Below are positions 1 through 64,000 of a stretch of DNA of 64,000 nucleotides, piece by piece (position 1 is the stretch's first letter; the number at the start of each line of letters is the position of its first letter). This DNA is from Shinella pollutisoli (GTDB lineage Bacteria > Pseudomonadota > Alphaproteobacteria > Rhizobiales > Rhizobiaceae): NCBI RefSeq assembly GCF_024609765.1, contig NZ_JANFDG010000012.1:62001-126000 (forward strand), read 5' to 3'. Under the pieces are notes generated by a model. It saw only the letters and a program-made list of their open reading frames with translations. It searched no databases and was not told the origin of the DNA. The translations under genes were made by a program, and so were the position numbers.

Positions 1-1540
1 GCCAAGCCGTCGCTCCCGTGCCCTTCACGCGGAAGCGCGAGAAGCCGGGAAGGTCGAGGATGCCGGCGGCCTCGGTGACGGCGCGGCACTCCTCCTCGAT
101 GCGCGGCCGCCACGGTCCCTCGCGGTTCCAGGTCTGCGTCGCCTCCTGCGAGGTGTCGTCGCCGGGCTTCGCATACCACATGGCGCGCTCCCAGCCGTTA
201 TAAGGCTTGAACTGCGCGCCGAGCGCCTTGATGCGGTCGTGGATCGGCGACAGCTTCCTGTCGCGGCCGGTCGGCCAGGCGTGCTTGGGGAAGTGCATGG
301 CATATTCGTGGCCGTAGACCTCCATGCCCTTGGCGACGCAATAGTCCATGTCGGCGGCGAAGGACGTATAGCGGCGCGGGTCGCAGGACCACATGTCCCA
401 CTCCGTCTCGCCCTCCGTCACCCATTCGGCGAGCACCTTGCCGGCGCCGCCCGCCTGGCAGATGCCGAAGGTGAAGACGCAGGCCTCGAAGGCGTTCGGC
501 ACGCCGGGCATCGGGCCGATCAGCGGATTGCCGTCCGGCGCATAGGGGATCGGGCCGTTGATCATGCGCGACAGGCCCGCCGTGCCGAGGATCGGCACGC
601 GCTCGACGGCGTCGTTGAGATACCATTCCAGCCGGTCCAGGTCGTCCGGGAAGAGCTGGAAGGAGAAGTCGTCCGGCATCGGATCGTCGGGCGTCACCCA
701 GTGCGCCTTGCAGTTGCGCTCGTAGGGGCCGAGGTTCATGCCGGTCTTCTCCTGCCGGAGATAATAGGAGCTATCGACGTCGCGCAGCAGCGGCAGCTTG
801 TGGCCGACCTCCTTCGTCCAGGCGGCGAGCTCCGGGATCTCCTCGAACAGCATGTACTGATGGCTCATCACCATCATCGGCACGTCGCGGCCGAACCATT
901 TTCCGACCTCGCGGGCATAGTAGCCGGCGGCGTTGACGACCTTCTCGCAGCGGATCTCGCCCTGCGGCGTCGAGATCACCCATTCGTCGCCCTCGCGGCG
1001 CGCGCCGGTCGCCGGACAGAAGCGGAAGATTTTCGCGCCCATGTCGCGCGCACCCTTGGCGAGCGCCTGGGTGAGCTGCGCCGGGTCGATGTCGCCGTCA
1101 TAGGGATCGTAGAGCGCGCCGACGAGGTCGTGCGTCTCCAGGAACGGGTATTTGCCGCGCATCTCGTCGGGCGAGAGGATGTCGAGGTCCATGCCCTGGT
1201 AGCGGCCCATGCCGACGACGCGCCTGAACTCCTGCAGCCGCTCCTTCGAATGGCCGAGGCGGATCGAGCCGGTGACGTGGTAGTTCATCGGATAGTCGAC
1301 CAGCGCACCCAGCTCCCGGTAGAGCGAGGCGGAATAGCGCTGCATGTTCATGATCGACCAGGAGGCGGAGAAGGTCGGCACGTTGCCGGCGGCGTGCCAG
1401 GTGGAGCCGGCCGTCAGCTCGTTCTTCTCGAGCAGCACGCAGTCCGTCCAGCCGGCCCTGGCCAGATGGTAGAGCGCCGAGGCGCCGACCGCCCCTCCCC
1501 CGATGATGACGACGCGTGCATGCGATGGCAGTCCGGACAT
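1..1540 (-). CDS. FAD-dependent oxidoreductase, dimethylglycine/sarcosine dehydrogenase family (partial, 3' end outside window)
   Basis: About 513 N-terminal residues are present and the gene runs off the left edge. The start is the ATG at 1540. A Rossmann FAD motif follows at once (VVIIGGGAVGASALYHLAR). About 30 residues later comes TAGSTWHAAG, whose His matches the residue that carries covalent FAD in dimethylglycine and sarcosine dehydrogenases. The rest of the DAO-type FAD domain is followed by the beginning of a region resembling the folate-binding GcvT-like half of these enzymes. Known members demethylate N-methylated glycines and pass C1 units to tetrahydrofolate; the exact substrate here is not readable. 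The gene is divergent from a LysR regulator, its likely controller. Confidence 0.85.
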   Translation of the reverse strand, partial: MSGLPSHARVVIIGGGAVGASALYHLARAGWTDCVLLEKNELTAGSTWHAAGNVPTFSASWSIMNMQRYSASLYRELGALVDYPMNYHVTGSIRLGHSKERLQEFRRVVGMGRYQGMDLDILSPDEMRGKYPFLETHDLVGALYDPYDGDIDPAQLTQALAKGARDMGAKIFRFCPATGARREGDEWVISTPQGEIRCEKVVNAAGYYAREVGKWFGRDVPMMVMSHQYMLFEEIPELAAWTKEVGHKLPLLRDVDSSYYLRQEKTGMNLGPYERNCKAHWVTPDDPMPDDFSFQLFPDDLDRLEWYLNDAVERVPILGTAGLSRMINGPIPYAPDGNPLIGPMPGVPNAFEACVFTFGICQAGGAGKVLAEWVTEGETEWDMWSCDPRRYTSFAADMDYCVAKGMEVYGHEYAMHFPKHAWPTGRDRKLSPIHDRIKALGAQFKPYNGWERAMWYAKPGDDTSQEATQTWNREGPWRPRIEEECRAVTEAAGILDLPGFSRFRVKGTGATAW

Positions 1541-1651
1541 TCTCGCTTCCCCTTCTTTGAGCGGATTTGTGGCAACCAAACCGATCGGCGGCAAGCCGCA
1601 GATTCCGCTTTATTGATCGAGGAATTCGATTAGCTTGCGGGGAAGACATGG

Positions 1652-1791
1652 CCCCTCATCCCGCTGCCGCGACCTTCTTCCCGCAGGCGGGGAGAAGGAA
1701 GCGAGCCGCAGGGGTTTCCTGCCAAGGCAAACCGGCGCGGCATCCCCTTCTCCCGCCTGCGGGGAGACGATGCCGGCAGGCGGATGAGGGG
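1652..1791. repeat. RIME-like intergenic palindromic repeat, copy 1
   Basis: About 140 bp lies between the divergent flavoprotein and lysR genes. It begins with CCCCTCATCC and ends with the inverse GGATGAGGGG. Each arm holds an inner hairpin built on CTCCCCGC/GCGGGGAG-type sequence. This architecture matches the Rhizobium-specific intergenic mosaic element family. A related copy lies at 10646-10784. Confidence 0.75.
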
Positions 1792-1812
1792 CGGCAACGG
1801 CAGGACCCGCCC

Positions 1813-2667
1813 ATGCAGATCGAACTCATCGAGACCTATCTCGACCTGATGGAGACCCGCAGCTTCAACCGCACGGCGGAGCGGCTGAACCTCACGCAGT
1901 CGACCGTCTCGCACCGCGTCAAGGCGCTGGAGGCGACGCTCGGCCGCCCGCTCTTCACCCGCAACAAGGGCGGCACGCAGCCGACGGCGGCGGGGCTCCG
2001 CTTCCTCGACCACGCCAAGGCGCTGCAGCACCAGTGGCACGAGGCGGCGCGCGCGGTGGAGACGGCCGGCGCCTACGAGCGCTCGATGCGCATCGGCCTG
2101 CAGCACGACCTCGCCGCCCACTATGCCGGCGACTGGCTCGCCGCCGTGCGCCGCGAGCTACCCGGCACCTCGATCTACGTGGAGATCGACTATTCGAGCC
2201 AGATGAACCGCGATCTCGGCGCCGGCGACCTCGACCTCGCCATCCTCTACACGCCGCACCACCTGCCGGACCTGCACTACGAGCGCATCGGCGAGGTCGA
2301 CTACGAGATGGTGAGCAACCGGGTGACGCGCATCGAGGACGTGCAGCCGGAGCACTACATCCAGGCGGTCTACTCCCCCTCCTTCGACCGGCTGCACCGC
2401 CAGGCGCTGCCGCAGCTGTCCACCGCGCCGATCGCCAGCGGCGAGACGACGGCGATCCTCGCGCTGCTCGCCAAGCTCGGCGGCTCGGCCTTCGTCATGG
2501 CGCCGGACGCCAGGCGGCTGTTGCGGACGGGGGCCGTGAGCCGGGTCGCGGGCGTCGAGCCGATCCCGCAGACGGTCTATGCCGCCGTCAACGTGCGCAC
2601 CCGCCACGCCCACCAGCATCGGCGGATCGTCTCGATCATGCAGACGCTGCTCGCCGCCGGTCCTTGA
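1813..2667 (+). CDS. LysR family transcriptional regulator
   Basis: The protein has 284 residues, usual for LysR regulators. A winged helix-turn-helix occupies residues 1-60, with the typical SFNRTAERLNLTQSTVSHRVKALE core. An effector-binding domain of the periplasmic-binding fold follows to the end. The ATG at 1813 was chosen because it places MQIELIETYLDLMETRSF at the N terminus as in the family; upstream in-frame sequence lies in the RIME-like repeat. It is divergent from the dimethylglycine dehydrogenase-like gene, so it probably regulates that gene and itself. The ligand is unknown. Confidence 0.9.
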   Translation: MQIELIETYLDLMETRSFNRTAERLNLTQSTVSHRVKALEATLGRPLFTRNKGGTQPTAAGLRFLDHAKALQHQWHEAARAVETAGAYERSMRIGLQHDLAAHYAGDWLAAVRRELPGTSIYVEIDYSSQMNRDLGAGDLDLAILYTPHHLPDLHYERIGEVDYEMVSNRVTRIEDVQPEHYIQAVYSPSFDRLHRQALPQLSTAPIASGETTAILALLAKLGGSAFVMAPDARRLLRTGAVSRVAGVEPIPQTVYAAVNVRTRHAHQHRRIVSIMQTLLAAGP

Positions 2668-2721
2668 AACGGCGCAGCCGCCCGCTTATGAACGGGCGGC
2701 GACAGACGAAGGAGTTTTGCC

Positions 2722-2976
2722 ATGGCCGCACGCGACCGCTACTCGCGCAAGCTCGAATGCGCCATGTGCGGCCATTCCGGCTATGCGGAAGTCTCCGAGG
2801 ACGACATGCCGAGCCGGGCCCATCCGGACTTCGCCGTCGACGCGCTGCCGCGCGGCTTCCTCACCGAACGGGCGTCGAAATATCCCGACAGGCACATGAT
2901 CCGCTGCCGTTGCGGCCACGTCTTCCGCTTCCAGCAGAAGACGGCCTATGCCGCGGGCGGCGAGCCGCGGCGCTGA
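2722..2976 (+). CDS. small putative zinc-binding protein, 84 aa
   Basis: A good ribosome site (AAGGAG) precedes the ATG. The protein has a CxxC pair near the N terminus (CAMC, residues 14-17) and a CxC pair near the C terminus (CRCG), which suggests one zinc ribbon-like knuckle. I do not recognise a named family. It lies 54 bp downstream of the lysR gene on the same strand and may be cotranscribed. Confidence 0.65.
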   Translation: MAARDRYSRKLECAMCGHSGYAEVSEDDMPSRAHPDFAVDALPRGFLTERASKYPDRHMIRCRCGHVFRFQQKTAYAAGGEPRR

Positions 2977-2985
2977 GGCAGCCGC

Positions 2986-3219
2986 TCAGGAATGCAGGTA
3001 GACGCGCTCGTCCTTGTCGCGCAGGGCGGCGAGCGTCAGCTCGACCTGGGTCTTGCGCGCCGCCTCCATCGCCGCCGCGATCGTCTCGCGGATGACGCGC
3101 ACGCTGTCCTCCGACACGAGCGGCGACGGGCCGCGGCATTCCGCGGCATGCAGCTTGCACAGCGCGGCGGCCAGCAGCCGCGCATATTCTTCCGGTTTGC
3201 GTTCCATGTTCCCCACCAT
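2986..3219 (-). CDS. small hypothetical protein, 77 aa
   Basis: A mostly helical, charged protein with no recognised domain. Two starts are possible: ATG at 3219 or ATG at 3207 (MERKPEEYAR). The second has GGGGA only a few bases upstream. It is convergent with the 84-residue gene, separated by 9 bp. Confidence rests on coding-like composition and a plausible start only. Confidence 0.5.
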   Translation of the reverse strand: MVGNMERKPEEYARLLAAALCKLHAAECRGPSPLVSEDSVRVIRETIAAAMEAARKTQVELTLAALRDKDERVYLHS

Positions 3220-3365
3220 TTTTGATTATTCCCGCACAAAACCACAAAATCGGTTAGAAAGCCACAAGATTCCAAACAAACCGCAAGAAAAATGAAAACG
3301 ACAAACCGATTGCATCATGCAACCGGATTTGCGACAATCGCCGCGCAGCCGACGCGGAGGTCGCC

Positions 3366-4025
3366 ATGAAGCCTGCTCTCTACGCCCATCCCTTCTCCTC
3401 CTACTGCCAGAAGGTGCTGACCGCGCTCTACGAGAACGGCACCGATTTCGAATACCGCCTGCTCGATCCGGGTGCGCCGGAAACCCTCGCCGACTTCGCC
3501 GCACGCTGGCCGATAAAGCGCTTCCCGATCCTCGTCGACGGCGAGCGCACCATCGTCGAGGCGAGCGTCGTCATCGAATATCTGGGACTGCACCATCCCG
3601 GCCCCGTGAAGCTCGTCCCGGACGATCCGGCCGCCGCCCTCGAGGTCCGCATGATGGACCGCTTCTTCGACAACTATATTTCGACGCCGCAGCAGAAGGT
3701 TGTCTTCGACGCGATCCGCGCGGAAGAACAGCGCGATCCCTACGGCGTGAAGGACGCGCGCGACATGCTGGAGCGGGCCTATGCCTGGCTCGACCGGCAC
3801 ATGGCGGGGCGCGAATGGGCGGCCGGCGACGGCTTCTCCCTGGCCGACTGCGGCGCCGGGCCGTTCCTCTTCTATGCCGACTGGACGCATGCCATCGACC
3901 CGGCCTTCGCCAACGTGCACGCCTATCGCCGGCGCCTGCTCGCCCGCCCCGCCTTCGCCCGCGCGGTGGACGAGGCCCGGCCCTACCGGAAATATTTCCC
4001 GCTCGGCGCACCGGACCGCGACTAG
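3366..4025 (+). CDS. glutathione S-transferase family protein
   Basis: The 219 residues match the usual GST size. The N-terminal thioredoxin-like domain (residues 1-78) has PFSSYCQKV, where the serine or cysteine would activate glutathione, the cis-proline region KRFPILVDG, and the gamma-glutamyl-binding EASVVIEYL. An all-helical C-terminal domain follows, with the conserved GDGFSLADC N-capping motif near residue 155. It probably acts in cytosolic detoxification or dehalogenation of electrophiles; the substrate is not readable. It is a single gene. Confidence 0.88.
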   Translation: MKPALYAHPFSSYCQKVLTALYENGTDFEYRLLDPGAPETLADFAARWPIKRFPILVDGERTIVEASVVIEYLGLHHPGPVKLVPDDPAAALEVRMMDRFFDNYISTPQQKVVFDAIRAEEQRDPYGVKDARDMLERAYAWLDRHMAGREWAAGDGFSLADCGAGPFLFYADWTHAIDPAFANVHAYRRRLLARPAFARAVDEARPYRKYFPLGAPDRD

Positions 4026-4092
4026 GATTGCCGCCCCCCCGGAAGGCACCGTCCGACGCGCGATGACCCGGCGCGTCCCTGGGCGGCCGCGG

Positions 4093-4623
4093 CTATGCAG
4101 GACGATAGGTCAACCTGATCACGTCGCCGCCGATCCGCTCGGTCGCGACGAGACGCAGCGGCGGCCGCGGGCCGGCGAAATACGGCTTGCCGCGGCCGAG
4201 CACGACGGGATGGATGTACAGCCGGTATTCATCCACGAGGCCGAGGTCGCCCAGGCTCCATGCGAGCTCGGGCCCGGCGACCTCGATCTCGCCCTCCAGC
4301 CGGGCCTTCAGCCCGCGGATCGTCGCCTCGACGTCATCCGAGACGAGCGTGGCGTTCGGACCGACGGACGTCAGCGAGCGCGACACGACCCATTTCGGCT
4401 GGCCCCGCCACGCCGCCGCATAGTCGCGTTCCGCCGCGTCCCAGTCGGGATGGTCGTCGTCCCAGTACCGCATCACCTCGTACATGCGGCGGCCGTACAC
4501 GCTGGCGGCGAGTCCGCGCACGTCGTCGACGAAATGACGGAAGAGCACGGGATCGGGCGCGAATTCCGTATGGTCGACATACCCGTCCAGGGACTGGTTC
4601 AAGGCGAACACGAGCTTGGCCAT
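4093..4623 (-). CDS. dihydrofolate reductase family protein (RibD C-terminal-like)
   Basis: A 176-residue protein starting MAKLVFALNQSLDGYVDHTEF, which is characteristic of the DHFR-like/RibD C-terminal reductase family rather than true FolA. The C-terminal VTYRP-like end and the GGD-containing strand are also typical. I chose the ATG at 4623; a 42-residue upstream extension has no family match. These proteins are NADPH-dependent reductases of unassigned substrate, often present as paralogues in soil bacteria. Confidence 0.82.
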   Translation of the reverse strand: MAKLVFALNQSLDGYVDHTEFAPDPVLFRHFVDDVRGLAASVYGRRMYEVMRYWDDDHPDWDAAERDYAAAWRGQPKWVVSRSLTSVGPNATLVSDDVEATIRGLKARLEGEIEVAGPELAWSLGDLGLVDEYRLYIHPVVLGRGKPYFAGPRPPLRLVATERIGGDVIRLTYRPA

Positions 4624-4712
4624 GCTGCAGGATCTCCTTCCCGGGACCCGAAGGGCTCGCGCCGATGCTATGCAGAAATGCAGCCGGCCGCAATCCGGGC
4701 GCCGGGCCGCGG

Positions 4713-6086
4713 CTAGCGGCCGGTCATCGCGTCCACGAGACGGCGCCATTCCTGCCTATATGCCGCAAGGCCAGGGAAGGCCGCGGGGGCGGCCGGCGCG
4801 CAGTCGTTGGTAAAGGGATTCCTGCCCGTCGCCTCGAAGACCAGCGCGGCCGCGCCGAAGGCGCTGCCCTCCGGGTGGCTGCTGGTATGCACCGGCTGGC
4901 CGGGCCGCAGCGCCGCCAGCACCGGCGCATAGAGCCCGGTCTTGACGAGGCCGCCGTCGATGACGATGGCGTTTTGCGAGCCGATGAGATCGAGCGACAG
5001 GTCGGTCATCAGCGCCACGTAGAGCAGGGCCGCGGCCGCCCGCTCCTCGCCCTCGACGGCCGGGCCGGCAAAGCGTCCCTCGTGGCCGGGCACGGGGCCG
5101 CCGGCGGCGAAGGCCGGCAGCGCGAAGGCCTGCTTCTCGATCACCGCGGCCATCGCCCCGGCCGAGACCGGCTTCGCCCAGCCGCCGCTCGCCACGTCGT
5201 ATTCCCGCCCGCCCATGAAGCGGATGGTGGGGACGGGACGGCGGTCGACGGTGACGTTCGCCAGCATGTCGCGCGCGGGATCGAGCCCGTCGAGCGGGCT
5301 TGCCGGGTTGAAGACGATCACCCAGGTCCCGGTCGAGACGAGGGTGAAGTCGGAGAAGCCGAGCGAGCGATAGAAGTAGAGCGCCGCGTTGCTGTCGTGC
5401 ACGCCGTTGTGGATGACGATCTCCGCCGTGCCGCCGCCGTCGAGCGCCAGGCGGTGGCGGCCGATATCCGCGCCGGCCCGGGCGAAATCCGGCATGAGGC
5501 GGCGCCAGCCCATGCGGTCGACGAGGCTGCTGAAATCGTCCGCGAGCGGCGCCCAGAGGGCGGAATGGCAGCCGAGATAGGAGACCTCCGAGACCTTGCG
5601 CCCGCCGAAGCGCCAGCCCCAGAACTGCGGGTAGAACAGGATGGCGTCGGCCTGCCGGAAGAGCTCTGGCGCGCGCTCGGCGAGCCACAGGACATGGCGC
5701 GCCGTGTTGAGACCGAGCGGCAGCCGCGGCGCGAAGGTCTCGCGGAAATCCGGCAGCAGCGGGTCGATGCGGACGGCGACGTCGGCCGGCGGCTCCTGCT
5801 CGTAGTCGAGGATCGGGTGCAGCAGCCGGTCGCCCGCCACCAGCGCGAAGGTGCAGCCGTGGCCGGAGAAGGTGACGCGGTCGACGCCGTGGGCGGCGGC
5901 GACGCGGGCGAGCTCCGCGCGCATCCAGGCGAACAGGCCCGCCTCGTCGAGCACGGTCAGGCCGCCCTCGTCGCGCCAGACCGGCGGGCGCCGCGCCGCG
6001 TCGATCACCTCGCCGTCGGCGGAAAAGACGAAGAGCTTGGAATTGGTCTTGCCGAGATCGAAGACGGCGATGGCGGAGTTGGTCAA
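4713..6086 (-). CDS. FGGY-family carbohydrate kinase
   Basis: The 457-residue protein has the actin-like ATPase fold of sugar kinases: phosphate-1 loop FDLGKTNSKLF at the N terminus, phosphate-2 loop STGTWVIVF near residue 250, and an adenosine-binding region around IDGGLVKTGLYAP near residue 385. The start is TTG at 6086, which overlaps the TGA of the DeoR gene as TTGA and has GGGAGG six bases upstream. It resembles rhamnulokinase- or fuculokinase-type enzymes, but the sugar cannot be named. Translational coupling to a DeoR regulator supports a sugar-phosphate-responsive unit. No transporter or dehydrogenase is adjacent. Confidence 0.85.
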   Translation of the reverse strand: MTNSAIAVFDLGKTNSKLFVFSADGEVIDAARRPPVWRDEGGLTVLDEAGLFAWMRAELARVAAAHGVDRVTFSGHGCTFALVAGDRLLHPILDYEQEPPADVAVRIDPLLPDFRETFAPRLPLGLNTARHVLWLAERAPELFRQADAILFYPQFWGWRFGGRKVSEVSYLGCHSALWAPLADDFSSLVDRMGWRRLMPDFARAGADIGRHRLALDGGGTAEIVIHNGVHDSNAALYFYRSLGFSDFTLVSTGTWVIVFNPASPLDGLDPARDMLANVTVDRRPVPTIRFMGGREYDVASGGWAKPVSAGAMAAVIEKQAFALPAFAAGGPVPGHEGRFAGPAVEGEERAAAALLYVALMTDLSLDLIGSQNAIVIDGGLVKTGLYAPVLAALRPGQPVHTSSHPEGSAFGAAALVFEATGRNPFTNDCAPAAPAAFPGLAAYRQEWRRLVDAMTGR

Positions 6087-6862
6087 GTCGGGCCTCCCAT
6101 TTTGGCGATCAGGACGGTCACGCCTGCGTCCTCCATCATCTTCGCGGCCGCGTCGCCGAGGCCGTCATCGGTGACGAGCGTGTCGATGCGCGACAGCGGC
6201 AGGACGACGTTGCGCGGCTGCATCGAGAATTTCCGGCTGTCGGCGAGAAGCACGACCTCGTCGGCGCAGGTGGCGAGCTCGCCGACCACCTTGACGAGCA
6301 GCGGATGCGATTCGAGCAGGCCGTGGCTGCCGATGCCCTGCGTGCCGACGAAGAAGCGCGAGGCGAAGAAGGCGGGCGGGCCGGCCGCCGGGTCGTAGAC
6401 GATGCCGGGCTCGCGCACGAGCACGCCGCCGGCAAGCGAGAGCTGGCACGTGCCGTGCTCGCCGAGATAGGCGGCAAGCGGCATCGAGTTGGTCCAGATG
6501 CGCAGGTTGCGCCGGGCGAGCAGCACGCCGAGGTGATAGCAGGTGGACCCGGCATGAACGATCACCGAATCGCCGTCGCGCACCAGCGCGGCCGCCCGGG
6601 CGGCGATCGCCCGCTTGGCCTCGACCGCGATGTCGCGGTTCTCGTCATAGGGCGGCGTGGGGAAGCGGGCGCGGTCCGGCCCCTCGACGGCGGAGATGCC
6701 GCCATGGACCTTGCGCGCCCGGCCGAGTTCGTTGAGCTTGTCGATGTCCCGCCGCACGGTGGCCGGCGACACGCCGAGCCGCTCCTGCAGGTCGCGCACC
6801 GAGGCGAACGGCGTCTCGCGCAAAAGGTCGACGATCGCCCGGTGACGTTCGGTATCGTTCAC
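6083..6862 (-). CDS. DeoR/GlpR family transcriptional regulator
   Basis: A 259-residue protein with an N-terminal DeoR helix-turn-helix (VRDLQERLGVSPATVRRDIDKL, read as two adjacent helices, residues about 20-42) and a C-terminal DeoR sensor domain of the phosphosugar-isomerase-like fold (IVHAGSTCYHLGVLL region). Members usually bind a phosphorylated sugar and repress a catabolic operon. It overlaps the kinase gene by four bases, so the kinase product is a plausible inducer. AGGAGG lies just upstream of the ATG. Confidence 0.88.
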   Translation of the reverse strand: MNDTERHRAIVDLLRETPFASVRDLQERLGVSPATVRRDIDKLNELGRARKVHGGISAVEGPDRARFPTPPYDENRDIAVEAKRAIAARAAALVRDGDSVIVHAGSTCYHLGVLLARRNLRIWTNSMPLAAYLGEHGTCQLSLAGGVLVREPGIVYDPAAGPPAFFASRFFVGTQGIGSHGLLESHPLLVKVVGELATCADEVVLLADSRKFSMQPRNVVLPLSRIDTLVTDDGLGDAAAKMMEDAGVTVLIAKMGGPT

Positions 6863-7090
6863 AACTCCTCCTCCCGGCCAGCAGCCAATGAGGAAAAAAA
6901 ATCACGTTCATGTGGATTCTGCAAGGCGGATGACGCATCTAGCTCATATCTGACGACATGAAATCAGGAAGGCGCAGCGGGCGGCGCTCTACCATGCCGC
7001 GCGTCGGCGGCAGACGGCGATTTTGGGTGGATGCGGCGGGAATCCTCGGTTATGAACGCGTTTCGCCGTTCGATAAGGGGGATTCGGGGC

Positions 7091-7882
7091 ATGCGGGGTT
7101 ATCTGGTTGCGGCACTTCTGCTCTCGCTGTCGAGCCAACCGGCCTTCGCCTGGGGCACCACGGGCCACAGGGTCGTCGGCTATATCGCCGACGCGCACCT
7201 GACGCCGGCCGCCTCCGCCGAGGTCAAGCGCCTGCTCGCGCTGGAAAATAAGTCGAGCCTGGCCGAGGTCTCCACCTGGGCGGACGAGATCCGCTCGGTC
7301 GAGGGCGACCACGGGCCGATGCATTCCGTCCGGCTGCCGCTCGACGGCGACAACAGCTTCCAGCTCAACCGCGACTGCCCGGAAAAGCGCTGCATCGTCT
7401 GGCAGATCGCACTTGAGAAACAGGCTTTGAGAAGCAGGAAGACGACCGCGCAGGCGAAGCTCTTCGCACTGAAATATCTCGTGCATTTCGTCGGCGACAT
7501 CCACGAGCCGCTCCATGCGAGCAAGGACACCGGGCGCTGGCCCGTGCAATTGAACGGCAAGGACACGACGCTGCACATGATCTGGGACAGCGACATCGTC
7601 GTCTTCAACGCGCGCGGCAGGAAGCCGCCCGAGCTCGCCCGCGACGTGGACGCCTCCGACGACCGTCCGGTCGATTCGAGCGGAAAGCCGTCGAGCTGGG
7701 CGATCGAGGGCCGCAACATCGCGCGCGACTACATCCTGACCTCCAGGCTGATGCGGTCGAAGGCCGCCAAGGGCGTCAGGCTCGACGACCGCTACCTCGA
7801 GGCGAGCTGGCCGATCGCCCAGCGCCGCCTGAAGGAGGCCGGCCACCGCCTGGCGGCCACGCTGAACGAGATCTTCAAGTAG
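7091..7882 (+). CDS. S1/P1 nuclease, exported
   Basis: A 263-residue protein with a signal peptide of about 20 residues that ends ...QPAFA. Cleavage leaves Trp as residue 1 of the mature protein, which is required because the free Trp N terminus is a zinc ligand in S1/P1 nucleases. Other trinuclear zinc ligands are visible: WGTTGHR, the Asp in STWADEIR, His in MHSVRLP, HFVGDIHEPLH and HMIWDSD. The ATG at 7091 was chosen because AAGGGGGGAT sits about 8 bases upstream and it gives the correct signal peptide; two earlier in-frame ATGs exist. It degrades single-stranded nucleic acids outside the cytoplasm, probably for phosphate or nucleoside supply. Confidence 0.92.
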   Translation: MRGYLVAALLLSLSSQPAFAWGTTGHRVVGYIADAHLTPAASAEVKRLLALENKSSLAEVSTWADEIRSVEGDHGPMHSVRLPLDGDNSFQLNRDCPEKRCIVWQIALEKQALRSRKTTAQAKLFALKYLVHFVGDIHEPLHASKDTGRWPVQLNGKDTTLHMIWDSDIVVFNARGRKPPELARDVDASDDRPVDSSGKPSSWAIEGRNIARDYILTSRLMRSKAAKGVRLDDRYLEASWPIAQRRLKEAGHRLAATLNEIFK

Positions 7883-7885
7883 CCG

Positions 7886-8074
7886 CTACGATCGTCCGGC
7901 GCGGGCGGGCTTTCCCTTGCGCTTGGTGGCGGCGAGGTCCTCGAGCTCCTTCTCGCTCATGGAATCGACCATCTGCCTGGACGCGCCCTTGAGCTCGCTC
8001 TTCTTCGTCTCGCCGCGCTTGGCGGAGAGCGCGGCACCTGCCGCCATCTGCTGGGCCTTGGATTTTGCGGGCAT
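7886..8074 (-). CDS. DUF3008 family small protein, 62 aa
   Basis: A lysine- and alanine-rich small protein (MPAKSKAQQMAAGAALSAKR start) of the DUF3008 type, with LKGASRQMVDSMSEKELEDLA in the middle. The ATG at 8074 is seven bases from AGGAGG; an in-frame ATG at 8080 is too close. The function of the family is unknown. A near-consensus EcfG promoter (CGAAC-N16-CGTT) lies at 8106-8130, suggesting stress induction. Confidence 0.75.
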   Translation of the reverse strand: MPAKSKAQQMAAGAALSAKRGETKKSELKGASRQMVDSMSEKELEDLAATKRKGKPARAGRS

Positions 8075-8105
8075 TGGCATGCCTCCTTTCCTTTGATCCA
8101 CGGGC

Positions 8106-8130
8106 AACGCCCGGCGGGACAAAAGGTTCG
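8106..8130 (-). promoter_or_regulatory. EcfG-like general-stress promoter for the DUF3008 gene
   Basis: On the minus strand the sequence reads CGAAC, 16 bases, CGTT. One base differs from the GGAAC-N16-CGTT consensus. It ends 32 bases before the DUF3008 start. Confidence 0.5.
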
Positions 8131-8142
8131 CCGCCGCCTTTC

Positions 8143-8925
8143 TCAGCGCAGCAATCCCTGCCCGCCGTCGATCCACAGCGGCGTGCCGGTGATGTGGCGC
8201 GCCTTGGAGGAGGAAAGGAACAGGATCGCGTCCGCCACCTCCTCGGCCGTGCCCGCCTTGCCGCCGGTGATCGGGATGTCGCCCTCGGGCCAGACGACGG
8301 GGATTTCCGTCTCCTCCGCGCCGCGCTGCTCGGTGTTGTCGTCGATATCCGTGCCGATGGCGCCCGGGCAGACGGCGTTGACGCGGATGCGGCTCCTGCC
8401 GAGCTCCAGCGCGAGCTGCTGGACCATCGCCACCTGCGCGGCCTTGGTCGCCGCGTAGGCGGTGGCGCCCGGCGTCGTGAAGGTGCGGGTGCCGTTGATC
8501 GAGGAGACGACGACGATCGACCCGCCGCCCGCCCGCTTCAGGAGCGGCACGGCGAGATGCAGCGTGAGATAGGTGCCGCGCAGGTTGACGGCGATCGTCG
8601 CGTCCCATTCGTCGGGGCGGAGATCGTCGATCGGCGCCCAGACGCCGTTGATGCCGGCATTGGCGACGACGATGTCGAGCGCGCCGAAATCGGCCGCAAG
8701 CCGCTCCGTCGCCGCGCGCATCGGCGCCTCCTCGGCCGTGTCGGCGACGAGGACGAGCGCGGTGCCGCCGAGCGCGCGGATCTCCTCGGCCGCCGCCTCC
8801 ACCTCCTCGCCGCTGCGGCTCAGAACGGCGACGCGCGCACCGTGGCGGGCGAACGCGAGCGCCGTCGCCTTTCCGATCCCCGATCCCGCGCCCGTGACGA
8901 GCGCCGCTTTCCCGGCAAACAGCAT
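8143..8925 (-). CDS. SDR family oxidoreductase
   Basis: A 260-residue classical short-chain dehydrogenase. It has the NAD(P) motif TGAGSGIG at residues 11-18, the NAG region (VANAGING), catalytic Ser in VVSSINGT and YAATK (Tyr/Lys). The C-terminal GGQGLLR ending is typical. The ATG at 8925 has AGGAGG upstream. The substrate is unknown. A weak EcfG-like promoter (GGAAC-N18-TT) precedes it, divergent from a strong one serving the 9073 operon. Confidence 0.88.
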   Translation of the reverse strand: MLFAGKAALVTGAGSGIGKATALAFARHGARVAVLSRSGEEVEAAAEEIRALGGTALVLVADTAEEAPMRAATERLAADFGALDIVVANAGINGVWAPIDDLRPDEWDATIAVNLRGTYLTLHLAVPLLKRAGGGSIVVVSSINGTRTFTTPGATAYAATKAAQVAMVQQLALELGRSRIRVNAVCPGAIGTDIDDNTEQRGAEETEIPVVWPEGDIPITGGKAGTAEEVADAILFLSSSKARHITGTPLWIDGGQGLLR

Positions 8926-8970
8926 GAAACCCTCCTGGCTGAGGCGACCGTCGCGGCGCCGACCGTCAAC

Positions 8971-8995
8971 AATGCCCGGCGGGGCAAGCGGTTCC
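8971..8995 (-). promoter_or_regulatory. possible EcfG promoter for the SDR gene
   Basis: Minus strand GGAAC followed by 18 bases and TT. It fits the relaxed RpoE2 consensus (GGAAC-N18/19-TT) but has CATT instead of CGTT. Confidence 0.35.
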
Positions 8996-9012
8996 CGGCG
9001 GACCGATTTGCG

Positions 9013-9037
9013 GGAACCAAGGCCTGCCCGTCGCGTT
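9013..9037 (+). promoter_or_regulatory. EcfG-type general-stress promoter for the 9073-9951 operon
   Basis: Exact GGAAC (9013-9017), 16-base spacer, CGTT (9034-9037). The match is perfect to the consensus of the EcfG/RpoE2 sigma factor of alphaproteobacteria and lies 35 bases upstream of the GTG start. Confidence 0.75.
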
Positions 9038-9072
9038 TCAAGCAGGTACGTCACCAGCCGAGGGAGTCCGCC

Positions 9073-9285
9073 GTGCGCCAGAACCAGAAGAAGCAGAAGC
9101 CGCTTTCCCGCAAGACCGCCGCCGCATCGGAGCCCGGCACGAGAAACCGGCGCCGGCGCAACGCCTGGGAGTCGCGGGTGATCGTGCCGCAGCAGGTCGA
9201 CCTCCCGCTCACGGATTCGCGCCCGGAAGAGGTCGCCGTTCCGGCCGCGCCGAACGGGCGCAGCCTGATCGACGGCCGGCTTTGA
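9073..9285 (+). CDS. small basic hypothetical protein, 70 aa (GTG start)
   Basis: Begins at a GTG with AGGGAG six bases upstream. The N-terminal third is very basic (RQNQKKQKPLSRK, TRNRRRRN), followed by an acidic/hydrophobic tail. No family is recognised. It is first in an operon with the CBS protein (13 bp downstream) and DUF982, under an exact EcfG promoter. It could bind nucleic acid through the arginine/lysine stretch, which is inference from charge only. Confidence 0.65.
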   Translation: MRQNQKKQKPLSRKTAAASEPGTRNRRRRNAWESRVIVPQQVDLPLTDSRPEEVAVPAAPNGRSLIDGRL

Positions 9286-9298
9286 GGGGGCGACCGCC

Positions 9299-9688
9299 AT
9301 GCGCGTGAAGGACGTGATGTCGCCGCAGGTCATCACCATATCGCCGAACGACACGGCGCAGTCGGCCGGCCGGCTGATGCTCGACGCCGAGATCGGCGCC
9401 CTGCCGGTGGAGGTGCCGGGCACCGGCGCCATCGTCGGCATCGTCACGGACCGGGACATCGTCGTCTCGGTCGTCGCCCAGGGCCTCTCCGGCTCGACGG
9501 CGGTCGCCGAGTTCATGACCGTCGCCACCGAGACCTGCCACGAGGACGACGACACTGCCGCCGTCGCCGAGCGCATGCGCGCACTCGGCGTGCGCCGCCT
9601 CGTCGTCGTCGACGGCGAGCGCCGCACGGTCGGCATCGTCACCCTGTCCGACCTGCCCTCCGCCGACACGGAGGGCGGCCGGCCATGA
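9299..9688 (+). CDS. CBS domain protein, 129 aa
   Basis: Two tandem CBS motifs make one Bateman module. The first begins VKDVMSPQVITISPNDTAQ and includes VGIVTDRDIV; the second includes EFMTVATETCHEDD and VGIVTLSDL. Such stand-alone proteins bind adenine nucleotides and are often stress-induced in rhizobia. It lies within the EcfG-driven operon and overlaps the next gene by four bases. Confidence 0.9.
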   Translation: MRVKDVMSPQVITISPNDTAQSAGRLMLDAEIGALPVEVPGTGAIVGIVTDRDIVVSVVAQGLSGSTAVAEFMTVATETCHEDDDTAAVAERMRALGVRRLVVVDGERRTVGIVTLSDLPSADTEGGRP

Positions 9689-9951
9689 CGCCCTACCAGA
9701 CGGATCGGCTGTGGCACGACGCCGTGATCCTGGAGGGCGGGCGGCAGGTGCTGCGCGTCCAGAGCACGCGCGACGCCCTGCTCTGCCTGCGCAACCACTG
9801 GCCGCGCAAGGACGGCGGCGTGCGCAGGGAGGCGATCGACCTCTGCGAACGCGGGCTTGCCGGCGACGACGACCCGGCGCTCGCCCGCGAAGCCTTCATC
9901 GCCGCGGCGGAAGAGGCGGGCTTCCAGGTCAACCTCTGGCCGACCGCCTGA
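9685..9951 (+). CDS. DUF982 domain protein, 88 aa
   Basis: A member of the DUF982 family found almost only in Rhizobiales. The conserved core is WHDAVILEGG, then RDALLCLRNHWPRKDG, then AREAFIAAAEEAGF. The ATG overlaps the CBS stop (ATGA), so translation is coupled. A second DUF982 paralogue lies at 23244-23570. The function of the family is unknown. Confidence 0.85.
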   Translation: MTPYQTDRLWHDAVILEGGRQVLRVQSTRDALLCLRNHWPRKDGGVRREAIDLCERGLAGDDDPALAREAFIAAAEEAGFQVNLWPTA

Positions 9952-10042
9952 CGGGAACCCGCATCCATCGCGACCGCGGCCGGCTCCGACGCCCCCGGCC
10001 GCGGCTTTGATTCACCCGCGGCGTCACGAGAAAGGACAAGCC

Positions 10043-10603
10043 ATGCCTTCCATCAAAGAGGCCCGCATCCTCATCCTCGCCACCGACGGCTACGAGCGCT
10101 CCGAACTGCGCGTGCCGCTGGAGGAACTGAGGAAGCGCGGCGCGACCGTGAAGATCGCCTCGCCCGAAAAGCGCCCGATCAAGAGCTGGGACAAGAAGGA
10201 CTGGGGCGACACCGTCGACGTCGACCTCGCGGCAGCGGACGTCGCCTCCGGCGATTTCGACGCGCTGGTGCTGCCCGGCGGCCAGATCAATCCCGACCTC
10301 CTGCGCAGGGAGGAAAGCGCCATGCGCGTCGTGCGCGACTTCCTTTCCTCCGGCAAGGTGGTGGCGGCGATCTGCCATGCGCCCTGGCTGCTGGTCGAGG
10401 CGGATGCGCTGCGCGGACGCAAGGCGACCTCCTATGCCTCGATCCGCAAGGATGTCGAGAATGCCGGCGCCGAATGGCGCGACGAGAAGGTCGTGACCGA
10501 CAAGGGCATCATCACCTCGCGCTCGCCGGACGACCTCGACGCCTTCGTCGCCAAGATCGTCGAGGAGGTCGAGGAAGGCCGCCACGACCGCCGGGCGGCG
10601 TGA
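10043..10603 (+). CDS. type 1 glutamine amidotransferase domain protein, PfpI/DJ-1 family
   Basis: A 186-residue PfpI-like protein. A nucleophile elbow with cysteine is visible in AAICHAPWLLVEA near residue 112, and the preceding LPGGQINPD carries the acidic partner region. Related proteins act as general-stress proteins, glyoxalase III or deglycase-like enzymes, or proteases; the activity cannot be assigned. AAAGGA precedes the ATG at 10043. It lies downstream of the stress operon, but I find no complete EcfG promoter in front of it. Confidence 0.85.
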   Translation: MPSIKEARILILATDGYERSELRVPLEELRKRGATVKIASPEKRPIKSWDKKDWGDTVDVDLAAADVASGDFDALVLPGGQINPDLLRREESAMRVVRDFLSSGKVVAAICHAPWLLVEADALRGRKATSYASIRKDVENAGAEWRDEKVVTDKGIITSRSPDDLDAFVAKIVEEVEEGRHDRRAA

Positions 10604-10645
10604 AGCGCTTCGGCAGGGCAGCACTATTGCATATCATACCCCAAG

Positions 10646-10784
10646 CCCCTCATCCGGCCTGCCGGCCACCTTCTCCCCGCAAGCGGGGAGAAGGAAATAT
10701 GCCGCATCGTCTTCCTGAACCGCTGTCGTTTCGTGGGGCAAGCCCCCTCTCCCCGCTTGCGGGGAGAGGGTTAGGGTGAGGGGC
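10646..10784. repeat. RIME-like intergenic palindromic repeat, copy 2
   Basis: About 139 bp between the convergent pfpI-like and glgX genes. It starts CCCCTCATCCGGCCTGCCGG and ends GGGTGAGGGGC. Each half carries a perfect stem of CTCCCCGC/GCGGGGAG type, giving two hairpins. It is the clearer of the two copies and close to the published RIME1 layout of rhizobia. It may also act as a transcription barrier between the converging genes. Confidence 0.85.
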
Positions 10785-10821
10785 AAACCTGCATGTGCGA
10801 CAGTCGGACGGATATCCCGCC

Positions 10822-12906
10822 TCACCTCGCCGGGACGAAGACCGCGACGCTTGCGGCATAGACCATCGCCGGATCCTCCGCCGGATGCTCCGCGAAGGCA
10901 TCCTCTTCCGCGCCTGTGTCGAGCACCCGCGTCCATCCGGAAACACCGTCCACGTGCGGGAGCTGCACCTCGCAGTCGCCGCCGGCGTTGAAGACGAGGA
11001 AGAGCCGGTCGAGCCCTTCGCCGTTCGCCGGCCGGCAGAGGAAGACGCCGAGCACGCGCAGCTCGGGATCGTTCCAGGCGTCCTCGTCCATCGGCGCCCC
11101 GTCGGCGCGGTACCAGGCGATGTCGACATTGCCGTCCTCGTCCGCCTCGCCTGTCAGGAACCGCTCCTGCCGCAGCACCGGATGCGCCTTGCGGAAGGCC
11201 ACGGCCTTCCGGCAGAAGGCGAGGAACGGATCGTCGAGGCCGCTCCAGTCTATCCAGCCGATCTCGTTGTCCTGACAGTAGGCGTTGTTGTTGCCGCCCT
11301 GGCCGTTGCCGAGCTCGTCGCCGCCCAGCATCATCGGCACGCCCTGGCTGAGCAGCAGCGTCGCCATCATGTTGCGCCGGCGCCGGTCGCGCGCGGCGCG
11401 GATGCCCTCGTCCCCGGTCTGGCCTTCGGCGCCCATATTGTCGGAATGGTTGTCGGAATGGCCGTCGCGGTTCTCCTCGCCGTTCGCCTCGTTGTGCTTG
11501 TCGTCGTAGGAGACCGTGTCCATCAGCGTGAAGCCGTCATGGGCGCTGAGCAGGTTGACGGAGGAGGTAGCGCCGCGGTCGGAATGGTGGAACTGCCGGG
11601 CGGAGCCGGACACCCTCTCGGCAAGTCCGGCCACCAGCCCGCCGTCGCCCTTCCAGAAGCGGCGCACGTCGTCGCGGTACTTGTCGTTCCATTCGCGGAA
11701 CGGATAGGGGAAGCCGCCGACCTGGTAGCCGCCGTCGCCGACGTCCCACGGCTCGGCGATCAGCTTCACGCCGGAGAGGATCGGGTCCTGCCGGATCGCG
11801 TTGAAGAAGGTGCCGTCGCGGTCGAACTCGATGTGGCGGGTGCGCCCCAGCGTGCTGGCGAGGTCGAAGCGGAAGCCGTCGACATGCATGACGCCGACCC
11901 AGTAGCGCAGGCTGTCGAGCACCATGCGCAGCACCATCGGATGGGCGACGTTGAGCGTGTTACCGGTGCCGGTCGTGTCGTAGGTGTGGCGCGGGTCGTC
12001 GGGCGAGAGACGGTAGTAGCTGAGATTGTCGAGGCCGCGGAAGGAGAGCGTCGGGCCGCGCTCCGAGCCCTCGGCGGTGTGGTTGTAGACGACGTCCATG
12101 ATCACCTCGATGCCGGCGGCATGGAAGCGCTTGACCATCGTCTTGAACTCGGTGATCCGGCTTGCCGACAGGAAGCGCGGCTGCGGCGCGAAGAAGCCGA
12201 GCGTCTGGTAGCCCCAATAGTTGCGCAGCCCCTTTTCGACGAGATAGCGGTCGTCGGGAAAATACTGGATCGGCAGGAGCTCGACGGCGGAGATGCCGAG
12301 CGAGACGAGGTGCTCGACGATCGGGTCGCTCGCCATGCCGAGGAAGGTGCCGCGCAGCTCCTCCGGCACGCCGGGATGGGTCATCGTCATGCCGCGCACA
12401 TGCGTCTCGTAGATGATCGTCTCCGTCCAGGGCCGGCGGATGGCGGCGTCGCCCGCCCAGTCGAAGTCCGGATCCTGCACGACGCCCTTGACCATGAACG
12501 GCGCGCTGTCGCGCTCGTCGAAGGACAGGTCCTCCTCGGCGTCGCCGATCCTGTAGCCGTAGAGCGCGTCGTCCCAGGCAAGCTCGCCCACCACCTGCTT
12601 GGCATAGGGGTCGAGCAGCAGCTTGTTCGGGTTGAAGCGGTGGCCGTTGCCCGGATCGTAGGGCCCGTGCGCGCGGTAGCCGTAGACCGTGCCCGGCTTC
12701 AGCCCCGCGATATAGCCCGACCAGATGTCGCCCTCGCGCTTCGGCAGCGGCAGCCGCGCCGTCTCCTCGCGGCCGTCCGCGCTGAACAGGCAGAGGTCCA
12801 CCTGTTCGGCATGGGCCGAGAAGACCGCGAAATGCGTGCCCTCGCCTGTGAACTCGGCACCAAGCTCCGGCTTGATGAAATCGAGTTCGGAAAAGGAATA
12901 GCTCAT
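10822..12906 (-). CDS. glgX: glycogen debranching enzyme GlgX
   Basis: A 694-residue isoamylase-type enzyme that hydrolyses alpha-1,6 branches of glycogen limit dextrin. An N-terminal CBM48-like domain (about residues 10-110) precedes the GH13 barrel. Barrel motifs are visible: VVYNHTAEG, the nucleophile Asp in DGFRFDLAS, the acid Glu in IAEPWD, and SAHDGF. The ATG at 12906 gives the usual MSYSFSELDF-like N terminus. No other glg genes are adjacent. An exact EcfG promoter at 12948-12972 suggests stress-linked glycogen or trehalose metabolism. Confidence 0.93.
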   Translation of the reverse strand: MSYSFSELDFIKPELGAEFTGEGTHFAVFSAHAEQVDLCLFSADGREETARLPLPKREGDIWSGYIAGLKPGTVYGYRAHGPYDPGNGHRFNPNKLLLDPYAKQVVGELAWDDALYGYRIGDAEEDLSFDERDSAPFMVKGVVQDPDFDWAGDAAIRRPWTETIIYETHVRGMTMTHPGVPEELRGTFLGMASDPIVEHLVSLGISAVELLPIQYFPDDRYLVEKGLRNYWGYQTLGFFAPQPRFLSASRITEFKTMVKRFHAAGIEVIMDVVYNHTAEGSERGPTLSFRGLDNLSYYRLSPDDPRHTYDTTGTGNTLNVAHPMVLRMVLDSLRYWVGVMHVDGFRFDLASTLGRTRHIEFDRDGTFFNAIRQDPILSGVKLIAEPWDVGDGGYQVGGFPYPFREWNDKYRDDVRRFWKGDGGLVAGLAERVSGSARQFHHSDRGATSSVNLLSAHDGFTLMDTVSYDDKHNEANGEENRDGHSDNHSDNMGAEGQTGDEGIRAARDRRRRNMMATLLLSQGVPMMLGGDELGNGQGGNNNAYCQDNEIGWIDWSGLDDPFLAFCRKAVAFRKAHPVLRQERFLTGEADEDGNVDIAWYRADGAPMDEDAWNDPELRVLGVFLCRPANGEGLDRLFLVFNAGGDCEVQLPHVDGVSGWTRVLDTGAEEDAFAEHPAEDPAMVYAASVAVFVPAR

Positions 12907-12947
12907 GAATGTGCCCCCATGATTGTCCGGTGCCCTCCCCGCCACGC

Positions 12948-12972
12948 AACGCGTCGGGCGGCGGAAAGTTCC
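12948..12972 (-). promoter_or_regulatory. EcfG-type general-stress promoter for glgX
   Basis: Minus strand GGAAC (12972-12968), 16 bases, CGTT (12951-12948). It is an exact consensus match 42 bases upstream of the glgX ATG. Confidence 0.7.
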
Positions 12973-12987
12973 GGCGGGGGAGGTTTT

Positions 12988-15900
12988 TCAGGCGAGCGCC
13001 TTTTCCAGCGCCACGGCGACGGCCTCGGTGTCGTAGGGCTTCTGGAGCAGCACGGGCGGGCGTTCGCCCGGCACCGGCGGCAGCGTGTTGTGGCCGGTCG
13101 CGAAGACGACGCCGATCGCCGCGTCGAGCGCCCTGGCCTCGGCCGCAAGCTCGCTGCCCGACATCTTCGGCAGGCCGATGTCGGTGAGCAGCACGTCGAA
13201 GCGCTCACCCTTCAATATCTCCAGCGCCTCCTCCGCCGTACCCGCCTCGACGACGGCATGGCCGAGCTCCTGCAGGAGATCGGCCGCGTTGAGCCGGATC
13301 AGGAAGTCGTCCTCGACGAGCAGCACCTTCAGCTCCCGCCGCGCCGGCTCCTCGGGCGGCGGCGGGGCCGCCTTGCGGCGTGCGTTCAGCGTCGCGCGCA
13401 CCTTGCGCGCCAGCGCCTCGCGGCTGTAGGGCTTGGAGAGGAGCTCGACGCCGGCGTCGAGCCGGCCGTCGTGCACGATCGAGTTCTCCGTGTAGCCCGA
13501 GGTGAAGAGGACGGCGATGTCGGGCAGGCGCTCGCGCGCCTTGCGGGCGAGGTCGGCGCTGCGCAGGGGCCCCGGCATCACCACGTCCGTGAAGAGCAGG
13601 TCGACGGAAACGCCGCTCTCGATCACCGTCAGCGCGCCGGCCGCGTCCCGCGCCTTCAGCACGGAATAGCCGAGGTCGCCCAGCATCTCCACGACGGTCG
13701 AGCGCACCTCGTCGTCATCCTCGGCCACGAGGATGGTCTCCGTGCCGCCGGTGACGGGGCCGAAATCGGTCTCGGCCAGCCGGTCCTCCTCCTCCACGGA
13801 GCGGGGGAGATAGATGCGCACCGTCGTGCCCTCGCCCGGCTCGCTGTAGATCTTGATGTGGCCGCCGGACTGCTTGACGAAGCCGTAGACCATGGAGAGG
13901 CCGAGCCCGCTGCCCTTGCCGACCGGCTTGGTCGAGAAGAAGGGATCGAAGGCGCGCGCCATCACCTCGGGCGTCATGCCCTCGCCGGTGTCGGTCACCG
14001 CCAGCACGACGTACTGGCCCGGGCCGACGCCCGGATGGCGGTGGGCATAGATGTCGTCGATATAGGCGTTGCTCGCCTCGATGGTGAGCTTGCCGACGCC
14101 GTTCATCGCGTCGCGCGCGTTGATGGCGAGGTTCAGCAGGGCGTTCTCGATGCGCGAGGGATCGACGAAGGTGTTCCACAGCCCGCCGGAGCAGATCGTC
14201 TCGATCTCGACCGACTCGCCGATCGTGCGCCGCAGCAGGTCCTCCAGGTTGACGATGAAGCGGCCGATGTTGATGACCCTCGGCTCCAGCGCCTGGCGGC
14301 GGCCGAAGGCGAGGAGCTGGTTGGCGAGCTTGGAGCCGCGGCTGACGCCGGCGAGCGCATTGGCGATGCGCGTCTCCGCCCGGAGATTGCCGGCGACGTC
14401 CTTGCCGAGGAGCTGGAGGTTGCCGGAGATCACCTGCAGCAGGTTGTTGAAGTCGTGGGCGACGCCGCCGGTGAGCTGGCCGATCGCCTCCATCTTCTGC
14501 GCCTGGCGGAGCTGCTCCTCCGCCACCGCCAGCGCCTTCGCCTGCTCGCGCTCGGCGGTGAGGTCGCGGCCGTAGGCGAAGGTGAGCTCGTCCTCGGAGA
14601 AGACGCGCCAGGAGATCCAGCGCGGCGAGCCGTCGGCGTGGCGGAAGCGCACCTCCCGGTCCGCCGTCGTCCCCTGCCAGCCGGCGGCGAAGGCCGCCTC
14701 GTCCTCCGGCCAGACGAAGGCGGAAAGGCGCCGGCCGACGCTGTCGCGCGCGGCGAAGCCGAGGACCGCCGACCAGGCCGGGTTGACCGAGCGGATCGCG
14801 CCATCCCCGCCGGTCACGACGAGGAGATCGCGGGCGTTGCGCCACAGGCGGTTGACCTCCGCCGTGCGCTCGCCGACCTGGCGCTCGAGCGAGTTGGCGA
14901 GCTGTTCGAGCTTCTGCTCGGCGCGCCGGCGCTCGACGGCGATGCGGGTGCGGGCCGCCACGTCGCGCACGAAGGCGAGCTCGCTCGCCGACCATTCGCG
15001 CGCCGTCTCGTGGTTGAGATAGAGCAGCGCCACCAGGCCGGAGGGCTCGGTGACGGGCATGTTGATGAAGGCGGCCGCCTTGATCGCCTTCAGCGCATCG
15101 GCGGTCGCGGCGGTGCGCGGGTCCTTCTCCGCATCGGCGACCACGACCGTCTCGCCGCGCTTCAGGTCGTCGATATAGTTGCCGTAGTCGCGGAAGTTCA
15201 GCACGCCGGCGAGCGTCGTCACGCCCGGCGCGTTCCAGTCGCGCTCGATGGTGATCATCTCGGCGGCGATGTCGATCGTGCCGTAGCCGGCGCGGCTGAC
15301 ATTGTGCACCCTGGCGAGCGTCTCGGCGGCGGCAAACGCGATGTCGGCGGGGTCGGTCAGCTCGCTGAAGCGGTCGGTGAGCTCGATCAGCGCGTTGCGC
15401 CGGCTCTCCTCGGCGCGCACCTCCGTCACGTCGACGTTGACGCCGATCATGCCGAGGAACTCGCCGTTGCCGCCGAAGCGCGGCTGGGCCTGGGTGTGCA
15501 GCAGCCGGTAGCAGCCCTCCTTGCGGCGGTAGCGCGCCTCGACGGAAAACGGCACGTGGCGGGCCATCGCGTCGGCGAGCACCGCCGCGGTCGCTGCCCG
15601 GTCGTCGGGGTGGATCGTCTCGCCCCAGTCGAAGGTGTCGAGCTGCTCCGGCTCGACGCCCCAGAACGCCCGCTTGGCGGCGTTGAGATAGACGCAGCGC
15701 CCGGCCTCGTCGCCCATCCACAGCATGACGGGCGCCCTGTCGGCCACCAGCCGGAAACGCGTCTCGCTCTCGCGCAGCGCGTCCTCGGCGAGCCGCTGCT
15801 CGGTCACGTCGTGGCCCTGGACGAAGACGCCCGTCACCCGGCCGTCCTCGCCGAAGACCGGCTGGTAGATGAAGTCGAGGTAGCGCTCGTCGGGGGCCGC

Positions 15901-16686
15901 GCCGTGGCGCCGGCGCAGGAACACCCGCACGCCGCGGCCGACATAGGGCCGGCGCGTGGCGTGGACGCGGTCGAGGAGATCGACGAAGCCCTGCTCGACG
16001 ATCTCCGGCAGCGCCTCGCGCAGCGGCTTGCCGACGATGTCGCGGTGGTCGACGAGCTGGAGATAGGCGTTGTTGGCCGTCTCGATGACGTGGTCGGGGC
16101 CGGTGAGCGTCGCCACGAAGCCCGGCGCCTGCTCGAACATCTGCCGGAGCCGCTCGCCCTCCGTCTTAAGCCGCTCCTCGGCCTTCACCTTGCCCGTGGT
16201 CTCGACGACGATGGCGATGACGCCGGCGGGCCTGCCGTCCTCGCCGAGCACCGGCGAATAGTCGAGGTTCATCCACACCTGCTCCGGCTCGCCCCGGTTG
16301 CGGTAGAGGGTGAGCGGCTGGTCGCGATAGGCGAGCGTGCCGCCGGCAAGGCCCACCTTCATCACGTTGTCGTTGAAGTCCGCGACCTCGGGCCAGCCCT
16401 CGCGCACCTTGCTGCCGAAGAGGGCGGGATGCCGGCCGCCGGCGAAGTCGGAATAGGCATCGTTGTAGATCATGATGCCGTCCGTCCCCCACAGGACGAC
16501 CATCGGCACGGGGGAGCGCAGCATCAGGCTGCAGGTGCCCTTGAGGCTCTGCGGCCATCCGTCGACGGGCCCGAGCGGCGTTCCCGACCAGTCGAAGGCC
16601 GCAATCAGGCGCGCCGCCTCGCCGCCGCCGCTGAGAAACGGATATCGCCCGTCCACGCCGCCGTTGTCCTGCTGCTGCACCGCCAC
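12988..16686 (-). CDS. hybrid PAS/GAF sensor histidine kinase with two receiver domains
   Basis: About 1232 residues. In order: three PAS-like domains (about 40-160, 170-300, 305-425), a GAF domain (430-580), a fourth PAS (610-715), HisKA with the phospho-acceptor His in GGVAHDFNN near residue 743, an ATPase domain with DTGEGM and GSGLGLSM, then two receivers (about 982-1100, Asp in FTDVVMPG; about 1117-1230, Asp in LTDIGLPK). No transmembrane segment is apparent, so it is probably cytosolic. GTG at 16686 or 16680 is the likely start (GGGGGAAGG upstream); there is no early ATG. The input signal and output partner are unknown. It is convergent with no gene and divergent from DUF892. Confidence 0.85.
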   Translation of the reverse strand: MAVQQQDNGGVDGRYPFLSGGGEAARLIAAFDWSGTPLGPVDGWPQSLKGTCSLMLRSPVPMVVLWGTDGIMIYNDAYSDFAGGRHPALFGSKVREGWPEVADFNDNVMKVGLAGGTLAYRDQPLTLYRNRGEPEQVWMNLDYSPVLGEDGRPAGVIAIVVETTGKVKAEERLKTEGERLRQMFEQAPGFVATLTGPDHVIETANNAYLQLVDHRDIVGKPLREALPEIVEQGFVDLLDRVHATRRPYVGRGVRVFLRRRHGAAPDERYLDFIYQPVFGEDGRVTGVFVQGHDVTEQRLAEDALRESETRFRLVADRAPVMLWMGDEAGRCVYLNAAKRAFWGVEPEQLDTFDWGETIHPDDRAATAAVLADAMARHVPFSVEARYRRKEGCYRLLHTQAQPRFGGNGEFLGMIGVNVDVTEVRAEESRRNALIELTDRFSELTDPADIAFAAAETLARVHNVSRAGYGTIDIAAEMITIERDWNAPGVTTLAGVLNFRDYGNYIDDLKRGETVVVADAEKDPRTAATADALKAIKAAAFINMPVTEPSGLVALLYLNHETAREWSASELAFVRDVAARTRIAVERRRAEQKLEQLANSLERQVGERTAEVNRLWRNARDLLVVTGGDGAIRSVNPAWSAVLGFAARDSVGRRLSAFVWPEDEAAFAAGWQGTTADREVRFRHADGSPRWISWRVFSEDELTFAYGRDLTAEREQAKALAVAEEQLRQAQKMEAIGQLTGGVAHDFNNLLQVISGNLQLLGKDVAGNLRAETRIANALAGVSRGSKLANQLLAFGRRQALEPRVINIGRFIVNLEDLLRRTIGESVEIETICSGGLWNTFVDPSRIENALLNLAINARDAMNGVGKLTIEASNAYIDDIYAHRHPGVGPGQYVVLAVTDTGEGMTPEVMARAFDPFFSTKPVGKGSGLGLSMVYGFVKQSGGHIKIYSEPGEGTTVRIYLPRSVEEEDRLAETDFGPVTGGTETILVAEDDDEVRSTVVEMLGDLGYSVLKARDAAGALTVIESGVSVDLLFTDVVMPGPLRSADLARKARERLPDIAVLFTSGYTENSIVHDGRLDAGVELLSKPYSREALARKVRATLNARRKAAPPPPEEPARRELKVLLVEDDFLIRLNAADLLQELGHAVVEAGTAEEALEILKGERFDVLLTDIGLPKMSGSELAAEARALDAAIGVVFATGHNTLPPVPGERPPVLLQKPYDTEAVAVALEKALA

Positions 16687-16829
16687 GTCCTTCCCCCGCT
16701 TGCCGGCATTTCGGCAGACCTCGTCGTTCCGCGCAAGGTCGCGAGGCTCAAATAGGGCGCAGGCCGCCGAGATCAAAGGGGGCGGAAGGCCGCGCCGGCC
16801 GGTTTTCCGACAAATTCCGGCGCCGCGCC

Positions 16830-16854
16830 GGAACATAGCGCCGCGGCGGGTGTT
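16830..16854 (+). promoter_or_regulatory. EcfG-like promoter for the DUF892 gene
   Basis: GGAAC at 16830-16834, 16 bases, then TGTT. One base differs from CGTT. It lies 49 bases upstream of the ATG at 16903. Confidence 0.5.
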
Positions 16855-16902
16855 TCCGCTCCTGTCCGGCGCGCGGCCGGACGCAGGAAGGAGTAGAAGG
16901 AC

Positions 16903-17403
16903 ATGACCGAGAAAACCCTCAACGACCTGTTCTACGATACGCTGAAGGACATCTACTATGCCGAGCGGCAGATCCTGAAAGCGCTGCCGAAGATGGCCCG
17001 CGGCGCCCAGTCGCCGGAGCTGAAGAAGGCTTTCGAGAAGCACAGGGACGAAACGGAAGGACACGTCGAGCGCCTGCAGCAGGTGTTCGAGCTGATCGGC
17101 AAGCGCGCGCAGGGCAAGACCTGCGAGGCGATCCAGGGCATTCTCGCCGAGGGCGAGGAGATCATGGAGGAATTCAAGGGCACCAAGGCGCTCGACGCGG
17201 GCCTGATCTCCTCGGCGCAGGCCGTCGAGCACTACGAGATCACCCGCTACGGCACGCTCAAGGCCTGGGCGGAACAGCTCGGCCATCGCGAGGCGGTGAA
17301 GCTCCTCGACCAGACCCTCCAGGAGGAATCGAAGACCGACGAATCCCTCACCACGCTCGCCGAGAGCGCCGTCAACGCCGCCGCCCAGAAGAAGGCGGCC
17401 TGA
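16903..17403 (+). CDS. DUF892 ferritin-like domain protein (YciE/YciF type)
   Basis: A 166-residue four-helix protein. The start TLNDLFYDTLKDIYYAERQILKAL and repeated Glu/His positions (EKHRDETEGHVERL, AVEHYEITRYG) are the DUF892 signature, with carboxylates and histidines that could hold a di-iron site. Family members are stress-induced. AAGGAG lies upstream. A perfect 30-base palindromic terminator follows the stop codon. Confidence 0.9.
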   Translation: MTEKTLNDLFYDTLKDIYYAERQILKALPKMARGAQSPELKKAFEKHRDETEGHVERLQQVFELIGKRAQGKTCEAIQGILAEGEEIMEEFKGTKALDAGLISSAQAVEHYEITRYGTLKAWAEQLGHREAVKLLDQTLQEESKTDESLTTLAESAVNAAAQKKAA

Positions 17404-17420
17404 CGCCGCCCATCGCGGCA

Positions 17421-17452
17421 AAAGGGCGGCGTCCGCGGACGCCGCCCTTTTT
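17421..17452 (+). terminator. Rho-independent terminator after DUF892
   Basis: A perfect 30-base inverted repeat, AAAGGGCGGCGTCC-GC-GGACGCCGCCCTTT, followed by T residues on the plus strand. The A run at the other end lets it also serve the convergent 17472 gene. Confidence 0.85.
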
Positions 17453-17471
17453 CCGTCTCGAAAGGCGCGCC

Positions 17472-17690
17472 TCAGCGCAGCCAGATCGCAAGTTCGACGG
17501 GCTCGCGGGCATGGCCGCGCGCGCCGTTCAGGCCGAGCTTCTCCCAGGCGAATTTCTGCGCCGCCGCCTGCGCCGCCTCCTTGTTCGGATACACGTCCGG
17601 CAGGACGTATTCGCGCCCGTCCTCGAGCGACAGCAGCGCCCGGCAGCTCAGGAAATCGAAATGCAGCTGGATATGCGATTGGCTTCCCAT
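17472..17690 (-). CDS. small hypothetical protein, 72 aa
   Basis: No family recognised. The middle (EDGREYVLPDVYPNKEAAQAAAQKFAWEKL, read in two parts) looks like a small alpha/beta protein. GGAGG precedes the ATG. It has its own exact EcfG promoter at 17717-17741, so it is likely a stress-induced small protein. Confidence 0.65.
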   Translation of the reverse strand: MGSQSHIQLHFDFLSCRALLSLEDGREYVLPDVYPNKEAAQAAAQKFAWEKLGLNGARGHAREPVELAIWLR

Positions 17691-17716
17691 GACGTCCTCC
17701 GTTCACACCTCCGTAT

Positions 17717-17741
17717 AACGGTGGTGACGCCGGTTTGTTCC
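17717..17741 (-). promoter_or_regulatory. EcfG-type general-stress promoter for the 72-aa protein gene
   Basis: Minus strand GGAAC (17741-17737), 16 bases, CGTT (17720-17717). Exact consensus, 27 bases upstream of the start. Confidence 0.7.
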
Positions 17742-17749
17742 CGCGCCGC

Positions 17750-18814
17750 TCAGTGGACGAGGCGATCGAGAGGGATCGCGAGCGCGATCGACACGCCGCC
17801 GTCCCGCCAGTCGCGGGAGATCGTGCCGCCGATGCCGCGCAACGCCGCCTGCTCCAGCGTCGTGCCGAAGCCCTGCCGGCGCGAAGCCGCGTCGGACGGC
17901 GGCGCGTTCGTCTCCTCCCAGAAGACCCTGAGCTCCCCGCCCTCGACCGCCAGGCGCACGGAAAGCCGGCCGTCGGGCACCGAGAGCGCGCCGTACTTGA
18001 CGGCATTGGTTGTGAGCTCGTGCAGCAGCAGCGCGATCGAGGTGAGCGCGTCGCCGGCAAGCGCGGCATCCGCCCCCGTCACGACGATGCGCGGATCGTC
18101 CTCCTGCCTGTGCGGGGCGAGGATCGACTGGACGAGCGCGGAGAAGGTGGTCGTGCGCGGCGCGGTCGTGACCTCGCGGTTGTGATCGGGCAGGATCAGG
18201 TCGTGCGCCCGGGCGAGCGCGTGAAGCCGCGCGCCGAGGTCGCTTGCGAGCTGCTCGACGGTCTCGGACTTGCGCGCGCTCAGCGAAAGAAGCCCGGCGG
18301 CGAGGCTGAAGAGGTTCTTGACGCGATGGTTCATCTCGCGCAGCAGGATCGCCTGCTGCGCGCGGGCGCGCTTCTGCTCGGTGATGTCGCGGGCGATCTT
18401 CGAGGCGCCGAGGATCTCGCCCGCCTCGTTGCGCACGGGCGAGACGGTGAGCGACACCTCCACCAGCTCGCCGTCCTTGCGCCGGCGCACCGTTTCGAAA
18501 TGGTCGACGCGCTCGCCGGAGCGCAGGCGCCGCAGGATGTCCTCCTCCTCCGCCCGCCGGTCCTGCGGGATGACGATGGTGATGTGCTGCCCCACCGCCT
18601 CCTCCGCCGTGAAGCCGAAGAGCCGTTCCGCGCCGCGGTTCCAGGTGGTGATGATCCCGTCGAGCGTCTTGCTGAGGATGGCGTCGTCCGAATTCTCGAC
18701 GACCGCCTGCAGCCAGGCGCTCGCCTCGCGCGCCCGCCGGACATGCTCGTCCGGCAAGGTGGGAACGCCGGCCTGGCCGGAAATCGGAACATTCTGCCCC
18801 ATCGATACATCCAT
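17750..18814 (-). CDS. PAS-domain HWE histidine kinase
   Basis: A 354-residue protein with an N-terminal PAS domain (about 30-150) followed by an HWE/HisKA_2 kinase core. The phospho-acceptor His is in REMNHRVKN; the ARAHDLIL stretch, the N box HELTTNAVKYGAL and the WEE motif (VFWEETNAP) are diagnostic. HWE kinases of this kind often feed the PhyR/NepR/EcfG general-stress cascade, which fits the EcfG promoters around it, but the partner is not in the window. Start chosen at ATG 18814; ATG 18802 is an alternative. Confidence 0.85.
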   Translation of the reverse strand: MDVSMGQNVPISGQAGVPTLPDEHVRRAREASAWLQAVVENSDDAILSKTLDGIITTWNRGAERLFGFTAEEAVGQHITIVIPQDRRAEEEDILRRLRSGERVDHFETVRRRKDGELVEVSLTVSPVRNEAGEILGASKIARDITEQKRARAQQAILLREMNHRVKNLFSLAAGLLSLSARKSETVEQLASDLGARLHALARAHDLILPDHNREVTTAPRTTTFSALVQSILAPHRQEDDPRIVVTGADAALAGDALTSIALLLHELTTNAVKYGALSVPDGRLSVRLAVEGGELRVFWEETNAPPSDAASRRQGFGTTLEQAALRGIGGTISRDWRDGGVSIALAIPLDRLVH

Positions 18815-18929
18815 AGGTCGCCGCAACGTCCCGGATGTTTCCGGGCGCCGTTGGACCATGCGCGGCGCAGCCACAATATAGGCTGCCGCTTTCCTCTTTG
18901 CCAGCCGCCGCGCGCCTGCCCGCCGGCAT

Positions 18930-18955
18930 GGAACAATCGCCGCGCCTGCGCGGTT
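18930..18955 (+). promoter_or_regulatory. possible EcfG promoter for the 18992 gene
   Basis: GGAAC at 18930-18934, 17 bases, GGTT. One base and one spacer position differ from consensus. Confidence 0.4.
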
Positions 18956-18991
18956 CTGCCCGCAGGCCAAGCCTCACCAAGGAGCAGGTTC

Positions 18992-19348
18992 ATGACCCAC
19001 CAGACAGACGAACGCGGCGATCCCCTCACCCGCACGCACGACCCCGCCCGCAAGACCTATGTCGCCACCGAGGCCCGCCAGGGCCGCCTCGGGCGGCCCA
19101 TCCTCAAGGTGCTGCTGATCAGCCTCGGGATAGCCCTCCTGGTCTGGGCGGCGCTGGAGCTGTGGGGCATGCAGCTGCCGCCGGGCGAGCCGGCCAACGA
19201 TGCGCAGAACACCACCTCGACGAGCGAGCGGCTGCCGGCGGCCGATCCGGACGTGGTCGAGCCGACGCAGACCGACCGCGATCCGACGCCGCAAACCAGC
19301 ACCGGCGGCGAGAGCCAGAGCGTGACGCCGGACGGCACCGACCAGTAG
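18992..19348 (+). CDS. single-pass membrane protein, 118 aa
   Basis: A polar N terminus (about 36 residues), one hydrophobic helix (VLLISLGIALLVWAALELW, about 39-58) and a Thr/Asp/Pro-rich low-complexity tail to the end. It is probably an inner-membrane anchored protein with a disordered tail. AAGGAG lies upstream of the ATG at 18992. No family is recognised. It is divergent from the HWE kinase. Confidence 0.7.
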   Translation: MTHQTDERGDPLTRTHDPARKTYVATEARQGRLGRPILKVLLISLGIALLVWAALELWGMQLPPGEPANDAQNTTSTSERLPAADPDVVEPTQTDRDPTPQTSTGGESQSVTPDGTDQ

Positions 19349-19370
19349 GCAACAATCCCGGCAGGAACAG

Positions 19371-19399
19371 CGACGGCCCCGGCACCGCCGGGGCCGTCG
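19371..19399. terminator. GC-rich hairpin between convergent genes
   Basis: CGACGGCCCCGGC, three-base loop, GCCGGGGCCGTCG: a 13-bp perfect stem. It has no T run, so intrinsic termination is uncertain. It sits between the stops of the 18992 gene and the ATP-grasp gene. Confidence 0.5.
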
Positions 19400-19402
19400 T
19401 CG

Positions 19403-20449
19403 TCAGAGCGTGGCGAGCCGGCTGTTGGAGAGACGGCCGCCATAGGCGTCGCGGATCGCGATCTTGTCCTCCAGCGCGGCGATCACGCTGTCGGAGAAAT
19501 TGGTGCCGTAGAGCTGCGACAGGTTGCCGAGCCCGCCGGGCGTGAAGACGTTGATCTCGAGGATCTTCTCGCCGACGATGTCGAGCCCGACCAGGAACAT
19601 GCCGTCCTCGACCAGCTTCGGCCGCACCGCCTCGACGATGGAAAGCATCGCCGGCGTCACCTCCACGGCCGCCGGGCCGCCGCCCACGTGCACGTTGGAG
19701 CGGATCTCGCCCTCGGCCGGCACGCGGCGGAAGGCGGCGTAGCGGCCGTCGCGCACGAGCGGCCGGCCGTTCATCACGAAGAAGCGGACGTCGCCCTCGC
19801 TCGCCTCGGGAATGAAGCTCTGGGCGATCAGGTAGCCCTCGCCGCTGACGGCCTCGAAGATCTGGTTCAGGTTCTGGTCCTTCGGCGAGGCGATCTTGAA
19901 GACGTTCTTGCCGCCCGAGCCCTGCAGGGGCTTGATGATCGCCCCCTTCTTCTCGCCCTCGATGAAGGCGCGGATCTCCTCGATGTTCTTGGAGACGAGC
20001 GTGGCGGGACGCACGGAGGCCGGGAAATCCTGGAGATAGAGCTTGTTCTGCGCCTGCGCGAGGCCGTCCGGATCGTTGACGACCAGCGTGCCGCGCCGGG
20101 CGGCGAGCCGCCCGAACAGCGTGCCGGCATGGGCCGCCCAGGGCCGCTCGGTGACGTCGAGCGACGGGTCGTTGCGCAGGAACAGCACGTCGATCTCCGC
20201 CATGTCGAACTTCTTCGTCTCGGTGCCGTCGCCCTGCAGGTCCTTGTGCAGCGTCTCCGGCTTCTTGTAGCCCGACGAGGGCAGCACCAGCCCGCGCACC
20301 GAAAGGCCGTCGTCCGGGCTCAGCACGAAGCCGGCCGGCGTAACGTAGCAGATCTCGTGGCCGCGGTTGAGCGCGGCGAGCGCCAGCGCGGTGGTCGTGT
20401 ATTGCGGGGTCTCGTCGGCGATCGAATTGACGAAGAACGCGATGCGCAT
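19403..20449 (-). CDS. GshB-like ATP-grasp ligase
   Basis: A 348-residue protein with the glutathione-synthetase-like N-terminal domain (MRIAFFVNSIADETPQYTTT) and an ATP-grasp core. ATP-binding Lys and glycine loop (IIKPLQGSGGKNVF near residue 190), VRFFVMNG, and the metal-binding EINVFTPGG near residue 305 are visible. It is not necessarily true glutathione synthetase: it is the last gene of an operon with DUF1704 and an N-formylglutamate amidohydrolase-like gene, nine bases after the DUF1704 stop. ATP-grasp ligases join an acid to an amine; the substrate here is unknown. Confidence 0.85.
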   Translation of the reverse strand: MRIAFFVNSIADETPQYTTTALALAALNRGHEICYVTPAGFVLSPDDGLSVRGLVLPSSGYKKPETLHKDLQGDGTETKKFDMAEIDVLFLRNDPSLDVTERPWAAHAGTLFGRLAARRGTLVVNDPDGLAQAQNKLYLQDFPASVRPATLVSKNIEEIRAFIEGEKKGAIIKPLQGSGGKNVFKIASPKDQNLNQIFEAVSGEGYLIAQSFIPEASEGDVRFFVMNGRPLVRDGRYAAFRRVPAEGEIRSNVHVGGGPAAVEVTPAMLSIVEAVRPKLVEDGMFLVGLDIVGEKILEINVFTPGGLGNLSQLYGTNFSDSVIAALEDKIAIRDAYGGRLSNSRLATL

Positions 20450-20458
20450 GCTGGCCTC

Positions 20459-22309
20459 CTAGTTGATCAGATCGATGGGCGAAAGGCCGGTCCGCAACCG
20501 GGCGAGGCGCTCCCCGGCGCCCCTGGCCGAAAGGAATTGCGGCGTCAGCCGCGGCGCCTTCAGGAGGCCGCGCTGGCTCAGCTCCTGCATGACGGCGAAG
20601 TGGCGGGCGGCGATCTTGCCGAGCCAGAACGGCTCCAGCACGCCGCCGCCGCCGAGATGCGCGAGGATCTCCATGAGGCCGCGCAGGTAGATCGCGTCCT
20701 TGGCGAGGCCGCCGCCGCGATGGATGCGCAGCGCCAGGTTGAAGGCCGTCGCCGCCGGAAAGCCGTGGTCGCGCGAAACGAGCCGGAAGGTCTCGACGAA
20801 ATCCGCGCCGTCGAGCATCGCCGCGCAGGCGACCACGCGGGCGGCGATCAGCCTCAGCCGCGCGACCGTCATGCCGCCGGAGAGATATTCGGCGAGCACC
20901 GCCAGCCCCTCCTGCGCCCCCTCGTAGCCGGCAAGGCCCGAGCGGAAGAGCCTGAGGCCGTGGCCCGAGCCGTTGCAGTAGGTGAGGAGATGCACGCCGA
21001 CCTCGTGGCTCAGCAGCGCCTCCACCCGGTCGCGCGCGACCGCGGTCGTGCGGGCGATCAGGAGCCGGTCGTTCGAGACCATGAGGCCGGAGGGCAGGTC
21101 GTCGCGCACCTCGACGGCGGGGGAGAAGGCCTGGGACTCGCCGGCGTAGCGGGCGATCATCGCCTTCGCCCGCCGCTCCACGAAGCGATAGTCGACGGTC
21201 TCGGGCGCGCGCCGGCGCGCGGCGGCGGCCGTCTCTTCCAGGATCCGCCGCGCCGCCGCCTCCAGCCGGTGGTCGACCGAGCCGTAGAGCGCCCGGCTCA
21301 TCTCGACGAAGCGGCTATCCTCGCGGGCGGCGAGCATGGAGAGCTGCAGGTCCAGCTCCTGCTGCTTCTCGCGGTAGAGGCCGGCCAGCACCGGGTCCTC
21401 GAACCGGTCGAGCGCGATCGAGAACAGCGCCTTCTTGCGCGCGGCGACGTCGATCTCCAGCGGCCGGTAGAGGAAGGTCGGCGCGCGGGCGCAGCCGGCC
21501 GCCTCGAATTCCGTCCAGGCGGCATCGGCGTTGATCGGCGTGACGGCGAGCAGGAAGTCGAAGCTCGCGGCGATCTCGTCGATGGCGCGGTCGGCGCGCA
21601 CCACCGCGTCGACGAAGACGCGGCGGCCGAGCGCGCGGTGCGTCGGCGGCGCAAGCGCCGTCTGCGTGCGGGAAAACTGCCCGGCGGCCTTAAGGCCGGC
21701 ATCGACGATATGGGCGACCAGCCGCTCCTGCAATTCCGGATAGATCGCGCGGGACTTCGGCGCCCGGTAGATCGGCGCGAAGCGGATGGTGAGCGTCGGG
21801 AAGGCGGAAAGCCGGCGGGCGAGGCCGGCATGGGGATCGCCGGAAAGCGGATGGCGGACGATGCGCGGCGCGCGATAGCGGGCGTCGATCTTCTCCACCG
21901 CGCCGACGAAGGCCGACAGCGCCGCCTCCGCCGCCCGGTCGGCCGAGGCCGAGACGGCGATCTCGAACGGCGCGAGATAGGGCGCGTCGGCGGCGAGCTG
22001 GTCGCGGGAAAGCTCGCCGAGGTCGATCACCAGGAAAGCGCCGAACTGCTCGCGCATCGCCTCCCCCACCAGCCGGACGACGCCCGCCGCCTCGGCAAGC
22101 GTGCCGGCGAGCAGGTAGGCGGCATTCGCCATCGCCGCCGCGCGGGCGGCCGGTGCTGCCCGGCGGCCGACATGGACGGCGATGAAGGGCAAGGGCCGGT
22201 CGATATAGAGGCGGCCCCGGCGCGCGAGGTCGAGGCGGATCGGCATGCCCTGCGCGAGCGCCTCGGCCACCCGTTCGAGATCGCCCTTCGGCCTGCCGCC
22301 GCCCGTCAC
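20459..22309 (-). CDS. DUF1704 / QEGLA-motif metallopeptidase-like protein
   Basis: A 616-residue member of the family named flavohemoglobin expression-modulating QEGLA motif protein (TIGR02421/DUF1704). A zinc-peptidase helix HEVGVH lies near residue 432, followed by the name-giving QEGLAVLAEY about 30 residues later, whose Glu is the expected third ligand. The same domain in animals forms the tubulin tyrosine carboxypeptidase MATCAP. The start is GTG at 22309, overlapping the TGA of the upstream gene as GTGA. No signal peptide is seen, so a cytosolic carboxypeptidase-like role is inferred. Confidence 0.85.
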   Translation of the reverse strand: MTGGGRPKGDLERVAEALAQGMPIRLDLARRGRLYIDRPLPFIAVHVGRRAAPAARAAAMANAAYLLAGTLAEAAGVVRLVGEAMREQFGAFLVIDLGELSRDQLAADAPYLAPFEIAVSASADRAAEAALSAFVGAVEKIDARYRAPRIVRHPLSGDPHAGLARRLSAFPTLTIRFAPIYRAPKSRAIYPELQERLVAHIVDAGLKAAGQFSRTQTALAPPTHRALGRRVFVDAVVRADRAIDEIAASFDFLLAVTPINADAAWTEFEAAGCARAPTFLYRPLEIDVAARKKALFSIALDRFEDPVLAGLYREKQQELDLQLSMLAAREDSRFVEMSRALYGSVDHRLEAAARRILEETAAAARRRAPETVDYRFVERRAKAMIARYAGESQAFSPAVEVRDDLPSGLMVSNDRLLIARTTAVARDRVEALLSHEVGVHLLTYCNGSGHGLRLFRSGLAGYEGAQEGLAVLAEYLSGGMTVARLRLIAARVVACAAMLDGADFVETFRLVSRDHGFPAATAFNLALRIHRGGGLAKDAIYLRGLMEILAHLGGGGVLEPFWLGKIAARHFAVMQELSQRGLLKAPRLTPQFLSARGAGERLARLRTGLSPIDLIN

Positions 22310-23124
22310 GGCCGTGCCCCCAGCGCCGCTTCCAGCACCGGCAGGCTCGCGCGGATCGCCGCGCGCAGCGCCGCGATCGCCTCGGCGTCGGGCGCGCCGG
22401 TCCATTCGTCCATGAAGATCTTCTTGAACTCCACCGCGATGGCGCAGCCGGTGCGCGGGAAATGCGCGTGCACGAAGCGCGTCTGCTCGCCCTTGCCGGC
22501 GAAGGCGACGTTCTCGCGCACGTCGAGCCGCCGGCCTGGGAAAGGCTGCTCGCGCAGGCAGGCGAGGAAGGCGTCCATCACCGGCGCCCAGTAGGCCCGA
22601 TCCATCGAGAACGTGCCGATATTGATGTCGGGGGCGGCCTCCTGCGGCGTGCAGGCCGCTTCCGCCCCGTCGCGGCGGTGGTTGTAGCTGTGCATGTCGA
22701 GGAGCACGAAGCGCCCGTGCGTCGCCTCGATGTCGGTGAGCATCTGCCGCAGCATGGCGTAATAGGCGTCGTGCTGGCGCAGGACGTCCTCGACCGCTTC
22801 CGCATCCGGCGTCTCGCGCCATACCGTCAGGCCCCAGGCCTGCTCCGGCCTGAGATAGACCGCCCCCTCGCGCGGGCGGTTGAGGTCGACCTCGAAGCGG
22901 GAGCGGTGGACGACGACGCGGTTGGGGATATCGCCGATGAAGCATTCGGTGAACGGGTCCTCCTCGCGCAGGCGCTCCGCCGGGCCGATCGCCATTCCCG
23001 CAGCAAGACCGGATCGCAGCAGATGGCCGTTGTGGATCGCGGTGCCGATGAGCGGCGAGCGCCCGCGGTCCACGGACCACAGGGCATTCGCCATAACACG
23101 ATCGAGAGGCGGTCTGTCTTCCAT
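22306..23124 (-). CDS. N-formylglutamate amidohydrolase family protein
   Basis: A 272-residue zinc hydrolase related to HutG and to peptidase-like amidohydrolases. The core LLDMHSYNHRRDG near residue 145 holds metal ligands, and ERLREEDPFTECFIGD is also family-like. There are no hut genes nearby, so histidine breakdown is unlikely. It heads a three-gene operon with DUF1704 and the ATP-grasp gene. The exact EcfG promoter at 23133-23157 is so close that the ATG at 23124 would be almost leaderless; ATG 23094 (MANALW) is the alternative start. Confidence 0.82.
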   Translation of the reverse strand: MEDRPPLDRVMANALWSVDRGRSPLIGTAIHNGHLLRSGLAAGMAIGPAERLREEDPFTECFIGDIPNRVVVHRSRFEVDLNRPREGAVYLRPEQAWGLTVWRETPDAEAVEDVLRQHDAYYAMLRQMLTDIEATHGRFVLLDMHSYNHRRDGAEAACTPQEAAPDINIGTFSMDRAYWAPVMDAFLACLREQPFPGRRLDVRENVAFAGKGEQTRFVHAHFPRTGCAIAVEFKKIFMDEWTGAPDAEAIAALRAAIRASLPVLEAALGARP

Positions 23125-23132
23125 GGCGCGTT

Positions 23133-23157
23133 AACGTGGAAAGCCGGGCCCGGTTCC
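23133..23157 (-). promoter_or_regulatory. EcfG-type general-stress promoter for the amidohydrolase-DUF1704-ATP-grasp operon
   Basis: Minus strand GGAAC (23157-23153), 16 bases, CGTT (23136-23133). Exact consensus, 8 bases before the annotated ATG. Confidence 0.7.
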
Positions 23158-23243
23158 GCGCCTCCCCCTTGAAGACCGCGCCGGGCGCGCCGATATCAAG
23201 TCCGCTTCTTTTTCATCCGGCTTGTATGTGAAAGGAGGATATC

Positions 23244-23570
23244 ATGAACATCCCGGATTTGCCCTGGTCCGTCCCGCTGACGATCCGGCTCCAGTGCGGC
23301 CTCGAGCGGACATTCGCGTCGGTCTACGAGGCCCTCGACTTCCTCGAGAACGAATGGCCGATGCGGCGCGGGCAGCGCTACGAGCGCGCCGTCCGCACGT
23401 GCTGGGGCGCGCTGAACAGGTCGACCCCGGCGGCCGTCGCCCGGGAGACCTTCATCGCTGCCTGCCTGGAGGCCGGCATGCCGCTCGTCGCGGCTCCTGC
23501 CATGCCCGCCATGGCGGCCAACGCCTTCGGCCGGCCGATCCCCCACTCGGGGATGCGAGCCGCGGGCTAG
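23244..23570 (+). CDS. DUF982 domain protein, 108 aa
   Basis: Second DUF982 paralogue in the window. The core matches the family (SVYEALDFLENEWP, then AVRTCWGALNRS, then ARETFIAACLEAGM), with a longer Pro/Ala/Met-rich tail. AAAGGAGG lies close upstream of the ATG. It is a single gene divergent from the amidohydrolase operon. Function unknown. Confidence 0.82.
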   Translation: MNIPDLPWSVPLTIRLQCGLERTFASVYEALDFLENEWPMRRGQRYERAVRTCWGALNRSTPAAVARETFIAACLEAGMPLVAAPAMPAMAANAFGRPIPHSGMRAAG

Positions 23571-23779
23571 GCGCCGAGGCACGGCAAGGGCGAGCGGAGG
23601 CGGAGCCTCCGGCCCGCCCGGGCCGGCGCCATCAACGGCACCGGATTTCACCGCGACGTTCACGCGAACGGCCGTCCCCTCCCCGGCCTCTCCGCCGAGG
23701 AGGGCGGCAGCGAACGTGTTCGCCAAGGAGCGGCCGCGTTCTACGGCACGAACCCGCGCCGTGAACCGTTTTCCCAAAC
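23571..23779. other. non-coding stretch before the sulfur operon
   Basis: About 300 bases separate the DUF982 and ComA-like genes. A small stem (GGAGGC-GGA-GCCTCC at 23596-23610) without a T run follows the DUF982 stop. The remainder up to the promoter at 23780 shows no credible gene. Confidence 0.5.
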
Positions 23780-23808
23780 TTGCGGAAACGCAGAAGATAT
23801 TATCTATA
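23780..23808 (+). promoter_or_regulatory. predicted sigma-70-type promoter of the sulfur operon
   Basis: TTGCGG (23780-23785), 17-base spacer and TCTATA (23803-23808). The -10 hexamer is the left half of the dyad operator described separately. Confidence 0.5.
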
Positions 23809-23819
23809 AAATCTATGGA
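23803..23819 (+). promoter_or_regulatory. sulfur-unit dyad operator, copy 1 (ComA-like operon)
   Basis: TCTATA-AAATC-TATGGA, a hyphenated inverted repeat 57 bases upstream of the ComA-like ATG. The same 17-bp layout occurs at 46681-46697 and 50204-50220 in front of two other sulfur units. The GC content of the surroundings makes such AT-rich dyads stand out. Confidence 0.65.
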
Positions 23820-23875
23820 ATTTACTCATAATGCCTTCCTGTTCAGCCCGTTCGCGGCGAGGGAAAGGTATCCAA

Positions 23876-24694
23876 ATGACTATACAGCATGACCGGCTCG
23901 GTGTCTTCGACTTCCTGGAGGTCCATCGGCCGGCGCCGAAGCCGCGCCGGAGCGGCCTGACGATCGCCAGCGACCAGGGCTATTCGCTGGACGAGGCCCG
24001 CGGGTTCGCCGAGACCGCCGCGCCGTTCGTCGACTGGGTCAAGCTGCCCGATCACTACGGCCACATCGCCCGCTACACGGAAGGCTGGCTGCGCGAGAAG
24101 ATCGCGATCTACGGGCAGGCCGGCATCCGCACGACGCTCGGCGGCGTGATCTACGAGGTCGCGGTGGTGCAGAACAAGGTGCCGCAGTTCTTTGCCCGCG
24201 CGGCGGAACTCGGGCTTTCCGGCGTGGAGGTGAGCGAGGACGTCATCGAGCCGCAATCGGCCGAGACGCGCTCCGCCCATATCCGCCTCGCCGTTTCCGC
24301 GGGCCTCTCCGTCTTCACGGAGGTCGGCCGCAAGTATCCGGACGCGCCGCTCGACGTGGACGCCGTCGCAGAGATCGCCGCGCGCGACCTCGAGGCCGGC
24401 GCCGGCAAGATCGTCGTCGAGAACAGCGACATCGTCCAGATCGTCGAGCGCAACGGCGACGAGCTGCACCGGCTCGCCGAACGCATTCCCCTCGACCGTC
24501 TCGTCTTCGAGATCGGCCCGGCCGGCGGCGCGAGGATCGCCGCCTGGCTGTTCCGCGAGCTCGGCCCGGACGTGAACATCGAGAACCTCGACCTGCGCGA
24601 CGCGGGAACGCTTGCCGCGCAGCGGGCGGGCCTGCACCGCAGCGTCGGCCTGACCTTCTTCGACAGATACGCAGTCGCAACCGCCGCCGAATAG
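23876..24694 (+). CDS. phosphosulfolactate synthase (ComA)-like protein
   Basis: A 272-residue TIM-barrel protein of the ComA family. Family blocks are visible: SGLTIASDQGYS, VKLPDHYGH, REKIAIYGQAGI, TLGGVIYEVA, GVEVSEDVI and TEVGRKYPDAP. In methanogens ComA joins sulfite to phosphoenolpyruvate for coenzyme M. Here it heads an operon with a sulfonate-type ABC importer and an LLM monooxygenase, so a role in sulfite or sulfonate metabolism is inferred, not coenzyme M synthesis. Start ATG 23876, with GGGAAAGG upstream. Confidence 0.82.
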   Translation: MTIQHDRLGVFDFLEVHRPAPKPRRSGLTIASDQGYSLDEARGFAETAAPFVDWVKLPDHYGHIARYTEGWLREKIAIYGQAGIRTTLGGVIYEVAVVQNKVPQFFARAAELGLSGVEVSEDVIEPQSAETRSAHIRLAVSAGLSVFTEVGRKYPDAPLDVDAVAEIAARDLEAGAGKIVVENSDIVQIVERNGDELHRLAERIPLDRLVFEIGPAGGARIAAWLFRELGPDVNIENLDLRDAGTLAAQRAGLHRSVGLTFFDRYAVATAAE

Positions 24695-24718
24695 TCCGGC
24701 AGCCCAATGGAGAGACAG

Positions 24719-25768
24719 ATGACCCATGCATGGACCCTCGCGCGGCGCAGCCTGCTTCGCGGCGCCGCCTTCGCCCTCGCGCTCGGCGTGACCGCCGGCC
24801 TCCTGCCGCCGGACGCGGCGGCGGAAGACCTGCCCTTCGCCGTGCCGGCCGGCACCAAGCTCGTCGTGACCGACGACGCCAACCGCTTCGAGACGCTGTT
24901 CAACCTCTCCGGCGAGCGGGAGAAGCTGGCGGCCGACGTGACCTTCGTCAACTTCAGCAGCGGCCCCATCGGCCTGGAGGCGATCCGCGCCGGCGAGGTC
25001 CATGTCGGCGAGGTCGCGGACGTGCCGCCGATCCTCGCGCACTATTCCGGCGCCGACGTGCTGATCGTCGCCGTCGTCCGGCGCGACGGCACGGGCCTCA
25101 GCATCGGCACGGCACCGGGCTCCGACATCAGGACGCTGGCGGACCTCAAGGGCAAGCGCGTGGCGTTCGGCGAAGCGACGGCGGCGCAGGCGACCGTCAT
25201 CCGCAACCTGCGCTCGGTCGGCCTCACGCTCAAGGACATCGAGCCCGTCATCCTGGCGCCGAGCTACTATTCCGACGCGCTCGTCAGCCGCGAGGTCGAC
25301 GCCGCACCGCTGAAGCAGCCGGCCGGCGCCCGCTATCTCGCCCGCGCGGGCAAGGACGGCGCGATCTCCATCCCGAGCGCGGAGGGCGCCAACACGGGGC
25401 TTCACTATCTCTACGCAAGCCGCGCGGCGCTCGCCGACCCGGCGCTCACCGCCGCCATCCGCGACTACGTGATCCACTGGTACCGCGCCGAGCGCTGGCG
25501 CAACGCAAACCAGGACGTCTGGCTGAGCAAATATCTCGTCAAGGAACAGGGCGTGAGCCCCGAGGACGCAAAGGCGATCCTCGCCGGCGACGGCGAGGCC
25601 TCGACCCCGGGCTTCACCGACGAGCTCCTGAAGACCCAGCAGGCGACCATCGACCTCCTGCAGGACGCCGGCTCCTTCGCCGACAAGGAGCTGAAGGCCG
25701 AGGACGAGTTCGACTTCCGCTTCTCCAAGCTGACGGCCGACGACCAGACGGCAAGCGACATCAACTGA
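24719..25768 (+). CDS. ABC transporter substrate-binding protein, aliphatic sulfonate type
   Basis: A 349-residue SsuA/TauA/NMT1-like periplasmic binding protein. The N terminus (ARRSLLRGAAFALALGV...DAAA) is a signal peptide with a twin-arginine look. The mature part has the typical VGEVADVPPILAH and DLKGKRVAFGEATAAQ blocks. The ATG at 24719 has GGAGA six bases upstream; ATG 24707 is an alternative. The matching permease and ATPase are the 28487 and 29374 genes, separated by the monooxygenase and an MFS gene. Confidence 0.87.
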   Translation: MTHAWTLARRSLLRGAAFALALGVTAGLLPPDAAAEDLPFAVPAGTKLVVTDDANRFETLFNLSGEREKLAADVTFVNFSSGPIGLEAIRAGEVHVGEVADVPPILAHYSGADVLIVAVVRRDGTGLSIGTAPGSDIRTLADLKGKRVAFGEATAAQATVIRNLRSVGLTLKDIEPVILAPSYYSDALVSREVDAAPLKQPAGARYLARAGKDGAISIPSAEGANTGLHYLYASRAALADPALTAAIRDYVIHWYRAERWRNANQDVWLSKYLVKEQGVSPEDAKAILAGDGEASTPGFTDELLKTQQATIDLLQDAGSFADKELKAEDEFDFRFSKLTADDQTASDIN

Positions 25769-25813
25769 GAGACGGCGCCCCCGGCGGGGCGCCGCCCTCC
25801 TCCGGAAAACGAC

Positions 25814-27181
25814 ATGCGGGAGATCGCCGTGACCGACGACGCAAGGCAAATCCATCTCAACCTGTTCCTGCCGACCACCGGTCACCACGAGGCCTCGTGG
25901 CGCCATCGCGGCGCGCGCCCCGGCGAGATCTTCTCGCTGTCCTACTACCGGGAGATCGCGGCAATCGCCGAGCGCGGAAAATTCGACTCGCTGTTCCTGA
26001 GCGATCATCTCGCGGTCGGCCGGAACTACGAGTTCGGCCCGGGCGTCCACCTGGAGCCGCTGACCCTGCTCTCGGCGCTTGCCGCCACCACGTCGCGCAT
26101 CGGCCTGATCGCCACCGCCTCCACGAGCTATACGGAACCCTACAACCTCGCCCGCCTCTTTGCCTCGCTCGATCACATCAGCGAGGGCCGCGCCGGCTGG
26201 AACATCGTCACCTCGTGGTCCGACGCCGCCTCGGGGAATTTCGGCCGCACCGAACGGGCCTCCCATACGGAGCGCTACGCGCGGGCGACGGAATTCGTCG
26301 AGGTCGTCACCAAGCTCTGGGACAGCTGGGAGGACGACGCGATCGTCGCCGACCGGGCAAGCGGCCTCTTCGCCGACCGCAACCGCATCCACGAGGTCGA
26401 CCATGTCGGCCGGTATTTCAAGGTCAAGGGCGCGCTCGACGTCGCGCGCAGCCCGCAGGGCTATCCCGTCCTGCTGCAGGCCGGCTCCTCTGTGACCGGC
26501 CGCGCCTTCGCCGCGCGCTACGCCGAGGCGATCTTCACCGCGCAGCAGGACCTCGCGGAGGCGCAGGCCTTCTATGCCGACGTGAAGACCCAGGCCCGCA
26601 GCTACGGCCGCACGCCGGCCGACATCGTCATCCTGCCGGGCCTCGGGCCCATCGTCGGCGACACCGAGGCCGAGGCCCGCGAGATCGAGCGCGAGCTCAA
26701 CGAGGCGACGATCCCGCAGGTCGGCCTTCGCCATATCGCCGCCCGTTTCGACGGCGCGGACCTGTCGTCCTACCCGCTCGACGGGCCGGTGCCGCTGCAC
26801 GCGCTTCCGAGGCCCGACGACGTCCAGGGCGCCAAGAGCCGGTCGCAGCTCATCTACGACCTCATCGAGCGCGAGAAGAGCCTCACCCTGCGCCAGCTGC
26901 TCTGGCGGCTTGCCGGTGCGCGCGGCCACGGCACGGTGGTCGGCACGCCCGAGCAGGTGGCCGACCGCATCCTCGGCTGGGTGGACCGGAACGCCGCCGA
27001 CGGCTTCAACATCATGCCGCCCTACCTGCCGGGATCGCTCGCCGACTTCGTCGACAAGGTCGTGCCGATCCTCCAGGACAGGGGGAGGTTCCGCCGCGAC
27101 TACGACGGTCACACGCTGAGAGACCATTACGGGCTGCGCCGGCCGGCCAACCGCTTCACCGGCAGCCGGCTGGCATCGTGA
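25814..27181 (+). CDS. LLM flavin-dependent monooxygenase, NtaA/SnaA/DszA family
   Basis: A 455-residue luciferase-like monooxygenase. The N terminus IHLNLFLPTTGHHEASWRH, the SLFLSDHLAV strand, GWNIVTSW and the QAGSSVTGR block are typical of the NtaA/SnaA/DszA/SoxA group, which uses FMNH2 from a separate reductase to break C-N or C-S bonds. With a sulfonate importer around it, desulfonation or oxidation of an organosulfur compound is the likely role. No FMN reductase gene is in this operon. Confidence 0.88.
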   Translation: MREIAVTDDARQIHLNLFLPTTGHHEASWRHRGARPGEIFSLSYYREIAAIAERGKFDSLFLSDHLAVGRNYEFGPGVHLEPLTLLSALAATTSRIGLIATASTSYTEPYNLARLFASLDHISEGRAGWNIVTSWSDAASGNFGRTERASHTERYARATEFVEVVTKLWDSWEDDAIVADRASGLFADRNRIHEVDHVGRYFKVKGALDVARSPQGYPVLLQAGSSVTGRAFAARYAEAIFTAQQDLAEAQAFYADVKTQARSYGRTPADIVILPGLGPIVGDTEAEAREIERELNEATIPQVGLRHIAARFDGADLSSYPLDGPVPLHALPRPDDVQGAKSRSQLIYDLIEREKSLTLRQLLWRLAGARGHGTVVGTPEQVADRILGWVDRNAADGFNIMPPYLPGSLADFVDKVVPILQDRGRFRRDYDGHTLRDHYGLRRPANRFTGSRLAS

Positions 27182-28461
27182 CCGCTTCCGCATCGACGAC
27201 GCTCCGCGAGCTCGGGCATCTGCCGGGATACCCGGTCTATCTCCTGAGCCGCTTCGCGTTCCATCTCGTCACCCGCATGCTGGTCGTCGTGATCGGCTGG
27301 CACGTCTACGACCTCACCGGCGATCCGCTGCATCTCGGCCTCGTCGGGCTGGTCATGTTCGTGCCCGCGGCGACCGTCGGCATCTTCGCCGGGGACTGGG
27401 CCGACCGCTTCAACCGGGCCGTCCTCGTCGCCGCCGGCTTCCTGGCCGGCGGTGCCGCGGCCGCGGGGCTTCTCGTCCTCGCGCTCCGGCCCGACCCGGC
27501 GCTGGAAGCCGTCTATGCGCTGGCCCTCCTGTTCGGCGCCGCCGTCGCGCTGACGAAGCCGGCGCTCTGGGCGCTGCTGCCGCAGGTCGTCCCCGCGGAG
27601 CGGCTCGCCGCGGCCGTCAACATCTCGACGATCGGCGGCCAGTTCGCGACGATCACGGGACCGGCCGCAGGCGGCCTGCTGCTCCTCGCCGGGCCGGCCG
27701 CCGGCTATGCCGGGGTCGGCCTCGCCTCCCTCGCCGGCGCTGTGCTCGCCCTTCGCCTCGCGGCGCAGGCCCGCGTCCCCGAATTCGTGCCCGGCGCGGA
27801 GAGCGTGATGCAGCGGCTGACGGGGGGCCTCGCGCATATCCGCAACACGCCCGTCCTGTTCGGCATGATCCTGCTCGACCTCCTGGCCGTGCTGTTCGGC
27901 AGCGTCGTCGTGCTGCTGCCCGCCTTCGCGCGGGACGTGCTGGACGTCGGGCCGGCCGGTCTCGGCGTGCTGCGTGCGGCCCCCGCCGCCGGCGCGATCC
28001 TCACCGCCTTCGTCCTCGTGCGCGCCATGCCGCAGCGCAATGCCGGGGCGGCCATGCTCGGCTTCACGGCGCTCTTCGGGCTGTCCGTCCTCGTCTTCGC
28101 GCTGTCGCGGGATTTCGCGCTGTCCCTTGTCGCGCTCGGCATCAGCGGCGCGGCCGACACCGTCAGCGTCGTCATGCGCCACACCGTGCTGCAACTGGGC
28201 ACGCCGGACGCGATACGGGGACGCGTGAGCGCCGCCTCGCAGATCTTCATCAGCGCCTCGAACGAGGTCGGCGATTTCCGCGCCGGCGCGGTCGCGGGCT
28301 GGCTCGGCGTCGTCCCGGCGGCGGCGATCGGCGGCGTCTGCACGATCCTCGTTGCCGCCCTGTGCGCCTGGCGCTTCCCCGCCCTGCGCAGGCTGACCGA
28401 CACGGGCACGCTCTCCGCCGACATCCTCTCGGCGCAGGCGAAGCCCGGTCCCGCCCACTAG
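27178..28461 (+). CDS. MFS transporter (MFS_3/EntS-like), sulfur operon copy 1
   Basis: A 427-residue hydrophobic protein with 10-12 membrane helices and the MFS loop GDWADRFNR between helices 2 and 3. The start is GTG at 27178, overlapping the stop of the monooxygenase (GTGA). It is likely an exporter, perhaps of a by-product, or an auxiliary importer. A second MFS of the same subfamily closes the operon at 30117-31385. Confidence 0.85.
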   Translation: MTASASTTLRELGHLPGYPVYLLSRFAFHLVTRMLVVVIGWHVYDLTGDPLHLGLVGLVMFVPAATVGIFAGDWADRFNRAVLVAAGFLAGGAAAAGLLVLALRPDPALEAVYALALLFGAAVALTKPALWALLPQVVPAERLAAAVNISTIGGQFATITGPAAGGLLLLAGPAAGYAGVGLASLAGAVLALRLAAQARVPEFVPGAESVMQRLTGGLAHIRNTPVLFGMILLDLLAVLFGSVVVLLPAFARDVLDVGPAGLGVLRAAPAAGAILTAFVLVRAMPQRNAGAAMLGFTALFGLSVLVFALSRDFALSLVALGISGAADTVSVVMRHTVLQLGTPDAIRGRVSAASQIFISASNEVGDFRAGAVAGWLGVVPAAAIGGVCTILVAALCAWRFPALRRLTDTGTLSADILSAQAKPGPAH

Positions 28462-28486
28462 TCCAACGACCGTCAAGGAGAGGCCC

Positions 28487-29377
28487 ATGACCGACCACGC
28501 GAATATCGAACCCGCCGGCTTCCTCGTCGACCGGACGTCCCAGCGCCGCCTCCGTCCGACGCCGGCCCTGCGCTTCGCGCCGGCCTCCGGCCGCCAGCGC
28601 GGGCGCCCGCTCGTTCCCCGCAAGATCTCGCCGGCCGCCCTGCTCTTCGGCCCGCTCGCCATGGTCGCGGTCTGGCAGCTGTCCTCGTCGCTCGGCTGGC
28701 TGCCGGAGAACATCCTCGCGGCCCCGGCGACGGTGCTCTCGGTCGGGACGGGGCTTGCGGCCGACGGCACGCTCGGAAAGCACTTCCTCGCCTCCGCCAC
28801 GCGGGCCTATCTCGGCCTTGCCGTCGGCGTCGCGCTGGGCCTCGTCCTCGCCCTCCTCTCGGGCCTCACCCGGGTCGGCGAGGCCTCCATCGACGGCCTC
28901 GTGCAGATCAAGCGCGCCGTGCCGACGCTCGCCCTGATACCGCTCGCGATCCTCTGGCTCGGCATCGGCGAGGTGATGAAGATCACCATCATCGTCACGA
29001 GCGTCCTCGTGCCGGTCTACATCAACACGCACGCGGCGCTGCGCGGCATCGACATGCGCTATGTCGAGCTCGCCCGGACGACCGGCCTGACCCACCGGGA
29101 GTTCATCCGCCAGGTCGCGATCCCCGGCGCGCTGCCCGGCTTCTTCACGGGCCTGAGGCTTGCCGTCACCACCTGCTGGACGGCGCTCGTCGTGCTGGAG
29201 CAGATCAACACCACCAAGGGCATCGGCTACCTCATGAGCCGCGCGCGCGATTACGGGCAGACGGAGATCATCGTCGTCGGCCTCGTCATCTACGCGGTGC
29301 TCGGCCTCCTGTCCGACGCGCTGGTGCGGCTTCTCGAAAACCGCGCGCTCTCCTATCGAAAGGTGATCGGAACATGA
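28487..29377 (+). CDS. ABC transporter permease, SsuC/TauC type
   Basis: A 296-residue inner-membrane permease with about six helices after a 50-residue polar N terminus. The EAA loop of binding-protein-dependent permeases is visible in the [25 protein letters not shown] region (residues about 190-215). AAGGAG lies upstream. It overlaps the ATPase gene by four bases (ATGA). Confidence 0.9.
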
Positions 29378-30105
29378 TCGCGGAGCCCATGCCGGCCACG
29401 GGCCACGACCAGCCGGTGCGCATCCGCAACCTCACCCGCGGCTTCGGCGGCCGCGTCGTGCTGAACGACGTCTCGCTCGACATCCCCGCCGGGGAGTTCG
29501 TGGCGCTGATCGGCAAGAGCGGCTCCGGCAAGAGCACCCTGCTGCGCGCGCTGGCGCAGCTCGACGACGACGCGGAAGGCGGCGGCACGATCGACGCACC
29601 GGAAAACCTCTCCGTGCTCTTCCAGGATTCCCGCCTCCTGCCCTGGCACACCGTGCTGGAGAACATCACGCTCGGGCTGCGCTCGCCGGACGCCCGCGCG
29701 CGGGCCCTGTCCGTGCTGGAGGACGTCGGCCTCGGCGGCCGCCAGGACGCCTGGCCGAACATGCTCTCCGGCGGCGAGCAGCAGCGCGTCGCGCTCGCCC
29801 GCTCGCTTGTGCGCCGGCCCGACCTCATCCTCGCCGACGAGCCCTTCGGCGCCCTTGACGCGCTGACGCGCATCCGCATGCACGGGCTTTTGACGCGGCT
29901 TGTCTCCATCTACCGGCCGACCGTGCTGCTCGTCACCCATGACGTCGACGAGGCGCTCTCGCTTGCCGACCGCGTCATGGTGATGGGCGAAGGCGAGATC
30001 GTCCTCGACCGCCGGGTCGGCCTCGCCAGGCCGCGCGTCAAGACCGACGGCGCCTTCGCAGACCTGCGCGCCGCGCTGCTGGGCGCGCTCGGCGTCGACG
30101 AATAG
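29374..30105 (+). CDS. ABC transporter ATP-binding protein, SsuB/TauB type
   Basis: A 243-residue ATPase with Walker [10 protein letters not shown] (about residue 45), Q loop [10 protein letters not shown], signature [13 protein letters not shown], Walker B LILADEP and H-loop THD. It powers the importer formed with the 28487 permease and the 24719 binding protein. Confidence 0.92.
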
Positions 30106-30116
30106 AGCCATCCCAC

Positions 30117-31385
30117 ATGACCGCCATCCCCGACGACAGCCTCGCCGCCCCGCGGCCGGCGCCGCGCAACCGAAACGTCATCGTTTTCAGCATCGCGCAA
30201 TGCGCGAGCTTCACCGGCGCCTGGGGACAGAAGACGGCCGTCGGCTGGCTGACCTGGGAGCTGACGCAGTCGCCCGCCTGGGTCGGCGCAGTGGCGCTTT
30301 CCGATCTGATCGCGGCGTTCTGGGTGGCGCCGCTCGCCGGTGCGGTCGCCGACCGGAGCAACCCCTATCGCCTGATCTGGCTGACCCAGACGCTCACGGT
30401 CGTCAATTGCTGCGTCCTCTGGTTCCTCGTCGCGGCGGGGCTCGTCTCACCGTGGCCGCTGCTCGCCTGGGCCGTCGCCGACGCCACGTTCCAGGGCTTC
30501 AACCAGCCGGTGCGGATGATGGTGACCGGGACGCTCGCGCCCGAGGGACGGGTGTCGCAGGCGATCGCCGCCAATTCCATCGCCGTCAACGTCGCCCGCA
30601 CCGCCGGCCCGGCGATCGCCGGCCTCCTCATCGTCCGGAGCGGGATCGAGAGCGTCTTCCTCTTCAACGCGCTTTCGTTCGCCGTCGTCTTCGCCGCCCT
30701 GCTGCATGTGCGGCGATGGATCGACCATCCCCCGCCCGCCGTCCGCGCCGCACGCCTTTCCGGCGACGTTCTCGCCGGTTTCCGCTACATCCGCACGGAG
30801 CCGCCGATCGCGATGCTGTTCGTGCTGACGCTGTCGTTCTCCCTGCTCGCCCGCCCCTTCACCGAGCTGTTCCCCGCGCTCGCCGGCGGCTCGTTCGGCG
30901 GCGGGCCGCAGATGCTGGCCATGCTGATGAGCGCGCAGGGGCTCGGCGCCTTCGTCGGGGCGAGCTGGATGCTGCGGCGCCAGAGCACGCCGGCGCTCGC
31001 GCGCACGAGCTATGCCGCGGCCCTCGGCATCGCCGCCGCGCTCGTCGTCTTCGCCCTTGCGCAATCCGCCCTGTTCGCCCTGCCGGCGATCGCGGTCGCC
31101 GGCCTGTTCCACGTCGTGTGCAACATCGCCATGCAGTCCATGGCCCAGTCGCTCAGCCTTGCCGCCATGCGCGGCCGGGTGCTGGCGCTCTACACGCTCG
31201 TCTTCCGCGCGGCCCCGGCGCTCGGCGCCTTCGTGCTCGGATGGCTCGCGGAATGGTTCGATCTCCAGACGATGATCGGCATCGCGGCGGGTCTCTTCGC
31301 AATGATCGTCTGCGCCGCCCTGCCGGCCGCCAGGCGGATCTATCTCGGCAAGCCGGCGTCGAACCGGCAGGGCCCGCCGGGATGA
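30117..31385 (+). CDS. MFS transporter (MFS_3/EntS-like), sulfur operon copy 2
   Basis: A 422-residue protein with about 12 helices. It starts 11 bases after the ATPase stop, so it belongs to the same transcript. The GAVADRSNPYRLIW loop between helices 2 and 3 is typical. It is related in type to the 27178 gene product but clearly diverged in sequence. Substrate unknown. Confidence 0.85.
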   Translation: MTAIPDDSLAAPRPAPRNRNVIVFSIAQCASFTGAWGQKTAVGWLTWELTQSPAWVGAVALSDLIAAFWVAPLAGAVADRSNPYRLIWLTQTLTVVNCCVLWFLVAAGLVSPWPLLAWAVADATFQGFNQPVRMMVTGTLAPEGRVSQAIAANSIAVNVARTAGPAIAGLLIVRSGIESVFLFNALSFAVVFAALLHVRRWIDHPPPAVRAARLSGDVLAGFRYIRTEPPIAMLFVLTLSFSLLARPFTELFPALAGGSFGGGPQMLAMLMSAQGLGAFVGASWMLRRQSTPALARTSYAAALGIAAALVVFALAQSALFALPAIAVAGLFHVVCNIAMQSMAQSLSLAAMRGRVLALYTLVFRAAPALGAFVLGWLAEWFDLQTMIGIAAGLFAMIVCAALPAARRIYLGKPASNRQGPPG

Positions 31386-31413
31386 GCGATGCCGCACGGC
31401 CTTCCCCCGGGCC

Positions 31414-31755
31414 TCATGACCGCGGGTACCGGGCAAGGACGCGCTGAAGCTCGCGCTCGTGGAAAGCGCGCGCCTCCGGGCCTTCGGCGTCTCCCGTGAA
31501 GACGCCCAGGGCCGCGGCGGCCGCGAAGAACCCGCGGGCGGGCAGCCTCTGCTGCAACCGGCTGACGCAAAGCGCTGCAAGCAGCGGCCGCCCCTCCCCG
31601 ACATCCTCCGCCATCAGCGCCTCGAGCGCCTGCGTGACGCGATGAATGGTTTGCGGCGGCGTCAGGCCGAGCCGGTCGGCGAGTTCCCTGTAGGTGACGA
31701 GGCTCCCGGTCCGGGCCTGATCGATGAGAACCGGACGCAGGCGGTCCTTCAGCAT
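31414..31755 (-). CDS. small protein with winged-helix-like motif, about 113 aa
   Basis: No family confidently recognised. The segment GSLVTYRELADRLGLTPPQTIHRVTQALE (in two parts, near residues 18-45) looks like a helix-turn-helix. The rest is Ala/Leu-rich. Start at ATG 31755 has GGAGG about ten bases upstream; ATG 31779 gives 8 more residues. It is the last gene of a compact minus-strand cassette with the FmdE-like gene, which ends just upstream. Confidence 0.6.
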   Translation of the reverse strand: MLKDRLRPVLIDQARTGSLVTYRELADRLGLTPPQTIHRVTQALEALMAEDVGEGRPLLAALCVSRLQQRLPARGFFAAAAALGVFTGDAEGPEARAFHERELQRVLARYPRS

Positions 31756-31782
31756 CCCGTGTCCGCCTCCGCTGTGCATGGC

Positions 31783-32466
31783 CTAAGCGGCAGCCCGCCA
31801 CGCCGACACCCGGACGAGCCGGGGATCGTCGGCATGGTCGAGCAGCATGCGTGCCACCCGGTCCTGCCAGAGCGCGGCGAAACGCGCCTGCTCGTCCCCA
31901 TTCGCAGAGCCCGCCGCGATCTTCGGAAAGAGCGCCTTCATCCCCGCGTCCGGCGGCACCTGCGACGTGTCGAGGTCGAGGACGACGCCGCGGCCGGTAT
32001 CGCGCCGCCGCAGCGCCATGAGGCCGTCGACGGGCGCGTCGAAATGCAGGAGGTCGCGGCGCGCGAAGCGGCGGTCCATGCCGATGCCGCCGAAGCCGGT
32101 TTCCGCAGCCGCCCCCGTCAGCAGCGTGGCGACCGCGGCGACGACGCCGGTCGTGCCCTCGTCGCGCGCGTCGCGCATGTGGACCTCGATGCCGCCGCGC
32201 TCGGGCAGCTCGTCGCCGTAGAGGCGGGCGAGGCCGTTGCGGACCATCAGGTAGGCGCCGGCGACGGTCGGGCAGGAATGCCCGGCGAGCTTCACGGCGT
32301 CGGCATAGCAATAGGTGATGACGCCGCTCGCCGATGCGCCGAGGAACGACGCCAGCGGCTCGCGCAGCGTGACGGCCGGCACCTCGTCGAAGAAGCCGGG
32401 AAAGCCCGTGCGTGCCTCCGCGGCGCGTTCGTCGCGCGACGATCGGGTATCGGTTGCCTGCGGCAT
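31783..32466 (-). CDS. FmdE-like domain protein
   Basis: A 227-residue protein with GHSCPTVAGAYLM near residue 65, the GHxCP signature of the FmdE family (subunit E of formylmethanofuran dehydrogenase and relatives), whose Cys/His bind metal. There is no methanofuran pathway here, so the role is unknown. It starts five bases after the stop of the upstream 61-residue gene. Confidence 0.75.
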   Translation of the reverse strand: MPQATDTRSSRDERAAEARTGFPGFFDEVPAVTLREPLASFLGASASGVITYCYADAVKLAGHSCPTVAGAYLMVRNGLARLYGDELPERGGIEVHMRDARDEGTTGVVAAVATLLTGAAAETGFGGIGMDRRFARRDLLHFDAPVDGLMALRRRDTGRGVVLDLDTSQVPPDAGMKALFPKIAAGSANGDEQARFAALWQDRVARMLLDHADDPRLVRVSAWRAAA

Positions 32467-32471
32467 GGCGC

Positions 32472-32657
32472 TCACCTCTTTTCGTCCGCGGCGGGCCTGC
32501 GGCGGGTCCGTTCGCAATCCTCGAGCTCCATGACGACCCAGTTCGGGCAATCCCCGAGCCCCTGGCTGCCGATGGCCACCATCATCTCGAGGCACTCCGC
32601 GCGCTCGGCGGAGCGCGCCCTTTCGCGGCGGTCGGCGGTTTCGCGATCCGGCACCAT
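32472..32657 (-). CDS. small hypothetical protein, 61 aa
   Basis: A charged protein (MVPDRETADRRERARSAERA start) with two cysteines. A strong AAGGAGG lies upstream of the ATG. It is first gene of the FmdE-like cassette. No family recognised. Confidence 0.6.
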   Translation of the reverse strand: MVPDRETADRRERARSAERAECLEMMVAIGSQGLGDCPNWVVMELEDCERTRRRPAADEKR

Positions 32658-32995
32658 GGTCGGCCTCCTTAAAGATGCATCCAGAATGCTTCTTTTACGA
32701 ACGGACGCAAGGGCAAATTTGTCGCGCCCCACGCCGCGAACGGAATCCTCCGAGGACGCAGGCGGACGGAACGCAACGGCGGCGCCGGAGCCGGAACGGA
32801 CGGCCATCACGAAAGGCGCCCCGATCCCCTCTTGCGCCCGATATTCTTTGCTGGCTTCTCGCGGCAAGATTGTGCAGGATGCGGCAAGAGGGCACCCGCA
32901 GGCGGCCGCCGGAAACGGCGCGCGGCGTGTTCGCCCGACAACCAAATGCCTCCGTTCAGGCCCACGCGGTTCCGGACGGAAAGAGGACGCCGGCC
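32658..32995. other. divergent intergenic region, no gene seen
   Basis: About 340 bases between the divergent 61-aa gene and the zinc-ribbon membrane gene. Two GGAAC pentamers are present (near 32768 and 32796), but no CGTT follows at the right distance. An in-frame ATG at 32879 could extend the downstream gene but lacks a ribosome site. Confidence 0.5.
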
Positions 32996-33775
32996 TTGAG
33001 GATCGAACCGCCAAAGCAAGAGGCAATCCATTGCCCCTATTGCCGCGCGGTGCTGGAAACGGGCGTGCTCTCCTGCCGCCATTGCGGCCGGGACCTGACG
33101 CCGGTCCTGCCGCTTCTGTCGCGCATATCGGCGCTGGAGACCCGTTTCGGCGAGCTCGAGGCATCGCTGAGAGCGGCCGGCCCGGCCCAGGCCCTGCTGC
33201 CCGCTCCCGCGGCCTGGCCGGCCGTCGAAAGGCCCGCCTCCGGCAGGCGGCGGCTCTGGTCGCTGCCGGCCGGTTTCGCCGCCCTCCTGCTTGCCTATGC
33301 CACGGTCGTCCTCTGGCTCGATCTCCCGCTTTCGGTTCTCCGGGCCTCGTCGATCGTCATCCCCTTCGCGGCGGGCTTCGCCTATCTCGGCACGCGGTAC
33401 AAACTGCACCGGGTCGATGCGCTGGCGGCGGTCCTGTTCTCGGGCCTCGCGGTGTTCTCGATGAGCGCCCTGCTGGGCTTCGTGGACTCCATTCCGATCC
33501 TCCCGCAGGATACGGCCGAATGGCGCGAGACCATGTACTACATGTTCAGCATCGCCGCCTCGATGCTGTCCGGCATGCTGCTGCGCATGTCGATCATGGC
33601 GCTGGGCAGCCGCGGGCTGACCAGCCTGCCGCACTTGCGGCAGGGGCTCTTGAGCGTCAACAAGAGCATACCTCTGGACACGCTGAAGGCGATCGAGTTG
33701 ATCGTCCTGCTCGCCGGCACGGTGATGTCGGCGATCGCCGGGCTCTTTGCAGGAATCATGGGGTTATCGGGATGA
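32996..33775 (+). CDS. zinc-ribbon multi-pass membrane protein
   Basis: About 259 residues. A zinc ribbon at the N terminus (CPYC then CRHC, 13 residues apart) is followed by a short helix and then about five membrane helices (roughly residues 82-104, 110-128, 137-160, 178-203, 230-256). The start is probably TTG at 32996 with AAAGAGGA nine bases upstream; ATG 32879 is an alternative giving 39 more residues. It overlaps the next gene (ATGA), so the two work together. Function unknown. Confidence 0.65.
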   Translation: MRIEPPKQEAIHCPYCRAVLETGVLSCRHCGRDLTPVLPLLSRISALETRFGELEASLRAAGPAQALLPAPAAWPAVERPASGRRRLWSLPAGFAALLLAYATVVLWLDLPLSVLRASSIVIPFAAGFAYLGTRYKLHRVDALAAVLFSGLAVFSMSALLGFVDSIPILPQDTAEWRETMYYMFSIAASMLSGMLLRMSIMALGSRGLTSLPHLRQGLLSVNKSIPLDTLKAIELIVLLAGTVMSAIAGLFAGIMGLSG

Positions 33776-34230
33776 CTTTACGATCGGGAATCCGGGCGGC
33801 GCTCGTGGCGGGCGCACTCCTTTCGGCAGGTGCCGCGCCCGCGGGCGCGACCGAGCCCGTCCAGCTCATCACGGCGGAGGAGGCCCGACTGCCGCCCTCC
33901 GAATCGGACGACACCGTCCGCAACATCACGCGCGGCCCGGGGATCGACGCCGTGTCGCCGTCCGCCGTCGGCGTGACGGGCACCTTCCGCTTCGCGGTGA
34001 AGTTCAAGCCGCGCAACGGCGTCGAGATCGATCCCGAGGCCGTGCGCGTCACCTATCTGCGCGAGCCGCACATCGACCTCACGGCGCGGCTCAGGGAATT
34101 CATATCCGCAGACGGCATCGAGGCGCCGGCCGTCGTCGTGCCGCCGGGAGAGCACGCCATCGCGATCGAGGCGGTCGACGTGGAAGGGCGCACCGGGCGC
34201 GGCCAGGTGATCCTGACGGTGAACCCCTAG
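33772..34230 (+). CDS. exported hypothetical protein, 152 aa
   Basis: A signal peptide (LRSGIRAALVAGALLSAGAAPAGA, about 27 residues in all, cut near ATEP) is followed by a beta-rich domain. The segment FKPRNGVEIDPEAVRVTYL and the end EAVDVEGRTGRGQVILTV look like an Ig-like fold. Its start overlaps the stop of the zinc-ribbon membrane protein. It is convergent with the caspase gene. No family named. Confidence 0.65.
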   Translation: MTLRSGIRAALVAGALLSAGAAPAGATEPVQLITAEEARLPPSESDDTVRNITRGPGIDAVSPSAVGVTGTFRFAVKFKPRNGVEIDPEAVRVTYLREPHIDLTARLREFISADGIEAPAVVVPPGEHAIAIEAVDVEGRTGRGQVILTVNP

Positions 34231-34285
34231 GATAGGCGACGCCCGGCGCAGGCCGCCGCGCACCCTGCCGGAATGGCCGGGGCCG

Positions 34286-36184
34286 CTAGTCCTGCGCTTC
34301 GCCGGGCAGGATGCGGACGGCGGACGCGTCGCCGTAGGCGGCGGGCACCTGCTTGCCGTCGGTCAGGTCCGAAACGCGCGCGGCCGTCTCCCGCACCACC
34401 TCGTCGAGCGTCAGGCCCGGCGTCGACAGCGTCTGGAGCAGGGCGATCACGAAGGGGCTGTCCAGCCCGGTGCCGTCGGCCGCGGTCTTTCCGGGCTGGG
34501 TGGAATGGAGGACGACATTGTTCAGCGGCGGCACGGGCGACACGGCAAGGCCCATGTGCATCCTCTCCGGCACCGGATCCTGCGACGGGCGGGCGAGGCC
34601 GCGCGAGGCGGCGACCGCCTTCGCCTCGACGAACGGATCGTCCCGGCAGGCGTCGACGATGACGAGCGCACCGCGGCGCGCCTCGCTCGCCGCCGCCGTC
34701 AGGTCCTGCAGCGCGAGCGCCGTTGTTTGCAGTTCCGTCTCGTTTTCCAGCGCGGCGTCGACGGGAACGAGATAGTTGACGCCACCCGTCTCGACGCCGT
34801 GGCCGGCATAGAACACGATCACGATGTCGGCCTCGCGCGCCCGCCCGGCGATATAGGCGGGCAGGTCGATCAGGTTCCTGCGGTCGACGTCCTCGGCGAT
34901 CTCCACTTCGTCGAAGCCCATGTCGGCCAGCCGGTTGGCGATCACGGTGGCGTCGCGCCGGGCGTTGGGCAGGCTCGGCAACTCGGTGTAGTTGCCCGAG
35001 CCGATGACGAAGGCGAGGCGCTTCAACCCGTCGGGCGACGGGTTTTCGGGCACGATACCGAATTCGAAGCCGGGCAGGAACTCCCCGGCGCGCCGCTGCA
35101 GGGCGGGCTGCGTCAAGCGCTTGAGCCGCCAGGCGGCGTCGTTGCGCTCCAGGAGGTTCGGGGTCGAGCGGGTGCCGTCGAGAATCTGCTCGTAGATGCC
35201 GATCGCCTTTTCCGTCTCCCCGCGCGCCTCGGCCGACCGTCCGAGCCCGAGCCGCCAGCGCCAGTCGCCGGGCGAGAGCTTCGCCGCCTCGTTGAAGAGG
35301 GTCTCGGCGGTATCGGGGTCCTTGAGGCTGTCGAGCGCGAGGTCGCCGGCGCGGATCAGCAGGTCGATGTTCATCGCGCCCGCGTCCTCGGCCGACATGT
35401 CGCCGGTCTCGCGCGTCGCCGCCAGCATGTCGTCGAACGCGGCCCTGAGATCGCCCGTCCGCATCTCGACTTCCGATTTCTGGATCAGCGCGAAGCGCCG
35501 GAAGGGCGAACCGAGGGCGATCGCCGCCGCCAGGTCCTCGCGCGCCTTCGCCAGGTGCCCCACCCGTCGCAGCAGGAGCGCGCGGGCGGTCAGCGCCGGG
35601 CCGGACTTCGGGTCGATCTCGAGGGCGCGATTGAGGTCCGCGAAGGCCGCGCCGGTATCGCCCCGGCGCTCGGCCTCCAGCGCCCGCTGCACGAAGGGCG
35701 TCGCGTCCGCGGGCGCGTCGCGCATCGCCGCCTCGATGTCGCCGGCGACGTCGTCCGGCTGCCCGACGGTCTGGTTTATCGTGACGCGCAGCGCAAGCGC
35801 CTCGCCCTTCAGGGGCCCTTCCAGCCCGATCGCTGTCTCGACGTCGGCAAGGGCCGCAGCCACGTCCTCCCGCGTCGGAAGCGTATATTCCGGCATCGAG
35901 CCGTCGGCGTTGAGATCCATGGCCATGCCCGCCTGCATCACCTGCAGAAAGCGCATGAGGCCGCGGAAGAACGCGGCCTTCTGCCGGTCCGGCTCGCTCG
36001 CGCTTCCCTCCAGCACGCGCGTGCAGGCGGCCTCCGCGCCGGCCAGCTGCTCCGCCGGCAGCATCGCCGTCTTGACGCGCTCGTCGGCGCAGACGGCCAG
36101 ATCCGATGCCGTATCGGCACGCGCCACGGCAACGGCCTGGATCGCGCAAAGCAAAACGGCACCGCAGATTGTCCCGAGACGCAT
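34286..36184 (-). CDS. exported TPR-caspase family protein
   Basis: A 632-residue protein. A signal peptide (LGTICGAVLLCAIQAVAVARA) is followed by TPR-like helical repeats to about residue 370. A peptidase C14 (caspase) domain covers about 390-615, starting LAFVIGSGNYTELPSLPNARRD (in two parts). The catalytic dyad is visible: His in FYAGHGVE near 460 and Cys in IVDACRDDPF near 510. It is predicted periplasmic. Bacterial caspase homologues (orthocaspases) cleave after Arg/Lys or Asp; the target is unknown. The start ATG 36184 has GGGGGTGG upstream. Confidence 0.88.
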   Translation of the reverse strand: MRLGTICGAVLLCAIQAVAVARADTASDLAVCADERVKTAMLPAEQLAGAEAACTRVLEGSASEPDRQKAAFFRGLMRFLQVMQAGMAMDLNADGSMPEYTLPTREDVAAALADVETAIGLEGPLKGEALALRVTINQTVGQPDDVAGDIEAAMRDAPADATPFVQRALEAERRGDTGAAFADLNRALEIDPKSGPALTARALLLRRVGHLAKAREDLAAAIALGSPFRRFALIQKSEVEMRTGDLRAAFDDMLAATRETGDMSAEDAGAMNIDLLIRAGDLALDSLKDPDTAETLFNEAAKLSPGDWRWRLGLGRSAEARGETEKAIGIYEQILDGTRSTPNLLERNDAAWRLKRLTQPALQRRAGEFLPGFEFGIVPENPSPDGLKRLAFVIGSGNYTELPSLPNARRDATVIANRLADMGFDEVEIAEDVDRRNLIDLPAYIAGRAREADIVIVFYAGHGVETGGVNYLVPVDAALENETELQTTALALQDLTAAASEARRGALVIVDACRDDPFVEAKAVAASRGLARPSQDPVPERMHMGLAVSPVPPLNNVVLHSTQPGKTAADGTGLDSPFVIALLQTLSTPGLTLDEVVRETAARVSDLTDGKQVPAAYGDASAVRILPGEAQD

Positions 36185-36350
36185 TGGCCACCCCCAAGGT
36201 TGAAGGAAGGATAGGCGGCTGCGTGACGCTGTCAATGACGGCGCCGTGGGCGAACACCGGGGCACATGCGAGAATAAACGGTTGCAGCGCCGCCGGACGA
36301 TGCATAAGCTCCGGCGGCGGCCAGGACGCCGCTCAGATCACGAGGATGAC

Positions 36351-36554
36351 ATGGCAACCGGAACCGTTAAGTTTTTCAATCAGGACAAGGGCTTTGGCTT
36401 CATAACCCCCGACAATGGCGGACCGGACGTGTTCGTCCATGTGTCGGCAGTGCAGGCCGGGGAACCGCTGCGCGACGGGACGAAGGTCAGCTATGACATC
36501 GGCCAGGACCGCAAGACCGGGAAGTCGAAGGCGGAAAACGTCCGCTCGCTCTGA
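36351..36554 (+). CDS. cold-shock domain protein, CspA family
   Basis: A 67-residue OB-fold protein with both RNA-binding motifs: KGFGFI (RNP1) and VFVHV (RNP2). It begins MATGTVKFFNQD as in the rhizobial Csp group. It acts as an RNA chaperone. It lies 81 bases before the fosmidomycin-resistance-type MFS gene. Confidence 0.95.
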   Translation: MATGTVKFFNQDKGFGFITPDNGGPDVFVHVSAVQAGEPLRDGTKVSYDIGQDRKTGKSKAENVRSL

Positions 36555-36635
36555 CCGCGCTTCGGGGGCGGCAAGCCCGCAGACCCTTGTCGCCCTCCTT
36601 CCCATCACAGCATTCCCACGACCGCGAAAACAGAC

Positions 36636-37844
36636 ATGACGCTCGCCGTACCCGCCGCCGCGCGCTCCAGGACCCATCTTGCCGTGCTGGTGGTCCTCGG
36701 TCTCACGCATCTCCTCAACGATCTGATGCAGTCGCTGATCCCGGCGGCCTATCCGATCCTGAAGGACGCCTACGCTCTCGATTTCGTGCAGATCGGCATG
36801 ATCACGATGACCTTCCAGATCGCCGGGTCGCTGCTGCAGCCGGCGATCGGCATGGTGACGGACAAGCATCCCGCGCCCTATTCGCCGGTGGTGGGGATGA
36901 TGTTCACGCTCTCGGGCCTGGTCAGCCTCGCCTTCGCGCACAGCTATGCGGTGATCCTCGTCTCGGTCGGCCTGATCGGCATCGGGTCGTCGATCTTCCA
37001 TCCCGAAGCGACGCGCATGGCGCGTTATGCGGCCGGCGGGCGGCAGGGACTGGCGCAGGGGCTCTTCCAGGTCGGCGGCCAGGCCGGAGGCGCGCTCGGC
37101 CCGGTCTTCGCGGCGCTGATCATCGTGCCCTGGGGCCAGCCGAGCCTTGCCTGGTTCGCGGTCCTCGCCCTGATGGCCATGGCGCTCCTGGTGTGGATCG
37201 GCAGCAAGCAGCGCCAGATCAGCGCCGAGTTCGCGGCGATGCGGGCGAACGGCAGGAAGACGGGCGGCGCGGCGAGCCACGCGCCGGCGACGATCGCCGT
37301 CGGGCTGGTGGTCCTGACGCTGCTAATGTTCACCAAGAACGCCTACGGCGAAAGCTTCCGGTCGTTCTACACCTTCTATCTCATGGAGAAGTTCGGCCTC
37401 TCCATCCCTTCCGCGCAGATGATGCTGTTCATCTTCCTGCTGGCCTCCGCCGCGGGAGCGCTTCTCGGCGGCATCGTCGGCGATCGGATCGGGCGTTACC
37501 GGATCATCTGGATCTCCGTCCTGGGGCCGCTTCCCCTGACGCTGATCCTGCCGCATGTCGATCTCTTCTGGACCGGCGTGCTGACGGTGCTGATCAACCT
37601 GATCATGGCGAGCGCCTTCGCCTCGATCCTGATCTACGCGATGGAGCTCTTGCCCCACCGCGTCGGGCTGATCGGCGGGCTGTTCTACGGCCTGAACTTC
37701 GGGCTCGGCGGCATCGCGGCGGCCCTTCTCGGGGTGCTTGCCGACAGCTACGGCGTCGAGACGGTCTACTCCATCTGCTCGTTCCTGCCGCTCGCGGGCC
37801 TTCTCGCCTGGTTCCTGCCGAAGATCGAGGAAACCGGCACGTAG
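36636..37844 (+). CDS. MFS transporter, fosmidomycin resistance (Fsr) type
   Basis: A 402-residue protein with about 12 helices. LTHLLNDLMQSLIPAAYPIL at the N terminus, GMVTDKHPAPYSPVVGMM in the 2-3 loop and GSSIFHPEATRMAR are typical of the Fsr group of drug exporters. It is a single gene downstream of cspA. The natural substrate is not known. Confidence 0.88.
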   Translation: MTLAVPAAARSRTHLAVLVVLGLTHLLNDLMQSLIPAAYPILKDAYALDFVQIGMITMTFQIAGSLLQPAIGMVTDKHPAPYSPVVGMMFTLSGLVSLAFAHSYAVILVSVGLIGIGSSIFHPEATRMARYAAGGRQGLAQGLFQVGGQAGGALGPVFAALIIVPWGQPSLAWFAVLALMAMALLVWIGSKQRQISAEFAAMRANGRKTGGAASHAPATIAVGLVVLTLLMFTKNAYGESFRSFYTFYLMEKFGLSIPSAQMMLFIFLLASAAGALLGGIVGDRIGRYRIIWISVLGPLPLTLILPHVDLFWTGVLTVLINLIMASAFASILIYAMELLPHRVGLIGGLFYGLNFGLGGIAAALLGVLADSYGVETVYSICSFLPLAGLLAWFLPKIEETGT

Positions 37845-38361
37845 GCCATATCCGCCCGCCTGCGGGCCGCACCCCTCCTGCGAAACCGCGCCAGGACCCT
37901 CCGCAAAGCACTGCCGGGGGTGGCTTCGTCCGCGCGCGGCGACGGGAAAGCCCTGCTCATTGACCCGCGTCAAACCCCGGTCCGCCGATGAGTGCATAAT
38001 CGCACTGTCGACGCCGGTACGCAGACATTGAAGGCAATCGTCGAGACCGCCGCCGCCCGGGTTCGGGGCGGCAGCGGCCAGGTCCGACAAACGATTACGG
38101 AGGATTTTCGGCTTTGGCGGCGGTCACGCGGTGACCGGCGCAGGGGCGAGGCATGCCCGCGCGCGGGGCGGAATCCCGCCCAGCGTCACCCCCGCGTCGG
38201 CATATCTGCAACCGCATGCAACTTGCCATTCAAAGAAAATGCCGTATGGGTGGACACCAGCGTCAAGTGAGGTGATTTTCCAATCATTTCAAACACTTTG
38301 CTGCGAAAACAACACATCTTAGGACAGCAGAATCCACAGGTAGGGACAGGGAGGACGTCGC
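37845..38361. other. 517-base intergenic region with an FNR-type promoter
   Basis: After the MFS stop there is a short stem (GCCCGC-CT-GCGGGC, 37854-37867). Then comes the FNR/FixK-type box at 37960-37973 and a -10-like CATAAT at 37995-38000. Downstream to 38361 the sequence contains several short open frames without ribosome sites; none is convincing. The last 100 bases are AT-rich and lead to the AraC regulator. The region may hold a long leader or a small RNA. Confidence 0.55.
37960..37973 (+). promoter_or_regulatory. FNR/FixK/Dnr-type binding site
   Basis: TTGACCCGCGTCAA is a perfect palindrome of the TTGAC-N4-GTCAA class. A CATAAT hexamer at 37995-38000 puts the expected start near 38007, so the box centre falls near -41, the classical position for activation by FNR-type regulators. 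Confidence 0.6.
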
Positions 38362-39519
38362 TTGCTAAAGGAGGTTGGAGGTGGTGAGCGTTATATCAGA
38401 AGCGCGGCTCTGCACGGTTTCGCGGAAACGGTGAGCCTTGCCGGATGGGATGCCGAAGCGTTCCTGGACGAGGCGGGGATTCCGGCGAATGTCCTGCACG
38501 GCGAGGAGACGCTGGTCTCCTGGCAGAAGCTCGGGCACCTGCTGGAGATCGCCGCGAGAGACTGCGAGAATCCGGCCTTCGGGCTGGAATGGGCGGTCCG
38601 CATGCCGCCGCCCTACGCGGGCGCCGGGCCGATCTCCCTGCTCGCGGGCCAGTCGAAAACGGTCGGCGGGTGGCTGGAAAGGACGATGCGCTACTGGCGG
38701 TTCCACACCAACGCCTTCAGCCTGCAGCTCGTCGAGGTCCCGCCGCCGCAGACGAAGCCGGCCGGCCGCGCTTCCCGCCGGGCGGTCGCCCTCCGGTTCG
38801 ACAACCGCTACATCATGCGCCCCGGGCGGCAGCTGATGGAGTATATGCTGGGCGGCGCCCGCGCGATCATGGCGGGAATGGCCGACATAGACGACGGGAT
38901 GTTCCTCGCCGTCCGCTTCCCGCACCTCGCGCCCATCGACCTCGATCCCTACCGCAAGGCGTTCCGCTGCCGGCTGGAGTTCAGCGCCGACCATTACGAG
39001 CTGGTCTTCGACCGCGCGGTGCTGGACCTGCCGCTCGCCGTCACCTCCACCGTGCTCTCCTCCTATTTCGGCGCGTTCCTGGAATACCAGATGCAGCGCC
39101 GGGAGCAGTACGACCAGACCATAACCGCGACCGTCAAGCTCGCCGTCGCCAGCCTGATGGGGACGGGGCTGTGCACCCTGGAATTCATCGCGGAAGCCAT
39201 GGATATCAGCGCGAAGAAGCTGCAGCGGCTGCTCGCCCAGGAGGACACGTCCTTCTCCGAGGTGTGCAACATCGTGCGCCGCGACACGGCCTATCGCATG
39301 ATCGCCGAGACCGACGCGCCGCTCGGAAGCGTGGCCGGCCTGCTCGACTATGCCTCGATCGTCCCGTTCTCCTACGCGTTCCGCCGCTGGAGCGGCTTCG
39401 CGCCGACCGCGTTCCGCAAGCAGGCCCGCCTGATCGAGGCGTCGCAGGCCTCGCTGCCGCGGGACTGGTGGCGCAGGATCTCGCCGCCCGTGGAACGCAA
39501 GCGCCAGCGTCGTCGCTAA
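38362..39519 (+). CDS. AraC family transcriptional regulator
   Basis: A 385-residue protein. An N-terminal ligand-binding region of the OruR/ArgR-like AraC type (about residues 20-220) is followed by a C-terminal double helix-turn-helix (TLEFIAEAMDISAKKLQRLL, then VAGLLDYASIVPFSYAFRRW). The start is TTG at 38362 with AGGGAGG upstream; no early ATG exists. The promoter may be the FNR-type one 355 bases upstream. The target is unknown; the next gene is a chemoreceptor. Confidence 0.85.
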   Translation: MLKEVGGGERYIRSAALHGFAETVSLAGWDAEAFLDEAGIPANVLHGEETLVSWQKLGHLLEIAARDCENPAFGLEWAVRMPPPYAGAGPISLLAGQSKTVGGWLERTMRYWRFHTNAFSLQLVEVPPPQTKPAGRASRRAVALRFDNRYIMRPGRQLMEYMLGGARAIMAGMADIDDGMFLAVRFPHLAPIDLDPYRKAFRCRLEFSADHYELVFDRAVLDLPLAVTSTVLSSYFGAFLEYQMQRREQYDQTITATVKLAVASLMGTGLCTLEFIAEAMDISAKKLQRLLAQEDTSFSEVCNIVRRDTAYRMIAETDAPLGSVAGLLDYASIVPFSYAFRRWSGFAPTAFRKQARLIEASQASLPRDWWRRISPPVERKRQRRR

Positions 39520-39662
39520 GGACAGCCAAGTATATCGCTAAGGACACAACTCTAAAACTTGAAGGAATTCATTAACATCTCGGTCGCGTAATCGTCTTCA
39601 TAAGAGGAACAGCTACGCCTTGCGACAGATTCGGGATCGGCAAGGGCTTTGGGGGACATTCC

Positions 39663-42056
39663 ATGAAGACTTCAAGCGTGGACAACGCGTTCATCACGCA
39701 CGCCCATAATAAACATGCAAGGGCATCCGGAAGACAGATAAGCCTCAAGGCGTCACTGCTTATCATACTTTCCCTGTTTGTTGCCGGTCTGCTTCTGGTG
39801 GCCTCGATAAACCTGCGCTCGGCCTGGACGTCGACGGCGGCCGCAGGGGCGATGCGCTCCAACAACGACATCGGCGACCTGTTCCTCGAAAGCGCCGGGG
39901 CGCTCGCGGCCGAGCGGGGCTTCACCAACGGGCCGCTCAACGCCGCGGCCCCTGCCGACGCCCAGGTCGCCGCGCAGATCGCGACGCTTCGCCAGCGGGC
40001 CGACGCGGCGATCCTGCGCGCGATGGAGGCGATCGCCGCCGGTGCCGATTTCACCGGCCGCGACAAGCTCCTCGCGCGGGTTCAGGCGGACCATTCCCGG
40101 CTGCTCGCGCTCCGCCAGGACGTCGACCGCCAGATGGCCCTGCGGGGGCCGGAACGGGACCGCGAGATCGTCAGGAGCTGGGTGCCGACAGCGACGATGC
40201 TCATCATGTCGTCGCAGGAGCTGCGGATCGCCGCGCAGATCGTGCCGGCGAACGCGCTCGCCCGCTCGCAGCTGATGCTCGACCTGAAGCAGGCCATGTG
40301 GGTGATGAGCGAATATGCCGGGCGCGAACGGGCCGCGATCGCCGCGATCATCGCCCGCAGCGGCGCGATCGAGGCCGCGGACCTGACCGCGCTTGCCGAA
40401 TACCGCGGGCGGCTGGAGCAGTCCTGGGGACTGGTCGAATCCTATGCCGGCCGCGACTTCGCCAACAAGGGCATCCTGACCGCCATCGCCGCCGCACGCG
40501 CCGAATTCTTCGGCAGCTACGAGCAGGTGCGCAAGGACGTCTACGCCGCCGGCACGGCCGGCGCGGGCTATTCCATGAGCAGCGAGGAATGGATCGCGGC
40601 CGCCACGCGCGGCATCGACAGCCTGCTTGCGCTGTCCGACAGCGTCAGCACGGCGGCGCACGCCTATATCGGCACGGTCGAGGACGACGGCCGCTTCGGC
40701 GTCGCCGTCAGCATCGGGGTGCTGGTCGCGGCGATCGCGCTCGGCGCCTTCTCCTTCTTCATCGTCATCACCCGGATCACCCGGCCGATCGAGCGGCTGA
40801 CCGGCACGATGGCGCGGCTGGCGGCCGGCGATCTCGATGCGCCGCTGCCGCCTGCCCGCCGCCGCGACGAGATCGGCCGGATGATCGCGGCGGTCGCCGT
40901 GTTCCGCGACGCCGGGCTGGAGAACCGCCGCCTGGAGGCCGAGGCCGAGGACGGCCGCAACCGCTCCGAGGACGAGCGCCGCGAGCGCGAGCAGCAGAAG
41001 GCGCTGGAAGCGCAGCAGCTGCAGCATGCCATCGAATCGATCGGCACCGGCCTCGTGCGGCTCGCCGAGGGCGACGTCGCCCAGCGCATCACCACGCCCT
41101 TCGCCGGCGAGCTCGACAAGCTGCGGACGGATTTCAACGGTTCCGTCGCCAAGCTCGAGCAGGCACTGATCTCGGTCGGCGAGAGCGCACGCGCCATCCA
41201 TTCCGGCTCGCAGGAGATCAGCGCGGCGACCAACGACCTGGCGCAGCGCACGGAGCGGCAGGCAGCCTCCGTCGAGGAGACGGCCGCCGCCGTCGAAGAG
41301 ATGACCGCCAACCTGCGCGAATCGAGCAAGCGGGCAAGCGAGGCGGGCACCCTGTCGAGCAAGGCGCGCGAGCACGCCGAGATGTCCGGCGCAGTGGTCG
41401 ACCGGGCGGTCGCCGCCATGGACAGGATCTCCGCCTCCTCGCGCGAGATCGGCAGCATCATCGCGCTCATCGACGAGATCGCCTTCCAGACCAACCTGCT
41501 CGCGCTCAATGCGGGCGTGGAGGCGGCCCGCGCCGGCGAGGCCGGCAAGGGCTTCGCCGTCGTCGCCCAGGAGGTGCGCGAGCTCGCCCAGCGCTCGGCG
41601 ACCGCCGCCAAGGAGATCAAGACCCTGGTCACCAGCTCGGCCGGGCAGATCGAGGCCGGCGTCGCCCTCGTCGGCGAGACCGGCGAGGCGCTGAAGGCGA
41701 TCGTCGCCGAGGTCTTGGAGGTCAACCGCCACGTCGCGGCGATCGTCGAGGCGGCGCGCGAGCAGTCCGTCGGGCTGGAGGAGATCAACAGCGCCGTCTC
41801 CGAGATGGAGCAGAACGCGCAGCACAATGCCGCCATGGTCGAGGAATCCTCCGCCGCCGCCCACAACCTCACCAGCGAGGCCGCCGGGCTCAACAGGATG
41901 CTGGCCCAGTTCCGGCTGGGCGAAGGCGGCGCGCCCACGGCCTCCGCGCCGGCGAAGGAGGTGCAGTCCCCCGCCCGCGCCCTGATGCGCAGGATCGGCA
42001 GCAGCTTTGCCGGCGGCGGCGCGGCGGCAGTGAAGGACGAGTGGGAGGAATTCTGA
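39663..42056 (+). CDS. methyl-accepting chemotaxis protein
   Basis: A 797-residue transducer: TM1 about 29-51, a mostly helical periplasmic sensor to about 345, TM2 about 348-370, HAMP about 371-425, a second HAMP-like stretch, and the signalling domain with the [20 protein letters not shown] hairpin tip near residue 610. The C terminus ends DEWEEF, a WxxF-type tether for methylation enzymes found on full-adaptation receptors. Ligand unknown. It is followed by a PAS-GGDEF-EAL gene 48 bases downstream. Confidence 0.93.
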
Positions 42057-42104
42057 CGCACGGCCCCGGCCATTCCTCACCGCTGCTTCAGACAGGAGAC
42101 AGAA

Positions 42105-44372
42105 ATGTCGCCCCACCATTCTTCCCACGCTCAGGGTCTTTCGCTGACGGACGAGGGAGGCGCTCCGCCCCGCCCCCTCATGAGCGCCGCGCTTGCCGCA
42201 CAGGCCGGTCCGCTTCATATCGTCGATAATGCCGGCCTCCCCGGCCGGGCGCTCACAAGCCTTCACGGCCTCCATGACGAGGCCGTCCGTCGGCAGCTCG
42301 CCGGCATGCAGGCCGAGCTCGACGCCTACAAGGCAGCGCTCGACCAGCACGCGATCGTCGCCATCACCGACCCCTCGGGCCGGATCACCCACGTGAACCA
42401 GCCCTTCTGCGCCATCTCGGGCTATACGAGCGAAGAGCTGGTCGGCCAGCGCCACAACATCGTCAATTCCGGCCACCACCCGCGCAGCTTCTTCGTCGAG
42501 ATGTGGCAGAAGATCGCCCGGGGCGGGGTCTGGCGGGCGGAAATCTGCAACCGGGCGAAGACCGGCGACCTCTACTGGGTCGACACGACGATCGTCCCCT
42601 TCCGCCACGAGACGGAGAAGATCGGCGGCTTCGTGTCGATCCGCTACGACATCACCAAGCGCAAGCAGGCCGAGGCGCTGCTGCTCGACATCCTCGAGAC
42701 GATCCCGGGCGGCGTCGCCGCGTTCGACGAGGAGGAGAAGCTGATCCTCTTCAACGAGGCCTATCGCGACTACCATGCCGGCATCGCCGACAGGCTCACG
42801 CTCGGCATGCGGTTCGAGGAGATCGTCGACCTCGTCGTCGAGCGCGAGCAGGTGCGGCTCGCGAGCACGAGCCCGGAGCGCAAGGCGGCCTGGAAGGAGA
42901 CCCGGATCCGCGCCTTCCGCAGGCCGACGCGGCCGCACACCCAGCAGCTTGCCGACGGCACCTGGCTGCAGGTGCAGGAGCGCCGGTCGGCCTCAGGCAA
43001 CACCGTGAGCGTGCGCACGGACATCACGGAGCTGAAGAACGCCGAGTTCACGATCAAGAAGCAGGCCGAGCACGATTCGCTCACCGGCCTCTACAATCGC
43101 TCCGTGCTTGCGGAGGCGCTCGAACGCGCCTGCGAGCGATCGAAGCGGACGGGGCAGTCCGCCGCCCTCGTCATCGCCGACCTCGACGGCTTCAAATGGG
43201 TGAACGACACGCTGGGCCACGCCGCCGGCGACCGGCTCCTCGTCGAGATCGCCGGTCGGCTGCAGGCGACGCTGCGCGCGAGCGACATCGCCGTGCGGCT
43301 CGGCGGCGACGAGTTCGCCTTCATCCTGTCGCGGGTCTCCGGGCATGCGGCGGTCGAAAGGCTGATGAAGCGCGTGGTGCGGGCGGTGAAGGCGCCGCTC
43401 ACCATCGCCGCGCGCACGATCGAGCCGCGCTGCAGCTTCGGCATCTGCCTCTTCCCGGACCAGGCGCGCTCGAAGGACGAGCTGATGCGGAGCGCCGACA
43501 TCGCCCTCTACGAGGCGAAGGCGACGAACCGCGGCGGCTACCGGGTCTTCCACACCGGCATGCGGCGCAAGGTCGAGGAGCGCGAGCGGCTGGCCGCCAG
43601 GCTGAAGGCCGACATCGGCGCGGGACGCGTCGACATCGCCCTTCAGCCGCAGGTCAGCCTCGTGGACGGCAGCCATATCGGCTTCGAGGTGCTCGCCCGC
43701 TGGAGCCGCGCCGGCCGGCACGTGCCGCCGCAGACCTTCATCCCGGTCGCCGAGGAGACGGGACTGATCGTCGACCTCGGCCGGGCGGTCACCGAGCGGG
43801 CCCTGGCGGCGGCGCGGCGGATGCGGGACGACGGCTTCGACTACGGCGTGATCGCGGTCAACGTCGCGGCGGCGCAGCTGCGGACCGACGACTTCGTCGA
43901 GCAGATCGCGGCCTGCCTCGCGCGCCACGACATCGCGCCGTCCTCCTTCGAGATCGAGATCACCGAGAACGTCCTCCTCGACCGGGCGCCGGAGAAGATC
44001 CTGAGCGCGCTGGTCGGGCTCAAGCAACTCGGCGTGCTGATCGCGCTCGACGATTTCGGGACCGGCTACGCCTCCCTCACCCATCTCAAGCAGTTCCCCG
44101 TCGACCGCCTGAAGATCGACCGCTCCTTCGTGCGCGACAGCACGAGCGATCCCGGCGATGCGGCGATCTGCAGGGCGACCATCGGCCTTGCCCACAGCCT
44201 CGGCCTGAAGGTGGTCGCGGAAGGCATCGAGACCGAGGAGCAACGCGGATTCCTGGCGAGCCAGGGCTGCGACTTCGGCCAGGGATACCTGTTCGGCAAG
44301 CCGCTCCAGGGCACGGCCCTCGCGCAATATATCGACGCGCGCCCGGCGTCCGGATGCCGCCGCATGACATGA
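42105..44372 (+). CDS. PAS-GGDEF-EAL cyclic-di-GMP signalling protein
   Basis: A 755-residue protein. A PAS domain (about 75-195) has FCAISGYTSEELVGQ; a second PAS-like region (200-315) follows. GGDEF at about 320-485 has an intact RLGGDEFAF (near 400). EAL at about 500-745 has EVLAR in place of EALLR but keeps the catalytic Glu, the EITEN block and DDFGTGYASL, so phosphodiesterase activity is plausible. No membrane segment is seen. It probably couples to the adjacent chemoreceptor in motility or attachment control; this is inferred from position. Confidence 0.9.
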   Translation: MSPHHSSHAQGLSLTDEGGAPPRPLMSAALAAQAGPLHIVDNAGLPGRALTSLHGLHDEAVRRQLAGMQAELDAYKAALDQHAIVAITDPSGRITHVNQPFCAISGYTSEELVGQRHNIVNSGHHPRSFFVEMWQKIARGGVWRAEICNRAKTGDLYWVDTTIVPFRHETEKIGGFVSIRYDITKRKQAEALLLDILETIPGGVAAFDEEEKLILFNEAYRDYHAGIADRLTLGMRFEEIVDLVVEREQVRLASTSPERKAAWKETRIRAFRRPTRPHTQQLADGTWLQVQERRSASGNTVSVRTDITELKNAEFTIKKQAEHDSLTGLYNRSVLAEALERACERSKRTGQSAALVIADLDGFKWVNDTLGHAAGDRLLVEIAGRLQATLRASDIAVRLGGDEFAFILSRVSGHAAVERLMKRVVRAVKAPLTIAARTIEPRCSFGICLFPDQARSKDELMRSADIALYEAKATNRGGYRVFHTGMRRKVEERERLAARLKADIGAGRVDIALQPQVSLVDGSHIGFEVLARWSRAGRHVPPQTFIPVAEETGLIVDLGRAVTERALAAARRMRDDGFDYGVIAVNVAAAQLRTDDFVEQIAACLARHDIAPSSFEIEITENVLLDRAPEKILSALVGLKQLGVLIALDDFGTGYASLTHLKQFPVDRLKIDRSFVRDSTSDPGDAAICRATIGLAHSLGLKVVAEGIETEEQRGFLASQGCDFGQGYLFGKPLQGTALAQYIDARPASGCRRMT

Positions 44373-44403
44373 CCGGACGGAGCGGAGGCGCGAAGGCCGC
44401 GCC

Positions 44404-45573
44404 TCAGCCGGCCCGCAAGATCCGGCGGCGGGCCGCCAGGCCGAGCACGGCACCCAGCGTGCAGAAGACGAGGAAGACCCAGCCCGAGACGGCGCCGGCC
44501 TGGATGCCGGACAGCAGGACGCCGACGGTGCAGCCGAGGCCCGTCATCGCTCCCCATCCCATCAGCACGCCGCCGGCAAAGCGCGCGGCCAGGCCGGATA
44601 GGCCCGGCCACGACGGCCTGAAGCGCCCCGCCGCCAGGGCGGCGGCGAAGCTCGCCAGCACCATCCCGGCAACGAAGAGACCGTTGGGCGATAGCAGCGC
44701 CGCCTTCACCGCGCTGACGCAGCCGCGAACCGTGTCCAGCCCGACGAGGGTCTCCGGAACGAGGCCCAGCGACAATCCTCCCGTGCGCACGAGGCTGCCC
44801 AGCTCCGCCGTCACGCCGAGAGGCGCCACGCGCAGATAGGCGAAGGCACCGATCGCGGCGACCAGCAGCCCCGTCACGACCGGGGGCCAGCGCCGGACGA
44901 AGATCGCCTCGTACGGCGAAGCGGCGTGCGGCTCGCTCTTCGGCGCCGGCCGGGCGCTGCGGAGAACCAGCCATGCTATCGATCCGAGGACAAGCAGGCC
45001 GGCGAGCGTGGCGCCGGCATAGCCGGCGATGCCGGGAAGCCAGATCGGCGGGTCGTCGAACACCGTCAGGGTGTAGAGCCTGTTCCAGGTCGAAAAGCCG
45101 ATCAGGAAGCCCGCGGCGGCGCCGAGGAGGGCGGCGATCGAGCCGAAGGCGCCCTCCCCCAGCCGGTAGAGATGCGCCGAGAGGCAGGAGCCGGAGACGG
45201 CCATGCCGAGGCCGAAGGTGAAGGCGGCGGCCGCGAGCACCGGCCCGACGGGACCGACATGGGCGTTGGGCGGCAGGCGGTCCGGCTGCGGCACCGGCAC
45301 CCAGGCCCCGAGCACGGCCTGGTAGAGGACGATCCCGGCGGCGAGCGCCACCAGGACGGCGATCACGCCCGACGCATCCCGCTCCTCGACGAAGTCGCGC
45401 AGGTTGCACAGGAAGCAGAACCGGCCCCGTTGCAGGACGATGCCGAACGCAGCGCCGGCGACGAGCGAGAAGGAGAGAGCCCGCCCGCCGGCATCCTGCG
45501 CCAGCCAGATGCTCCAGGCGAGGACGAGGACGAGCACCGACAGGCAAAGAAGGCGGGCAGCGATGGGAGACAT
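44404..45573 (-). CDS. YeeE/YedE family thiosulfate transporter (TsuA-like)
   Basis: A 389-residue polytopic membrane protein with about nine or more helices. The cysteine-containing motifs of thiosulfate transporters are visible: RGRFCFLCNL near 50, VSGSCLSAHL near 127 and GLGCTVGVLL near 345. Cysteines of this type relay thiosulfate through the channel in characterised YeeE. The neighbour upstream is an exported rhodanese, which fits thiosulfate use. A terminator-like hairpin separates the two genes. Confidence 0.88.
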   Translation of the reverse strand: MSPIAARLLCLSVLVLVLAWSIWLAQDAGGRALSFSLVAGAAFGIVLQRGRFCFLCNLRDFVEERDASGVIAVLVALAAGIVLYQAVLGAWVPVPQPDRLPPNAHVGPVGPVLAAAAFTFGLGMAVSGSCLSAHLYRLGEGAFGSIAALLGAAAGFLIGFSTWNRLYTLTVFDDPPIWLPGIAGYAGATLAGLLVLGSIAWLVLRSARPAPKSEPHAASPYEAIFVRRWPPVVTGLLVAAIGAFAYLRVAPLGVTAELGSLVRTGGLSLGLVPETLVGLDTVRGCVSAVKAALLSPNGLFVAGMVLASFAAALAAGRFRPSWPGLSGLAARFAGGVLMGWGAMTGLGCTVGVLLSGIQAGAVSGWVFLVFCTLGAVLGLAARRRILRAG

Positions 45574-45600
45574 GGCGATCCGGCGGCTCGAAATGAAAAT

Positions 45601-45630
45601 GCGGGCGGACCTGGGAGGTCGTCCGCCCGC
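45601..45630 (-). terminator. hairpin between rhodanese and yeeE-like genes
   Basis: GCGGGCGGAC, ten-base loop, GTCCGCCCGC, followed on the minus strand by ATTTTCATTT. It looks like an intrinsic terminator or attenuator. The yeeE-like start is 27 bases further on, so its expression would need readthrough. Confidence 0.65.
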
Positions 45631-45675
45631 GTCGGCATCCCGCGCGGCGCGAGCGCCGCGCCTCGGGAATCGCCG

Positions 45676-46605
45676 TTATTTCCCGGTCCAGATCGTGCCG
45701 GCGATGTTGTTCACCGGCACGCCGACGGCGTTGCCGTATTCGGTCCAGGAACCGTCGTAGTTGCGCACGTCGTAGCCGAGGATCTTCTTCAGCGCGAACC
45801 AGGTATGGCTCGATCGCTCGCCGATGCGGCAATAGGTGATGACGGGCGTCGAGCCGTCGACGCCCTTCTCCGCATAGATCGCCCTGATCTCGTCGGCGGA
45901 TTTGAAGGTGCCGTCCTCGTTGACGATCCTGCCCCACGGAACGTTGACGGCCCCCGGGATGTGGCCTGCGCGCACCGACAGTTCCTTCACGCCCTCAGGC
46001 GCGAAGATCTTGCCCTCGTATTCGTCGGCCGAGCGGATATCGACGAGCTTGATGTCGTGCTTGCCCTCCGCGACCGCGACGACGTCGACGAAGCGCGCGC
46101 GCACGGAATTGTCGCGCTCGGCGAGCGTCAGGGTGGAATCGGCATGGTCCGGAACCGCGGTGTCGAGCGGCAGGCCCTGCGCTTCCCAGAGCTTGCGCCC
46201 GCCGTCGAGCAGCCTGACCTGGCTGCCGAGGCCGTAGACCTCGAACACCCATGCGCCCCAGGCGGCGAACCAGTTGTTGTTGTCGCCGTAGAGGACGATC
46301 GTCGTGTCCTTGTCGACGCCGGCGTCGCGCAGGACCTTCTCGAAGGCCTCGCGGCTGGCGATGTCCCGCTTCTGCGGATCGACGAGATCGGTGTGCCAGT
46401 CGAGATGGGCGGCGCCTGGAATATGGCCGCGCTCGTAGACGCCGGTATCGACGCTGACCTCGAAGACGCGGACCTTCGGGTTCGACAGATTGTCCTGCAG
46501 CCATTTCGCATCGACCAGCGCATCCGACGCCGATGCCTGTCCGGCGAGAAGCGTCATCGCCGAAGCGACGGCCGAAAAAATCTTAATGCCCCGGATTCCC
46601 GTCAT
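45676..46605 (-). CDS. exported thiosulfate sulfurtransferase (tandem rhodanese)
   Basis: A 309-residue protein with a signal peptide (KIFSAVASAMTLLAGQASA) and two rhodanese domains. The N-terminal one lacks the active Cys (DNNNWFAAW). The C-terminal one has the loop CRIGERSSHT near residue 255, matching CRxGxR. It should move sulfane sulfur from thiosulfate to an acceptor in the periplasm. It has a dyad operator (46681-46697) shared with other sulfur genes, and the thiosulfate transporter gene follows. Confidence 0.9.
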   Translation of the reverse strand: MTGIRGIKIFSAVASAMTLLAGQASASDALVDAKWLQDNLSNPKVRVFEVSVDTGVYERGHIPGAAHLDWHTDLVDPQKRDIASREAFEKVLRDAGVDKDTTIVLYGDNNNWFAAWGAWVFEVYGLGSQVRLLDGGRKLWEAQGLPLDTAVPDHADSTLTLAERDNSVRARFVDVVAVAEGKHDIKLVDIRSADEYEGKIFAPEGVKELSVRAGHIPGAVNVPWGRIVNEDGTFKSADEIRAIYAEKGVDGSTPVITYCRIGERSSHTWFALKKILGYDVRNYDGSWTEYGNAVGVPVNNIAGTIWTGK

Positions 46606-46680
46606 GTCATTGCTCCCCTAAGCGCGATATCAGACGGCAGGAGCATCGCTCGCTTCGGAGCCGCCCGGAAGGCAGAGTAT

Positions 46681-46697
46681 TCTATAATTTTTGTAGA
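46681..46697 (-). promoter_or_regulatory. sulfur-unit dyad operator, copy 2 (rhodanese/yeeE)
   Basis: TCTATA-ATTTT-TGTAGA, 76 bases upstream of the rhodanese ATG. Over 26 aligned bases it shares 18 with the copy before the ComA-like operon, including GAATTTA after the dyad. Confidence 0.6.
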
Positions 46698-46747
46698 ATT
46701 TAGACGCGCTTACTCTCCGTCCGGCGACGGCCCGGAGACCGGCCGGC

Positions 46748-47596
46748 TCAGATCATGTATTCCGGCTCGCTGAGCGTCTGGTCCATGGTCACGCCCGGCA
46801 GGGCCGTATGCGGCTTGCCCACGGGCCTCGCCGGAACGCCGACAACGGAGGTATAGGGCGCGACGGGGGTGACGACGACGCTGCCCGCGCCGACCTTGGC
46901 GCCGATGCCGACCTCGATGTTGCCGAGGATCTTCGCGCCCGCGCCGATCAGCACGCCGCGGCGCACCTTCGGGTGGCGGTCGCCGGTCTCCTTGCCCGTT
47001 CCGCCCAGCGTCACGTTCTGGAGGATGGAGACCTCGTCCTCCACGACCGCCGTCTCGCCGATGACGAGGCCGCTGCCGTGATCGAGCATGATGCCGCGAC
47101 CCATCACCGCGGCGGGGTGGATATCGATCGCGAAGGCCTCCGAGATCCGGCTCTGGACGTGGCGGGCGAGGTGGCGGCGCCCCGTCGTCCACAGCCAGTG
47201 GCCGACGCGATAGGCCTGCAGCGCGGAGAACCCCTTGAAGTAGAGGAACGGCGTCAGGACCTCGGTATTACAGGGATCGCGGTCCTTTACGGCCTCGAGA
47301 TCGGCTGCCGCCGCCCCGAGCAGGCCCGGCCTGTCGGTATAGGCGCCGTGGATCAGCGCGAGCAGCTCGTCGCGGTCGACGTCGTGGTCGGAAAGCTTGA
47401 TCGCCAGGCGGTGCGAGAGCGCGTGGCCGAAACTCGCGTGCATCAGCACCGCCGAGTTCATCGCGCGCGCCAGCGCCTGGTCGCGCTGGGCCGCGGCACC
47501 CGCCTCCTGCCGCAGGGTCTCCCAGAGCGCGGCGACGGCACCGCGGGCGGCGTCCTCGACGGGAAGGAAAACGACGTTGTTCTCGTGTCCGGGCAT
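46748..47596 (-). CDS. cysE: serine O-acetyltransferase CysE
   Basis: A 282-residue enzyme. An N-terminal helical domain (about 1-160) is followed by a left-handed beta-helix of hexapeptide repeats (IHPAAVMGRGIMLDHGSGLV, then VTLGGTGKETGDRHPK). It makes O-acetylserine for cysteine synthesis, the acceptor of sulfide. It is the last gene after ssuACB, 49 bases from ssuB, which couples sulfonate sulfur release to cysteine formation. The ATG at 47596 gives the usual CysE N terminus. Confidence 0.92.
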   Translation of the reverse strand: MPGHENNVVFLPVEDAARGAVAALWETLRQEAGAAAQRDQALARAMNSAVLMHASFGHALSHRLAIKLSDHDVDRDELLALIHGAYTDRPGLLGAAAADLEAVKDRDPCNTEVLTPFLYFKGFSALQAYRVGHWLWTTGRRHLARHVQSRISEAFAIDIHPAAVMGRGIMLDHGSGLVIGETAVVEDEVSILQNVTLGGTGKETGDRHPKVRRGVLIGAGAKILGNIEVGIGAKVGAGSVVVTPVAPYTSVVGVPARPVGKPHTALPGVTMDQTLSEPEYMI

Positions 47597-47645
47597 GGTT
47601 CGACCTCGTCGCGAAGCGGATGGCCGCCCCGCGGCCCCGGCGGCT

Positions 47646-48389
47646 CTACACCGCGTCCAGGATCTGCCTCTGGAGATCGACGGCCCGCGGGTCGGCAAGC
47701 TCCTGCCGGGGACGGTCGAGATCGATCTCGATATCGAGGGCGATGGCGCCCTCCCGCAGCACGACGACCCGGTCGGCGAGCGCGACGGCCTCCGCGACGT
47801 CGTGGGTGATCAGCACCGTGGTGAAGCCGCGGCCCGTCCAGATTCGCTCCAGCAGGCGGTGCATCTCGATGCGTGTCAGCGCGTCCAGCGCGCCGAAGGG
47901 CTCGTCGAGCAGCAGGATCTGCGGCTCGCTGACCAGCGCCCGGGCGAGCGCCACGCGCTGGCGCTGGCCGCCGGAGAGCACGCTCGGCCAGTCGCCCTCC
48001 CGGCCTTCCAGTCCGACATCTGCGAGCGTGCCCCTCGCCTTCTCCTGCCAGTTCGGCCCGCGGGCGATGCCGACGTTCTCGACGACGGTCTGCCAGGGCA
48101 CGAGGCGCGCCTCCTGGAACAGCAGGCGCACGGACGGATGCAGGCGCTCGACCTTGCGCCCGCCGATGCCGACGCGGCCGCTGCTCGGCGCGTCGAGCCC
48201 GGCGATGAGGCGCATCAGCGTTGACTTGCCGCCGCCCGACCGGCCGACGACGGCGAGGAACTGGCCCGCCGGGACCTCCAGGTTGAAATTTGCGAGCACG
48301 CTGAGCGCGCCGAAGGCCTTTTCGACCCGGACGAGCGAGATCGGCAGGCCGCCGGCGCTTTCCGGCACGTAGAAATCGGCAAGGCTCAC
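47646..48389 (-). CDS. ssuB: aliphatic sulfonate ABC transporter ATP-binding protein
   Basis: A 247-residue ATPase with Walker A GRSGGGKST, LSGGQRQRVALAR signature, Walker B ILLLDEP and THD H-loop. GTG at 48389 overlaps the stop of the permease gene (GTGA). It is part of the ssuACB-cysE operon. Confidence 0.88.
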   Translation of the reverse strand: MSLADFYVPESAGGLPISLVRVEKAFGALSVLANFNLEVPAGQFLAVVGRSGGGKSTLMRLIAGLDAPSSGRVGIGGRKVERLHPSVRLLFQEARLVPWQTVVENVGIARGPNWQEKARGTLADVGLEGREGDWPSVLSGGQRQRVALARALVSEPQILLLDEPFGALDALTRIEMHRLLERIWTGRGFTTVLITHDVAEAVALADRVVVLREGAIALDIEIDLDRPRQELADPRAVDLQRQILDAV

Positions 48390-49222
48390 GGCTCGCCTCC
48401 CGGCTTCGCCTGATAGGCGGGGTGCCAGACCAGCACGCGCTTCTCGATCAGGCGGGTCGCGACGTCGGCGAGCTTGCCGAGCAGGGCGTAGACGATGATG
48501 CCGAGCAGGACGACGTCGGTCTGCAGGAACTCCCGCGCGTTCATCGTCATGTAGCCGATGCCGCTGGTGGCGGAGATCGTCTCGGCGACGATGAGCGTCA
48601 GCCACATGAAGCCGAGCGCGTAGCGCAGGCCGACGAGGATGGAGGGCAGCGCACCGGGCAGGATGATCCGCCGGATGAGCGCCTTGCGGTCGAGCCCGTA
48701 GACGGAGGCCATCTCGACGAGCTGCGGGTCGATGGTGCGCACGCCGTAGAAGGTGTTGATGTAGATCGGGAAGAAGACGCCGATCGACACGAGGAAGATC
48801 TTCGCCGTCTCGTCGATGCCGAACCACAGGATGACGAGCGGGATGAGCGCCAGATGCGGGATGTTGCGCACCATCTGCAGCGTGCTGTCGAAAAGCGTCT
48901 CGGCCGGACGCCAGAGCCCGTTGACGACGCCCGCGACGAAGCCGAGCCCGCCGCCGATGACAAGGCCGATCAGCGCGCGCTGCGTCGAGGCCAGCGTGTG
49001 GAAGAACAGCGAACCGTCCAGCAGCGACCGCCAGAAGGCGGCGGCGACGGTCGTCGGCGCCGGCATGAGGCGGGCGGTCACGAGGCCGGTGCGGGCGGCG
49101 ATCTCCCAGACGATCAGCAGCGCGACGGGAAGAACCCAGGGCGCGAGCGCGCCGCCCAGGCTCTTCAGGTTGGGTCTGCGGGTCTCGCCGGCAGCATAAC
49201 CGGCCACCGACGTCTCCGCCAT
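48386..49222 (-). CDS. ssuC: aliphatic sulfonate ABC transporter permease
   Basis: A 278-residue inner-membrane permease with about six helices. The EAA loop is in EMASVYGLDRKALIRRIILP (about residues 165-185). The ATG overlaps the stop of ssuA by one base (ATGA context). Taurine-type systems look similar, so the exact sulfonate is not certain. Confidence 0.88.
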   Translation of the reverse strand: MAETSVAGYAAGETRRPNLKSLGGALAPWVLPVALLIVWEIAARTGLVTARLMPAPTTVAAAFWRSLLDGSLFFHTLASTQRALIGLVIGGGLGFVAGVVNGLWRPAETLFDSTLQMVRNIPHLALIPLVILWFGIDETAKIFLVSIGVFFPIYINTFYGVRTIDPQLVEMASVYGLDRKALIRRIILPGALPSILVGLRYALGFMWLTLIVAETISATSGIGYMTMNAREFLQTDVVLLGIIVYALLGKLADVATRLIEKRVLVWHPAYQAKPGGEP

Positions 49223-50175
49223 CAGGCACCGCCCTTGCGCACGACATCGGCGATCGAGATCCTCTCGGGGATCAGGCCGAGGTCGAAGAACGTGTCGGCG
49301 ATCGCCTGCTGCTGCCTGACGACGCTCTCGTCGATCGCCTTGACGCCGTAGGACTGGCGTTCCAGCGCGATGGCGAGCACATCCTCGGGAATGCCGACGG
49401 AGGGCGAAAGCTCGGCCGCCGCCGCGGCGGTATTGGCCTTCGCCCATTCGTCGATCTCGGCGACGGCCTCGATCACCACGTCGACCGCCTCGGGATTGTT
49501 TTCCACGAAGGTCTTCGCGCCGAGATAGAACTGGTGGTTCGGCACGATGCCCTCGCCGTTGCGCAGCTCGCGCGCCTCGATCGCGACTTCCGCGGCCGCC
49601 TGGAAGGGATCCCAGATGACCCAGGCGTCGACCGCGCCCTGCTCGAAGGCGGCGCGCGCATCGGCCGGCGGCAGGAAGGAGGTCTTGATGTCGCTGTATG
49701 CGAGACCGGCCTCCTCCAGGGCCTTCACCAGCAGGAAGTGCACGTTCGAGCCCTTGTTGAGGGCGACCGTCTTGCCCTTGAGGTCCGCCACGGTCCTGAC
49801 GGGGCTGTCCTTCGGCACGAGGATCGCCTCGCCGCGCGCCGCAGGCGGCTCGTGCGCGACGTAGATGAGCGGCGCACCGGCGGCCTGCGCGAAGATCGGC
49901 GGCGTCTCGCCGGTCGTACCGAAATCGACGGCGCCGACATTGAGGGCTTCGAGCAGCTGCGGGCCGGCGGGGAACTCCGTCCACGTCACCGTATAGCCGA
50001 TCTTCTCCAGCTTCTCCTCGAGAAGGCCCTTGCCCTTGAGCAGCACGAGCGTGCCGTACTTCTGGTAGCCGATGCGGACCTCCTTGTCGGCGGCCCATGC
50101 CGGTCCGCCGCCCAGGAACGGCAGGACGAACCCGGCGGCGAGAGCGGTCGAGAAAATGCGGCGCGAAATCGTCAT
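49222..50175 (-). CDS. ssuA: aliphatic sulfonate ABC transporter substrate-binding protein
   Basis: A 317-residue binding protein. A signal peptide (ISRRIFSTALAAGFVLPFLGG...AWA) precedes the mature domain. KEVRIGYQKYGTLVLLKG, GAVDFGTTGETPPIFAQAAG and DAWVIWDPF are SsuA hallmarks. It heads the ssuACB-cysE operon, 28 bases downstream of the third sulfur dyad. Confidence 0.9.
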   Translation of the reverse strand: MTISRRIFSTALAAGFVLPFLGGGPAWAADKEVRIGYQKYGTLVLLKGKGLLEEKLEKIGYTVTWTEFPAGPQLLEALNVGAVDFGTTGETPPIFAQAAGAPLIYVAHEPPAARGEAILVPKDSPVRTVADLKGKTVALNKGSNVHFLLVKALEEAGLAYSDIKTSFLPPADARAAFEQGAVDAWVIWDPFQAAAEVAIEARELRNGEGIVPNHQFYLGAKTFVENNPEAVDVVIEAVAEIDEWAKANTAAAAAELSPSVGIPEDVLAIALERQSYGVKAIDESVVRQQQAIADTFFDLGLIPERISIADVVRKGGA

Positions 50176-50203
50176 GGCGTTCCCCTGCGTTGAAATCCGT
50201 TAG

Positions 50204-50220
50204 ACTATATAATCTATAGA
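50204..50220 (-). promoter_or_regulatory. sulfur-unit dyad operator, copy 3 (ssuACB-cysE)
   Basis: ACTATA-TAATC-TATAGA, overlapping the 12-base perfect palindrome AATCTATAGATT (50211-50222). It shares 19 of 26 aligned bases with the ComA-like operon copy and lies 28 bases upstream of the ssuA ATG. Confidence 0.65.
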
Positions 50221-50405
50221 TTTCACACTATTTCGAGGACACCCATTCCAACCTGTACGGCGCGCGTAGTTTTTTCTCCTATGCAGGAACGCTCATGGCC
50301 GCCGCCGCCCTCGGCCGACGACAGGCAGCGGCGCACCGGACGGCGAAGGATGCCGCCGAGCGGCTGCCGGCCTCTTCTTCGCGCTGACGAGGATACGCGG
50401 CCTCG

Positions 50406-51188
50406 TCACACGGTTGGTATCGTGCCGCCATCCATGACGAATTCCGTGCCCGTCGCCGCGCCGGCGCGAGGGGAGACGACGAAAGCGATCAGATCGGCGA
50501 TTTCGGCGGGCCTGGCGGGCCGGCCGAGCGGGATGCCGCCGAGCGAATCCATGATGATCTTCCTGCCGCCCTCGTAGTCGGTGCCCGCCTGTTCGGCGAG
50601 GCGCCCGGCCATCGCGACCGCCGCCTCGGTCTCCACCCAGCCGGGAGAGACCCGCACCACGCGAACGCCCTTCGGCGCGACCTCCTTCGACAGGCTCTTG
50701 CTGTAGGTCGAAAGGGCGGCCTTCGCCGCGGCGTAGGCGGTCGTGGATTCGGGAAGCGGCAGGCGGCTCTGGATCGAGGTGACATGCACGATCACGCCCG
50801 ACCCTCGCGCGATCATTCCGGGCAAAAGCGCACGGTCGAGGCGGACGGCCGGCATGAGGTTCCAGTTCAGTTCCCTGAACCATTCCGCATCGTCGAGCGC
50901 CGCAAACCCGCCGCCGGGCGCGGACGAACCGCCGACCACATGCACGACGACGTCCACGCCGCCGAGGCGATCGACGACGCCGGCGGCCACGTCGGCGCAG
51001 CCTTCGGCGGTCGCGAGGTCGGCGGCGATGAAGTGGACACCCTCGATCGCACCGGCCGGCACGGTGCGTGCCGTCGTCACCACGCGCGCGCCGGCCTCGC
51101 GCAACGCCCCGACCACGGCCGCGCCGATGCCCTTCGTTCCACCCGTCACCAGGGCACGCGCGCCCTCCAGGCCGAGATCGACGCTCAC
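50406..51188 (-). CDS. SDR family oxidoreductase
   Basis: A 260-residue classical SDR with TGGTKGIG near residue 15, catalytic Ser in [13 protein letters not shown], and a C-terminal MDGGTIPTV end. The start is GTG at 51188, overlapping the stop of the NTF2-like gene (GTGA). The pair is divergent from an HxlR regulator that likely controls it. Substrate unknown. Confidence 0.88.
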
Positions 51189-51511
51189 GGGGCGATCTCC
51201 AGCTGCGCGATCTTCCCGCCCTCCAGAACGAACGCATAGCGCAGATCGACGGGGCTGCCGGGGAAGTCTCCCGAGACACGGGCCGTCACCACGATCCGGT
51301 CGCCGTCCCCGCCGATCGCGAAGGGGGCCGTGGTATACCGAAATTTCGCGGACGCTTCTGCCTTCCATCGGCGGATGGCGTCGCGGCCCTCATGGGTCCG
51401 GCGCTCATCGACGACGGCGGCGTTCTCGGTGAAGCAGAGGGCGACGGCGTCGCCGTCGTTCTGATCGGCGGCGAAATAGGCCGCGACCGGCTCCGGCAGG
51501 GTGATCGGCAT
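51185..51511 (-). CDS. SnoaL/NTF2-like protein, 108 aa
   Basis: Typical SnoaL-like fold: [21 protein letters not shown] at the N terminus, then [17 protein letters not shown], and beta strands to the end. Such proteins are small isomerases, hydrolases or ligand binders. It is translationally coupled to the SDR, so both probably act on the same small molecule. Confidence 0.85.
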
Positions 51512-51565
51512 GACGGTTCTCCGATTTCTGTTGTCTCGGAGTATAAATCGCCTTACCCTGCAAAA

Positions 51566-51961
51566 ATGACAAGAACGGACGAAAAAGTAAGGTACTCACC
51601 GGAAGGTAAGTCATCCCGGAACCATACGCGCGAGACGGCGGCCGAAGGCGTCGAGAACGTGCTGAAGCTGCTCGAAGGCCGGTGGAAGCTGATCATCCTG
51701 TTCCACCTGTTCGGCGGCAACGTCATGCGGTTCTCCGACCTCGAGCGGGCCATCCCGGCCGTGTCGCAGAAGATGCTGATCCAGCAGCTTCGCCAGATGG
51801 AAGGCGACGGCATCGTGCGCCGCATCGTTCACCATCAGGTGCCGCCCAAGGTCGAATACTGCCTGACGGAATGGGGGCAGGCGCTGTGCCCGGCGCTCGA
51901 TGCGCTGCTGTCCTGGGCCGCGCGGCGGGAGGACATGGTTCGCCCCGCCGGTGCGGGCTGA
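51566..51961 (+). CDS. HxlR family transcriptional regulator
   Basis: A 131-residue winged-helix protein with the HxlR core (VLKLLEGRWKLIILFHLFGG, then FSDLERAIPAVSQKMLIQQL). It is divergent from the SDR/NTF2-like pair. TAAGG-containing repeats near 51551-51610 flank the start and could be its operator. The ATG at 51566 lacks a clear ribosome site, so the start is uncertain by up to about 30 residues. Confidence 0.85.
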   Translation: MTRTDEKVRYSPEGKSSRNHTRETAAEGVENVLKLLEGRWKLIILFHLFGGNVMRFSDLERAIPAVSQKMLIQQLRQMEGDGIVRRIVHHQVPPKVEYCLTEWGQALCPALDALLSWAARREDMVRPAGAG

Positions 51962-52013
51962 CGGCGAAGGAGGCCGGTACGGCCGTGACCGCCCGCCGGT
52001 GCCGTCGACGGCA

Positions 52014-52244
52014 TCACAGGATATTGCGGCGCTGCCATGCCTTATAGGGCGCGAGCGCCTGGCCGGGAAACCGCCGCTCGATCTCGCTTTCCACCAGCCG
52101 CATCAGGGCCATCGACTGCGCAGGATCGTCGTCCCGCTCGCTCTTCCTCTCCATCCGCCGCATCGTCTCGAAAACCTCGTCTTCCGTCATCGAGGCGAGA
52201 GCGGTTTCCAACGTCGCGGGATCGACGATCTCGTTTACGGCCAT
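52014..52244 (-). CDS. small hypothetical protein, 76 aa
   Basis: A helical, acidic/basic protein (DPATLETALASMTEDEVFETM near the start, SEIERRFPGQALAPYKAWQRR near the end). GGAGGAGG precedes the ATG. It lies 33 bases downstream of the 60-aa gene on the same strand. No family recognised. Confidence 0.65.
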   Translation of the reverse strand: MAVNEIVDPATLETALASMTEDEVFETMRRMERKSERDDDPAQSMALMRLVESEIERRFPGQALAPYKAWQRRNIL

Positions 52245-52277
52245 GGTGCTGCCTCCTCCCGGCCATGCCGGAGCGGC

Positions 52278-52460
52278 CTAGCGAAACCGCGCCGGCCTCT
52301 TCGTCAGGTTCATCTGGATCTCCAGCCGCGTGGCAAAGCGGCCGACGACGCGAACGAGCTTCCTCACGTCCCGCTCGTCGATTTTCTGCGAACGGCAGAC
52401 CGCGACGACGTCGAACACCTCGAGCGTGGATGAAGATAGTTTCGGATTGGAATGTTGCAT
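52278..52460 (-). CDS. small hypothetical protein, 60 aa
   Basis: Begins MQHSNPKLSSSTLEVFDVVA. No family recognised. GGGGGCAG lies before the ATG at 52460. A relaxed EcfG promoter (GGAAC-N16-AGTT) precedes it. It probably forms a two-gene unit with the 76-aa gene. Confidence 0.55.
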   Translation of the reverse strand: MQHSNPKLSSSTLEVFDVVAVCRSQKIDERDVRKLVRVVGRFATRLEIQMNLTKRPARFR

Positions 52461-52485
52461 GTCTGCCCCCGTGGATCTCGTCAAC

Positions 52486-52510
52486 AACTCGCAATCCGCG
52501 GCAAGGTTCC
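52486..52510 (-). promoter_or_regulatory. possible EcfG promoter for the 52460/52244 genes
   Basis: Minus strand GGAAC (52510-52506), 16 bases, AGTT (52489-52486). One base differs from CGTT. It lies 25 bases from the ATG. Confidence 0.4.
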
Positions 52511-52733
52511 AGCGGACGCGAGCAGGCGCCGCCGTTCGTCCGAAACCGTACAGTGACGTTCGGGACCATAGGCTCCGGCCTGATGGGCGGCGATTTGGGA
52601 CGATTATGCGGTGCAGCGGAACGGGAACCGCTCGTCCGACCGCCATGGCAAGGGAAGCCCAGCCGGAAAAGAAACAAGGCTAAGACGCCGGCTAACCGTT
52701 ATGCAACATGCTGATTTAACGATTTTTGGTGGG

Positions 52734-53417
52734 TCAAGTGGAGGTCTGCGAACGCTGCTCCTCAAGGAGTTGCAGCGCTACGACGCAGGCGTTGCGGACA
52801 TGGAGCGAGGCGATCTGCTGCGCCTCGGCCGCATCCCGCCGCTTTAGCGCCGCGGCCAGCGCATCGATCTCCGACAGGCTTTGCGAAATGCGGTTGGGAT
52901 GCATGAGCGAGGTTGCCCGCAGGATATTGATCCGTGAGAACAGGCTCTGAAGCACTTCCTGGACGAGGTTGTTGCCGCAATGACCGAGCATGATGCTGTA
53001 GAGGTGGCTCTTGGCTTCGAGAACCTTTGCGGTGTCGCCGGCAAGAGCGGTTTGACGCAAGAGCTCTGCGCCACGCGCGAATTCCTCGATCGCGGCGTCG
53101 CTCCCCTTCGTTGCGAATTCATGCGCGGCAAATCCTTCCAGCAGTCCGCGCAGGGCATAGAGATCGCGTGCTTCTTCCAGCGAGATGGTGGCGACGACCG
53201 GACCCTTGTGCGGCACGATCTCGACAAGCTTTTCCGCCTCGAGCTTCCGAAGCGCTTCTCGGAGCGACGTGCGGCTCACGCCCAGTTCCTCGCAGAGTTC
53301 GCGCTCGACCAACCGGGCGCCGGGTGCGTAGCGGCCCGAGGTGATGGCCTGCCTCACGGCGTTTTCGATCTGGCGCCGCAACGTGTCGGGCTGCAGGACG
53401 GCTACTCGTCCGATCAT
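52734..53417 (-). CDS. GntR family regulator with FCD domain
   Basis: A 227-residue protein. An N-terminal GntR winged helix (residues about 12-75, with RELCEELGVSRTSLREALRKL) is followed by an all-helical FCD effector domain. FCD members bind acids or sugar acids, often with a metal held by Asp/His residues; candidate His are in KSHLY, GHCGN and SLHVRN. It is divergent from the 53964 ABC/catabolic operon and is the obvious controller. Confidence 0.9.
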   Translation of the reverse strand: MIGRVAVLQPDTLRRQIENAVRQAITSGRYAPGARLVERELCEELGVSRTSLREALRKLEAEKLVEIVPHKGPVVATISLEEARDLYALRGLLEGFAAHEFATKGSDAAIEEFARGAELLRQTALAGDTAKVLEAKSHLYSIMLGHCGNNLVQEVLQSLFSRINILRATSLMHPNRISQSLSEIDALAAALKRRDAAEAQQIASLHVRNACVVALQLLEEQRSQTST

Positions 53418-53963
53418 GCCTTGCTTCCTGTATTACATTATGACCATCTGCCCATAGCATGACTTGCTGTTATTCAACAAGGCGAAGGCGCCGCGCACTG
53501 CGATTGCCCACATTCCTCCGGTTTTGCAATTCAGTCCGGCCCGGCATCGTGGTGCGGCAGAGTGGCTTCCTTGCCGGAACCCGTCCCCGAATCTCCCGCG
53601 CCATTGCTGACAGTGGTACGGCCAATTGGTCGAGGCCGCGACATGTCTGCCCTTGTGCGTGGCAAAATTCAAAACACCGGGCATTGTTGACTTCGATTTT
53701 ATGATTGTATTATTGTCGTTATGAATTATAGATCGTTTCAGAATTTCCCTGACGGGCGCTTGCCCGCGATGAACGGACATTTCGATGGGGCACGGTGCCG
53801 GATCGGCGGCCGACGGCTCGGCCGTGGGGTGGAACTGGGGAAGCCATAAGCAGGTGGGGAGACAGCAAGTGAAGATCCATTCCGCGGCAACGACATGCTG
53901 TGTCCGGCTCCGTCCTGTTGGCGGGGCGATCATTTCCGCCTCGGCTGGTGAAGGGCGGCGGCT
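53418..53963. other. 546-base regulatory region between gntR and the catabolic operon
   Basis: The gntR-proximal part has TGTATTACATTATGACC (53430-53446). A predicted promoter with TTGACT at 53687-53692 and a TATTAT/TTATTG hexamer near 53708-53715 overlaps the operator-like block at 53697-53727. Short frames in this interval have no ribosome sites and I do not call a gene. The stretch is noticeably more AT-rich than its surroundings. Confidence 0.6.
53687..53727 (+). promoter_or_regulatory. promoter and putative GntR operator of the catabolic operon
   Basis: TTGACT followed by an AT-rich block containing TATGATTG and ATTGT. Over 31 bases (53697-53727) it matches 21 bases of the block at 63221-63251 in front of the NIPSNAP gene. 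Confidence 0.5.
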
Positions 53964-54941
53964 GTGAGCGGGTTCCTGAAAAACGTCAATCAGGAGAAGG
54001 TCGTCTTCCTTCTCTTCATCGTGATTTTCATTCTGTTTTCCGTTCTGCTTCCCGGCTTTCTCAATGCCAACAACCTGGTTCTGCTGATGCAAGGCGTTTC
54101 CGTGCTGGGCATTCTCGGCGCCGGTATGTGCGTCGTCGTCATCGGGCGGGGCATAGATCTCTCCATGGTCGCGACCATGGCGATCTCGGTCGCCTGGGCC
54201 CTGCAGCTCAACGGCGAGGGGATGAGCCTGCCGCTGGCGCTGGCCATCGGCGTCGGGGTGGCGCTGTTCGTCGGGCTCGCCAATGGTCTGCTCATCGCCT
54301 ATGCCGAGATCCCGCCGCTTTTCGCGACGCTCGCGACCTCGGCCTGCGTCTACGGCTTCGGGCGGTTCTTCCTGATCCACACCGATCTCGTCTATGTGAC
54401 GCCCGGCGTCGGCATGCTTGTCGAACTGGGGCAGGGGCGGGTGCTGAGCATTCCCATGCCGGTGATCGTATTCGCCGCAATCGCGGCCATCGTTGGCGCC
54501 ATTCTGCATTTCACCAAGTTCGGCCGCTTCACCTATGCTGTCGGCGACAATTACGGCACGGCGCGGGTCACCGGCATTTCGGTGCGCCATGTGCTGGTCG
54601 GCCAATATGTCCTGACCAGCCTGGTCGCCTTCGTGGCGGGACTGACGCAGGCGATGGCCATCAGCAGCATGAACACGCGCATCTCCGACACGCTGCTGAT
54701 CTATGACGTCATTCTCGTCGTCGTGCTGGGTGGCGTGGGCCTGAGCGGCGGCCGCGGCGGCATCCGCAACGTGGTGGTGGGGACGCTTCTCATCGGCACG
54801 TTCCTGAACGGCATGACCATCATGGACGTGCAGTATACGATGCAGAACGCCATCAAGGCCGCGATCCTGCTCGCGGCGATCATGATCGACACCATCATCA
54901 ATCCACGTGACGAACAGACCTCGCAGCACGGGGACATCTGA
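53964..54941 (+). CDS. sugar ABC transporter permease, ribose (RbsC) type
   Basis: A 325-residue permease with about 8-10 helices. The motifs VVIGRGIDLSMVATMAIS and VVLGGVGLSGGRGG are typical of the CUT2 (RbsC/XylH) family. The start is GTG at 53964. It is first in the operon; a second permease is the N-terminal half of the 56116 fusion, so the importer probably uses a permease heterodimer. Confidence 0.88.
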   Translation: MSGFLKNVNQEKVVFLLFIVIFILFSVLLPGFLNANNLVLLMQGVSVLGILGAGMCVVVIGRGIDLSMVATMAISVAWALQLNGEGMSLPLALAIGVGVALFVGLANGLLIAYAEIPPLFATLATSACVYGFGRFFLIHTDLVYVTPGVGMLVELGQGRVLSIPMPVIVFAAIAAIVGAILHFTKFGRFTYAVGDNYGTARVTGISVRHVLVGQYVLTSLVAFVAGLTQAMAISSMNTRISDTLLIYDVILVVVLGGVGLSGGRGGIRNVVVGTLLIGTFLNGMTIMDVQYTMQNAIKAAILLAAIMIDTIINPRDEQTSQHGDI

Positions 54942-54992
54942 TCCTGCCTGTCGCGGGAGCCGGGCAATTCATTTCAACAGGAGGAGGAAGAC

Positions 54993-56045
54993 ATGAAATC
55001 ATCAGGCAAATCATTGGCCGGCTCGTTGTATCGCCGGATCCTGGCCTTCGGCGCCACGGTCGCGGTCACGGCTCTCACGGTGCTGAGCCCGGCAACGCCG
55101 GTTCGCGCGGAAGGGCTCGACGATCCGACGCTCGCGCCCTATCTCGAAGCCTTCAAGGGCAAGAGGATCGCCTATGTGCCCTTCTCGATGAGCTTCGACC
55201 TCGCCAAGGGCTGGCTCGCCGGCATGCAGAAGCAGGCCGACGAGCTCGGCTACGAGATCATCGTGCGTGACCCGAACTGGAACACCGATGCCGGCTCGCA
55301 GGCAATGGCCCAGCTCATCAACGAGAAGCCCGACCTCATCGTCTACATGAATCCGGATCTGCAGTCCTATGCCAAGATCCTCAAGAGAGCCCAGGCGGCC
55401 GGCATCCATCTCGTCGCCGTGAACCTGAAGTCCGTCTTCCCGACCCATTATATCGGCGAGGACTGGCAGCTGAACGGCAAGGCGGAGGCCGAATACATCG
55501 TTTCCAAATGCGGCAAGGGCACCGACCGCTCGGGCAAGGTCGCGATCCTGCAGGGCATCCTGACCTCGGCCGCCAGCGCCTACCAGCTCAAGGGCGTGAT
55601 GGACGTGCTGTCGCAGAATCCCGAAATCACGGTCGTGTCGAACCAGTCGGCCAACTGGGACGCGGGCAAGGCCAACGAGATCACCAAGACCGTGCTGCAG
55701 CAGAATCCCGACCTCTGCGGCATCATCGGTTTCTGGGACGGTATGGACATCGGTGCGGGTGCCGCGGTGAAGGAAGCCAATCTCAAGGAACCGGTCTATG
55801 TCGTGACGTCGGGGGGCGGTGCCAAGGAAGCGGCCTGCGACAAGCTGCTCGACGGCACCTATGCCGCCTACATGAGCTACGACGTCCGCACCATGGCGCA
55901 TGACATCAACACCGTCATCAAGATACTGCTGCAGTCCGAACTGCCGCCGGACATGAAGACCTTCAGCCTGCCGACGCCGATGAAGCTGCTGACCAAGGAC
56001 AACCTCACGCCGTCCTCCTGCTGGGTCATGGACGACTTCAAATAA
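54993..56045 (+). CDS. sugar ABC transporter substrate-binding protein, ribose type
   Basis: A 350-residue protein with a signal peptide (RILAFGATVAVTALTVLSPATPVRA) and a type I periplasmic binding fold (IAYVPFSMSFDLAKGWLAGM, then NEKPDLIVYMNPD, then DLCGIIGFWDGMDIGAG). The ligand is unknown. AACAGGAGGAGG lies upstream. A strong hairpin follows the gene. Confidence 0.9.
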   Translation: MKSSGKSLAGSLYRRILAFGATVAVTALTVLSPATPVRAEGLDDPTLAPYLEAFKGKRIAYVPFSMSFDLAKGWLAGMQKQADELGYEIIVRDPNWNTDAGSQAMAQLINEKPDLIVYMNPDLQSYAKILKRAQAAGIHLVAVNLKSVFPTHYIGEDWQLNGKAEAEYIVSKCGKGTDRSGKVAILQGILTSAASAYQLKGVMDVLSQNPEITVVSNQSANWDAGKANEITKTVLQQNPDLCGIIGFWDGMDIGAGAAVKEANLKEPVYVVTSGGGAKEAACDKLLDGTYAAYMSYDVRTMAHDINTVIKILLQSELPPDMKTFSLPTPMKLLTKDNLTPSSCWVMDDFK

Positions 56046-56065
56046 GCCTCCCGGCTGACCCCGCC

Positions 56066-56094
56066 GGACCGGGTCGGATTGGCCGACCCGGTCC
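56066..56094 (+). terminator. intercistronic hairpin after the binding-protein gene
   Basis: GGACCGGGTCGG, five-base loop, CCGACCCGGTCC: a 12-bp perfect stem without a T run. In ABC operons such stems often protect the binding-protein mRNA and lower downstream expression; that role is inferred here. Confidence 0.6.
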
Positions 56095-56115
56095 CAAACG
56101 CAGCATTTTCACGAC

Positions 56116-58305
56116 ATGGCGGTCATGGTGGACACCAATATTACATCAAACAGTTCGTTGTCCCGCGCCCGGGAGGCGCCGTCCGGCAACGTCTCGGATG
56201 CGCTGGTGCGGTTCCGGCACCGCTGGATTCCGACCCATATTGTCGGCGAATTGCTGTCCAAGTCCTGGATCGACAATATCGTCCCGGCGGTGATCCTCGC
56301 TCTGATCGTCATCATCTTCGGCAGCATCGTCCCGAATTTCTTCCTGCCCGCCAATGTGTCCGACGGCACGCGGCAGATCGGCGAGTTCGGCTTCGTCGTC
56401 ATCGGCATGATGATCGTCGTGGTCGGCGGCGGCATCGATCTCAGCGTCGGCTCGAACTTCGCGCTCGGCAACCTGCTCGCACTGGCGCTGACCAACATGT
56501 ACGACATGCCGGTCGCCGTTGTCTTCATCGCCGTCGTCGCCACCTGCTCCTTCATCGGCCTGATCAACGGCGTGCTGGTCGGCGTCTTCAAGCTGCGCGC
56601 GTTTCTCACCACGCTCGTCATGCTGATCGGGCTGCGCGCGCTGGTCGACTCGCTGCTGCTGGTCTATGCGCTCGACATCTCGGCCGGTTTCTACGACAAC
56701 GCGATCTGGGACTTCGCCGGCGCCGGTGACGTGTTCGGCATTCCCATCAGTTTCGTCCTCTTCGTCGTCGCCGCCATTCTCATGCATATCGTCATCAGCC
56801 GGACGCGGCTCGGCTGGCACATCATGGCGGTCGGCGGTTCGCGCCGTTCCGCCCACAATGCCGGCATCGCCGTGCGCTGGACGGTGTGCCTGACCTATGT
56901 GCTGAGCGGCGCCTTCTGCGGCATCTCCGCCTTCTTCTATGCCGCCCGCCTCGGCAATGGCGGCTCCTATCCGGGTGTCGGCCTCGAAGTCTTTGCGCTG
57001 ACTGCCGTCATCGTCGGCGGCATCAGTCTCGGCGGCGGCCGAGGCTCGGTCGCCAAGGCGGTGATCGGCGCGATGATCGTGCAGATCATCAATCTCGGCG
57101 TCGTCCAGCTCGGCCTGCAGAGCGGCGCGGGCCAGCTCGTCCTCGGCCTGATCCTGCTCGCGGCGATCGGCTTCGACGTCCGCTGGGTCAAGAACCGCGA
57201 CAAGATCCTCTCGCGCGTCTACATGTCGCCGACCTATTTCGCGCTGCCGGCCTCGCCGGTCACCGAGGCCGGATCGGGTTCGCCCTTTGCCGCCAACGAC
57301 CGGCTCGGCAAGGTCGAGGTCCACGGCCTCGGCCAGCTCGACGGCCCGGAAGACGTGATATTCGACAGCGCAGGCAATCTTTACTGCGGCGACCGCCTCG
57401 GCAATATCATGCGGCTCGAAGGTCCGGACTACAAGGATGCCAGTGTTTTCACGCATATCGGCGGCCATCCGCTCGGCATGGCGATCGATCGCGAGGACAA
57501 TATCGTCGTCTGCGTCGGCGGCATGGGCCTTTATCGCGTGCGGCAGGATGCGAGTGTCGAGAAGCTGACCGACGAGACCAATCGCTCGCTGTTTTCGATC
57601 ATCGACGATTCCCGGCTGCGGCTGACCGACGACTGCGACATCGCGCCGGACGGACGCGTCTTCTTCAGCGAGGCCACCACGCGTTTCGACATGGCAAGCT
57701 GGCCGTCGGATGCGCTCGAGAGCCGGCCGAGCGGACGCATCGTCTGCTACGATCCAAACAAGAAGACGACGCGCACCGTGGCGCGGAACCTGACCTTCCC
57801 GAACGGCATCACGCTGAGCCACAACGCGCAATCGATCCTGTTCGCCGAAAGCTGGGCTTGCCGGATCAGCCGCTACTGGTTCGAGGGTCCGAAGGCCGGG
57901 ACCATCGAGCATGTGATCGAGAACCTGCCCGGCTATCCCGACAACATCAACCGGGCGAGCGACGGCAGCTACTGGCTGGCGCTGATGGGCATGCGCTCGC
58001 CCGCCCTGGACCTCGCACTCAGGATGCCGGGCTTCCGCAGGCGCATGTCGCAGGAAGTCTCGATCGACGAATGGCTCTACCCCAACATCAACACCGGCTG
58101 CATCCTGCGATTCAACGAGAAGGGCGACGTGCTGGAAAGCCTGTGGGACAAGACCGGCGCCAACCATCCGATGATCACCTCGATGCGCGAGCACAAGGGC
58201 CGGCTCTATATCGGCGGCATCTTCAACAACCGCATCGGCAGCGTGGCGCTCGACGGCGCCGACAAGAACTGGACGGGCCCGTCGAGTTATTGGGGGCGCA
58301 CATGA
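56116..58305 (+). CDS. fusion: ribose-type ABC permease with C-terminal SMP-30/gluconolactonase-like domain
   Basis: A 729-residue protein. Residues about 45-360 are a CUT2 permease (VVGGGIDLSVGSNFALGN; VIVGGISLGGGRGS). After a short linker, residues about 390-725 form a beta-propeller of the SMP-30/strictosidine synthase type. Candidate metal ligands are kept: Glu in DGPEDVIF, Asn in FPNGITL and Asp in GYPDNI. The permease C terminus is expected in the cytoplasm, which would place a lactonase-like enzyme at the channel exit. No ribosome site is clear before ATG 56116; ATG 56125 is an alternative. It overlaps the next gene (ATGA). Confidence 0.88.
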   Translation: MAVMVDTNITSNSSLSRAREAPSGNVSDALVRFRHRWIPTHIVGELLSKSWIDNIVPAVILALIVIIFGSIVPNFFLPANVSDGTRQIGEFGFVVIGMMIVVVGGGIDLSVGSNFALGNLLALALTNMYDMPVAVVFIAVVATCSFIGLINGVLVGVFKLRAFLTTLVMLIGLRALVDSLLLVYALDISAGFYDNAIWDFAGAGDVFGIPISFVLFVVAAILMHIVISRTRLGWHIMAVGGSRRSAHNAGIAVRWTVCLTYVLSGAFCGISAFFYAARLGNGGSYPGVGLEVFALTAVIVGGISLGGGRGSVAKAVIGAMIVQIINLGVVQLGLQSGAGQLVLGLILLAAIGFDVRWVKNRDKILSRVYMSPTYFALPASPVTEAGSGSPFAANDRLGKVEVHGLGQLDGPEDVIFDSAGNLYCGDRLGNIMRLEGPDYKDASVFTHIGGHPLGMAIDREDNIVVCVGGMGLYRVRQDASVEKLTDETNRSLFSIIDDSRLRLTDDCDIAPDGRVFFSEATTRFDMASWPSDALESRPSGRIVCYDPNKKTTRTVARNLTFPNGITLSHNAQSILFAESWACRISRYWFEGPKAGTIEHVIENLPGYPDNINRASDGSYWLALMGMRSPALDLALRMPGFRRRMSQEVSIDEWLYPNINTGCILRFNEKGDVLESLWDKTGANHPMITSMREHKGRLYIGGIFNNRIGSVALDGADKNWTGPSSYWGRT

Positions 58306-59407
58306 GCGGCCTCCTCGCCCGCCTGTTCTCGCGCCGCGAGGCGGCCACCGTGCCGTCGATGGATGGCGTGCTCCGACCCAACACCCTGCTCGACCAGGCA
58401 AGCCCGCTTGTCGCCCTGCCGGAGCCCGACAATCTGGTTCAGTTCGGCTCGAACCTTGCCTTCTCCAGCGGCAATGACGTGTTGGTTCTCGTGCCGGACA
58501 GCCCGGCGGGCTCGCCGCCGGAGCTGTTCCGCCGCTTCGAATCCCGCGTAACGGCGCTGGCCGTGTCGTCGCAATCCGTGCTCGCCGTCGGCCTCGATGG
58601 CAAAGGCATCGGATTGATCGGCGGCGCCTATGACGGCCTCGCGCTCGACCAGATCGGCGGCGTGCCCGCCAAGGGTCCGACGGCGCTCGCCTTTGCGGAT
58701 GCCGACACGCTGATTGTCTGCATCGGTTCGGCGCAGAACGGGCCGGACGAGTGGCAGCGCGATCTCATGGAGATGCGCGCGACGGGATCGGTCTGGAAAG
58801 TCGATCTCCGCAGCAAGGCCGCGACCATGCTTGCGTCCGGCCTCGCTTTCCCGAATGGCGTTCTCATACGCGGCAACCGGGTCGTGGTGTCGGAAAGCTG
58901 GCGTCACCGGCTGCTCGGCCTCGATCTCGCCGCGGTCAAGGCCGTGCCGGACATCATCCTCGAAGATCTTCCCGGCTATCCCGGCCGGCTTTCCGAAGGG
59001 CGAGACGGCGGCGCGTGGCTCGCTGTCTTCGCGCCCCGAAGCCAGCTCATCGAATTCGCTCTGCGCGAGCGGGCCTATTGCCTGCGCATGCTGCGCGAGA
59101 TCCCCAAGGAATACTGGATCGCACCGACGCTCCGCTCCGGCCGTTCGTTCCGCGAGCCGATGCAGGGCGGCGCGGTCCGCGTGCACGGGATCTACAAGCC
59201 CTGGGCACCGACACGCTCCTATGGGCTTGCCGTCCAGCTCGACACCGATCTTCTGCCGGTCCGCTCTTTCCACAGCCGCGCCGATGGCAGCCGGCACGGT
59301 ATCGTCAGCATCTGCGAGTGGCAGGACCGGGTCGTCTTTGCCAGCCGTGGCGACGACCTTCTCTGCACATTGCCGCTCGATCCCCATTCGCCTCGGGATG
59401 CCGCACG

Positions 59408-59411
<4 letters not shown>
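58302..59411 (+). CDS. SMP-30-like beta-propeller protein, probably without metal site
   Basis: A 369-residue paralogue of the propeller in the preceding fusion. The Asn motif is kept (FPNGVLI), but the Glu motif is replaced (NLVQFGSN) and PGYPDNI is changed to PGYPGRL, losing the Asp. No signal peptide. It overlaps its neighbours on both sides by four bases (ATGA), so it is tightly coupled to the transporter. A binding, regulatory or altered catalytic role is more likely than normal lactonase activity. Confidence 0.8.
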
Positions 59412-60904
<1,493 letters not shown>

Positions 60905-60974
60905 CGATTGGATCCGCGTGGAGAGTTTGAAGGCGAACGGCGTGCGGCAACCGGATAGGGCAAGGACAGGATCG

Positions 60975-62390
60975 ATGCAGAACGCGGAGCGGTCGGGGAG
61001 ACCGGACATTGAGGATGACGGGATGGGCGGCACCGCCCTGCTGACGCAGCTGGTGCGTCAGGCCCGTGGCCGGAGCGATTTTCCCGCGGCAGTGCGGGAG
61101 AAGGCCGCGATCTGCCTCGTCGACTTTCTCTCTTGCGGGCTCGAGGCCGCCGAGCTTCCCTGGAGCCGGCAATCCTTCGCTCTCGCTGCCGGCCGGACCG
61201 GCGACTGCGCCATTGTCGGCGAGGCCGGATTCTATTGCGCCGAGGATGCCGCCTTCGCCAATGGCGTGCGCGGCCATGGCCTCGTGCGCGAGGACATGCA
61301 TACCGGCAGCATATCCCATATGGGCGTCGTGGTCTGGCCGGTGCTGCTGGCGCTCGCCGGTGAGAGGAAGGCTCTTGCCGGCCGGCCGCTCGATGCGGCG
61401 ATTGCCGGCTACGAGATCGGCGGCCGGATCGGCAGAGCCCTGATCACGCCGGAAATGGCGCGGCTTTTCCGCCCGACGGGGCTCATCGGGCCGATCGCCG
61501 CGACGCTTGCCGGCGCGATCTTCCTTGGGCTCGACGAAGAGCGGACCGTGAGCGCGCTGGCTTTCGCGATCAACAGCGCCGGCGGGCTCAACGAATGGCC
61601 GCACAGCGGCGCCGACGACATGTATTTCCATCCGGGATTTGCCGCCCGCAACGCGCTGACGGCACTGCGGCTCGCCGAGCTCGGGGCGCGGGGCTCGGCC
61701 TCGGCGATCGATGGCAAGGCCGGGCTGTTCGCGGCCTTCGGGCGCCAGCCGCTGCCCCCTCGGCCGGTGCTCTTCCCCGATGGCGACTTCGAGATCATGA
61801 GCGTGTTCAACAAGGAGGTGCCGGCCTGCAATTTCGCCCAGTCGCCCTGCCAGGTGGCGCTCGCGGCCGTGCGGCGCATAGAGTTCGGCGACGAGATCGA
61901 GAGCGTACATCTTGCGACCTACGACGCGGCGTTGAACTATCCCGGCTGCGCCCATCGCGGGCCGTTCGAAACGCCGCTCCAGGCCAAGATGAGCATCTAT
62001 TTCGGCATGGCGGCGACCATGGTTCGCGGCGAGATCGCGGAGGCCAATTACGGCCTGCTCGACGATCCCAGGATCGCCGATCTTATCGCCAGGACGACGA
62101 TCACCGTGTCCGACGCGCTAAGCGGTGCATTCCCCGCCCGGCAGGGTGCGCGGCTTCGTATAAAGACGAGAGCCGGCCGGATCATCGAAGAAGCGCTCGA
62201 TGACGTCAGACCAGCATCGCCGGCGCTGGTGCGCCAGCGCTTCTCGGCGGCGGCCGCCGCCCGTCTCGGACAGGCGAAAGTTCCGGCTCTGAACGATGTC
62301 ATCGACGGCATGCTGGCCGGACGCGGCGATGCCGGAAGCCTTGCCGAACTCGGCCGGCTGGCTGCCCGCTCGGAGGGGACCCGCGCATGA
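60975..62390 (+). CDS. MmgE/PrpD family protein
   Basis: A 471-residue protein of the 2-methylcitrate dehydratase/cis-aconitate decarboxylase/ iminodisuccinate epimerase superfamily. Visible blocks include LVDFLSCGLEA, DAAFANGVRGHGLVREDMH and PTGLIGPIAATLAGAI (family F(H)P(T)G motif). The ATG at 60975 has AAGGA upstream; GTG 60918 and ATG 61023 are alternatives. It presumably acts on an acid intermediate of the imported substrate. It overlaps the MBL gene by four bases. Confidence 0.85.
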   Translation: MQNAERSGRPDIEDDGMGGTALLTQLVRQARGRSDFPAAVREKAAICLVDFLSCGLEAAELPWSRQSFALAAGRTGDCAIVGEAGFYCAEDAAFANGVRGHGLVREDMHTGSISHMGVVVWPVLLALAGERKALAGRPLDAAIAGYEIGGRIGRALITPEMARLFRPTGLIGPIAATLAGAIFLGLDEERTVSALAFAINSAGGLNEWPHSGADDMYFHPGFAARNALTALRLAELGARGSASAIDGKAGLFAAFGRQPLPPRPVLFPDGDFEIMSVFNKEVPACNFAQSPCQVALAAVRRIEFGDEIESVHLATYDAALNYPGCAHRGPFETPLQAKMSIYFGMAATMVRGEIAEANYGLLDDPRIADLIARTTITVSDALSGAFPARQGARLRIKTRAGRIIEEALDDVRPASPALVRQRFSAAAAARLGQAKVPALNDVIDGMLAGRGDAGSLAELGRLAARSEGTRA

Positions 62391-63184
62391 GCGAGATCTA
62401 CGAAGTCCTTGCCCTGAAATATGCCACCAACGACCGGCCGGCCTCGCACAATTTCATTGGCGGCGACGAGCACGACCGTTCGATGCCCATCGACTATTTC
62501 ATCTGGGTGATCCGCAACGAGAAGCGGACCGTTGTCGTCGACACCGGCTTCAACCCGGTCTCGGGCGCGCACCGGGCACGCAAGCTGACGACCCCGGTCA
62601 ATGTCGCGCTTTCGGCAGTCGGCATCCACGGTGCAGATATCGAGCATGTGATCACCACGCACATGCATTACGACCATGCCGGAAACAACGACATGTTCCC
62701 GAACGCCTGCTTCTACATGCAGGAGAGCGAGATGCATTACGCCACCGGCTCCTGCATGTGCCATCGCCTGCTGAACCACCCCTACGAGGCGGATGACGTG
62801 GCGGGCATGGTCAAGCGCGTCTATGCCGGCAAGGTGTCCTTCTGCCTCGGCGACCGCGAACTGTTTCCCGGCCTATCCGTGCACCACGTCGGCGGCCATT
62901 CCCGCGGCCTGCAATGCGTGCGCGTCGAGACCCAGCGGGGGCCGGTGGTGCTCGCCTCGGATGCCAGCCACCTCTACGCCCACATGAATTCCGGCCGGGT
63001 GTTCCCGACTTGCGACAGCGTTGCCGACACCGTGCTGGGCTACGGCCGCCTCTTCGAACTCGGCGGCGATGCGAGCCGGATCGTGCCCGGCCACGATCCC
63101 GAGGTGATGCGACGCTATCCGGCTCTCAGCCCGCAGACGTCGGGCATGGTGGTCAAGCTCGACGTCGACGAGGCGACTGGATGA
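62387..63184 (+). CDS. metallo-beta-lactamase-fold hydrolase, AHL-lactonase-like
   Basis: A 265-residue MBL protein with all expected ligands: HMHYDHAGN (HxHxDH), His in HHVGGHS, Asp in LASDASHLY and His in VPGHDPEV. The general form is that of N-acyl-homoserine-lactone lactonases (AiiA group), but within a catabolic operon a substrate-derived lactone is at least as likely. It overlaps the MmgE/PrpD gene (ATGA). Confidence 0.87.
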   Translation: MSEIYEVLALKYATNDRPASHNFIGGDEHDRSMPIDYFIWVIRNEKRTVVVDTGFNPVSGAHRARKLTTPVNVALSAVGIHGADIEHVITTHMHYDHAGNNDMFPNACFYMQESEMHYATGSCMCHRLLNHPYEADDVAGMVKRVYAGKVSFCLGDRELFPGLSVHHVGGHSRGLQCVRVETQRGPVVLASDASHLYAHMNSGRVFPTCDSVADTVLGYGRLFELGGDASRIVPGHDPEVMRRYPALSPQTSGMVVKLDVDEATG

Positions 63185-63203
63185 AGAGGAAAAATCAAGG
63201 GAG

Positions 63204-63251
63204 CAATGTATTTGGTCACATTGTATGATTGAAAGATTGTAGTATGAGATT
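63204..63251 (+). promoter_or_regulatory. putative internal operator/promoter before the NIPSNAP gene
   Basis: CAATGT-N8-ACATTG, a perfect six-base dyad (63204-63223), runs into TTGTATGATTG-N4-ATTGTAG (63221-63242). The latter resembles the block at 53697-53727. It suggests that the regulator of the first promoter also acts here. Confidence 0.5.
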
Positions 63252-63293
63252 TATGGTTTCAACCATCGGAACGGCTGATCGGGGAGAGTTGGA

Positions 63294-63620
63294 ATGATCG
63301 TGGAACTTCGCGTCTATCACTGCGCGCCGACCCGGCTGCCGGCCCTTCTCGAGCGGTTCCGGTCGACGACGCTGACCTTTTTCGAGCGCTACGGCATCCG
63401 GCAGATCGGCTTCTGGACCACGGTCGTCGGCACCGACAACCACGCCCTGACCTATCTGCTCCAGTGGGACAGCATGGCTGAGCGCGAAGAGCGCTGGAGC
63501 GCATTCCAGTCCGATCCCGACTGGATCGCGGCCCGGACCGAAAGCGAACGGGAGAAGCCGATCGTGGTGCGTGTCGAGAACAGTTTTCTCGCGCCGACCG
63601 ACTTCTCGGCGCTTCGCTAG
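63294..63620 (+). CDS. NIPSNAP family protein, 108 aa
   Basis: A ferredoxin-like alpha/beta dimeric-barrel protein beginning MIVELRVYHCAPTRLPALLE, with LTYLLQWDSMAEREERWSAF in the middle; both are NIPSNAP hallmarks. In catabolic clusters NIPSNAP proteins are small enzymes or accessory proteins of unknown reaction. GGAG lies upstream. Confidence 0.87.
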   Translation: MIVELRVYHCAPTRLPALLERFRSTTLTFFERYGIRQIGFWTTVVGTDNHALTYLLQWDSMAEREERWSAFQSDPDWIAARTESEREKPIVVRVENSFLAPTDFSALR

Positions 63621-63653
63621 TGAGACGGTGAAATTGACAAGGCAGGCAGAGCG

Positions 63654-64000
63654 ATGACGGGCAGGACAATAGGCTTTATCGGACTGGGAATGATGGGGAC
63701 GCCGATGTGCGCGTGCCTCGCCGCCGCCGGCCACCGGCTCCATGTCGCCGATGCCGATCCCGCGCGGGTGGCCGAGGTCTGCGAGAGGTTTTCCGCCGAG
63801 CCGCTGACGTGGGATGTGGCGCCAGGGCTCGACATGCTGATCACCATGCTGCCGAATTCGGCGATTGTCGAAGCCGTGCTGCTCGAAGACGGCTGGGCCG
63901 GACGGTTGGCCAGGGGCGCGCTCGTCATGGACATGAGTTCCTCCGAGCCTACCCGGTCGCGCGATCTCGCCACGACGCTCGCGGCGCAGCGCATCGACTA
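63654..64000 (+). CDS. beta-hydroxyacid dehydrogenase, 3-hydroxyisobutyrate/tartronate-semialdehyde type (partial)
   Basis: The first 115 residues are present and the gene runs off the right edge. The NAD(P) motif IGFIGLGMMGTPM and the MLPNSAIVEAV region with ARGALVMDMSSSEP (substrate loop) place it in the HIBADH family. It would oxidise a beta-hydroxy acid from the pathway. It starts 33 bases after the NIPSNAP stop. Confidence 0.85.
   Translation, partial: MTGRTIGFIGLGMMGTPMCACLAAAGHRLHVADADPARVAEVCERFSAEPLTWDVAPGLDMLITMLPNSAIVEAVLLEDGWAGRLARGALVMDMSSSEPTRSRDLATTLAAQRID

Follow-up and report, generated by a model that had tools for sequence, protein, structure and literature searches.

A conserved gene trio encoding a GshB-type ligase, a MATCAP-like peptidase and an FGase-family amidohydrolase, probably stress-controlled, in Shinella pollutisoli and other Alphaproteobacteria

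Analysis of a 64,000-nt stretch of the Shinella pollutisoli genome (the window; contig NZ_JANFDG010000012.1) uncovered an FGase-family amidohydrolase, a QEGLA/MATCAP protein and a GshB-type ATP-grasp ligase (GshB') encoded by three minus-strand genes that, judged from sequence, are one conserved module. This conclusion rests on the close packing of the genes, catalytic motifs that are intact, linkage and fusion seen across genomes, and a conserved stress-type promoter. The encoded proteins probably build and cut peptide-like bonds, and the promoter indicates that the trio is probably switched on by general stress. As a tentative explanation, to which we give somewhat less than an even chance, the trio would, under stress, both make and break down a small peptide of the glutamyl or N-acylglutamyl kind.

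Profile matches confirmed the tightly coupled gene set described in the original prediction, with all three genes intact on the minus strand at 19403-23124. In gene order these are the FGase gene (22306-23124; PF05013, E 1.2e-24), the QEGLA gene (20459-22309; PF08014, E 3e-92), and the GshB' gene (19403-20449; PRK12458/NF009110). The QEGLA start and the FGase stop share the overlap GTGA, while 9 nt separate the QEGLA stop, which an AGGAGG overlaps, from the GshB' start. A strong hairpin without a T-run, a possible terminator, marks the operon end (19371-19399, minus strand; 51-nt stretch, folding at -34.5 kcal/mol, z -3.9) and is absent from the output of the terminator scan.

The QEGLA protein (616 aa, GTG start) scores well above the cut-offs of PF08014 (309.8 vs 27 bits) and TIGR02421 (363 vs 339 bits), and its predicted model (mean pLDDT 91.5) finds human MATCAP as its best PDB match. 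The DUF1704/MATCAP domain proposed originally was therefore recovered with its catalytic HExxxH and QEG motifs intact. This metallo-carboxypeptidase-like domain (aa ~267-606; 20492-21511, minus strand), assigned from PF08014 and the fold match and with residue numbers shifted by 8 aa to account for the GTG start, contains two motifs located by alignment: the metal-binding HEVGVH (HExxxH; aa 435-440; 20990-21007, minus strand) and the QEGLA motif (aa 466-470; 20900-20914, minus strand), which aligns with EEGLA of human MATCAP and includes the candidate third metal ligand E467. Across 33 aligned proteins, H435, E436, G438 and H440 of the former and Q466, E467, G468 and A470 of the latter are invariant, such that the residues characteristic of the MATCAP/TMCP family (H435, E436, H440, and E467 in the (E/Q)EG motif) are all present. 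Along with the Pfam family and these motifs, a KDxxYLxG segment is shared with the MATCAP/TMCP tubulin carboxypeptidases; unlike them, the QEGLA protein is bacterial, contains an additional N-terminal domain, and is tied to GshB' and FGase. Animal TMCPs are described in part of PMC10499314 as metallo-carboxypeptidases of acidic C-terminal tails, glutamate removal included, and a microtubule-binding insertion is known from these enzymes (same part of PMC10499314). The additional domain (aa ~24-232; 21614-22240, minus strand) is probably a divergent FGase-like domain that is not catalytic: hhalign of nine alphaproteobacterial N-domains against 28 FGases gave P 7.4e-6 (probability 84%), and Foldseek returned weak matches to the FGases 2q7s (E 0.19) and 2odf (E 0.54).

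The separate FGase protein (272 aa) belongs to the FGase superfamily, with 88.2 bits against PF05013 (cut-off 28.9) and the candidate metal/catalytic residues H31, E55, R76, N82, R83, H145, and E232. All seven are kept in 22/22 separate trio FGases; in the alignment, H145 and E232 are lost in one of six fused FGases. The PF05013 family is common to HutG (N-formylglutamate deformylase), and the candidate metal-site residues are shared with the paralogue at L004, the only paralogue row used because L005-L008 are probably in wrong frames. However, the trio FGase falls far under the HutG equivalog cut-off (TIGR02017, 29.8 vs 278.75 bits), and the five other PF05013 genes of the genome all outscore it.

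GshB' (348 aa) is a member of the PRK12458/NF009110 subfamily (458.9 bits, cut-off 408) that falls below both glutathione synthase equivalogs (TIGR01380, 207.8 vs 299.05 bits; NF003573, or PRK05246, 213 vs 272 bits). Its closest relative in sequence and predicted fold is E. coli glutathione synthetase (1gsa, TM 0.80/0.88), with RimK as the second best fold. It has the ATP-grasp fold and the conserved residues of a glutathione synthase, carrying the same residue as ordinary GshB at 39 of 45 jointly conserved positions, but differs by an invariant T-to-G change and by its separate subfamily. A link to tubulin tyrosine ligase had been suggested from the sequence; it was not upheld, as that family gave no match at E up to 0.1 in a search that returned six families. 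GshB' is thus a divergent GshB paralogue within the GshB branch of ATP-grasp enzymes and not a relative of tubulin tyrosine ligase. An RSNxHxGG loop considered as a RimK-like mark of GshB' was dropped, since it also occurs in 3 of 17 ordinary GshB rows, including that of this genome.

An exact EcfG-type promoter (GGAAC-N16-CGTT; 23133-23157, minus strand), already noted in the original prediction, lies upstream of the FGase gene and matches the motif given in the parts of PMC3892343 and PMC6180224 consulted. Its -10 element ends 8 nt 5' of the FGase ATG, a spacing repeated in L029, L033, and L034, so the operon mRNA is likely leaderless. The strict motif occurs 80 times genome-wide compared with 45 for the reversed control, and a lone match is therefore weak evidence. 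Upstream of the trio in the alphaproteobacterial loci, strict GGAAC-N16/17-CGTT was found in 15/88 regions (reversed control 2/88); that count alone was dropped as a measure of conservation in favor of a degenerate form. The degenerate motif GGAAC-N18/19-TT, picked post hoc after the upstream sequences had been inspected, precedes FGase in 71/88 loci and is absent upstream in 17 (reversed control 4/88; shuffles, mean 1.2, maximum 5). After clustering at 80% protein identity, it was retained in 27/36 clusters against 1/36 for the reversed control, as expected of a conserved EcfG-type promoter of the EcfG/RpoE2 regulon. The pentamer GGAAC alone is found in 73/88 loci, with reversed CAAGG also raised (30/88; shuffles 15.6). 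A control on other genes gave 45/892, but its genes come from a longest-ORF caller that often selects antisense frames in this G+C-rich DNA, and for this reason the reversed, shuffled and clustered controls are preferred. The surveys of neighboring genes, made with this caller, are limited in the same way. Text searches in the main text of Sinorhizobium papers did not find the operon.

Absence of co-occurrence elsewhere, which the original prediction would have counted against itself, is contradicted by two separate sets of loci. Order and strand are kept in 88/88 alphaproteobacterial loci, a set from which two Photobacterium fusion loci were removed and in which L040 was kept despite broken frames. 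In a separate sample of Pseudomonadota, PRK12458 was found in 14/398 genomes. Of these, 13 also encode an operon-type QEGLA, although that of G269 is only a fragment (a cut, 283-aa frame); the fourteenth, G205, has its ligase at the very edge of a contig. Among 13 fetched long-form loci (the fragment G209:C132 was left out, and G209:C47, G269, and G205 were not among the wider regions), GshB' adjoins QEGLA in 12, and FGase accompanies it in 11, fused in six and as an independent gene of the same orientation in five; in two, FGase was not seen. The fusion was checked by Pfam for L145. It is confined to one deep branch, with fused and unfused arrangements on opposite sides of a 100/100 split in a tree that excludes the 21 rows L159-L179, which do not have the exact motif pattern. 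The sole long-form locus with neither partner, L152, adjoins a gene of AstE_AspA, a family of acyl-glutamate/acyl-aspartate hydrolases. QEGLA is patchy, being found in 13/21 genomes of this genus and in 1/80 other relatives searched, and the module is therefore accessory. No paper listed in the literature searches describes the trio, judged by titles and abstract openings.

Under the small-peptide explanation, GshB' would spend ATP to activate a short peptide acid at its C-terminal carboxylate and join an amino acid there, as in glutathione synthetase, the QEGLA protein would act as a metallo-carboxypeptidase taking off the C-terminal residue, and FGase would hydrolyze the amide bond of an N-acyl or N-terminal glutamyl group. 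With EcfG active, the three could tune the level of, or recycle, a peptide metabolite such as an osmolyte, a thiol or a stress peptide. The nearness of GshB' to E. coli glutathione synthetase favors a small glutamyl peptide over a protein tail. Linkage, fusion, the clustered promoter counts, the fold and conserved positions that GshB' shares with GshB, and the MATCAP fold and motifs also support this explanation, as do the AstE_AspA neighbor at L152 and expression in Photobacterium damselae, where genes annotated as GshB and QEGLA with neighboring locus tags rose 38.4-fold and 27.5-fold at low salt, according to the portion of PMC10308900 consulted. Several observations run against it. GshB' resembles RimK, a ligase acting on a protein tail, and a ligase, a carboxypeptidase and an amidohydrolase would run a futile cycle unless controlled or directed at different compounds. 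The two long-form loci without FGase, the fused FGase minus H145 and E232, and the patchiness of QEGLA also count against it, and in some genomes plain glutathione synthesis would fit.

Those genomes bear on whether the operon instead provides a stress-inducible second glutathione synthetase with two peptidases recycling glutathione or its conjugates, which we consider somewhat unlikely. GshB' agrees with ordinary GshB at most jointly conserved positions, all 14 PRK12458 genomes encode GCS2 or Glu_cys_ligase, and in 6/14 GshB' is the sole high-scoring GshB-like protein, in the company of a glutamate-cysteine ligase family gene; in five of six fused-type genomes it even passes the PRK05246/NF003573 cut-off (276-281 vs 272 bits). 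Yet ordinary GshB (at least 450 bits) coexists with GshB' in 8/14 genomes, including that of S. pollutisoli, which has a separate ordinary gshB and a GCS2-family gene, and the GshB' of the window fails both equivalogs and carries the invariant T-to-G change. GCS2 was also present in 42/48 genomes, a subset of those listed, that were picked for lacking a close match to either GshB type (no PRK12458 match better than ~1e-27), and is therefore not tied to GshB'; the idea that GshB' is the missing glutathione synthetase of the six genomes was set aside, this link being unspecific. A scavenging or detoxification role, in which FGase and QEGLA degrade N-acylated peptides that are damaged or foreign, with GshB' re-ligating or tagging what they release, accords with two of three proteins being amide-bond-type hydrolases and with the many different genes that adjoin the operon, as for a portable unit. 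It is unlikely, as it leaves unexplained both the stress promoter and the ligase as the most constant partner of QEGLA (12/13 long-form loci, compared with 11/13 for FGase).

Reversible modification of a protein C-terminus, the proposal of the original prediction, would have GshB' add an amino acid to a tail and QEGLA remove it, in the manner of TTL and MATCAP with tubulin. It has in its favor the MATCAP-type domain with HExxxH and QEG, the RimK-like second best fold, the removal of glutamates from tails by animal TMCPs (part of PMC10499314), and a DUF413 gene that adjoins the pair in Photobacterium and two other genomes, its product having a very acidic C-terminus in two Photobacterium cases. 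However, glutathione synthetase is a closer match to GshB' than either RimK or TTL, the scheme leaves FGase without a role, and no conserved candidate target or other shared third-party substrate gene was seen beside the alphaproteobacterial trio, where the top neighbor family reaches 25/88 loci on either side (ORFs of at least 90 aa from a crude longest-ORF caller with many antisense picks). Protein-tail modification is possible, at a low probability, and less likely than the small-peptide system. An improbable broader version sees here a bacterial equivalent of the tubulin tyrosination cycle, in which a stress-switched ligase and carboxypeptidase would add and remove an amino acid at a peptide or protein C-terminus and an FGase-type hydrolase would reset an N-terminal cap, the pair perhaps predating the fused/unfused split; if true, animal tubulin-tail peptidases would have a common ancestry with a bacterial cycle of peptide conjugation.

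Pairing of an ATP-grasp ligase with a peptidase has precedents. The glutamate ligase RimK pairs with the protease RimB, and tubulin tyrosine ligase and carboxypeptidase form a cycle; the trio differs in that its peptidase comes from another family than RimB, its ligase is GshB-type, and FGase is added. The operon for the osmolyte N-acetylglutaminylglutamine amide (NAGGN) is likewise stress-linked and brings together an ATP-grasp ligase and a peptidase that handle a small glutamyl peptide, but it differs from the trio in having an asparagine synthetase-like enzyme and a peptidase of the M42 family. The NCBI name of the QEGLA family, "flavohemoglobin expression-modulating", is uninformative on its chemistry. 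Through its partners GshB' and FGase, the fusion and the stress promoter, this orphan family becomes part of a pathway of three enzymes whose chemistry can be tested, and the bacterial relatives of an animal tubulin carboxypeptidase gain a biochemical context. Should a product be found, many rhizobia and some marine bacteria would have a new stress metabolite or modification.

No phage carriers were matched at E 1e-5 in the collection searched. Other PF08014 forms (24 loci: L143, L146, L147, and L159-L179) had no FGase or GshB' nearby, and with a crude ORF caller L159-L179 gave no consistent nameable neighbor; one of these forms, L164, contains a weak RimK-like match (66 bits).

The three genes lie close together on the minus strand: FGase, a PF05013 amidohydrolase-like protein (22306-23124), QEGLA, a PF08014/MATCAP-domain protein (20459-22309), and GshB′, a GshB-like ATP-grasp protein of the PRK12458 subfamily (19403-20449). 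The end of FGase shares 4 nt (GTGA) with the start of QEGLA, and GshB′ starts 9 nt after the QEGLA stop, which is overlapped by an AGGAGG ribosome-binding site. The tight coupling claimed in the original prediction is thus borne out, as is its exact EcfG promoter (GGAAC-N16-CGTT, 23157-23133, minus strand). The −10 element lies 8 nt from the FGase ATG, and because the same spacing recurs in three further loci, all from Shinella (L029, L033, and L034), the sequence suggests a leaderless transcript. A strong hairpin without a T-run is found downstream of the operon's final stop.

A contig search of genomes returned at least 556 relatives, of which the best 80, all Alphaproteobacteria by their record titles, were kept; the window itself and seven loci from plasmids were added to them. 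The order FGase-QEGLA-GshB′ on a single strand is fixed in all 88 loci, with broken frames in L040. As these are near relatives chosen by similarity, some of one species, we used a sample of 398 Pseudomonadota genomes that does not depend on them. PF08014 was found in 47 of these genomes and PRK12458 scored above its cut-off in 14, with a wide gap between 436 bits and the next score of 241. Operon-type QEGLA is encoded in 13 of the 14, although in G269 it is only a fragment next to the ligase; in the fourteenth, G205, the ligase starts 48 nt from the contig end. Together with the 88 loci, this sample shows that the genes co-occur well outside this genome.

Thirteen loci encoding the long form of QEGLA were fetched from 11 genomes. 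GshB′ adjoins QEGLA in 12, and FGase is fused to QEGLA in six, with both domains detected by Pfam in the L145 fusion. FGase is separate on the same strand in five (~1.4–2 kb away in L154 and L158), and was not seen in L152 or in L157, where the contig ends. L152 encodes QEGLA without GshB′ or FGase, and an AstE_AspA hydrolase gene (8871-9920, minus strand) abuts the QEGLA start. Neither GshB′ nor FGase was found at 24 other fetched PF08014 loci. When 37 MATCAP domains are placed in a midpoint-rooted tree, a single split (100/100) separates fused from unfused types, although long branches meet there, and three partnerless proteins (384–393 aa) fall on the fused side. The closest relatives of the window QEGLA are from Shinella, and since QEGLA is patchy (13/21 genomes of this genus, 1/80 other relatives), the module is accessory. 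One fused operon (L156, genome G397) occurs in the window's class while the others here belong to other classes, which suggests horizontal transfer. The NCBIfam model TIGR02421 groups the long operon form with forms of 384–467 aa (L163, L164, L146, and others) that score about as high (373–445 bits) and lack both GshB′ and FGase; its shared name covers at least two kinds of protein.

The QEGLA protein scores 310 bits against PF08014 and retains H435, E436, H440, and E467, which are invariant across 33 aligned proteins. The top structural match of its AlphaFold2 model (mean pLDDT 91.5) is human MATCAP (E 1.4e-7), followed by M32 carboxypeptidases at E values of only about 0.01 or worse, in agreement with the predicted MATCAP-like carboxypeptidase homologue. 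Its extra N-terminal domain of ~240 residues is probably a divergent FGase domain, given a profile comparison of nine alphaproteobacterial domains with FGases (P 7e-6, probability 84%), and its few invariant polar positions point to a non-catalytic role. All 22 separate trio FGases aligned contain H31, E55, R76, N82, R83, H145, and E232, which are candidate metal-binding and catalytic residues based on the carboxypeptidase-like fold.

GshB′ is nearest in sequence to E. coli glutathione synthetase and best matches 1gsa in fold (TM 0.80/0.88), with RimK second. Its identity with ordinary GshB at 39 of 45 jointly conserved positions favors a glutathione synthetase, yet where ordinary GshB has a threonine, close to residues we take to be metal-binding, GshB′ has an invariant glycine, and ordinary GshB (≥450 bits) is encoded alongside GshB′ in 8/14 PRK12458 genomes, including that of the window. 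The window protein falls below both glutathione synthase equivalog cut-offs (PRK05246 and TIGR01380), whereas GshB′ of five fused-type genomes narrowly exceeds that of PRK05246 (276–281 vs. 272 bits). GshB′ is the sole high-scoring GshB-like protein in 6/14 genomes, which contain a GCS2 gene, a weak argument for glutathione synthesis because GCS2 also occurs in 42/48 genomes chosen on the criterion that neither type of GshB has a close match there. From these comparisons, we read GshB′ as a putative ligase for a glutathione-like acceptor.

Most economically, the trio can be read as a cycle that would make and break a small glutamyl or N-acylglutamyl peptide, in which GshB′ would ligate at the C-terminus, QEGLA would remove the C-terminal residue, and FGase would cleave the acyl-glutamate side at the N-terminus. 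Replacement of FGase at L152 by an AstE_AspA gene, whose family presumably cleaves N-acyl-glutamate or N-acyl-aspartate, fits an acyl-glutamate or acyl-aspartate bond as the target. Reversible modification of a protein tail by the GshB′/QEGLA pair, originally proposed by analogy with tubulin, is possible but less likely. MATCAP relatives do trim tails and remove glutamates (PMC10499314), but the scheme would leave FGase without a role, and the supposed likeness to tubulin tyrosine ligase did not hold, GshB′ being GshB-type, with no TTL-family match at E up to 0.1, and no relative of that enzyme. The component families are already known. Open-access literature searched by family and product names, with subscription journals mostly outside that scope, yielded no paper on the trio; within these limits, neither the module nor the fused form nor the conserved stress promoter appears to have been described.

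Genome-wide, the strict EcfG motif occurs 80 times vs. 45 for the reversed control (1.8×), and it lies upstream of 15/88 trios (reversed control 2/88). A degenerate EcfG/RpoE2 form, GGAAC-N18/19-TT, picked after inspecting the sequences, precedes the FGase start by no more than 150 nt in 71/88 loci (61 distinct strings), compared with 4/88 for the reversed control and a mean of 1.2 for shuffles; when clustered at 80% protein identity, it is present in 27/36 clusters vs. 1/36. We know of no EcfG outside Alphaproteobacteria. GGAAC-N16-CGTT is the R. etli EcfG1 motif (PMC3892343), and the RpoE2-responsive S. meliloti rpoE5 promoter has GGAAC with a CATT −10 element (PMC6180224).

A LysR-family gene lies near the operon in 10/17 neighbor-surveyed loci, or 10 of the 14 long-form loci among them (L025, L031, L144, L149, L150, L151, L153, L154, L156, and L157); the only product tested, from L154, is HdfR-like (198 bits vs. 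an NCBIfam cut-off of 240). COG3930 is presumably the QEGLA group. GshB- and QEGLA-annotated genes with neighboring tags are up 38.4-fold and 27.5-fold at low salt in Photobacterium damselae (PMC10308900), and a Vibrio vulnificus list places COG3930 and glutathione synthetase on adjacent tags (PMC3091676). We infer that both ligase genes are of the PRK12458 type.

A DUF413 gene, which we take to be MaoP-like, adjoins GshB′ in two Photobacterium records (L025, 5559-5963; L031, 5496-5963) and two further genomes (L148, 10011-10646; L151, 4501-4842). The L025 and L031 proteins have strongly acidic C-terminal tails (-DNDLDI and -DDDIDY). The DUF413 product is a possible substrate, an idea tempered by the E. 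coli MaoP end also being acidic.

In the window, a DUF982 gene (23244-23570, plus strand) diverges from the operon. Further exact EcfG-type motifs occur at 9013-9037 (plus strand), 12948-12972 (minus strand), and 17717-17741 (minus strand, 26 nt upstream of a 72-aa ORF), and with that at 23133-23157 there are four in ~14 kb vs. ~1 per 65 kb genome-wide. This stretch, which also contains an HWE histidine kinase and a DUF892 gene, is perhaps a small general stress island.
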